IMG/VR virus record: IMGVR_UViG_3300025466_000158
Span: 1 to 26,169 of that record
Length of the DNA: 26,169 nt
DNA from: a virus
Reading direction: 5' to 3' (one strand)
Part shown: positions 1-26,169 of the stretch, one piece after another
Layout of the letters: each line of letters opens with the position of its first letter
How positions within the stretch are numbered: position 1 is the first letter of the stretch
Notes under the pieces: model-generated
The model's database searches: none
The model's input: only the letters and a program-made list of their open reading frames with translations
What the model was told of the DNA's origin: nothing
Program-made: the position numbers and the translations under genes

Positions 1-59
1 CGAGCAAGTAACTCGCCTAGTGTGTCTACGGGAGAGAGAGTGAGGTCGTTTGCATTCAT
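1..59 (-). CDS. Start of an unidentified phage gene, cut by the window edge
   Basis: Only the first 19 codons and part of the 20th lie in the window. The reading frame starts at an ATG at 59-57 and runs open to base 1, giving MNANDLTLSPVDTLGELLA. A good Shine-Dalgarno (AAGGA on the minus strand, 67-71) lies 7 bases upstream, and a promoter with a perfect TTGACA box sits further upstream. The start is therefore well supported although the product cannot be named from so little. It begins a new transcription unit after the Ref-nuclease operon. Confidence 0.6.
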   Translation of the reverse strand, partial: MNANDLTLSPVDTLGELLA

Positions 60-107
60 GATGTTTTCCTTTGTGTTTCAGATAACCTGCTTGTTGCAGT
101 GATTGGA

Positions 108-135
108 ATCTTAACACAAAGTTAATGTCTGTCAA
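108..135 (-). promoter_or_regulatory. Sigma70-like promoter for the gene at the left edge
   Basis: On the minus strand a perfect -35 box TTGACA (135-130) is followed after 16 bases by TAAGAT (113-108), which matches four of six -10 positions. The predicted start of transcription would be about 40 bases before the ATG at 59. It lies just downstream of the last gene of the early operon. No clear terminator is visible between them, so read-through is likely too. Confidence 0.5.
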
Positions 136-156
136 ACACCTATTTATATTGCCCTT

Positions 157-450
157 CTAATCTGTGGGGTTATTCAACAATTTAGCCACATCATCAGCCA
201 AGTCATCCTCTGTAAACCCCCAATGCTTTGGGAATCCCTTTGTGCCTAGCCCGTGTACGCCCGTGTTGCCTCTGTGGTGCTCTGGGCATAGCGCTAGTAC
301 GTCTATGTCTTTTGACCGCCCCCAACCGCCTGCCTTACGCCTTGGATGGTGCAATTCTGCAGGTGTTCCCTCATAGCCCATGCGCCTACAGACAATACAC
401 CCCAACTCGGCTACTGAGTTCATGTATTTCTTTTCGGCTTTGGTGCTCAT
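157..450 (-). CDS. Ref-like (recombination enhancement) HNH nuclease
   Basis: A 97-residue protein with an HNH/zinc-type metal site: C18 and C21 (CIVC), HH at 34-35 and the C55-P-E-H-H block, followed by GNTGVHGLGTKGF. This layout matches the phage Ref family (RecA-dependent nuclease of phage P1 and relatives), known to cut DNA where RecA has built a displacement loop. The length is that of the nuclease domain alone, without the long basic N-terminal part of P1 Ref. It ends an operon that also holds a RuvC-like resolvase, consistent with a recombination role. Its start overlaps the stop of the gene before it (447-788). Family assignment is by motif; RecA dependence is inferred. Confidence 0.8.
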   Translation of the reverse strand: MSTKAEKKYMNSVAELGCIVCRRMGYEGTPAELHHPRRKAGGWGRSKDIDVLALCPEHHRGNTGVHGLGTKGFPKHWGFTEDDLADDVAKLLNNPTD

Positions 451-788
451 ACTGTCATCCGATCCATAGCCCTGTCATTTGCCGATTGTGTTCTCCACAC
501 CTCGACTCGCGCCTCTGCCGCAATGAGTTGCCACTTTAGTGTCTCCTCGATAGCCATGGCCTCTTTAATCGAAAGTAAATGCGCTTTATAGTTTGGATGG
601 CTATACGCCTCCCTCTCCTGTGCATTGACCGCCTCAATGCCCTTTGTAAGGGCTTCTTTGCACAGTTCTGCCTTGATTGTTTTGCGGTACTCTTCGAGAT
701 AAAAGCGATCTGCCTTGGCTTGAGCGTATTTGACCGCATTCTCGTACATAAAGTCGATTGCGGCATTTGGGTCTATCTTGGTGGTCAT
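447..788 (-). CDS. Conserved-looking phage protein, helical, function unknown
   Basis: A 113-residue protein, charged and predicted almost entirely helical, with no signal peptide or membrane segment. Alternating K/E/A stretches (AKADRFYLEEYRKTIKAELC; EAMAIEETLKWQLIAAEARV) suggest a coiled coil or helical hairpin. The C-terminal part resembles small phage proteins often found beside recombination genes, but I cannot name a function. Start ATG 788 overlaps the stop of the upstream gene (ATGA) and its own stop overlaps the start of the Ref-like nuclease gene, so it is translated as part of that operon. Confidence 0.65.
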   Translation of the reverse strand: MTTKIDPNAAIDFMYENAVKYAQAKADRFYLEEYRKTIKAELCKEALTKGIEAVNAQEREAYSHPNYKAHLLSIKEAMAIEETLKWQLIAAEARVEVWRTQSANDRAMDRMTV

Positions 789-1186
789 ACGGCACTCACA
801 GTTCCATCTCTGTAAAACAACCCGTCAAATCGTCTTGATGGGTAAGCAAAATGGTCATCGGCACCCTGTCTTACTGCAGGCAACCGAGTCTCTTTGCCTG
901 TATAAACCTCATAGGTGTACCTGCCTTCCCTCTTTGGCAATTGCTTCTTAACAAACCTACCCATTTGATCTAGCCTAGATACGCCAGACGGCGTGATTGT
1001 AAAGTTATAGCCAGAGCGGTTGATGAATCCGTCATTGGACAACGGCTGAATAATAGCTCGGTCGAATATTGACGGTGCGTCTTTATACTGAACCGATTTA
1101 CGCCAAGTCCCTGCATCCATCGGTAGCATCTCAATTTTGCACAATGCTTGGTGAATCTTTGATCCAATTGTGTATTTACTTTTCAT
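785..1186 (-). CDS. Hypothetical protein with possible winged-helix N-terminal half
   Basis: A 133-residue protein, not recognised with certainty. Residues about 10-80 could fold as a winged helix: a helical part, then SNDGFINRSGYNFTITPSG, which reads like a recognition helix and beta wing, then a helix with RLDQMGRF. The C-terminal 50 residues are basic and aromatic (KKQLPKREGRYTYEVY, YPSRRFDGLF). The start is supported by a strong Shine-Dalgarno, AAGGAG, which is itself part of the last codons of the upstream gene, and by an ATGA overlap. A DNA-binding role is only a guess. Confidence 0.6.
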   Translation of the reverse strand: MKSKYTIGSKIHQALCKIEMLPMDAGTWRKSVQYKDAPSIFDRAIIQPLSNDGFINRSGYNFTITPSGVSRLDQMGRFVKKQLPKREGRYTYEVYTGKETRLPAVRQGADDHFAYPSRRFDGLFYRDGTVSAV

Positions 1187-1809
1187 GTGTTCTTCTCCTT
1201 GAGTTTGGCTTCAATGGCATGGGCAAATGCAACATGGTGAGGCACTGCGCCATACACTTGGTCTTGTATTTCATCTATTTCTTGGGGTGTTAGTCCTATC
1301 CATGTGCGTTTTTGTTGGTCTTTGTACAGCGGGATAGCGTCGTCATCACCTTTGTTTGTTTCAAACCAAAGAGACAAACCCGTGTCATAGCCAAACCAAC
1401 CCACGCAGTCTTCAGTTAGTCCTACCCATGTGCGTTGTTTGAGGCGTTCAATCTCTGCTCGTAACTCAATATTGATTTTGTGTTCTTCAATACCTTTGCG
1501 AATTAATTCGCTAGTCACCTGCGTTTCCCGATGCTCCCAATCGCTGTACAACATATTGGTGCGTGCAAGAAACTCGATCTTCTCGTTAAGCCGTTTGATT
1601 TCCGCATCTTTATCGTAGTAAGAAAGAGTGCAGTTATCGTAGTTTTCGCAACAAGTATCAACCATCCCATTGGGGCAAACAGTTCTATTCATGTGTTCTT
1701 CTCCTTTTGTGTTTGGTATGTAATGTGGATATGGTTCATTGACCAATTCCACGCCTTGTCCAGTTTCATACGCTTTAACAGCATCGCTGTTCCACATAGG
1801 CTGTTTCAT
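1183..1809 (-). CDS. RTWVGLT-repeat phage protein (two copies of the module)
   Basis: A 208-residue protein with two copies of a module seen in the next two upstream genes: RTWVGLTEDCVGWF in the middle and RTWIGLTPQEIDEI near the end, the latter followed by a helical tail ending AIEAKLKEKNT. Residues about 70-125 are a likely coiled coil (EIKRLNEKIEFLARTN, ELRAEIERLKQ). Function is unknown. Residues 40-65 contain four cysteines (VCPNGMVDTCCENYDNC). A second credible start exists at 1692 (MNRTVC), preceded by the same AAGGAGAAGAACACATG string found at the next gene's start, so the first 39 residues may be a separate or fused piece. Start 1809 overlaps the upstream stop as ATGA. Confidence 0.65.
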   Translation of the reverse strand: MKQPMWNSDAVKAYETGQGVELVNEPYPHYIPNTKGEEHMNRTVCPNGMVDTCCENYDNCTLSYYDKDAEIKRLNEKIEFLARTNMLYSDWEHRETQVTSELIRKGIEEHKINIELRAEIERLKQRTWVGLTEDCVGWFGYDTGLSLWFETNKGDDDAIPLYKDQQKRTWIGLTPQEIDEIQDQVYGAVPHHVAFAHAIEAKLKEKNT

Positions 1810-2241
1810 ATGTTGCGCTCCTTCAGCTTGTCTTCAATTCTTTTGTAAATGTGCCACGGCAAAAATTGATCGGGCGTTATGGTAAAGCACTCTTTAACTT
1901 CTTCCTCTGTCAGTCCTACCCATGTGCGAGTTTGTACGGTTGACATAGCCCAATCAAGCCATTCTTTTGCGTCCATTTCGTAATAGCCAACAGGCCCAAC
2001 AGATGCCAACTTCTCGCCAAACCTGATTGCGGCTTTGTGCCACTGTTCATTTTGGTATTTGTCCGCCCACGCATTTAACTCATCAATTGTGTACCAAGGG
2101 CGTGTATTTTCATCCATTGTTCTTATCCTTCAGCTTGGCTTCAATTTCTCTGGCAAAGTCATGCGTCCACGCTCCATAAACAATACGCCATTCATCACAT
2201 ATTGGTTTTAAATCTTCTTCTGTCAGTCCTACCCATGTGCG
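1292..2241 (-). repeat. Four dispersed copies of the WVGLT coding segment
   Basis: The 17-base string CGCACATGGGTAGGACT (minus strand) occurs at 1418-1434, 1912-1928 and 2225-2241, and with one change at 1292-1308. All four copies are in frame and encode RTW(V/I)GLT. Identity at DNA level across silent positions suggests recent duplication or recombination between copies rather than old protein convergence. Confidence 0.8.
1806..2117 (-). CDS. RTWVGLT-module phage protein
   Basis: A 103-residue protein, function unknown. The N-terminal part (TRPWYTIDELNAWADKYQNE) is helical. RTWVGLTEEEVKECF appears at about residue 64, followed by a helical end KRIEDKLKERNI. The same module with a closely similar end occurs in the two neighbours, so this is one member of a local duplicated family. 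The codons for KLKER supply the Shine-Dalgarno (AAGGAG) for the next gene, whose ATG overlaps this stop. In related phage settings the WVGLT peptide often trails variable helical domains; what it binds is not known to me. Confidence 0.65.
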   Translation of the reverse strand: MDENTRPWYTIDELNAWADKYQNEQWHKAAIRFGEKLASVGPVGYYEMDAKEWLDWAMSTVQTRTWVGLTEEEVKECFTITPDQFLPWHIYKRIEDKLKERNI

Positions 2242-2496
2242 TTGTGGTGCAACATAATTTGGCCCCGCCATGTGTTCGTGAAATTGTTCCCATGCCACAG
2301 GCTCATCTTTTGTTTCTAGTTGTTCTTTATAGGTAGATTTAGATGCCATGTTTTGCATATCTTTTGTTAGTCCTCCATACTCAAGGATTGCTCTAGCAAA
2401 CAATACAGGAAAGTCAGCGTTGCCAGTCGCTTCAACCAACCCTTCCGCTTTGCCACTCATGTGCAAATAAATGTTGTGTATTTCTTCGTCAGTCAT
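2110..2496 (-). CDS. RTWVGLT-module phage protein
   Basis: A 128-residue helical protein of unknown function. It opens with TDEEIHNIYLHMSG and carries an alanine/leucine-rich helix (FARAILEYGGLTKD). The shared module QRTWVGLTEEDLKPI begins near residue 85, and the end AREIEAKLKDKNNG matches the tails of the two downstream genes. Start 2496 overlaps the upstream stop as ATGA, behind AGGGGACAAGA encoded by the last codons of the upstream gene. Its own end (AAGGATAAGAAC) provides the ribosome binding site for the following gene, which starts 8 bases inside it. Confidence 0.65.
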   Translation of the reverse strand: MTDEEIHNIYLHMSGKAEGLVEATGNADFPVLFARAILEYGGLTKDMQNMASKSTYKEQLETKDEPVAWEQFHEHMAGPNYVAPQRTWVGLTEEDLKPICDEWRIVYGAWTHDFAREIEAKLKDKNNG

Positions 2497-2735
2497 TCTT
2501 GTCCCCTTAACTCTTTGATGGCGTTTGAAGCAAAGTGATAATAGTTATGGTTGTCATTGTTACTTTGCGCCTCATGTAATCCCATAAGTAAATCAGCACA
2601 CGCCTCACGTTCTTTTTCTGCAATAAGTTTGGCAAATCGTTCAAACACGGGAAACAAATCTCTTTCTACCCATGTTATATGGTCAAACATTGCACCTGAA
2701 TGTATAGCCATCTTAATGATTTCATCTTGTGTCAT
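2493..2735 (-). CDS. Small helical phage protein, paralogue-like tail
   Basis: An 80-residue protein, mostly helical, with a central EKEREACADLLMGLHE segment typical of small phage proteins that carry a KEREAC helix. The same ERE(A)C helix is in the neighbouring upstream gene (LKEREACAKIAEE) and a similar RERELC stretch is in the plus-strand gene at 8507. It ends ELRGQE, like the upstream gene's ending RARGQE, and the codons of that ending form the AGGGGAC Shine-Dalgarno of the following gene. Function is unknown. Confidence 0.6.
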   Translation of the reverse strand: MTQDEIIKMAIHSGAMFDHITWVERDLFPVFERFAKLIAEKEREACADLLMGLHEAQSNNDNHNYYHFASNAIKELRGQE

Positions 2736-2992
2736 TCTTGTCCCCTTGCTCGGATTAGTTCTGCTATTGCTTTAGGACTGCCTTGCCACGGTTCTTCTGC
2801 AATTTTTGCACAAGCCTCACGTTCTTTTAGTATTGCTACTTCGATTTGTAACTCTGCGTTTTTCAACATCATTTGTCTGCCGTTTTCCATCAAATAATTT
2901 GCCAAATACAATACATCGTCTTTTTTGTATGGCATGGTTAATATTTGATCTGCAATATCAAATAGTTCTTCTTTAGTCATTTTTAAATCCAT
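2732..2992 (-). CDS. Small helical phage protein with KEREAC motif
   Basis: An 86-residue helical protein of unknown function containing LKEREACAKIAEEPW followed by a short helix ending RARGQE. The start is uncertain: ATG 2992 gives a 20-base overlap with the resolvase gene, while ATG 2980 (MTKEELFD) gives an 8-base overlap and lies a suitable distance after GGA. The second is slightly more natural. It belongs to the same chain of small coupled genes as the RTWVGLT family; its last codons serve as ribosome binding site for the next gene. Confidence 0.6.
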   Translation of the reverse strand: MDLKMTKEELFDIADQILTMPYKKDDVLYLANYLMENGRQMMLKNAELQIEVAILKEREACAKIAEEPWQGSPKAIAELIRARGQE

Positions 2993-3425
2993 ATAAAGCG
3001 ATTAATAAAGCCTCTGCCCTGCCGTTATATTTCTTTAGGCGCAAAGGTGCCTGCGGGAAAATCTCCCTCGCCATGTCTAAACTCTGCTGTTTGTCAGAAT
3101 TGAGTACAAGCGTTTTTTTCCAGAGTTGAGGGGTCACCATTACCATCTCTGTTTTGAAGCGTCTAGCGAGCGATAAAGCCCCTCCAAATGCCATTCCGAA
3201 CTTAAAGGTAGAACTGACTCCCTGTTTTGGCATGGAATGAACTTTCTCTATGAATACTTTGGTATCCATGCCATCTTTGGCTTGGCACATTTCATCCCAG
3301 ATGCGTTCAGTGTCTAAGATGCCATCTTCGTTGTGGTGCATATCGCCACAAGACCAATAACAGCCGTGATGGTCGATCATGCCCCAAGCGCCCGTAAGAC
3401 CGGGGTCAATCCCTACGTATAGCAT
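2973..3425 (-). CDS. RuvC-like Holliday junction resolvase
   Basis: A 150-residue RNase H-fold nuclease, close to the usual length for phage RuvC-like resolvases. Visible features are the first-strand acid in YVGIDPGLTGAWG (D7), the second-strand acid in VFIEKVHSMPKQGV (E60), and the C-terminal helix NGRAEALLIALYG (E138), where many relatives have D or E. The family cleaves four-way junctions during recombination and clears branched DNA before packaging. Start ATG 3425 overlaps the end of the upstream gene. It sits in the replication/recombination operon, consistent with that role. Confident in the fold and family. Confidence 0.85.
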   Translation of the reverse strand: MLYVGIDPGLTGAWGMIDHHGCYWSCGDMHHNEDGILDTERIWDEMCQAKDGMDTKVFIEKVHSMPKQGVSSTFKFGMAFGGALSLARRFKTEMVMVTPQLWKKTLVLNSDKQQSLDMAREIFPQAPLRLKKYNGRAEALLIALYGFKND

Positions 3426-3627
3426 TTTTCAACTCCTTGATGCGATCGGCCACCGCCTTGCCCAACCCAATCCACTGTCGCGTAGGATCCATTTCCATCA
3501 TCTTGACCTGATGCCTTGCGTGATCTATCGCACCCGACATCATTGCCATCCGAGCATAGTGATCCACATAAATCTCCCATGAGACAAAGTGCTCGGTTGA
3601 TGAGCCAGACTGGGGCTTCGTGTCCAT
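3406..3627 (-). CDS. Small phage protein, possibly the C-terminal part of a frameshifted gene
   Basis: A 73-residue protein read from ATG 3627 behind a strong Shine-Dalgarno (GGAGAGGG, six bases before the start). Residues 20-73 look genuinely coding (YVDHYARMAMMSGAIDHARH, then a helix ending RIKELKNAIRRD). A second frame starting at TTG 3670, overlapping the upstream stop as TTGA, gives a convincing N-terminus (YYQAQELLERVKHGHEAPVW, then LINRALCLMGDL) before turning into unlikely glycine- and serine-rich sequence. The natural product may be the first frame joined to this one by a +1 shift near 3575-3590. Function is unknown. Confidence 0.5.
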   Translation of the reverse strand: MDTKPQSGSSTEHFVSWEIYVDHYARMAMMSGAIDHARHQVKMMEMDPTRQWIGLGKAVADRIKELKNAIRRD

Positions 3628-3666
3628 GTTTTACCCTCTCCAATAATTCCTGTGCTTGGTAGTAGT

Positions 3667-3864
3667 TCAAAATTCATCTTTCGGTTCGTAAAAGTTTGGC
3701 TTGGCCAAGTTAATGCCATTGATTTTGGCTGTCACCTTAGCCCAGTCAGCAGGGTCAGCCCATTGATGAGCAGAGCACAAAGGTTTACCCATGTTGATTG
3801 ACCATTTGTTGGGGCAACCATTGGCTGAACACATCAATCTTGACTCTTCACTGTTGTCTTGCAT
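3667..3864 (-). CDS. Small Cys/His zinc-binding-like protein
   Basis: A 65-residue protein with LMCSANGCPNKW, then PLCSAHQWAD: two cysteines, then a third cysteine and a histidine, a plausible single zinc knuckle. The rest is short and partly helical (DPADWAKVTAKI). It lies between the helicase-loader-like gene (TGATG overlap at its start) and a small gene, in the replication operon. A nucleic-acid or protein-binding role fits the context but is not shown. Small zinc proteins at this position occur near phage replication genes. Confidence 0.6.
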   Translation of the reverse strand: MQDNSEESRLMCSANGCPNKWSINMGKPLCSAHQWADPADWAKVTAKINGINLAKPNFYEPKDEF

Positions 3865-4256
3865 CAGAATCTCCCCTTGAACATTTTTCTCAACTCCTGC
3901 ATTTTTTCTAGCCCCTCAGCCTTTGCCCTGTCGTACTCAGCTTGGTTAAACTCTTTGGGCTTATGCTCCAACTTTATTTGGTTGGTTGGAATATTTGGGC
4001 CTGCATTGCACAACTCGCGGAACTTAATCGCTGAAGGGATGAACTCAGAGTTAAGGTGTTGGATAGCAAAATCCATTGATGGTCTGTAGGTTAGGAATTT
4101 TCCAATCTGTTCTTTCCAAACCGATCTAACCACTTCACTGTTGAGTCCATCAAAATGTCTCATAAAAGTTGCGCCAAAGATCGCGCCCAGTTTTGTAAAA
4201 ATGTAATCAAGACCCTCGTCTTCAGAACAGAAATCATTTTCCGAGTAATCTAACAT
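3864..4256 (-). CDS. Helicase-loader-like replication protein (lambda P-type)
   Basis: I chose ATG 4256, preceded by AAGGAG at a good distance, over ATG 4280, which would overlap the upstream gene by 47 bases; this gives about 130 residues. The middle (WKEQIGKFLTYRPSMDFAIQ followed by FIPSAIKFRELCNAGP) matches the organisation of phage P/DnaC-type proteins: a tryptophan-containing helix, a helix of target selection, then a PS..KF..LC signature. The C-terminus is a long charged helix (YDRAKAEGLEKMQELRKMF). Such proteins recruit the host replicative helicase to the phage origin. It directly follows the DUF1376 gene, the usual initiator/loader pair. Confidence 0.6.
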   Translation of the reverse strand: MLDYSENDFCSEDEGLDYIFTKLGAIFGATFMRHFDGLNSEVVRSVWKEQIGKFLTYRPSMDFAIQHLNSEFIPSAIKFRELCNAGPNIPTNQIKLEHKPKEFNQAEYDRAKAEGLEKMQELRKMFKGRF

Positions 4257-4962
4257 TGCTATCTCCTTGAATGAGTCCACGGGTTAACCCTGATAAAACA
4301 CGTTGATTAGTTTGACCTTGTTTTGTCATGCCACCGTTTTGCTCTTGCAAATTCTTTTCGTACCAAGCAGTCTTGAAACTTGCCCAGTTGGACAGGCAAC
4401 AGTACTCAACTCCTTGTTGGTCAGAAAGGTTTGATTTGCGAAACTCGTTCTGGATTTGTGACCAAGCAGTCTCAGTCATCGGAAGTTTTTTGGCTTTCCG
4501 AATTTGTAACCAGTCAGACCAAACTTGTTGGTCAACGGTGAGTGGGCAGGCAACGTCAGTTGCTTTCTTCTCTACACTGGGTATTGTGTTATGTGTTTTG
4601 TGTATTGTGTCTTGTGTAGCATTGCCTTCGGATTGCGTTTGCAATGCGTTCGCATGCCATCTTTTCTTTGCAGAACAACGAGCTTTTTCTGACTTAGCGT
4701 TGACCTTAGAAACTTCCTCTTCAACCCTAGCTGACACATACCCATCTTCACTGTCTACAAAAAACTCTTGCAAAACAGTAGCAATGCATTCGCAATGCGA
4801 TGGCATACGAATCAATCTAGCGATCTGCTTGGTATCTTTTGGTAGTGGCCGCTCGTGAAGATAGCACCAATCAAGCATACGCCTGTAGGCTAAATCTTCT
4901 TCGATGGATAGGTGTGCTGTGTGACTTTGGTAGTCACCTATATTGAACTGATAGTAGTGCAT
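4234..4962 (-). CDS. DUF1376 (YdaU-type) replication initiator-like protein
   Basis: A 242-residue protein. The first 100 residues show the DUF1376 pattern: MHYYQFNIGDYQSHTAHLS, then EEDLAYRRMLDWCYLHERPLP, a winged-helix-like domain, then VSARVEEEV and a basic segment KSEKARCSAKKRW. A variable linker follows (residues 105-145), then a C-terminal helical domain with WSDWLQIRKAKKLPMTETAW that resembles the C-terminal part of phage replication proteins. Proteins of this kind sit where lambda O-type initiators sit and are followed by a loader gene, as here. Ribosome binding site TAAGG precedes ATG 4962. Origin binding is inferred. Confidence 0.8.
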   Translation of the reverse strand: MHYYQFNIGDYQSHTAHLSIEEDLAYRRMLDWCYLHERPLPKDTKQIARLIRMPSHCECIATVLQEFFVDSEDGYVSARVEEEVSKVNAKSEKARCSAKKRWHANALQTQSEGNATQDTIHKTHNTIPSVEKKATDVACPLTVDQQVWSDWLQIRKAKKLPMTETAWSQIQNEFRKSNLSDQQGVEYCCLSNWASFKTAWYEKNLQEQNGGMTKQGQTNQRVLSGLTRGLIQGDSNVRLLGK

Positions 4963-5000
4963 AAAACCTTACGTTGTTGGTGTCGTTACTGAAACAAGGT

Positions 5001-5072
5001 GGGAACAGAGGACGGACGGTAACGAATCGCCTTTTCGATTTGGGTAATTAGTCCAAACCTAGCCATGTTCCC
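5001..5072. repeat. 72-base inverted-repeat element with inner hairpin between regulator and replication gene
   Basis: Perfect 7-base arms GGGAACA (5001-5007) and TGTTCCC (5066-5072) enclose a hairpin AATCG-CCTTTT-CGATT near 5026-5041 and a short direct repeat GACGGACGG. The span has tRNA-like size but no T-arm or proper anticodon arm. It may be a structured 5' leader of the DUF1376 mRNA, an operator, or part of the replication origin. Confidence 0.4.
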
Positions 5073-5078
5073 GTAATC

Positions 5079-5282
5079 TTACTCTAAAAAAATGTCTGGC
5101 CGCAAGTCTTTTCGTAATATTAACCCTTGGGTTGCTTTTTCAATCATAATTGCCAACCTAGGACTAGGCTTTCTGTGGCCGTGAATTACCAATGACATCC
5201 ATGTCGGAGTCACACCTAAAAACACGGCCATCTCATTGATTGAGCCTTTTGGCTCTTCTTTGAAATACTCTTGCAAATTCAT
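5079..5282 (-). CDS. Cro/YdaS-like helix-turn-helix regulator
   Basis: A 67-residue protein, the size of small phage Cro proteins. The helix-turn-helix reads NEMAVFLGVTPTWMSLVIHG (residues 16-35), followed by HRKPSPRLAIMIEKATQG, typical of YdaS/Cro-type regulators in which the protein counts as one short DNA-binding domain. It is the first gene of the minus-strand early operon and is divergent from the plus-strand operon, so it likely binds the 5390-5450 promoter region. Ribosome binding site AAGGAT sits right after a strongly paired leader. No CI-like partner is visible in the window. Confidence 0.75.
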   Translation of the reverse strand: MNLQEYFKEEPKGSINEMAVFLGVTPTWMSLVIHGHRKPSPRLAIMIEKATQGLILRKDLRPDIFLE

Positions 5283-5297
5283 TGTTTTTATCCTTAT

Positions 5298-5384
5298 TTG
5301 TTGGCGCTCCCATCAAGCAGGGTTGGGCTGAGCAACACTCTTACATTTCACGCGACCCACGGAGCTAAACCGTTTCGCCAACAA
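5298..5384 (-). ncRNA. Structured 5' leader (candidate cis-regulatory RNA) of the Cro-like gene
   Basis: On the minus strand the leader opens with UUGUUGGCG (5384-5376) and closes with CGCCAACAA (5306-5298), a perfect 9-bp terminal stem. Inside are ACGG-loop-CCGU (about 5374-5360) and a GAG(U)/(G)CUC hairpin. GCUCC in the first loop can also pair with GGGAGC just before the closing stem, a possible pseudoknot. The predicted transcription start falls at about 5382, so the mRNA would begin with this stem, and the ribosome binding site follows within about 6 bases. No match to a named RNA family is claimed. Confidence 0.55.
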
Positions 5385-5388
5385 CTGA

Positions 5389-5417
5389 ATTGTAATATAA
5401 CAACAAGTTAAATACAA
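5389..5417 (-). promoter_or_regulatory. Promoter of the Cro-like gene and early minus operon
   Basis: Minus strand TTGTAT (5417-5412), 17 bases, TACAAT (5394-5389). The -10 box is good and the -35 box keeps only the TTG. It faces away from the plus-strand promoter at 5421, with the two -35 boxes only a few bases apart, so one bound regulator could affect both. Confidence 0.5.
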
Positions 5418-5420
5418 CCC

Positions 5421-5450
5421 TTTACTTTAAATTAAAGAATGGTGTACAAT
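5421..5450 (+). promoter_or_regulatory. Promoter of the plus-strand early operon
   Basis: TTTACT (5421-5426), 18 bases, TACAAT (5445-5450), in an AT-rich stretch immediately divergent from the regulator promoter. It would place the transcript start about 30 bases before ATG 5487. This also argues against an upstream start at 5439, which would overlap the -10 box. Confidence 0.5.
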
Positions 5451-5486
5451 CCGTATGCGTCAATAAGACGTTTATTGGAGAAACAA

Positions 5487-5699
5487 ATGCCAAAGTTCTT
5501 TGTCAGCACTGAAACGGGAATCAAAATAGGATTCGCCCATACACCAAGACCTCAACGTCTCAACCAAGACGAAGAGCGTATCCAAGCAATTCTGCTTAAC
5601 TGCCATCCCCAATTGTCTCTCATCGAAAAGATTACTCGCGTAGTCTATTTGGTCGCGCTCGTGATGATTGCACTTGATCTTTTTTTCTGGAGACCGTAA
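5487..5699 (+). CDS. Small membrane-anchored early protein
   Basis: A 70-residue protein starting at ATG 5487 after TTGGAG. An in-frame ATG at 5439 exists but lies inside the promoter. The N-terminal part is soluble and basic (KFFVSTETGIKIGFAHTPRP, then LNQDEERIQAILL), and the C-terminus carries one membrane helix (residues about 48-68, VVYLVALVMIALDLFFW). It is the first gene of the plus-strand operon. I do not recognise a family. A small tail-anchored early protein could act on host membrane processes, but nothing here shows that. Confidence 0.55.
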   Translation: MPKFFVSTETGIKIGFAHTPRPQRLNQDEERIQAILLNCHPQLSLIEKITRVVYLVALVMIALDLFFWRP

Positions 5700-6043
5700 T
5701 GAACATAGATTTAAGAGATTGGTTTGCAGGACTTGCCATGCAAAGTTTTTTAAATCAATCGCATACAGGAGTAATTGGAAAAGAAGCTTATATGTTGGCA
5801 GACTTGATGTTAGAAGCCAGAATCATTTCAATTCATGAAAAAAACAAAGATACCATACATCTTATGTATCTTGACAAAAGATCAATTAATGTTTTGAAAG
5901 CACATGGAGTCTTTAGGATAAGTGATTTGTTAAACATGACTTTCACTGATTTAATGAAAATACCAAATTGTGGATCTTATACAGCAAAGAAAATTAGGCA
6001 AGAAGTACATAAACTTGGATACAAATTAAAGGGCGAACAATGA
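5699..6043 (+). CDS. Phage protein with RNA polymerase alpha-CTD-like helix-hairpin-helix domain
   Basis: A 114-residue protein. The N-terminus (DLRDWFAGLAMQSFL) resembles a short helix common in small phage proteins. Residues about 57-111 align by eye with the alpha subunit C-terminal domain: LDKRSINVLKAHGV, then ISDLLNMTFTDLMKIPNCGS, then a helix ending KLGYKL. R61 and N64 occupy the places of E. coli alpha R265 and N268, the DNA-contact residues, and N90/G92 match N294/G296; K298 is replaced by tyrosine. It could bind UP-element DNA or transcription factors and so interfere with host polymerase, which is inference. Composition is more AT-rich than the next large gene. The stop overlaps the following ATG. 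Confidence 0.7.
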   Translation: MNIDLRDWFAGLAMQSFLNQSHTGVIGKEAYMLADLMLEARIISIHEKNKDTIHLMYLDKRSINVLKAHGVFRISDLLNMTFTDLMKIPNCGSYTAKKIRQEVHKLGYKLKGEQ

Positions 6044-6159
6044 GTAACAGATCTTATTTTGAAGAGTATGACGAGTGGCAGAAAGAAGTCGAAGAGACTG
6101 GCGAGTATGACGAGTGGGTTAATGAACAATTATTGAAACAAAAAGAGGAACAATCATGA
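6040..6159 (+). CDS. 39-residue acidic micropeptide with internal repeat
   Basis: A short gene from ATG 6040 (ATGA overlap with the upstream stop) to TGA 6157-6159, which in turn overlaps the ATG of the SSB-like gene. The peptide is strongly acidic, with EYDEW repeated (EEYDEWQKEVEETGEYDEW). The repeat is exact at DNA level: 15 bases at 6064-6078 and 6103-6117. The double overlap makes real translation likely. An acidic product just before an SSB-like protein could be a DNA mimic or partner protein, but there is no evidence for that. Confidence 0.6.
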   Translation: MSNRSYFEEYDEWQKEVEETGEYDEWVNEQLLKQKEEQS

Positions 6160-6788
6160 GTTTTATAGTAGAAAGCAATCAAGAGCGTACATTCAAAAAC
6201 GTGCCTGTGGGTTCACACCTTGGCCGCTGTTATCGCATCATTGACTTAGGCTCACAGAAGTCTGAGTACATGGGCGAAGTTAAAGTCCAACGCAAAATCA
6301 TGTTGGGTTGGGAGTTGTTTGGAGAAGATGACAACGGCCAATCACTGACAACTGATGACGGAAAACCCATGGGAATCTTCAAGAATTACACACTCAGTTG
6401 GTCTGAGAATGCCAATTTAAGGAAAGATTTGCAGGCATGGAGGGGTAAGCCTTGGACTGATGCTGAAGCCCGTAGATTTGACCTTAAAACCATTCTAGGT
6501 GCCTTTGGGATGCTCAATGTCGTACACCGCGAGGTCAATGGCAAGACTTATGCAAATGTGGCAGGAATCAGCCCAGTGCCCTCAATGATCAAGACAGCAG
6601 GACTACCCAAGGCTGTCAACAAGGATCAGTTGTTTGTCATTACTGAGCCTGACATGGCACTCTTTGAGACGTTTGGCGATGGCTTAAAGAGCAAAATTAC
6701 TAACACTCCTGAGTGGGCAATGCAAAAAGGCAAGGTGGTTGGCACCGTTAGCTCGTTTGAAGATTTAGATGATTCAATCCCATTTTAA
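6156..6788 (+). CDS. SSB-like single-stranded DNA-binding protein
   Basis: A 210-residue protein ending in the acidic tail LDDSIPF, the hallmark by which bacterial SSBs recruit partner proteins. The body has a beta-rich part (SHLGRCYRIIDLGSQKSEYM, KVQRKIMLGWELFGE) consistent with an OB fold, then FKNYTLSWSENANLRKDLQA and GAFGMLNVVH. This matches a phage protein family annotated as putative ssDNA-binding and found beside PD-(D/E)XK exonucleases. It should coat ssDNA during phage replication and recombination. A wide family with low identity to SSB proper; tail and context carry most of the assignment. Confidence 0.65.
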   Translation: MSFIVESNQERTFKNVPVGSHLGRCYRIIDLGSQKSEYMGEVKVQRKIMLGWELFGEDDNGQSLTTDDGKPMGIFKNYTLSWSENANLRKDLQAWRGKPWTDAEARRFDLKTILGAFGMLNVVHREVNGKTYANVAGISPVPSMIKTAGLPKAVNKDQLFVITEPDMALFETFGDGLKSKITNTPEWAMQKGKVVGTVSSFEDLDDSIPF

Positions 6789-6805
6789 GGAATGGAAATA
6801 TTCAA

Positions 6806-7024
6806 ATGAGCGATTCACACCATAACATAATTTTGGATTGTTTGGCAAAGCATGGCGCTTTGGGTAAAGATGGAATTTCAAGGCTTACGAATCTTGATGT
6901 TAATCAATGTTCAAGGGCTTTGCCCATTCTTCAAAGACAAGGCTTGGTTGAGTTAACAGATAGAACAGTTCTTTCTGATTCCAAGAGACCAGAACGTGAA
7001 TGGAGGGCTTGTCATGTCAAGTGA
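6806..7024 (+). CDS. Small winged-helix DNA-binding protein
   Basis: A 72-residue protein made of one predicted winged helix: a first helix (HNIILDCLAKHGALGKDGIS), the recognition helix region (LDVNQCSRALPILQRQGLVE), then a beta wing (LTDRTVLSDSKRPEREWRAC). That is the MarR/LysR-like one-domain layout used by many small phage regulators. A GGAA-type ribosome binding site lies upstream. Its end overlaps the start of the next gene, which also looks like a winged helix. The target is unknown; it probably regulates phage genes. Confidence 0.6.
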   Translation: MSDSHHNIILDCLAKHGALGKDGISRLTNLDVNQCSRALPILQRQGLVELTDRTVLSDSKRPEREWRACHVK

Positions 7025-7367
7025 TATTTACACAGAAGATATGTTTGACGATCAACCAAAACCTTCTTCTAGTAGAGCGCTATCGAGGAGAAATGATCCA
7101 GAAACAAGCGTCACCGCCACTAAATATACCAACATCAATAAATTGGAAGCAGAAGTAGTTTGGGCTATTGCACATTTTATGAATGGCTGTATCTATGACG
7201 ATGTTATCAAATTACTACCTCACAGAAGAGTTCACAGCATACAACCTCGATTTGCCCCCTTGTTGAGAAAAAAAATAATTATTAATACAGGAGAGAAAAG
7301 GATGGGGTTGTCTGGTAGAAAACAACGAGTAGTAAAAATTAACCTAAAGGACAGAAATGATAGTTAG
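7014..7367 (+). CDS. Phage winged-helix-like protein
   Basis: A 117-residue protein from ATG 7014, preceded by GGAGG at 7002-7006; an in-frame ATG at 6996 lacks such a site. After a disordered start, SRRNDPETSVTATKY is a motif seen in phage proteins that precede a winged helix. The helix-wing part follows (LEAEVVWAIAHFMNGCIYDD, VIKLLPHRRVHSIQPRFAPL, then a basic beta end GRKQRVVKINL). Function is unknown beyond likely DNA binding. It overlaps both neighbours by 11 bases and lies between the regulator and exonuclease genes. Confidence 0.6.
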   Translation: MSSDIYTEDMFDDQPKPSSSRALSRRNDPETSVTATKYTNINKLEAEVVWAIAHFMNGCIYDDVIKLLPHRRVHSIQPRFAPLLRKKIIINTGEKRMGLSGRKQRVVKINLKDRNDS

Positions 7368-8112
7368 AGCATCAGAATCACAACACTGGTACGACAGGAG
7401 TGGCAAGCCTGCCTACTCTGTTATTGCCAAGAATGGCCTACCACGGCCTACAACGCTCAGAGATGCGCGTAAGCTTAACCTTGTACCCTCGGTCACTGGC
7501 ATTCTCAATTGCGCGGCAAAACCCGCTTTAGAGGCTTGGAAACTCAATCAAATGATGTTGGCCTGCCTGACCATCCAGAAGGTGGAAGGGGAGACTGAAG
7601 AGCGCTTCATTGACCGCATTATCAAGGACTCGAAAGAACACGCAAAGATGGCCGCCGAGCGTGGTACATCGGTTCATACAGCCCTTGAAAAGAGCTATGA
7701 GGGAGTCTTTCATTCAGACTATATGGAGCACTCCATCGGCACTCAAAACGCGGTAGAAGAGCATTTTGGTACGCCTAACTGGAATACTGAGAAGTCTTTC
7801 TGCCACGAGAGCGGTTTTGGCGGCAAGGTGGATTTGCACTCCACTGACGGCAGAGGGGTAGTCATTGACTTCAAGACAAAGGAATTTAGTGACCCCAACG
7901 CCGTAGAAGCATGGGATGAGCAGTTGATGCAACTCTGTGCGTATCGAGTCGGATTAGGTATCCCAGAGGCTAGATGTGCAAACGTGTTTGTCTCTGTCAC
8001 CGTACCCGGCCTCGTCAAAGTAATCGAGTGGACAGATGATGAGATGAAAAAGGGTTGGGAGATGTTCAGCGCTCTCCTGAAATATTGGCAAGCTAAAAAC
8101 AATCACAGGTGA
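7357..8112 (+). CDS. PD-(D/E)XK (RecB/Cas4-like) phage exonuclease
   Basis: A 251-residue nuclease. Motifs in order: ERGTSVHTALE (H107), the usual N-terminal histidine motif; GFGGKVDL with D159; VVIDFKTKEF with D171 and K173, the D-x-K core; and EQLMQLCAYR, the conserved QxxxY helix. These match phage RecB/Cas4-type exonucleases used for end resection in recombination. An SSB-like protein upstream supports a recombination/replication set. No annealase is identified here. GC content is higher than in the small genes on both sides. Nuclease assignment is firm; substrate direction cannot be read from sequence. Confidence 0.85.
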   Translation: MIVRASESQHWYDRSGKPAYSVIAKNGLPRPTTLRDARKLNLVPSVTGILNCAAKPALEAWKLNQMMLACLTIQKVEGETEERFIDRIIKDSKEHAKMAAERGTSVHTALEKSYEGVFHSDYMEHSIGTQNAVEEHFGTPNWNTEKSFCHESGFGGKVDLHSTDGRGVVIDFKTKEFSDPNAVEAWDEQLMQLCAYRVGLGIPEARCANVFVSVTVPGLVKVIEWTDDEMKKGWEMFSALLKYWQAKNNHR

Positions 8113-8116
8113 CTAT

Positions 8117-8266
8117 ATGTGGGCAATTGGTGGATTTTTATGTGCTTTTGCATGGTTGACTCACATCTTCTTTTGCTTTGGCCATGCGGCTTGGGGCTTT
8201 TTAGTCGCAGGCGCTATTTTCTTTCCCATCGGAATCCTCCATGGGTTTTATATTTGGTTTAACTAG
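8117..8266 (+). CDS. 49-residue two-helix membrane protein
   Basis: A short gene from ATG 8117 (AGGTGA just upstream) to TAG 8264-8266. The product is very hydrophobic and aromatic with two probable membrane helices (IGGFLCAFAWLTHIFFCF and WGFLVAGAIFFPIGILHGF). It lies 4 bases after the exonuclease and 8 before the next ATG, so it belongs to the operon. Small membrane proteins in early operons can be superinfection-exclusion or holin-like factors, but no family is recognised. Confidence 0.55.
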   Translation: MWAIGGFLCAFAWLTHIFFCFGHAAWGFLVAGAIFFPIGILHGFYIWFN

Positions 8267-8274
8267 GAGCAACA

Positions 8275-8517
8275 ATGACAAAATTAATTAAATTAGAAAT
8301 CGATCCATATGACTTACCTTTTATTAGGGTAGCTATTTTAGGAAGAGCACAAAACATTCTTGATTACATAGATCTTTGTATAGAAGATTATGTGAATGAA
8401 CCGGATGAGATTAAAGATGTAGCCATAGACAACTTCAAATCTGATATTGAAGAAATGATTGAAAAACATCAACCCAAAAAAGTAGGCAGACCAAAAGGAA
8501 GTAAAAATGCAAAATAA
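8275..8517 (+). CDS. Small acidic protein with AT-hook-like basic end
   Basis: An 80-residue protein from ATG 8275 after AGGAGC. Residues 1-60 form an acidic helical part (DYIDLCIEDYVNEPDEIKD). The C-terminus is basic: KKVGRPKGSKNAK, which contains the GRP core of an AT-hook, so minor-groove DNA binding is plausible. The same (K)RGRPKGSKN-type ending occurs on many small phage proteins. It overlaps the next gene by 11 bases and is AT-rich. Function unknown. Confidence 0.6.
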   Translation: MTKLIKLEIDPYDLPFIRVAILGRAQNILDYIDLCIEDYVNEPDEIKDVAIDNFKSDIEEMIEKHQPKKVGRPKGSKNAK

Positions 8518-8737
8518 ATTTTTAACTGAAAACGATATCAAGCAAATATTTTTTGCTTCACAAATGGACAATGTTGAGGGCTATGACTTAGATGAACTGT
8601 TGGATTTTGCCGACAAGGTAATCTTAACTGTTGCTGAAGATGTTGCCAGACGTGAGCGTGAGCTTTGCATTGATTTTGTCAAAAGTCTAAACACTGAAGT
8701 TGCTAAAGCTCTAAGGGAGAAACGGGGCAACCTATGA
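8507..8737 (+). CDS. Small helical phage protein with RERELC helix
   Basis: A 76-residue helical protein, function unknown. The second half (EDVARRERELCIDFVKSLN) contains the RERE(L/A)C helix also present in minus-strand genes at 2493 and 2732, which suggests a shared small phage domain used in both early operons. It overlaps the upstream gene by 11 bases and its stop overlaps the next ATG (ATGA). Confidence 0.55.
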   Translation: MQNKFLTENDIKQIFFASQMDNVEGYDLDELLDFADKVILTVAEDVARRERELCIDFVKSLNTEVAKALREKRGNL

Positions 8738-8955
8738 ATGCCAAAGAGTTTGTCTCAGAACTCATTGGTAGTCAATGGGAGGAGCATATCCTTCCGTACC
8801 TTTTAGAGTCCCTCAAGCGTTCGATGTTAGATGCACAAAGATATGACTATATCCGAGACTATGCAAAAAATATGTCGTTTAATGAGGAACCAAGGTCACG
8901 TGTAGAAATGCACAAGTTTGATGCAATGCTAGACGCTAGAAGGATGGATGACTGA
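8734..8955 (+). CDS. Small phage protein, last gene of the plus operon
   Basis: A 73-residue protein of unknown function. The N-terminal two-thirds are helical (EFVSELIGSQWEEHILPYLL), followed by LDAQRYDYIRDYAK, a stretch common in small phage proteins. The gene starts in an ATGA overlap and ends right before a strong hairpin. No signal peptide, membrane segment or catalytic motif is visible. Confidence 0.5.
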   Translation: MNAKEFVSELIGSQWEEHILPYLLESLKRSMLDAQRYDYIRDYAKNMSFNEEPRSRVEMHKFDAMLDARRMDD

Positions 8956-8981
8956 AAAAAAGGGGGGCACTAAGACCCCCC
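8955..8981 (-). terminator. Intrinsic terminator between convergent operons
   Basis: Stem GGGGGG (8962-8967) / CCCCCC (8976-8981) with an 8-base loop. Read on the minus strand it is followed by seven T (8961-8955), so it best ends the late virion operon. On the plus strand the hairpin is preceded by A and followed by AAAACCC, a weaker terminator for the early operon. Confidence 0.8.
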
Positions 8982-9000
8982 AAAACCCTCTTTGCAACTG

Positions 9001-10746
9001 CTAGGGATTCGTTTGTATTGGTGGCTCTAGATCGGGTTGAGCACCTTGGATGCCACCCAATGCAGATAGACCACCGGTCACATAAGGTGATGCCTTCTGA
9101 AAGACTTCAGGCCGCTTAGTGGCTAAGTTAGTCAACATCTTCATTCCTACTGGGGAATAAGCGCCAGATGCAATAAGGGATTTGATTGCTAAAGCCCCTA
9201 GAGCAGGCGATCCAACACCAGTTGCTCCTGCACCACCAAGCCCCATGGCCAGTTTCTGCCACATAGCCCTATCTGCGGTATTGCTGTTAGGAACAGTTCC
9301 ACCCATGACGTTTTGTGCAAGCTTTGCCTCGTTAGAAAACTTGCCCAAGCCAGACGCTGTTTGTTTGCGTCCTGCGGCTTGTTGTACGGCACTGCTAAAT
9401 TGGTCAGGCGAGAATACTCCTTCGTCTGCACCTTTTCTAGATGACGCAGTTTCAAGCACCTTATTATTCTTAAATACCTCGTGCGTATTGGCAATTTGTT
9501 TTGCAACAGCAGGGTTTTGATATGCCATTTCAGACCGGAGACTTCTTAAAATACTCTCATAGCCAAAACCAAGGTCTTCGTGACCCTTTTCAAAAGCTTC
9601 GTTTGCCCTACTACTCAAATACTTTTCCATTGAGCGATAGTCCTTGCCACCAATTAATTGACCCTTTTGCATCGGTTCAATAATGTTTTTGATGACATCT
9701 TTTTTCAACTGAGATGCGTAGTCTGGGATAAACGGCGAATAGTTATTCAGCGCCTCCTCTATACGTCCAGAAGTAGTTTTTCCAGTCGAGTCAAGTAAAT
9801 TGGTTCTAAAGACATTGTTGTTTGCTATATCGTCATATGACTTATTAATTTGTTCATTAATAAATTGATTAGTTTCATGTCCTGCTTTAATGTTTTCAGG
9901 AACAGTAATTCCCAAAGGAGCTAGAGCTTTGTTGGCTATGGCTTTATTGAATCCCTTAAACGTGTTTCTAACGCCACTGGCCATGATGTCACCCAATATA
10001 GGCACACTGGACATTTTCTTTTCACCTTCACGCAAAGCACCACCAACAATAGGCATATCACCCATTAATTGACCGATTGTGAATCGATCCATGCCCATGT
10101 CCATCAACTTCTTGATTTCATCTGAAACAACAGGCTTTGTCAGCATTTGACCGACTTTACCAAGCCCTGCACCCATAGCCGTTGATGAAGCTAGTTGCAT
10201 TGGCTTTTCTTCTGAGAACTCGCCTTTTCCTTCAGTTGGCGTTAAAGCACCCGCTGTAAGACCGCCTGCACCTGATTTGAATAAGGTAGATCCACCCAAG
10301 GCAGGAACCTTGCCTGCTAACTGGAATGCCTTGCCTGCCACGGGGCCAACAGTTGCGCCCTCGCCAATCATAGAACCCAAAGAAGAAACAGCAGGATAAG
10401 AAATGTCGGCGGCGTGTTGCTTGGCCTCCCGAACCATCTGGGCAGGCTTTCTGTATCCAACATACTCAGCCAATGCCGCAGGTATAGATGCCGCCCCTGC
10501 CAAACTTGACTCACCAAGAGCCATGGGTATATTTGCAGATCGCTCTGTGTCTTGCACAGCCCTGCGGCCAGTCATTTGAGGGAACACACCAGTCGCGGCT
10601 CCTCCACCAGTAGTTTCTACTGGAGTTGCTGTTTTCTTAGCATTAGGGAGAATATCTGTTTCTATGGCGTGGGTGATCTGCTTGTCACTGAAATTATCAG
10701 GGAAGTCAACATCACCAACACCCTCAACGTGTACTGTTTGTGCCAT
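9001..10746 (-). CDS. Probable internal virion/DNA-ejection protein
   Basis: A 581-residue protein. The N-terminal segment (VHVEGVGDVDFPDNFSDKQI, THAIETDIL) is a short motif at the start of many phage internal virion proteins. A glycine/alanine-rich middle with hydrophobic patches follows (residues about 85-215), then a long helical region (300-450) and another G/A-rich hydrophobic segment near 500-545. Membrane-inserting patches separated by helices are what DNA-ejection proteins of podoviruses show. It is the last gene of the virion operon, after the tail hub, where P22 and related phages place ejection genes. The role is inferred from position and composition. Confidence 0.55.
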   Translation of the reverse strand: MAQTVHVEGVGDVDFPDNFSDKQITHAIETDILPNAKKTATPVETTGGGAATGVFPQMTGRRAVQDTERSANIPMALGESSLAGAASIPAALAEYVGYRKPAQMVREAKQHAADISYPAVSSLGSMIGEGATVGPVAGKAFQLAGKVPALGGSTLFKSGAGGLTAGALTPTEGKGEFSEEKPMQLASSTAMGAGLGKVGQMLTKPVVSDEIKKLMDMGMDRFTIGQLMGDMPIVGGALREGEKKMSSVPILGDIMASGVRNTFKGFNKAIANKALAPLGITVPENIKAGHETNQFINEQINKSYDDIANNNVFRTNLLDSTGKTTSGRIEEALNNYSPFIPDYASQLKKDVIKNIIEPMQKGQLIGGKDYRSMEKYLSSRANEAFEKGHEDLGFGYESILRSLRSEMAYQNPAVAKQIANTHEVFKNNKVLETASSRKGADEGVFSPDQFSSAVQQAAGRKQTASGLGKFSNEAKLAQNVMGGTVPNSNTADRAMWQKLAMGLGGAGATGVGSPALGALAIKSLIASGAYSPVGMKMLTNLATKRPEVFQKASPYVTGGLSALGGIQGAQPDLEPPIQTNP

Positions 10747-10747
10747 G

Positions 10748-12397
10748 TTATTGCTCCACTAAGCCTTTACCTTGAACGTAAACTTTTCTTTTAGGTGCTC
10801 CAGTAGGAGTTGGTGTACTTGACTTGCCTTCAGCGTCAGGTTCGCCATAAACTGGTTTTTCACCACGCTGAATGCGTTTAATATTTTCCATACCTTGATC
10901 CATCTTTTTATTGATGTAATCAAATTGCTTTTCTTGTTCGGCATAAGAAAGTCCGGGATCGATTGCCGCAAGTGCATTGGCAACCTGTGCTCCCTCTTTA
11001 TTAGACAAAGCACCCAAACCACGCATTTGCTGTACTTGCGACAAGAACGCTTGGCTTTTTAATACGCCAACATTGGCCATAAAACCATATTGGCTTGTGC
11101 CTCTAACATTTTGCAAAGGATTGTAAGAAGTCAAACCACTCATGCGTCCTTCATGACTTCTGACTTCGTTTACTTTATCCTTCATGGATTGCATGGTTTG
11201 ATACTGTGTTTCTAAAGCTTGATCACGTTTTTCTTGTTTTTCATCTTTTTTGTCTTGTGCGGCTTGTTTTGCTAAATCAAGCCTTTCTTTGGCCATAGAC
11301 TCCATAATAGCCTTGCCCTGACCTTGTAAAGCCAAACTCATGTTCTTAAAGGTTTCATTAGAAGCCAATTGAGCATTTTTATCCATGCTTGATGTAGCCA
11401 TAGACAACAGATGTTGGGCAAGCGTATTGGCCTTATCCTCGTCCATGATGCCACTCTTATATTGCTTGGCGTACTGTTCTGCGGCTTGCTTTATTGCAGG
11501 GCCAGATTTGCCCAATTGATCTGCCATCAATGATAAAGCATCAAAAGGCGTACCCGTACTGGCGCTTGTGGCCAACATACCATTCTTACGCATTTCGCCC
11601 ACTGTTTTAGCATACTTCTCAGCAGATGCCAATGGATCACCAGTGAGTCTGGCGTAGTCTTGGAAGGCCATAGGATTGAGAGTAAACCCAACTTTTGGCT
11701 TGCCGTTCTCGTCCATTGTTGTGGTAGATTCCAACACTTTTGAGCCTGCTTCTTGCAAAGCTCGTTGTTTTTGCTCTGTTTGAGCTTGTTGTAGAAATTT
11801 GGGGTCTCTGAGAACAGATGCCAATCTCATGGCAATTCTTGGATCCATTTCTAGACCAGTCTTGCCTTCCTTGTACAACTGACCCATTAAGTTTTGAGAT
11901 TCTTTTTCGCGCTCATTCTCAGAGGCGGCCTTGGCCAATGCCATTCGAGCTTGCACATTAGAGATGTCATTCTTTTGCATCTGACCCTGTGCATTGCCCA
12001 CCTCTTCGGCCACATTACCAAGGGATTCAGAAAAGCTACCAGTCTTAGTGGGTCTAAAAAAGCCACGAGACATTGCCAACCCCATAGGATTGAAAGTATC
12101 TTTTTGGCTTAATAAGTCCTGAAGCTTACTTTGAGCATCTTCAAAAATCTTGTCGTATTTGTTGGTGTATGGCTCAACTCCTGTTGCCAAAGGAGCAGAA
12201 GCAACTGGAGGTGCAACTTGAGGCTCAACTGCAGGCTGTGGTGGAGGTGCAGGAGGAGTCAATGGCGGCTGTAGTGGAGGCTGTCCACCCATAGGTGGAG
12301 CGCCAGTCACTTGGCTCATGATGTCGTTACTAGTTGAGAAGAGAGCCTTATTAGGATCTCCACCACCGATAAGATTGGGTTGAATAGGTAATGGCAT
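10748..12397 (-). CDS. Probable internal virion protein with coiled coils
   Basis: A 549-residue protein. Residues 33-78 are proline-rich (GGQPPLQPPLTPPAPPPQPA). From about 90 to 500 it is predicted helical with coiled-coil stretches (MAKERLDLAKQAAQDKKDEK near 365), and the end carries a basic PKRKVYVQGKG. There is no membrane segment or enzyme motif. One base separates it from the next gene, so both are expressed together. Its place after the hub and its coiled-coil build suggest an ejected or scaffold-type virion protein. Not recognised as a named family. Confidence 0.5.
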   Translation of the reverse strand: MPLPIQPNLIGGGDPNKALFSTSNDIMSQVTGAPPMGGQPPLQPPLTPPAPPPQPAVEPQVAPPVASAPLATGVEPYTNKYDKIFEDAQSKLQDLLSQKDTFNPMGLAMSRGFFRPTKTGSFSESLGNVAEEVGNAQGQMQKNDISNVQARMALAKAASENEREKESQNLMGQLYKEGKTGLEMDPRIAMRLASVLRDPKFLQQAQTEQKQRALQEAGSKVLESTTTMDENGKPKVGFTLNPMAFQDYARLTGDPLASAEKYAKTVGEMRKNGMLATSASTGTPFDALSLMADQLGKSGPAIKQAAEQYAKQYKSGIMDEDKANTLAQHLLSMATSSMDKNAQLASNETFKNMSLALQGQGKAIMESMAKERLDLAKQAAQDKKDEKQEKRDQALETQYQTMQSMKDKVNEVRSHEGRMSGLTSYNPLQNVRGTSQYGFMANVGVLKSQAFLSQVQQMRGLGALSNKEGAQVANALAAIDPGLSYAEQEKQFDYINKKMDQGMENIKRIQRGEKPVYGEPDAEGKSSTPTPTGAPKRKVYVQGKGLVEQ

Positions 12398-12406
12398 TAT
12401 TAATCC

Positions 12407-13507
12407 TTAATCAAATCCAGTTATGACTTCTTTTCCAGTTGAATCTACAGTTTCGCCAGTCACTGGATCAATATGCACTTCCCCAATAGGATTGCTTCCA
12501 CCTGCGTGAGTTAGATCTGTAGGAATTACCGTACCGGGTGTAGTCACCCCTGAATTAAAGTTTGACAACAATGTATTTGGATCATTTTTACCAGTCAAAC
12601 CAAACGCACTCAAAAGCCCTTGTGCGGCACTTGTTCCACCACTATTAGAGCCAAACAACGAAGCCAAACCTGCAATCTGTGACAATGGCGATGCACCATA
12701 GCTACTGGCAGGCCCAGTCGAGGTTGTATTCGTAGTAGTGGGAATCGTGTAGCCTCTAAGCAACTGAGCCACATTTGTAGCATTGCTCAAGGGTGCATTA
12801 ATCATAGCTTGAGTCTGAGCTTGACCTTGAGAACCCAAAGTGGATGCCTCATTCAAACCTGCAACCGTGGCATTCATTGTGCCCGTACCAATGTTACCTT
12901 GAGTGCCTGCAATACTTCCAAGATTTTGTTGGTTTTGCAAAGCATTAGTAGCGGCTTGATTATAGGCGTTGTAGTTGTTTGTGGCCTCTTGTCCTAGCAA
13001 ACCTGTCTGAATGTTACCCAAAGCTTGCCCAGTGGCGTTTAAGGCGCGGCTTGAGCCTGCATTGCCTGAACCTGCAAAAAAGGACTGTAGACCCGGCAAC
13101 ACCGTTTGGTTAATGTTATTTGTATTTGCAGTCTCTAAAGCCTTATTGAGGTTGGCCACCTCGGGGTTATAAAGATTAGAAATTGCGGTTGGACTAAATG
13201 CATTTGTTGCATTTGTTGCTGTGGCGGCCGCAGAAGTAAGTGGACTCAACGCACCTTGTAATGCATTGGCTGAATTGGCTTGTCCTAATTCAGTGCCAAA
13301 AACTTGATTTTGTAAGGTAGTTAATGGTGCAACTAAAGGCTGACCTTCGGCTATATTGCCTGCAAGTGTTTGTTGAGGGTTTAGAGCTTGCGTTCCTGCT
13401 GTACCCAATGCGCTTAAAAAACCCGCATATTGAGATGGCGCAATAGTTTGCGATGTACCTGTGGTAGTTACATTGGGAGGTGCAATGCCTGAGAAAATGT
13501 CTGCCAT
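12407..13507 (-). CDS. N/T/A/Q-rich virion protein of unknown function
   Basis: A 366-residue low-complexity protein rich in A, N, Q, T and G (for example NLNKALETANTNNINQTVLP). It has short helical runs and a final GEVHIDPVTGETVDSTGKEV segment. No enzyme motif. The start overlaps the stop of the 936-residue gene as TAATG. The composition is typical of phage internal virion proteins that unfold for ejection; a tail fibre is less likely because beta-repeat signs are absent. Confidence 0.5.
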   Translation of the reverse strand: MADIFSGIAPPNVTTTGTSQTIAPSQYAGFLSALGTAGTQALNPQQTLAGNIAEGQPLVAPLTTLQNQVFGTELGQANSANALQGALSPLTSAAATATNATNAFSPTAISNLYNPEVANLNKALETANTNNINQTVLPGLQSFFAGSGNAGSSRALNATGQALGNIQTGLLGQEATNNYNAYNQAATNALQNQQNLGSIAGTQGNIGTGTMNATVAGLNEASTLGSQGQAQTQAMINAPLSNATNVAQLLRGYTIPTTTNTTSTGPASSYGASPLSQIAGLASLFGSNSGGTSAAQGLLSAFGLTGKNDPNTLLSNFNSGVTTPGTVIPTDLTHAGGSNPIGEVHIDPVTGETVDSTGKEVITGFD

Positions 13508-16317
13508 TATTTTTTCCTACCTTTCAAGTAATCTAAGGGTGATTTTAGAGCATCTGGGGCTAAATCGCTAGGCTTTGCCGACCTAGCTCTGTTCCTGATG
13601 GAATGCATCATTTCGTACAGTTTTTGAGTTCCTGCCTTGGTAGATCCATTGCCAAGGGCGGCCACTACGTCAGCAGGAAAGACAAACTCCCCATCAGCCA
13701 ACATCGCAGGGATATCGTCTGAAGTGCCATCCCCATGGCCTGCCACATGAGCACCATGCCTAAAGTCGTGCCTGCCATCTGGCCTTGGTATTGACCCTAA
13801 AGGGGTAGGAACGCCACCCGTTTTGAGGGGTTGTCCTTCCATAGAAGGAGCTTGATAGTTCTCAGTCAACATCTGTTCAACAGAAGGCAAATTCTGCCCA
13901 TATTTGTAATATGGCTGTTCACCTTGAGCTTGGGATCTTTGTTGAAGCATTTGGAGTAATTTGGGATCAATGTTATCTTGCATGGCTTTCTCGCTTGTTT
14001 GTCCTTTGGAAACGATATCCTGTAGTCCTTTTAGGACATTTTTGAAAGAATCTTGTGTCATCAATGTATGTAGTAAATGGGGGCTTAAATCCAAAGGCGT
14101 TGGAGCGCCACTTACACCACTTGGTTGCGTTGAGGCCGATAGTGATGGAGTTACTTTAGTTGTAGAAGTAGGAGTTGGTGTCGGAGTAGGCGTTGGAGTA
14201 GGTGTAGGGGTGGGGGTAGGTGTTGAGGTTTTTGTGTCAATCTTTGTATCAGGTTTTGTATCAATTACTGTGTTGTCTATAACAGTATCTGCAGGCAACT
14301 TTTGACCAGTAACAGTAACATTATTTAATTTAAGAGCATTAGGATCTTCAGTAACATCAGGGTTGACATAAACTCCATCCACAGTGTCATTGGCTAATTT
14401 TTGACCAGTAACGGTAACTTGCCCCAAATCAGGCACTGATTTTCCAGTAACCGTTACAGGATTTAAAACAGTATTATCAGTTGTGTCATCAGCTAATTTT
14501 TTACCAGTAACTGTAACTTTTGGTATGCTCAAAGCATTGGGGTCAGCAACAACATTATCTGTAGATTCAGTTCCACCAGTACCACTAACCACAACAGGTT
14601 CTGCAGAAAGTGAAGTTTGATTACTAGGTGTAACCTTGGTATCTAAAATTGCGTCATTTTCAGCCAAGTTAGCATTGCCACTTGTTGACTTGGTATCTAA
14701 TATGGCATCATTGGCCTTCATTTCAGTGTTGGCATTGGCCTCGGCTTTAATTAATGCTTTGACCTCATTAGTACCTGCGGCAATGGCGGCATTGATGGCT
14801 GTCTGTGTTGGATTTGCTCCTGCAAGAGTTCCACCAATAATTTTGTTAACAGCAGATTGCGCCGCAGGACTCAGAGTGCTGTAGCCGGGTATCTGTGCTC
14901 CCACCATAGGTACAGCAGAACTTATACCTCCTGCCAACAATGCTGTGAGTGGGTCTGCTTTCCCCTGAGTCATAATCTCAGCAGATGTTAATCCTTTGGT
15001 TGCACCAGATGCAATCGTACCCAAGTTATTAGCTATTGCACCGTTTGGCAAAATGTCAGTAAGAGTATCACCAACAAAATTGCCAACCGTATTGGGAACA
15101 CCTTTTTTCAACAAAAGTTGTGCTTCATCTGACATATCAGCAAAGCCGGGTATTAATGAGGCAGAATTTCCCAATCCAGTCGTAAGCGCACTTAGTCCTG
15201 CACTGGTCAAACCTTTGGCTAGATTACCAGTTTCGATGGCTGTTGTTGCACCACTGACTAAAGGCAAAAATTCAGGCGCAAAGATGGCAGTGGCTATCGA
15301 GGGAATTGGCCCCAAGTCTTTGAGTGTATTTTTAATGAATCCACCACTTTGACCGCCCTGAGAAATGACTTGCTTACCATAATCTTGAATAGGAGAAACT
15401 ATTCCAGTGCTAGGATCTGCCAATACAATAGTGTGAATAATTCCACCATCAGATGAATATGTCTGCAAATCATATTGATTGTCGCCAAGCGGCTTTATGG
15501 TATCAACAGGCAATGGTTTACCATCTGGGCCAAGTAAAGCAGGCGTATCACTTGTTGTTGATATACCAGTCTCAGGATCAGTTGAGACTACAGGATTTGT
15601 TCCTATTTTCGTGTTGCCGTATTGAATGGCTTGGTAAGTTGTAGCAAAGTTAGGAACAACACTTGCAGTGTGTGGATCTGTTTGAGTAGGAGCACCTGAA
15701 TATTCAGCAGTTTGTGATCCAGTTGGACTTGCAATGTTGTATTGCTGTTGTACGTAATCTTGATTTATATTCAATGCAGTTGCCAATTGACTTGGACTAA
15801 TATGATTCTTGTCCATTGCACTGGCAACATCAGCATAAGTACCGCCACTATCCAATATAGACTTTGCTGTACTTGCAATTTGATCATTCAATGATGGTGC
15901 AGGTGTAGGTGTAGGGGTTGGTGTAGGAGTTGGACTGGGCGTAGGAGTAACTAAGTTTCCTTTTCCAACCATGCTTTCAAACTGGCTCATCGCAGGAGAT
16001 ACAGGCGTTGGAGTAGGCGTTGGAGCGGGTAATCCACCCAATGCAACTTGATTTGCATATGATGGAGCTTGCGCCTGAGATATATTCCCACTAGAAAGGC
16101 CATTAAGAACTGAGGCGGCGGTTAGAGGGGGCGCTCCAGTTAAAGAATTGTAGTTACTACCAATAGTTCCCACATCAGTCCCATAATGCTGTGCAAGAGC
16201 TTGGGACATATCAGAAGTTAATCCACCATTGGATTGCACTGCCTTGGCAACATCTGATGTTGATGCAGTGGGGTTAGCCGCAAAATATTGGGCAACAATG
16301 TCTGAAGTTGTTGTCAT
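13507..16317 (-). CDS. Large multidomain virion protein with Thr-Pro linkers and VTVTG repeats
   Basis: A 936-residue protein. Helical N-terminal units (residues 1-95 and 145-195) are separated by threonine-proline linkers at about 98-105, 123-140 and 697-718. A G/A-rich hydrophobic section spans about 320-520. Between about 600 and 680 there are four VTVTG units (VTVTGKKLADDT, VTVTGKSV, VTVTGQKLANDT, VTVTGQKLPADT). The C-terminus has GDGTSDDIPAMLADGEFVFP, a motif that ends many phage ejection proteins. It lies between the tail hub and the other large virion proteins. The likely role is an ejected or tail-tip protein; the repeats are probably spacers or binding beads. Confidence 0.6.
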   Translation of the reverse strand: MTTTSDIVAQYFAANPTASTSDVAKAVQSNGGLTSDMSQALAQHYGTDVGTIGSNYNSLTGAPPLTAASVLNGLSSGNISQAQAPSYANQVALGGLPAPTPTPTPVSPAMSQFESMVGKGNLVTPTPSPTPTPTPTPTPAPSLNDQIASTAKSILDSGGTYADVASAMDKNHISPSQLATALNINQDYVQQQYNIASPTGSQTAEYSGAPTQTDPHTASVVPNFATTYQAIQYGNTKIGTNPVVSTDPETGISTTSDTPALLGPDGKPLPVDTIKPLGDNQYDLQTYSSDGGIIHTIVLADPSTGIVSPIQDYGKQVISQGGQSGGFIKNTLKDLGPIPSIATAIFAPEFLPLVSGATTAIETGNLAKGLTSAGLSALTTGLGNSASLIPGFADMSDEAQLLLKKGVPNTVGNFVGDTLTDILPNGAIANNLGTIASGATKGLTSAEIMTQGKADPLTALLAGGISSAVPMVGAQIPGYSTLSPAAQSAVNKIIGGTLAGANPTQTAINAAIAAGTNEVKALIKAEANANTEMKANDAILDTKSTSGNANLAENDAILDTKVTPSNQTSLSAEPVVVSGTGGTESTDNVVADPNALSIPKVTVTGKKLADDTTDNTVLNPVTVTGKSVPDLGQVTVTGQKLANDTVDGVYVNPDVTEDPNALKLNNVTVTGQKLPADTVIDNTVIDTKPDTKIDTKTSTPTPTPTPTPTPTPTPTPTSTTKVTPSLSASTQPSGVSGAPTPLDLSPHLLHTLMTQDSFKNVLKGLQDIVSKGQTSEKAMQDNIDPKLLQMLQQRSQAQGEQPYYKYGQNLPSVEQMLTENYQAPSMEGQPLKTGGVPTPLGSIPRPDGRHDFRHGAHVAGHGDGTSDDIPAMLADGEFVFPADVVAALGNGSTKAGTQKLYEMMHSIRNRARSAKPSDLAPDALKSPLDYLKGRKK
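14167..14226. repeat. Hexameric minisatellite coding for (Thr-Pro)n
   Basis: About ten units of GTNGGN on the plus strand, coding on the minus strand for alternating Thr and Pro near residue 700 of the large virion protein. Two shorter blocks of the same type lie at 15899-15949 and 16003-16027. The unit count could vary by slippage; G-runs within GGGGTGGGGG could also form a G-quadruplex. Confidence 0.8.
14301..14519 (-). repeat. Four degenerate copies of the VTVTG coding unit
   Basis: Copies at about 14301-14319, 14400-14417, 14440-14457 and 14500-14517 encode VTVTG(K/Q)KL-type peptides in one gene. The outer two also share a preceding DPNAL and a following (A)DT, so part of a 50-residue block was duplicated. 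Confidence 0.7.
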
Positions 16318-16556
16318 GATGAACTTGTTACTCTCATTGAATTAGATAAAGCAAACGCCCAATCTTGCCAAGTTTCAAATCCTCTAGAATCTGGTACGCC
16401 TGATTGTGAAAAATAGCCAATACCACTAATTGCATCAGCCCAAATTTGCCATTGATCTTCTGGTATGGTTCCAAGTTGATTGGCCGCAAATTGCTCTGCA
16501 GTCCGCGCACACCACAAGTCCCATTCCATGTTTCTAGGATCAAGTGTGACGGCCAT
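16314..16556 (-). CDS. Small conserved-looking tail-region protein
   Basis: An 80-residue protein rich in tryptophan and aromatic residues (MEWDLWCARTAEQFAANQLG, WQIWADAISGIGYFSQSG, WQDWAFAL). The regular WxxW pattern suggests a compact helical fold. It is wedged between the tail hub (TAATG overlap at its start) and the 936-residue protein (ATGA overlap at its end), so it is probably a minor tail or assembly protein. Function is not recognised. Confidence 0.6.
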   Translation of the reverse strand: MAVTLDPRNMEWDLWCARTAEQFAANQLGTIPEDQWQIWADAISGIGYFSQSGVPDSRGFETWQDWAFALSNSMRVTSSS

Positions 16557-18550
16557 TATGGGTTTCCAGTCCCACGTACATCGCCAACTGTGAAGGAAAT
16601 CAAAACTTTACCCATTTGGTAATTGCCGCCATATGTGTTTGACTCAAAATGCAACCGCATCTCACGGCGTTGCTCTTTCATGTCAATCTTTAATGTGCCG
16701 GGATCAAAGTTATACATCACAGAAGGTTGATCAACATCATCTGCATAACCTCTACCTGTAATCACCAATTGCATAGTTCCATACTGTACAAAGTCAGGCT
16801 CAACTCGCTCCACTCTTGACCATAGGTTATCGCCGGGTTGCTGTGTCGTACCAACTAAAGATCCCAAATAACCAATTGCGGGAGTCTCAAAATAACTACG
16901 AACAGCATCAACAGTGGTCAAATAAACCCTATCTGCACCAGATTCATGTTGCCACAATGGATAAACATAAATGTACATGGCCGTAGAGGTAATGGCAGTA
17001 TAGGAATTATTAAGCGTATAAGTTCCTGTATTTCCTGTTCCTGTACCTAAAGCAGTGATGTATGTGTTTATTTGGTATGGATTACTGGTTTGACTTGAAA
17101 AAGTAATAACCTGACCAACACTGAGTGTGCCTTGGGTAACTGCAGTCACCGTTAAGGTTGTGCCGGAAATACTACCTGTAAAAGTGGTTGCTAAAATTGG
17201 GTTTGTATCTCCCCAAATAGGCTTTGGAAAAACTTCTGTATAAGTTCCTGCTGATCTCTGCGCTCCAATAGCCTGACCTGCATCGTACCAAGTCTTCTCT
17301 CTGACGTTATAGACAATTGCATCTGTACACTCAGTAGCCGTACCACGTGGGTAAAACCACCAAATCTCACCATAGCGACTGACCTTAGTACACCAAACTT
17401 TTTGTCTTTGTGCAAAGTTAATATTGTCAAAGAAATAGTTCTGATTGACTGCATTGGGGATCTCTTGTACAACACCGTTATACATTAGGAATCGGTCAAT
17501 ACCTACCCAATAAAAGATACCATCATATTCAATGACTGAACTTGAAGACATAATGGATGTTTGACTAGAAATCAAGTCATAAGTCCAATACGAGGTCGCT
17601 GTAGTGCCTCCAACCGTAATTGAGGTGGGGGCATAGGCAACCCTAATTAAAGCGTCCAAAGCCCAGAATAGACCCGATGGCGAGGTTGTACCGCCCCTAA
17701 CAGGCAGACCCTTGACAATCTTACCTGTGGCCACGTTATTGGCGTTAGAGACGGCAGAACCAAAGTCTGTATAGTCTGCCGATCCACTATTTTGAATTAA
17801 TCCGTTATTGCCAAAAACAAATAAGTAAGGATGGATAATTACTGCGCCACCTGAAACAGCTATGTTGTTATCAAATGTTACCGTGGTGGATCCAGAGCCA
17901 GTTGCGGCGGCGCTCATGGTAACTGTTGTACCAGAGACTGACACCACATAAGCTCCTGTTGCCATATAGGTTCCAGTAAGCGTCTGGCCTGATGCAATTC
18001 TTATATTGGATGCACTTAAAGTTAAAGTGGTTGTACCGTTGGCCGTAGCTGTTTGGGTAAAAACACCAACTTTGCTCATCGAGAGCGAACCAGTGCTACC
18101 GGGAAACGAGCCATACAGAACAGGCGTATTGACCGTAGAGTCAATTGCTGTCAAATTCTGGCCGGGATGGGCAATCAGTGTATTGGCACCGCTACCAGAG
18201 GAGTTGTATCCAATATCAAACTGCCACAGATTGTTTAAATTGTATGAGAAATTAGTTAATGAATACTCGTATGGGCCAGTTCCAGTTCCATCATTGTTTC
18301 CTGTGACCCATTGCTCTAAACCATTGGCGTTACCAGATACAAGGTAGTTAAGTCCATTAGAGGATGACATCAACATACCGCGAGAAATGCCAGAAGCATT
18401 TAAGAAAATAGCTTTGTATCCACCCATCTTACGAGGTCTGCCACGCTGAAATCTGACCCATTGCCCATCAACATACATGGGCGAGTCAAATTGCGTCCCG
18501 TCACGCTGTATGCCGGGCTGTATTTGTAAGGCAACAACCTTAGCGGTCAA
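16556..18550 (-). CDS. P22 gp10-like tail hub / DNA-stabilisation protein with inserted beta domains
   Basis: A 664-residue beta-rich protein. The start [20 protein letters not shown], then [17 protein letters not shown], and the end ([20 protein letters not shown]) match phage hub proteins of the P22 gp10 type, which plug the portal and anchor the tail tip. [19 protein letters not shown] and [17 protein letters not shown] are other conserved pieces. Two probable Ig/bead-like insertions break the core at residues about 161-228 ([20 protein letters not shown]) and 451-529 ([20 protein letters not shown]), each of the kind reused in phage virion proteins. The start is TTG at 18550, overlapping the upstream stop as TTGA, behind GGGGGTG. 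The homologue-like N-terminus excludes a later ATG. Confidence 0.75.
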
Positions 18551-19761
18551 AATACACCCCCAGATATTCCATTGGCGACATACAAACCTGTTGAAGAAAG
18601 GGTTGCCGCCTGCGAACCACTGACGGTAAATCCAATAACATTACTCGATGGCATATAAAGGCCAGTCGTTGTATTCCCAGTAAACGTCAAGGATGGGGTT
18701 GATACAGAGCCAAGAGATAACGTGACCAAACCAGATACAGTTGTATTTGATGTTGTACTATAAACATTTGTACCGTCACAAACTGCAAAAGCAGTTGTAC
18801 CCTGAGCAACAGCCAATGTTGTACCGCTTCCTGCTGTCTTAAAAGTGACTGTGTACGATCCAGAAGTACCGTTTTGTAATGTGTATAGTTGAACTGTAGA
18901 AGGTAAAATAACTGTTGCATTTGAAGTCAAGGTTCCCACGTATTCCTGTACTACGTTTGAACCTTCAGCAGAAGTTAAAGTTACAGTACCACCGGTGATA
19001 GATTTAGTTAGTTGAGTGAAAGCAAATTGATTTGAGCGGCCATAAGCATAGGTATTGAATCCAGATGATCCATTGGAAACAACAACCAAAGACTCAGTCA
19101 ATTGCAATTGTTGAGTTGCATTACCATCAATAGTATCTGAACCACTGGGTGTTATGGTTAAAATCCCAGTTCCTGCATTTCTAATAACAACAAACCACCC
19201 TGCGCCTACACTAGAGGCTGTGGGTAGTGTGAATGTTCCCACACCGCTAGACCATACTTGGAATGATGCTCTATTGGTAATCGAAAGAGCCGTACTGGAA
19301 TAAACCAATGAAACGGGTAGATTTTGATTTAAAGTTGTGCCAAGTGCTGTTAGGCCATAACCTGCAAGGGCAGAAGCATTTGCAGAAGAAGTACCTGCGC
19401 CAAGGGTAACAGTAGCCCAAGTTCCATTAATTGTGGTGTTATCTGTCAACCAAATGAATTGAGCAATACCGCTATTAATCGTAATAATTGTGTTGCCAGA
19501 ATTGTCTGTAACGGTAAAAGGATTAGATCCTATGTTTCTGACTAAAACCGTTTGGCCAGTTGATACTTGAGTTGCAGGAGGTAGCTCTAACAATAATCCT
19601 GTGGTGGTTGCAGTACAGTCAATAATTGAACTTGCAGGTATGTTTGTGTTTCCATTAATCGGCCACTGTAGCGTTGTGTTGCTACTAATTGTTAAGTTTT
19701 CGTAGCTGACTGATGATGGGCTAATTGTTTGCCCAGTAAAAGGATTTGTATATGTGGTCAT
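18547..19761 (-). CDS. Beta-rich tail fibre-like or decoration protein
   Basis: A 404-residue protein dominated by T, S, G, N and V in repeating beta-strand pattern ([19 protein letters not shown], then [20 protein letters not shown], then [18 protein letters not shown]). The repeated V-x-N-x-G-x-x-x-x-x-T-I-T units are typical of phage fibre shafts and appendages, and the C-terminus ([20 protein letters not shown], ending ISGGVF) resembles fibre/head-fibre ends. It lies between the adaptor and hub genes. ATG 19761 follows AGGAC. It could bind receptors or decorate the capsid; sequence alone does not choose. Confidence 0.55.
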
Positions 19762-19763
19762 GT

Positions 19764-20402
19764 TTAAGAGTCCTGTACAACTGTTTGACGATCCCCAATA
19801 CGTAGGGTGTCCTCTGATTTAAGTGAAGCCATTGCTTGGTCAAACAAGGCGTTCCACGTAGCTAGGCGAGGATCATCCTTCAAAAATGGTGCGGTTTGCT
19901 TCAAAACACCAAATAACAATGCATTTGGCGCATTTTGAGTTAACCAGTTAGTTTGGTTATCAGAGGCTAATGGCTGTAAACGAGTATAGCAAATTGCCTC
20001 AAAAGCATACGCTTGATCAGGCGTAGGCGCTACAAACCAATGATCCCAATCGTAATCGGCATAGTAAAGTGGCTGTCCAGTGACTGATACATTAGGAGCA
20101 TATTCGTTCAAATACTCTAACTTACGCAATAGGATAGGTTGCTTACCAGAGGCAGTTGTGAGCGTCATAGAGACCGTTTTACGCCATCTAGCAGGCTTGG
20201 CAATGACTGGGTTGCCTGCATTCATGTTGCTGTCTACAACGACCATTTGACCTAGGGTTTTAATCTCTTGGGCTATCTCAAACTCTGCCAAAGTAATGGC
20301 TGTAGGTATAAAGTTTACAACAGCGGTGTCTGATCGCTCTAAGTATTGCAATACCAAAGAGGTCAAATTATCGTAAGTTAAGACGTAAGAAGGCGTAGTC
20401 AT
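19764..20402 (-). CDS. Phage adaptor (head-tail connector) protein, SU10-type
   Basis: A 212-residue protein. The pattern YDNLTSLVLQYLERSDTAVV, then FIPTAITLAEFEIAQEIKTL, then a loop with DSNMNAGN and PARWRKTVSM, then GQPLYYADYDWDHWFVAPTP matches the SU10-like adaptor family that sits under the portal ring and receives the tail. The helical C-terminus (NWLTQNAPNALLFGVLKQTA, then DALFDQA-like helix) also fits. It is the first gene of the virion operon, with a candidate promoter just upstream. The family call is from remembered pattern, not a search. Confidence 0.7.
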   Translation of the reverse strand: MTTPSYVLTYDNLTSLVLQYLERSDTAVVNFIPTAITLAEFEIAQEIKTLGQMVVVDSNMNAGNPVIAKPARWRKTVSMTLTTASGKQPILLRKLEYLNEYAPNVSVTGQPLYYADYDWDHWFVAPTPDQAYAFEAICYTRLQPLASDNQTNWLTQNAPNALLFGVLKQTAPFLKDDPRLATWNALFDQAMASLKSEDTLRIGDRQTVVQDS

Positions 20403-20433
20403 TCTTTGCCCTTATTAGCAGTTGCACATTGCA

Positions 20434-20462
20434 ATTTTAGTCTTTGTTTGAATGTCAAGCAA
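20434..20462 (-). promoter_or_regulatory. Candidate promoter of the virion operon
   Basis: Minus strand TTGCTT (20462-20457), 17 bases, TAAAAT (20439-20434), about 30 bases before the adaptor ATG. A perfect TTGACA overlaps at 20458-20453 but its spacing to this -10 is too short. The upstream gene on this strand ends in a terminator at 20870, so a promoter in this gap is expected. Confidence 0.4.
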
Positions 20463-20550
20463 GAATAAAATCTTTGTGAAAACCCAGTATTTATGAACCT
20501 ATTGTCACAAATTTACTCCAAAATGAAGTTTTTAACCAAAGGAGCTTGCC

Positions 20551-20814
20551 ATGAAATACGAAGTGAAAATGAATGATTGGATTCTAGGTTTGGACTTGAC
20601 CATCGAAGCAGATGACTTTGACTTGATTTCTGAGATACAAATGGCCGTTGAAGCCATTGTTGATTCTTTCCATGAGTCTGTTGCTGAAGCAGAAAATGAG
20701 ACTGAAGAGACTGAAGAGAGTGAAGAAGAATCTATTGATTTTGTAGAAGATGATGCTGATGATGTAACCATTGAGGGTACACAAGGTACAGTGGTTATCA
20801 TTAATACCAAATAA
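20551..20814 (+). CDS. Acidic moron-like protein on the opposite strand
   Basis: An 87-residue acidic protein (estimated pI well below 5) from ATG 20551 behind AAAGGAG. The first half is a normal fold (MNDWILGLDLTIEADDFDLI, SEIQMAVEAIVDSFHESV). The second is a glutamate tract (EETEESEEESIDFVEDDADD) ending in beta-like TVVIINTK. It is the only plus-strand gene between 9001 and 26169, flanked by a gap and its own terminator, so it looks like an independently transcribed insertion. Possible roles are a DNA mimic or a host-interacting protein; no motif decides. An antisense frame of similar length is its shadow. Confidence 0.65.
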   Translation: MKYEVKMNDWILGLDLTIEADDFDLISEIQMAVEAIVDSFHESVAEAENETEETEESEEESIDFVEDDADDVTIEGTQGTVVIINTK

Positions 20815-20843
20815 TCTAACATTACAAGTGTTAGTTTTACCTT

Positions 20844-20870
20844 AAAAAGGGGGCTTTTGCCCCTTTTTTT
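20844..20870 (+). terminator. Bidirectional intrinsic terminator
   Basis: Stem GGGGGC-TTTT-GCCCC flanked by five A and seven T. It ends the acidic plus-strand gene; on the minus strand the same hairpin followed by TTTTT ends the metallophosphoesterase gene, whose stop codon (20871-20869) overlaps it. Confidence 0.85.
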
Positions 20871-21822
20871 ATACTTTGATCACTTTTCCTCTGAACTCAA
20901 TGTGATCTTTGTCATAGACTGAAACCAATTCTGGATATAGCAATCTACCTTTATGGAAAGTTAAGACAGCAAATCCAGAGCGCCAGTTGAGTGGAGCTTC
21001 TTCTGTGTAATCCCTAAACTGAGGGCCTAAAGGGTCAGCCAATGTTCCGGTATCCACGCCATAGGTCGTTCCATTGAAATTTGTGTGCGGTATAACCTTC
21101 ATGCTATGAAGATGCCCAGTCACAAAATTAGTCCCCGAATGGAGTGTATTGTTGTATACAGCAAAATTGCCACCCTTCCATCGGTGCTTAACAACAGTTT
21201 GCTCGTTCATCCACACCGACCAACAGGGTTGCCAAGAAGGGAAATGGTCTTTTAGGCTGAATCCCTTGACGTGCTCATAGTGAGGGGCATTGGCCGCCAA
21301 AAACGTCTCAAAACGAGCGTCATGGTTACCCATGGGCCATATCAATTTAATGCTTTTGTTTACATTTTTGGCTTCATCTTCAATTTCACCCATTGCCAAT
21401 TCGCAGGCTTTTAGCTCTTCAATGACTGATGGTGCTTTGCTCCAACCAATGCGTGGATGCCTGCTGATACCGCCTGCACCATCAAAGACATCGCCATTTG
21501 CAACCACCGCTTTAAGGTCATCAAACTCTTTGATTGCCCAAATAAGGCCATCATATGCCGTTGACCTGAGACCGGGGAAAAAGTGCGCGTCCGAGAACAC
21601 CAATACCGTCCCATTTAAAATACCCAAATCCAATCTTTGGGGGGCAGGATCAACCCTATCCTTGATTTGAATTGTAAGCAAATGTATTCCGTATCTACCT
21701 TCTAAAGAATTTCGCCTTGCTTGTATACCTCTGATTGACAATCCCGTATCATTTGACATTGAAGCGGGATTTCCGTATAGCTGAAATAGCGTTATAAACT
21801 CTTCATCAGATAAATAATTCAT
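20869..21822 (-). CDS. Metallophosphoesterase with N-terminal helix-turn-helix-like part
   Basis: A 317-residue protein with calcineurin-like phosphoesterase motifs in order: VFSDAH (D78, H80), NGDVFDG (D111), GNHDAR (N166, H167, D168), an H229 candidate and GHLHS (H237, H239), all metal ligands. Residues 1-50 (EEFITLFQLYGNPASMSNDT, GLSIRGIQARRNSLEGRYGI) look like a short helix-turn-helix that could bind DNA or the capsid. The family hydrolyses phosphodiesters or phosphoproteins; the substrate here is unknown. Start overlaps the GNAT stop as ATGA. Phages often carry such genes near terminase or tail genes. Confidence 0.85.
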   Translation of the reverse strand: MNYLSDEEFITLFQLYGNPASMSNDTGLSIRGIQARRNSLEGRYGIHLLTIQIKDRVDPAPQRLDLGILNGTVLVFSDAHFFPGLRSTAYDGLIWAIKEFDDLKAVVANGDVFDGAGGISRHPRIGWSKAPSVIEELKACELAMGEIEDEAKNVNKSIKLIWPMGNHDARFETFLAANAPHYEHVKGFSLKDHFPSWQPCWSVWMNEQTVVKHRWKGGNFAVYNNTLHSGTNFVTGHLHSMKVIPHTNFNGTTYGVDTGTLADPLGPQFRDYTEEAPLNWRSGFAVLTFHKGRLLYPELVSVYDKDHIEFRGKVIKV

Positions 21823-22259
21823 AACTTCTTTCTAAAGTAAAGGGTGCCTTTAGCACCCCAAGGATGTAGGGGTTCGTATAACTTAAATCCACAAGAAATC
21901 AGAGAATTTGATGATGGTGGGTTATCGTAGGTACTTGTGATCAAGTACTCCCATCCTATTTTTTTTGCAAAAGTTTGGCGCACTCGAATAAGTCTCTTCT
22001 GAACCCCGCGCCCACGAGCAGAATAAATAACACCTGCACGGCAAAGATAACCAGTATCAGCCCACCTAGCAGAAGGAACAAGACCCGCGAAACCAATTGG
22101 AATGCCATCTTGATAAGCAATCCACCAATTTCCTTCGCTAACATCAAACGGTTTATCATAAGGAAGAATCTTCTTCTGCATAGACAACAGAAGTTCCTTA
22201 TTAACTTCAAGTGATGCGTCTATGTGCTTGATTTTCATGCAGTAATGGTATTGTTTCAT
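21819..22259 (-). CDS. GNAT-family N-acetyltransferase
   Basis: A 146-residue protein with the acetyl-CoA site R-x-x-G in GVIYSARGRGVQKRLIRVRQ (R82 to Q87), preceded by strand GNWWIAYQDGIPIGFAGLVP and followed by ITSTYDNPPSSNSLISCGFK, where N follows the usual GNAT pattern. The last G/A of the pyrophosphate loop is replaced by Q. It would transfer an acetyl group from acetyl-CoA to an amine on an unknown protein or small molecule. Adjacent genes are endolysin and metallophosphoesterase. ATG 22259 has a poor ribosome binding site; ATG 22238 is an alternative. Confidence 0.8.
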   Translation of the reverse strand: MKQYHYCMKIKHIDASLEVNKELLLSMQKKILPYDKPFDVSEGNWWIAYQDGIPIGFAGLVPSARWADTGYLCRAGVIYSARGRGVQKRLIRVRQTFAKKIGWEYLITSTYDNPPSSNSLISCGFKLYEPLHPWGAKGTLYFRKKL

Positions 22260-22279
22260 TACTGCACAATTATGACAAG

Positions 22280-22876
22280 CTAAGATAAAATTGATAACGC
22301 TTTTGTAGTAAGCGATATCCTTTCCTGCAAACCAAATGTACCGCCATTGATACGTTTGGTTAAGCCCTCCCAGTTTTGGGCTTCAGCAAGCTCATTACAG
22401 CCATGAGTCTTCCAGAACCACCCTGCACTTAGGGCGGCATACATGGGAGATGCTACCAAGGCAGTATCACCAGTGACAAAGTTTTGATTCACTGCTTGGC
22501 CAAAGTGCCAATAGTTATCGTGGCCAGTCAGTTGGATACAGCCTCTGCCGTGGAATTTCCATCCGTCTCCCGAAGATTCATCACGATTTCCCATTCGATT
22601 AGCATAAATCCGATTGGCAATTTTCTCTGGATGGTGAGCGTAAACGGCAATCTCTTCTGGCTTAAATTTATGTCCGAAGAGCTTTTCCAAGGTTTCTGGT
22701 CTGTAGTTAAGGTTTTCTTCCAATGTCTTGAAATGGTTGCACTCATGCGAGCACTGTCCGATAAAAGCGGCCATTTTTTTGGCATCATTCATCCCAAACG
22801 TGGTAAATGTTGTAGTTAAGGGTTCTGACCATTCAGCACCTATACCTAACGCATGGAGCTTTTCAGGACTGATCAT
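22280..22876 (-). CDS. Endolysin, glycoside hydrolase family 19 (chitinase-like)
   Basis: A 198-residue lysozyme-type endolysin. Key parts: AFIGQCSHECNHFKTLEENL with catalytic E45 and probable second acid E54, GRGCIQLTGHDNYWHFGQAV (the conserved GRG.IQ.TG..NY block) and the end NWEGLTKRINGG. GH19 phage endolysins cleave the peptidoglycan sugar backbone. There is no signal peptide, so it needs a holin. The start overlaps the spanin stop as ATGA. It sits in the lysis cassette with spanins and small membrane proteins. A single-domain enzyme with no cell-wall-binding domain. Confidence 0.9.
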   Translation of the reverse strand: MISPEKLHALGIGAEWSEPLTTTFTTFGMNDAKKMAAFIGQCSHECNHFKTLEENLNYRPETLEKLFGHKFKPEEIAVYAHHPEKIANRIYANRMGNRDESSGDGWKFHGRGCIQLTGHDNYWHFGQAVNQNFVTGDTALVASPMYAALSAGWFWKTHGCNELAEAQNWEGLTKRINGGTFGLQERISLTTKALSILS

Positions 22877-23436
22877 TTGACACCCTCGTTGACTGTCTGT
22901 CTTACTTGGTTGTATTGGGTAATACAGGCGTTGAGGCTTGTGATGGCGTTGTCTCCTTCTGTTGCGATGGAGATAAGAGCTTTGATAGTCTCTCGCTCAG
23001 ATTCGCTTGGAGGGGCTGTATCTCCTCCGCTAGGGGCGGCATTTGTATTGGCTTGTACACCACAGGAGGAGGGGAGGCGCAACTCACCAGAGTCAGCCCT
23101 AGCATCAAGGCGAGCTTTGTTTGAATTAATTGCATTTCTTTCCTTCTGTAGTGAACTACTCAAATTTTTTACTTTTGTAGTTAGCTCTGCTTCTTTTGCC
23201 CGAGCTTCGCCATTAAGTCGCTCAATTTCGACTTGATCTTCTGTAACTCTTCTTTGATAACCGTGATGATCTGCGACATAGTAACCTCCTAAAATCATTA
23301 AAATAACACTGACAATCTGTACTGGGAACTTATATGTACCCAACGGAAACACGTAAGACACTACGTGTACCAAAATTGAACATATAAGTACACAATATGC
23401 AATATAGAGGAAAATGTTAGCGAAAAATTCAATCAT
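22873..23436 (-). CDS. i-spanin (Rz-like) inner-membrane spanin subunit
   Basis: I start at ATG 23436 (MIEFFANIF), preceded by GAGGG, giving 187 residues. A longer frame to 23583 overlaps the upstream gene and looks like chance. The N-terminus has two hydrophobic segments (residues about 4-22 and 35-53), then a long periplasmic helix with heptads (EDQVEIERLNGEARAKEAEL, TTKVKNLSSSLQKERNAI). This topology is that of Rz-type spanins, which join the inner membrane to the outer-membrane lipoprotein and break the outer membrane in the last step of lysis. An embedded lipoprotein frame (22902-23135) supports this. Confidence 0.75.
   Translation of the reverse strand: MIEFFANIFLYIAYCVLICSILVHVVSYVFPLGTYKFPVQIVSVILMILGGYYVADHHGYQRRVTEDQVEIERLNGEARAKEAELTTKVKNLSSSLQKERNAINSNKARLDARADSGELRLPSSCGVQANTNAAPSGGDTAPPSESERETIKALISIATEGDNAITSLNACITQYNQVRQTVNEGVK
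22902..23135 (-). CDS. o-spanin (Rz1-like) lipoprotein nested inside the Rz gene
   Basis: A 77-residue protein read in another frame entirely inside the i-spanin gene, as in lambda Rz/Rz1. Signal peptide MQLIQTKLALMLGLTLVSC with lipobox LVSC, cleavage before the cysteine, then a proline-rich mature part (ASPPPVVYKPIQMPPLAEEI) of about 58 residues. That fits outer-membrane spanin lipoproteins, which are short and proline-rich. The nested arrangement fixes the i-spanin reading frame below it. Not a chance frame: lipobox, proline content and genetic position all agree. Confidence 0.8.
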   Translation of the reverse strand: MQLIQTKLALMLGLTLVSCASPPPVVYKPIQMPPLAEEIQPLQANLSERLSKLLSPSQQKETTPSQASTPVLPNTTK

Positions 23437-23905
23437 TGACGCTATCCCTCGCATGAGCCATTCTAAGTCTTTCCTCGTCATCTTCCAAGACAGGTGGGCC
23501 TGACGGAGGGGGTGGAGGTGTCCAATTCTGGAATTGAACATTAGACTGTGGCATTGCCCCAAAAGGTTGCGACATAGCCCCAAAACCCATAGGCTGTCCG
23601 AAATTGGGGTAGCAAGGGGGCATCTGAGGTGTTGTGGCTTGTTTTATCGATCCCAAAGAACCTGCTATGCCCCCCGCTACTTTTTTGCCTGCAACGCCTC
23701 CTATTGCCCCCACAAGGAGGAGCACGATGTCGTTGAGCATCTTTGTATACGCTTGGTCAATCGGGGCCATAGCTTTAATAGGCTGAACCACAAAAGTGAC
23801 GGAATAAAGAAGAGCAATAACAATGAAAAATAAAATGGCAGTAATAGATAGGACAACAATCGCCCAAACACGAGTGACAATTTCTTCATCTGTTAATCTA
23901 TTCAT
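23429..23905 (-). CDS. Two-TM membrane protein, holin candidate
   Basis: A 158-residue protein with two membrane helices (residues about 13-41, VWAIVVLSITAILFFIVIAL; and about 58-84, IVLLLVGAIGGVAGKK and onward), then a long soluble C-terminal tail rich in P, Q, M, F (PPCYPNFGQPMGFGAMSQPF; TPPPPPSGPP). Holins are small multi-span proteins, and this lies next to spanins and endolysin, so holin is the leading idea. The long proline-rich tail is unusual for one. Start overlaps the lipoprotein stop as ATGA. Confidence 0.55.
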   Translation of the reverse strand: MNRLTDEEIVTRVWAIVVLSITAILFFIVIALLYSVTFVVQPIKAMAPIDQAYTKMLNDIVLLLVGAIGGVAGKKVAGGIAGSLGSIKQATTPQMPPCYPNFGQPMGFGAMSQPFGAMPQSNVQFQNWTPPPPPSGPPVLEDDEERLRMAHARDSVND

Positions 23906-24063
23906 TTCACTGGCGCGGTCAAGTACTCAGGACAAGTCTGACTAAACTCGCACTGAGGATGCTGACACTCTTTCTCATTAAAATGGGCAAAGTCTTGACA
24001 CTTGTACCTGTAAGCATCTTTACAGGAAACTAGTAAAAGCGTGAGAATAATTACATATCTCAT
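23902..24063 (-). CDS. 53-residue cysteine-rich lipoprotein
   Basis: A short gene from ATG 24063 to TGA 23902-23904. It encodes a signal peptide with lipobox (MRYVIILTLLLVSC) and a mature peptide with four further cysteines (YRYKCQDFAHFNEKECQHPQ, then CEFSQTCPEY). Start overlaps the upstream -1-frame stop as ATGA, and its own stop overlaps the next start as ATGA. A short lipoprotein with this CQD..FN..EC pattern is remembered from other aquatic phages but not verified. It could be a second outer-membrane lysis partner or a superinfection factor. Confidence 0.7.
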   Translation of the reverse strand: MRYVIILTLLLVSCKDAYRYKCQDFAHFNEKECQHPQCEFSQTCPEYLTAPVK

Positions 24064-24610
24064 TCAATGACACCTTTGCTTTTTTGGTAGTCTAGATGAA
24101 TACCATACATGAGTACGGAGAAAATAAATATCCATGTAACCACGCCCGTAGCCAAAGCCACTCGAACTTTCCATTTATCGATAAACTGGCGGCGCTGAAG
24201 GGCAACCAACTCACGGGCTTTTTTTCGTCACGCTCGATTTTTTCTCGCTCTTTTCGCACAATTTCGCGCATTTCTGTGAACTTTTGCCATAAACCGGGCA
24301 TCCCGACCTGATAAATGATCATTTCTCTTAACTCAGTCTCCATCTGATCGATCTGCTGTTGGCGCAGAATTCTGTTCATTGCCTCTTCGTTGATGCTGAT
24401 ATTCTTGGGCAATGGGTTCTTCTTGGCTTCTTTCTCTGCTTCTTTGAAAGACTCTTGGTGAGTAAAAAATGCGCCAAGGTTTTTCCCAATATCCCCGACA
24501 ATATCACCAACGTCTTTACCGTCCCGCTTGAAGTCTTGATATAGATCAATGCACTCACGAATCCCTGCATGAGCCGCCTTACACGCCGCAAAGATGGTGA
24601 TTGGATCCAT
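24060..24610 (-). CDS. Coiled-coil membrane protein made by probable -1 frameshift
   Basis: Frame 0 runs from ATG 24610 to a stop at 24092 (172 residues). Its first 131 codons look genuine (ITIFAACKAAHAGIRECIDL, then LREMIIYQVGMPGLWQKFTE, a charged coiled coil); the last 41 residues do not. At 24224-24218 the mRNA has A AAA AAG in the exact zero-frame phase for -1 slippage. The -1 frame adds 52 residues (RRQFIDKWKVRVALATGVVT, then WIFIFSVLMYGIHL), a membrane helix, and stops at 24060, overlapping the lipoprotein start as ATGA. The whole would be 183 residues: soluble coiled coil plus C-terminal anchor. Alternatives are a simple indel in the A7 tract or a sequencing error. Confidence 0.65.
24218..24224 (-). 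promoter_or_regulatory. Slippery heptamer A AAA AAG
   Basis: Codons AAA AAG preceded by an A, as in E. coli dnaX. The -1 frame is closed by a TGA only two codons upstream (24230-24228), so the shift has to happen at or after this site. No strong stem begins within ten bases downstream; a hairpin CCAGUUUA-UCGA-UAAAUGG lies about 29 bases after it (24171-24189). Confidence 0.65.
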
Positions 24611-24804
24611 TAGATTCCAAAGAACTTGTGGAAAAACTGAGCCGCCACACCCGGCCCAAACATCACCATGGCCATCACAGCATAGATCAAATACTCGATC
24701 TTAGTCATGCGTCTTTCGCCATTCTTTAACGATGCTTCAATGTTGCGATAGCGCTCATCGCAAACAGCAATGTGGACGGCTAGGTCTTTCTCGGTATCGC
24801 TCAT
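24610..24804 (-). CDS. Small one-TM membrane protein
   Basis: A 64-residue protein: a charged N-terminal helical part (DLAVHIAVCDERYRNIEASL, KNGERRMTKIE), then one membrane helix (YLIYAVMAMVMFGPGVAAQF) and a short end. The layout is like XhlA-type holin-associated proteins, with a soluble coiled part and one C-terminal membrane span. It is coupled to neighbours by ATGA and TAATG. It belongs to the lysis cassette; holin helper is a plausible role, not shown. Confidence 0.55.
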   Translation of the reverse strand: MSDTEKDLAVHIAVCDERYRNIEASLKNGERRMTKIEYLIYAVMAMVMFGPGVAAQFFHKFFGI

Positions 24805-25031
24805 TCTTCACCTATGATTGCTGTTGATGTTTCTCTGTTAATGGTCATTTTACCTTCGCAGGTAAAGTTCCAATCTTCACTTCTAGAGTCTTTTTCAGTC
24901 TTTGAGGGTACATTTATTTCAACATTCTTGAATAAATATTCCTTTTCTCCCTCAAAGACTCTCCAACAATGGTCTTTTGAACCCCTTCCAGTTGCTCCCC
25001 TAGATTTGTTGAATCTGATTGAATACTTCAT
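24801..25031 (-). CDS. Small basic phage protein, unknown function
   Basis: A 76-residue protein, basic N-terminal part (SIRFNKSRGATGRGSKDHCW, RVFEGEKEYLFKNVEINVPS) followed by an acidic polar half (EDWNFTCEGKMTINRETSTA). It looks beta-rich and compact. Similar short proteins are recalled in aquatic T7-like and other podophages, but I have not checked. It is coupled to both neighbours by ATGA overlaps. No motif tells its function. Confidence 0.6.
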   Translation of the reverse strand: MKYSIRFNKSRGATGRGSKDHCWRVFEGEKEYLFKNVEINVPSKTEKDSRSEDWNFTCEGKMTINRETSTAIIGEE

Positions 25032-25753
25032 ATCACCTCAGCCTCTGGTGGCGTGGTAATAGTCACTAGATTATTAACTCTAACACCAATATTGAAGTGA
25101 ATAAACTTCAAAGGCTTTAAGGATGCATGGCGAGTAAAAGAATGGGGTGCCCAAGCATTGGCAAAAAATATCATCCCTGCCTCTGGCACAAAATTAATCA
25201 TGTTACTAGCCTGAGTTGCTTCGTTCATATTGGATTCAGGAATATGAGCCATGACCTTACCGGGTCTAGGATCATGAACTACAACCCTTGATGACTCTGG
25301 CGGCACTTCAATAAAGTAGAAACCAACAATCTGCGCCCCATAAGGATGAACGTGCTCGTCCATTGCCGAATGTCTGTGGTGCTCTTGCCCCCAAAACTCA
25401 GTGAAAAATGTGACCTTATCATCCATTTTGTAACCCTGAGATTGCAAAATGTTCCAAGCAGTTGATGCAATGTAATTGCAAGCCTCTTCCAATCTTGGAT
25501 CACCAAACAAGTTTCCAGTCATGTGAACTGGGTATAACTTGTCCAATAATTTATCGGTCTTACCCTTCTTCTCTTTTTTAATTAACTTTATGTTTTCGTT
25601 GAAAACAGCAGTGGCATCTTTGAGAAATTCTTTTTTCTTGATGGTATATACGGCTGTAGGGAAGTAAAAGTGAGCACTTAATTGCTGTTCAATTGCTTCT
25701 TGGTTTACTTCCTTAACTTCACCAACAATTTCAACAGAGTTTTCGTCAAACAT
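25028..25753 (-). CDS. 2OG-Fe(II) oxygenase-like protein (TIGR02466-type)
   Basis: A 241-residue protein. The Fe(II) site is suggested by MDEHVHPYGAQIVGFYFIEV (H134/H136), the strand VVVHDPRPGKVMAHIP and the distal histidine in AWAPHSFTRHASLKPLKFIH (H204) with a basic residue for 2-oxoglutarate. This order (H-x-H-P then GFYF then P.SSR then WAPH) matches the TIGR02466 / 2OG-FeII_Oxy_5 family of phages and aquatic bacteria. Such enzymes hydroxylate proteins or DNA bases; the phage substrate is unknown. Upstream is a tail-fibre gene end, downstream the lysis cassette. Confidence 0.75.
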   Translation of the reverse strand: MFDENSVEIVGEVKEVNQEAIEQQLSAHFYFPTAVYTIKKKEFLKDATAVFNENIKLIKKEKKGKTDKLLDKLYPVHMTGNLFGDPRLEEACNYIASTAWNILQSQGYKMDDKVTFFTEFWGQEHHRHSAMDEHVHPYGAQIVGFYFIEVPPESSRVVVHDPRPGKVMAHIPESNMNEATQASNMINFVPEAGMIFFANAWAPHSFTRHASLKPLKFIHFNIGVRVNNLVTITTPPEAEVI

Positions 25754-25804
25754 AATCTTCCTTTGATAGTTAACAATAAGTTAGATTATGCACCATAAAT
25801 ACTA

Positions 25805-26086
25805 TTAACGACCAATAATAGCCATTATTTCAGCCTCTGTAAGTCCAAGTGCTGTAAGTTTTGCAATTGCAGATTCCTTTTCTGCAATTGTAGGATCTAC
25901 AACTGGCGTTGGTGTTACAGGTGCTACAAATGTCTCATTAGAATATGTATAACCTATACCAATTGTTATACCTTCAACATTAATTGCTGTATGAGTATTG
26001 GGAGCAGACCAAGAATCACCACCATCCCAAAGAATTACATTGTCTACAACATTTGTTTCTTTATTAATTAATGCGTATTTATACAT
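25805..26086 (-). CDS. Tail-fibre assembly chaperone-like protein
   Basis: I begin at ATG 26086 (MYKYALINKETNVVDNVILW), giving 93 residues; a TTG four codons earlier is an alternative. The N-terminal beta part and the helical end (PTIAEKESAIAKLTALGLTE, AEIMAI) match small proteins placed directly after tail fibre genes, many of them assembly chaperones. A linker of T, P and V separates the halves. It lies 5 bases after the glycine-rich fibre end, which supports the reading. Confidence is moderate as the family is broad. Confidence 0.55.
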   Translation of the reverse strand: MYKYALINKETNVVDNVILWDGGDSWSAPNTHTAINVEGITIGIGYTYSNETFVAPVTPTPVVDPTIAEKESAIAKLTALGLTEAEIMAIIGR

Positions 26087-26091
26087 TTTGA

Positions 26092-26169
26092 TTACCAACT
26101 TCTAACAATAATTTGACCGTTTCCACCCTTGGCGCCTGCTCCACTGGCTCTTGAATTTCCAGTAAATCC
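26092..26169 (-). CDS. C-terminus of a glycine-rich tail fibre protein, cut by the window edge
   Basis: The last 25 codons and stop lie in the window, ending GQIIVRSW. The segment NSRASGAGAKGGNGQIIVRS is a glycine-rich run with a final hydrophobic GxI(I/V)VR strand, a common ending of phage tail fibres and receptor-binding proteins. The chaperone-like gene follows 5 bases later, the standard order. The main part of this protein is outside the window, to the right. Confidence 0.65.
   Translation of the reverse strand, partial: GFTGNSRASGAGAKGGNGQIIVRSW

What the first reader, a model, noticed from the sequence alone, without database searches (positions are those of the whole stretch)
5298..5384. 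Structured RNA leader exactly filling the regulator 5' UTR
A 9-bp perfect terminal stem, inner hairpins and a possible GCUCC/GGGAGC pseudoknot occupy the stretch between the predicted transcription start (about 5382) and the ribosome binding site of a Cro-like gene. The position is that of a cis-acting RNA controlling translation of the early operon. Possibilities include a ligand- or temperature-sensing leader, antisense control of the regulator, or a binding site for the regulator itself.
Basis: partly seen in the sequence, partly recalled or inferred. Interest (0 to 1): 0.7.

Follow-up and report, generated by a model that had tools for sequence, protein, structure and literature searches.

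The report
Conserved phage RNA module before Cro
The stretch in front of this freshwater phage's Cro-like regulator gene is a genuine, previously uncatalogued RNA building block that folds into a conserved three-stem shape, occurs alone or in bead-like strings in many phages, and so points to an undescribed family of phage RNAs rather than to a switch dedicated to this one gene.

Summary
The 87-nt element (5298-5384, minus strand) is one copy of a widespread structured RNA domain absent from Rfam. I found it in roughly 100 IMG/VR contigs and a few Burkholderiales genomes. Comparative data prove the fold: P1 (9 bp here), hairpin P2 with invariant UUAG loop, and 3-bp hairpin P3 with loop UGCUUUAU (93.5% of cells paired, covariation 0.460 versus 0.115 shuffled, 0/500). 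A model built without the window finds it at E=4e-5. A -10 box lies 3-7 nt before P1 in 33 of 41 independent copies, so transcripts start at the stem. The ribosome site lies outside it. The domain precedes Cro in about ten distinct contigs at fixed spacing, but elsewhere precedes other genes, stands alone, or sits in strings of alternating beads near tRNA genes. Best reading: an autonomous RNA module, here fused as a stable 5' cap on the cro mRNA, belonging to a new modular phage RNA class that resembles GOLLD/ROOL in setting but not in sequence. Its target is unknown; no expression data exist.

The parts
5412..5417 (-). -35 hexamer TTGTAT of the element/cro promoter (17-nt spacer)
   Evidence: 3 of 6 consensus, so weak alone
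5397..5411 (.). palindrome TTAACTTGTTGTTAT filling the -35/-10 spacer, candidate operator of the Cro/YdaS-like protein
   Evidence: 9/10 match to TTAAC-N5-GTTAA, 6/500 shuffles; similar palindromes next to the -10 in L021, L153, L057, and by eye L012 and L242; function inferred
5389..5394 (-). -10 hexamer TACAAT; predicted start at about 5382-5386
5376..5384 (-). P1 5' strand UUGUUGGCG
   Evidence: P1 94.9% paired, all 9 pairs show changes on both sides among relatives
5359..5373 (-). hairpin P2 ACGG-UUUAGCU-CCGU; loop core UUAG invariant
   Evidence: inner four pairs 100% paired, pair 4 has six pair types
5325..5358 (-). variable region, with a possible extra helix GGG (5356-5358)/CCC (5325-5327)
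   Evidence: seen by eye in the U-loop class only; not tested formally
5309..5322 (-). hairpin P3 CCC-UGCUUGAU-GGG; loop usually UGCUUUAU
   Evidence: middle pair A-U/C-G/G-C/U-A, all paired
5307..5308 (-). AG linker, nearly invariant, between P3 and P1
5298..5306 (-). P1 3' strand CGCCAACAA
5291..5295 (-). Shine-Dalgarno AAGGA, outside the fold and unpaired
5079..5282 (-). Cro-like DNA-binding protein, 67 aa (Pfam YdaS_toxin PF15943; PHROG 35 transcriptional repressor)

Best explanation
The element is one bead of a new phage RNA family: an autonomously folding, roughly 70-110-nt domain (stem P1 closing hairpins P2 and P3 and a variable arm). Transcription starts at the base of P1, so the 5' end is paired. 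SHOWN: the conserved fold, the conserved start position, modular reuse (alone, with different genes behind it, in alternating bead arrays, inside another bead's stem), and its spread among phages. INFERRED: (1) it acts as an RNA in its own right, not as a switch for cro; (2) in the window it is co-transcribed with cro under a Cro-repressible promoter and stays as a decay-resistant 5' cap or is cut out at P1; (3) the invariant loops, UUAGC of P2 and UGCUUUAU of P3, which can pair through AGC/GCU, form a compact elbow that is bound by an unknown host or phage partner; (4) phages with arrays present several such beads on one RNA, some carrying pieces of tRNA.
For: Fold. Start at P1. Not tied to cro: downstream products include terminase-type, other and unknown proteins; intrinsic terminators follow L112, L129, L289 and L292, the last two on Burkholderiaceae-group chromosomes. 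Modularity: beads alternate between the GUUGG frame and the ACGCAUGGGGAUUG...CAGUCCCCAGCCGU frame, with recurrent but different inserts; the domain also sits inside the second frame in L112 and L223. One locus per phage in 23 of 25 records. tRNA genes next to arrays in L064, L243 and L263, and directly abutting in MW202484. SD free.
Against: No transcript, processing or binding data. The loop-loop pairing cannot be tested because both loops hardly vary. In about ten distinct contigs the domain lies 29-35 nt (P3 loop end to start codon) before cro, which also fits cis control. Many copies have neither a terminator nor a separate downstream promoter, so they may simply be leaders.
Confidence: 0.6

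Rival explanations
1. A cis-acting leader of the regulator: the RNA fold controls translation or stability of cro mRNA in response to a ligand, temperature, a host protein or Cro itself.
For: Fixed spacing of 29-35 nt to the cro start in about ten distinct contigs including the window, L006, L022, L036, L046, L067, L109, L146 and L153; the fold fills the UTR.
Against: SD and AUG lie outside the fold and are unpaired; no alternative fold that hides the SD was seen; the same domain occurs without cro, before other genes and next to terminators; several close Cro relatives (L004, L005, L007-L010, L014-L020) lack the domain.
Confidence: 0.22
2. A put-like antitermination RNA: the nascent structure binds RNA polymerase and lets it read through downstream terminators of the early operon.
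For: It begins at the start of an early leftward transcript, as putL does (for putL); some copies are followed at once by intrinsic terminators (L112, L129, L289, L292).
Against: Fold differs from the two stem-loops of put; one locus per phage, not one per early operon; stand-alone chromosomal copies; no tested link to RNA polymerase.
Confidence: 0.1
3. A DNA-level element (packaging, recombination or cassette site folded as single-stranded DNA) whose hairpins only look like RNA.
For: Alternating inverted repeats with variable cargo resemble cassette arrays, and several copies lie near terminase genes.
Against: G-U pairs are common among the compensated pairs; a -10 box sits at a fixed distance on one strand; sequence-specific single-stranded loops are conserved.
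Confidence: 0.06
4. A chance inverted repeat without function.
For: Thermodynamic z-score alone is modest.
Against: Covariation and model hits.
Confidence: 0.01

Closest known systems
GOLLD and ROOL RNAs (large ornate phage RNAs; PMC12286853)
   Same: Phage-encoded structured RNAs of unknown function, often near tRNA genes; one locus per phage here
   Different: No Rfam match; built from small interchangeable beads, 1 to more than 6, rather than one fixed giant fold; found in Burkholderiales-type phages
HK022 put RNA (PMC9378689)
   Same: Protein-free RNA fold at the start of an early phage transcript, about 70-90 nt
   Different: Two stem-loops in put; here two hairpins and an arm enclosed by a closing stem; no evidence of polymerase action
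tRNA-like structures and tRNA islands
   Same: 7-8-bp closing stem, two arms whose loops could kiss, neighbouring tRNA genes, and tRNA T-arm pieces in some sister beads
   Different: Not recognised as tRNA by ARAGORN or Rfam; P3 has 3 bp and an 8-nt loop; no T-loop consensus in this domain
5' stabilising stem-loops of bacterial mRNAs (such as the ompA leader; from general knowledge)
   Same: Paired 5' end just upstream of a free SD
   Different: Sequence-conserved loops and independent mobility go beyond a simple cap

Membership tests
GOLLD / ROOL | Match to the Rfam covariance model | tested here: not met
   No gathering-score match in the window or in 20 related loci, most of them with arrays
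GOLLD / ROOL | Encoded by phages, often near tRNA islands | tested here: met
   Arrays in L064, L243 and L263 lie next to tRNA genes; not the case for the window
GOLLD / ROOL | RNA-only homo-oligomeric cage | not testable with these tools
   Needs native gels or cryo-EM
put antitermination RNA | Two consecutive stem-loops of about 70 nt | tested here: not met
   Consensus is a closing stem with two inner hairpins (put described)
put antitermination RNA | Suppresses terminators in cis | not testable with these tools
   Needs in vitro transcription
Any described riboswitch, thermosensor or other Rfam family | Covariance-model match | tested here: not met
   None at gathering score; best E 4 or worse, with unrelated families
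SD-sequestering regulatory leader | SD or start codon paired in one state | tested here: not met
   SD unpaired in the minimum-energy and centroid folds of the 165-nt leader
tRNA | Detected by tRNA finders or the Rfam tRNA model | tested here: not met
   Rfam finds no tRNA in the window; ARAGORN finds none at the element in relatives such as L012, L035, L047
New bead family (model R1) | P1, P2 with UUAG loop, P3 with UGCU..AU loop, covarying stems | tested here: met
   Window 5300-5382, 33.2 bits, E 4e-5, with the window not in the seed

The most novel reading that the evidence does not exclude
Phages of freshwater Burkholderiales carry a modular RNA system: strings of interchangeable structured beads in two alternating stem frames, some derived from tRNA pieces, one locus per phage, in which the UUAGC/UGCUUUAU domain is a recurrent core. 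The beads act in trans on the host (for example as decoys of tRNA-targeting or RNA-binding defence factors, or as an RNA scaffold), and the window shows the minimal one-bead form fused to the lytic regulator.
Probability: 0.3. Interest if true: 0.9.

Novelty: new variant of a known kind. Interest (0 to 1): 0.72.

Why it matters
Structured phage RNAs such as GOLLD and ROOL have no known job. A family made of small, separable beads, the smallest being one 87-nt domain, lets structure and function be tested piece by piece. A stand-alone copy in Curvibacter sp. CHRR-16 and a related bead in the cultured Iodobacter phage PhiPLPE give laboratory entry points. The consensus and model can be added to annotation pipelines, which at present leave these regions blank.

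Tried and rejected
Rfam at gathering score and at E<=10: nothing relevant. Similarity of the element or array to cultured phages and plasmids: none for the A/B consensus; a later array query found only short matches, in Iodobacter phage PhiPLPE and MW202484, and neither stretch contains the A domain. Hammerhead-like strings (CUGAUG, GAAA) in the window: not conserved, rejected. MAFFT misplaces P1 between length classes, so the stems were counted from anchored segments and on a uniform P1 class. Pfam on chromosomal neighbours was uninformative; a portal protein next to L290 and phage replication genes next to L166 mark prophage or phage sequence. No paper describing the family was found, in an open-access library only.

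Full report
WHAT IS THERE. The window is a 26-kb virus record from IMG/VR. On the minus strand a promoter (TTGTAT-17-TACAAT, 5389-5417) is followed within four bases by an 87-nt stretch that ends two bases before a good SD (AAGGA) and 15 bases before the start codon of a 67-aa Cro-like gene (5079-5282; Pfam YdaS_toxin, PHROG 35 repressor). Replication-type genes (DUF1376/primosomal, helicase loader) follow.

IS IT MORE THAN CHANCE. The folding energy alone is only modest evidence (z -2.2), so I looked for relatives. The Cro protein found 23 viral loci; four of them plus two more distant ones carry the same element before cro. Two short motif scans of IMG/VR gave 31 and 116 stretches, most with the complete element; a few are chance motif matches (for example L025, L034, L072, L075, L095). 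Anchored counting on 67 distinct copies gives 67/67 paired at the first six pairs of P1, up to six pair types per position, 66/67 at pair 4 of P2 against 38 expected, and 67/67 at the middle pair of P3 (A-U 47, C-G 17, G-C 2, U-A 1) against 39 expected. A covariance model built from 22 copies without the window (98.3% paired, 0/500 shuffles) finds the window at 33.2 bits, E 4e-5, and aligns 84 matches; on that model-fitted alignment 93.5% of cells pair, with covariation 0.460 against 0.115, 0/500 shuffles, and slid structures fall to 31-62% paired.

THE FOLD. P1 (about 7-16 bp; its sequence can change completely, as in L064, L081, L102 and L289), hairpin P2 NNCGG-NUUAGCN-CCGNN, a variable stretch of about 20-70 nt, hairpin P3 CNC-UGCUUUAU-GNG, AG, P1'. 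The two nearly invariant loops could kiss through AGC/GCU, but since they hardly vary this cannot be tested by comparison. Among the 67 copies one has GUUAGUG, which would keep the pairing through G-U.

TRANSCRIPT START. In 41 independent upstream regions a TAnnnT hexamer lies 3-7 nt before P1 in 33, against 1-9 in seven control windows and a mean of 5.6 (maximum 14) in 2000 shuffles. Transcription therefore most likely starts at the base of P1 throughout the family, leaving little or no unpaired 5' end; established knowledge of RppH/RNase E suggests that such RNAs are long-lived (inference).

CONTEXT. In about ten distinct contigs the element sits 29-35 nt (measured from the P3 loop end) before a cro-type gene. 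Elsewhere it precedes terminase-type, other and unknown genes, a fresh promoter (L026, L102, L151) or an intrinsic terminator (L112, L129, L289, L292). Twenty-three of 25 long phage records searched have it, at a single locus. Among bacteria, 6 of 401 genomes of the Curvibacter family group carry it and none of the other 368 in a class-wide sample; named hits are Curvibacter sp. CHRR-16, Achromobacter dolens LMG 26840 and two metagenome-assembled beta-proteobacterial genomes.

ARRAYS. In many phages the element is one bead of a string. Beads in the frame GUUGGyg...crCCAAC alternate with beads in the frame ACGCAUGGGGAUUG...CAGUCCCCAGCCGU (covarying with AAGUAUGAGGAUUG...CAGUCUUCAUUCUU). The second frame holds many different inserts, several recurring in unrelated contigs (for example GCGAUGCRUAGCUGU-GGAC...CUUUAAGUG in L081 and L242 and its variant in L129 and L131), some containing tRNA T-arms (L074, L126, L252, L269). 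Of 100 loci searched that were found mostly by the second frame alone, about 20 carry the A domain. The 3' strand of a second-frame bead runs straight into the 5' strand of the next GUUGG bead. The A domain occurs in both frames (L112, L223). tRNA genes flank several arrays, and in MW202484 a tRNA-Asn-like sequence runs directly into a bead. The cultured Iodobacter phage PhiPLPE has a 28-base identical bead end in an unannotated stretch of about 0.8 kb that closes with a terminator-like hairpin. No array locus scanned reaches an Rfam family except genuine tRNAs and int-alpA RNA behind cro.

HOW IT MOST LIKELY WORKS. The module is used alone, in strings, and with changing neighbours, its SD is free, and only its two loops and the P2/P3 core are sequence-conserved. 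I therefore read it as an autonomous RNA domain that presents a paired-loop surface to a partner and is made stable by its paired 5' end. In the window it rides on the cro transcript, and a palindrome TTAAC-N5-GTTAT in the promoter spacer suggests that Cro turns both off together. Shown: fold, likely start, modularity, distribution. Inferred: stability, partner, autonomy in the window, Cro operator.

LIMITS. There is no expression evidence. Terminator and promoter calls are by consensus. The host is inferred from the genomes that carry copies. The literature search covered open-access papers only.

Noticed in passing
window 5397-5411: Palindrome TTAACTTGTTGTTAT fills the -35/-10 spacer; similar palindromes lie next to the -10 in L021, L153, L057 and, by eye, L012 and L242: candidate operator of the Cro/YdaS-like protein.
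   Followed up: partly
L002:3215-3280 and L012:3214-3282: int-alpA RNA (RF02996) lies directly behind the cro gene in relatives; the window has no Rfam match there, though a GGGAACA...UGUUCCC stem is present at about 5005-5072.
   Followed up: partly
L074, L126, L252, L269, L263: Sister beads contain tRNA T-arm pieces or nearly whole tRNA-like sequences inside the bead stems.
   Followed up: partly
L296:1435-1645 (MW202484): A tRNA-Asn-like sequence runs directly into a structured bead; its final CCA is the start of the bead's stem.
   Followed up: no
L295:1-810 (Iodobacter phage PhiPLPE, EU876853): Unannotated stretch of about 0.8 kb ending in a bead and a terminator-like hairpin; probably a large structured RNA in a cultured phage.
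   Followed up: no
window 5699-6043: Protein with an RNA polymerase alpha C-terminal-like domain encoded in the divergent early operon.
   Followed up: no
L292 and L294 (genome G084): The same bacterial genome holds two identical copies of the element core, each followed by a terminator-like hairpin in a different setting, suggesting mobility or duplication.
   Followed up: no

Follow-up and report, generated by a model that had tools for sequence, protein, structure and literature searches.

A conserved candidate -1 programmed ribosomal frameshift that would append a membrane helix to a lysis-region protein of uncultured freshwater phages

The gene described here lies in a 26,169 nt stretch of viral DNA (IMG/VR record IMGVR_UViG_3300025466_000158, positions 1 to 26,169; referred to below as the window). 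Judged from the sequences of its relatives, it appears to be subject to a dnaX-type -1 programmed ribosomal frameshift that makes the membrane attachment of a lysis-region protein partial, and we put the probability of this reading at roughly 0.9. The sequence features expected of a dnaX-type signal are all present, namely an in-phase conserved heptamer, an upstream Shine–Dalgarno-like element, a downstream stem–loop and selection on both frames. An initial annotation, made from the window alone, had already proposed a frameshift here. The alignments of relatives support that proposal in so far as they establish a conserved site, a switch of frame, homology of the helix, candidate stimulators and two open frames; the slippage, the set ratio of products and the action in lysis that came with it remain inferred, and no expression data stand behind the reading.

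In the window the 0-frame gene occupies 24610–24092 on the minus strand and encodes 172 amino acids. The slippery heptamer A AAA AAG (24218..24224, minus strand) falls in the codons gaA AAA AAG, in the X XXY YYZ phase, and the 131 amino acids up to Lys-Lys (24218..24610, minus strand) would be common to both products. This N-terminal part belongs to a family of unknown function, PHROG 32327, and is mostly helical by prediction, in a low-confidence model. The -1 frame, which has a TGA at 24230–24228, two codons ahead of the slipped Lys codon, continues for 52 codons and a TGA (24060..24218, minus strand; ARELVALQRRQFIDKWKVRVALATGVVTWIFIFSVLMYGIHLDYQKSKGVIE) and stops at 24062–24060, overlapping the ATG of the next gene (ATGA), so that the predicted fusion product has 183 amino acids. 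The unshifted product would carry a 41 aa tail (24092..24217, minus strand) and end 28 nt short of the next gene. Most of this had been set out in the initial annotation: the zero-phase heptamer at 24224–24218, the -1 frame opening two codons before it and ending after 52 codons at 24060 in the next ATG, and an unshifted end at 24092 that leaves a gap and a 41-residue tail where the other junctions show ATGA or TAATG coupling. Each of these particulars was found as described, the neighbouring junctions being indeed ATGA or TAATG. Codon shuffling predicts about 1.9 in-phase A AAA AAG heptamers in the ORFs of the window, where 1 is observed, and gives this gene an 8% chance of holding one. In one genome alone the heptamer is not above chance and proves nothing, so the question had to be settled by relatives.

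The first search of IMG/VR used the N-terminal part only, all search patterns preceding the heptamer. It yielded 80 loci, and in all the intact ones A7G is kept without change of place or phase and leads into a -1 frame tail of like pattern. After further scans the heptamer was present, again in the same place and phase, in 68/68 distinct full segments; the intact relatives amount to about 115 IMG/VR contigs with 68 distinct sequences, every one with the heptamer. A scan with a short conserved stretch upstream of the site (GMPG.W...F....MR) found it in phase in 113 of 114 matches. The single exception, L050, has a 1 nt insertion upstream of the heptamer that breaks its frame (L050:1442-1530), either an assembly error or a natural mutant, and one further locus, L453, has an additional A7G further upstream besides the in-phase copy. 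Homopolymers are error-prone and, as described below, distant homologues have a continuous frame, both of which would fit a sequencing error or a pseudogene, the true frame being continuous and the A7 count wrong or the gene broken. Against this, the same A7G recurs in about 115 contigs from many metagenomes, the clade has yielded no intact member with a continuous frame, the context of the site is conserved at synonymous positions, 0-frame stops are depleted, and broken frames are rare in the family background (L050 and L382). That the A7 was miscounted is very unlikely, since many assemblies of diverged phages agree in the tract, and error or gene decay as a whole can be given next to no credence. 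No close relative was found among 50,697 phage records; in 84,980 prokaryote genomes no relatives were found either, and no host can therefore be assigned.

It is exactly at the heptamer that third-position variability passes from the 0 frame to the -1 frame. Column entropies by codon position average 0.34/0.11/1.10 for the 0 frame up to the site and 0.78/0.53/1.38 for the -1 frame beyond it. The pN/pS ratio is 0.12 in the 0 frame before the site and 0.34 in the -1 frame after it (46 codons); over the first 26 codons the -1 frame gives 0.35, the 0 frame 1.05 and the +1 frame 1.73. By these substitution patterns the -1 tail is under purifying selection. In relatives this tail has 50–55 amino acids, laid out as a basic stretch, one transmembrane helix and a short C-terminal tail, with the conserved residues KRRQFIDKW...LMYGIHLDYQKSK. 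The helix is predicted at 24099..24161 (minus strand) in the window, by 19-residue hydropathy, and the membrane helix that had been noticed there from the window alone proved to be a strongly hydrophobic feature of 34/34 representatives (hydropathy at least 1.99, against at most 1.12 in the 0-frame tail).

A tail of this kind could also be a small membrane protein in its own right, initiated independently, the heptamer being incidental. Lysis regions often contain small proteins with one helix, and in the window a 49-codon ORF begins with TTG at 24209. However, in 12 of the 34 representatives the -1 frame has no ATG, GTG or TTG before the helix, and no start position is common to all 34; independent initiation of the tail was rejected. 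The -1 frame is moreover conserved from the heptamer onwards, and the homologues are single fusions. The chance that two independent genes lie here seems to us very small.

The homologues in question were reached through a weak tblastn match to Manatee Spring phage MW202462, whose protein (UOF77123) has the helix in one continuous frame. The gene neighbourhood is similar: a small one-helix gene precedes the homologue, a chitinase-type endolysin lies downstream, and the lipoprotein after the homologue shares a YRYKCQD motif with that of the window. The GenBank start of UOF77123 (locus position 3686; L238:3662-3686) is probably too late, and the open frame extends upstream to a conserved N terminus, LDPLTLLAMANG, like MDPITIFAA in the window. 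The family of this homologue gave 504 IMG/VR matches, 80 of which were kept. Among these 80 the helix is in frame wherever the reading frame is complete, with the exception of L382, and the relatives with complete frames have no heptamer at the junction. L382, in which the frame is broken and the heptamer is absent, is an assembly error or a natural mutant. HMO-2011 gp60 and CRP-118 gp38 are more distant continuous-frame members, and the HMO-2011-type genes are continuous in 46/46 cases and without the heptamer. In an hhalign comparison the predicted fusion product aligned with the continuous family over 146 columns, through the helix (E 1.7e-21), and a profile comparison with a mixed distant set gave E 1.1e-21. 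The alignment through the helix implies that the helix is a native part of the protein, which in the window clade lies behind the frameshift site. The window gene thus has the N-terminal domain and the C-terminal membrane helix of the HMO-2011 gp60/UOF77123 family (PHROG 32327-like) but not, its helix being in the -1 frame, the continuous frame of that family, and on this comparison the window clade is a homologous but differently expressed branch of it. Since the helix is in frame in the other members, the ancestor was probably a continuous-frame protein, tail-anchored in the inner membrane with a cytoplasmic N-terminal domain; that the continuous state came first is inferred from its wider distribution, with no tree behind it. 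The initial annotation had named two observations as decisive: that homologues encode the helix without a change of frame, or that other phages share the heptamer. Both have now been made, the former in distant, partly syntenic homologues and the latter in every intact member of the window's clade. It had also conceded that it would be refuted by homologues with no product other than one terminating as the 0 frame does, and this was not the case, the 0-frame tails of relatives varying from 26 to 41 codons with no constraint on their amino acids.

Although the 0-frame tail is so variable, its reading frame is kept open. Within 26 codons after the site we observed 0 stops in the 0 frame against 9.8 expected when synonymous codons were permuted within columns (z -5). 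Controls in the +1 frame over the first 26 codons, and in the 0 frame beyond them, were at expectation; two controls upstream of the site departed slightly from it (z -2.6 and +1.9). The depletion loses some significance through shared ancestry, but the contrast with matched controls is specific, and early 0-frame stops remain at zero when 9–22 diverged lineages are taken. The depletion speaks against error and against complete shifting, and suggests that both products are made. As to why some 26 codons without conserved residues should stay open, keeping terminating ribosomes off the downstream hairpin is one possibility.

Two candidate stimulators flank the heptamer. The upstream one, GAGCGTGA (24228..24235, minus strand), is a candidate internal Shine–Dalgarno-like element complementary to the 3' end of 16S rRNA, pairing with UCACCUC with one bulged C. 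All 8 nt are invariant, including the synonymous third positions of a Glu and an Arg codon. The predicted duplex averages -8.1 kcal/mol, the strongest in the stretch examined, against -5.4 for the synonymous null, and about 4% of synonymous recodings pair as strongly; the pairing is bulged, however, and assumes an E. coli 16S end, the host being unknown. The -1 frame TGA at 24228–24230, which forms part of GAGCGTGA, is invariant in 68/68 sequences, and may be a by-product of rRNA pairing or may matter itself. Downstream, a candidate hairpin (24179..24215, minus strand) of about -10 kcal/mol is predicted in the window. Across relatives, 40 nt downstream windows fold at -9.4 kcal/mol versus -5.0 for synonymous recodings (mean z -1.74, against -0.21 for an upstream control), and the effect is present in 9–22 diverged lineages (z -1.07 to -1.45). 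A local hairpin is predicted in 34/34 representatives, its pairing register drifting between lineages, and because of this drift no structure emerged when one consensus fold was sought for all 34 RNA sequences. Covariation support for the hairpin is weak, and its excess stability is seen only in local windows against the synonymous null; ordinary shuffles over 70 nt gave no excess (z -0.83; upstream control -0.87).

The A7 run, present in all members, would also allow transcriptional slippage, in which RNA polymerase adds or drops an A so that some mRNAs encode the anchored form; slippage on a run of A yields the same two frames. Efficient polymerase slippage usually needs longer runs, which we count against this explanation, and the tract is exactly A7 followed by G in 68/68 sequences, always in the X XXY YYZ phase, though AAG is usable for Lys. 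The conserved 16S-complementary element and the local hairpin, in addition, make a ribosomal cassette. A/T homopolymers are said to cause transcriptional slippage; the same source describes the heptamer, an upstream rRNA-pairing element and a downstream hairpin for prokaryotic -1 signals (PMC4066793). We allow the polymerase only a slim chance here.

The end of the -1 frame is tied to the start of whichever gene follows. In the window this is a small predicted lipoprotein gene (23902..24063, minus strand) whose ATG overlaps the -1 frame stop. Among relatives the next gene is swapped, being a lipoprotein, an MSWIE/MDWLK-type small protein, an Rz-like protein or another small membrane protein, and the stop–start junction is kept: in every representative with a readable next gene its start lies at -11, -1, +2 or +4 nt from the -1 stop. 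The 0-frame stops lie 25–82 nt upstream of the next start. From these positions we infer that shifted ribosomes would be placed for coupling and unshifted ones would not. Exchange of the gene after the frameshift gene was seen in L001, L057, L427, L497, L304 and others (lipoprotein, MSWIESIAPTIAS-type, Rz-like).

By position, the description of this locus as a lysis region was right. The frameshift gene is part of a tightly coupled operon, with a 2OG-oxygenase-like gene on one side of it and genes for Rz, Rz1 and endolysin on the other. Immediately upstream is a gene for a small protein with a coiled coil and one membrane helix (24610..24804, minus strand), a similar small gene preceding the MW202462 homologue. 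Downstream on the same strand, beyond the lipoprotein gene, are a two-helix membrane protein that is a holin candidate (23429..23905; phrog_25359, 2.6e-10), with only a weak match to a holin family, an Rz-like inner-membrane spanin (22873..23436; phrog_1327, 3.6e-11), an Rz1-like lipoprotein spanin (22902..23135; phrog_3198, 1.2e-5) and an endolysin of the GH19 chitinase family (22280..22876). The Rz1-type gene is nested wholly inside the Rz-type gene, and the 2OG-Fe(II) oxygenase-like gene (phrog_81; 25028–25753) is found upstream within the same run of genes. No function for the frameshift gene emerged from Pfam, PHROGs or structure comparison, and no match to a holin or antiholin family was found for it; its two structure models, both of low confidence, are all helical and match only uncharacterised phage proteins. 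Because the gene stands beside holin-like, spanin and endolysin genes, a part in lysis is plausible, on position only.

Our preferred explanation is that some ribosomes read GAA AAA AAG in the 0 frame and go on to add the variable, unconserved tail without a membrane helix, while a set fraction would pause as GAGCGUGA upstream pairs with the 3' end of 16S rRNA and the hairpin blocks the way downstream. In the paused ribosomes both Lys tRNAs would re-pair one base back; translation would then continue for another 50–55 codons, which take in the basic stretch and a single membrane helix, and would terminate at the start codon of the following gene. Since positive charge precedes the helix, the N-terminal domain is predicted to be cytoplasmic and the short tail periplasmic. 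In this way the frameshift would have turned full anchoring into partial anchoring. The slippage itself, its rate, the topology, the coupling to the next gene and any setting of lysis by the proportion of the two forms are all inferred. It is tempting to go further and picture a rheostat for the timing of lysis, in which slippage fixes the ratio of an anchored effector to a soluble competitor and shifted ribosomes reinitiate on the next gene, one site thereby setting both dose and partner expression, but this is a tentative idea that we regard as doubtful.

The closest known parallel in mechanism is E. coli dnaX (tau/gamma), which likewise has A AAA AAG, an upstream Shine–Dalgarno-like element and a downstream stem–loop. 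In dnaX, however, the shifted product is truncated, ending soon after the site, whereas that of the phage gene is longer and anchored; the phage element is a bulged GAG-C-GUGA close to the site, and the two genes are unrelated. The G/GT genes of tailed phages (E/E+E' in P2) also append a C-terminal domain by a -1 frameshift in a late gene, conserved across diverged phages, but they lie between the major tail and tape-measure genes and the domain is used in tail assembly. The window gene, by contrast, is a neighbour of lysis genes, what it gains is a membrane helix, and its family, an unrelated one, includes continuous-frame relatives. Its identification as a G/GT tail assembly chaperone was rejected, the gene lying by Rz, Rz1 and endolysin and not between major tail and tape-measure genes. 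Recoding that alters membrane attachment is known from E. coli copA and from animal viruses (PMC5009743). In copA -1 frameshifting also gives a membrane-bound and a soluble product from one gene, but there it is the 0 frame that encodes the membrane protein, the short soluble one arising by the shift, whereas in the phage gene the shift supplies the anchor. The MS2 lysis gene ties frameshifting to lysis in another way (PMC5009743, PMC10885494): frameshifting has been proposed to link the upstream gene to lysis expression, but by delivering terminating ribosomes to an overlapping start, with no anchored isoform encoded. PRFect lists lysins among genes 'known to contain a frameshift'. Our literature search, from which subscription journals were mostly absent, found no frameshift reported for this gene family and no case of anchored and soluble forms in a phage lysis region.

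Among tailed phages, conserved programmed frameshifts have been documented mainly in tail genes. Here a candidate complete cassette would control the membrane anchor of a lysis-region protein across a whole clade of uncultured freshwater phages, in which gene callers confined to the 0 frame truncate the protein and miss its conserved helix. The homologues without the frameshift offer a natural comparison through which to ask what purpose a constant proportion of anchored and unanchored protein may serve.
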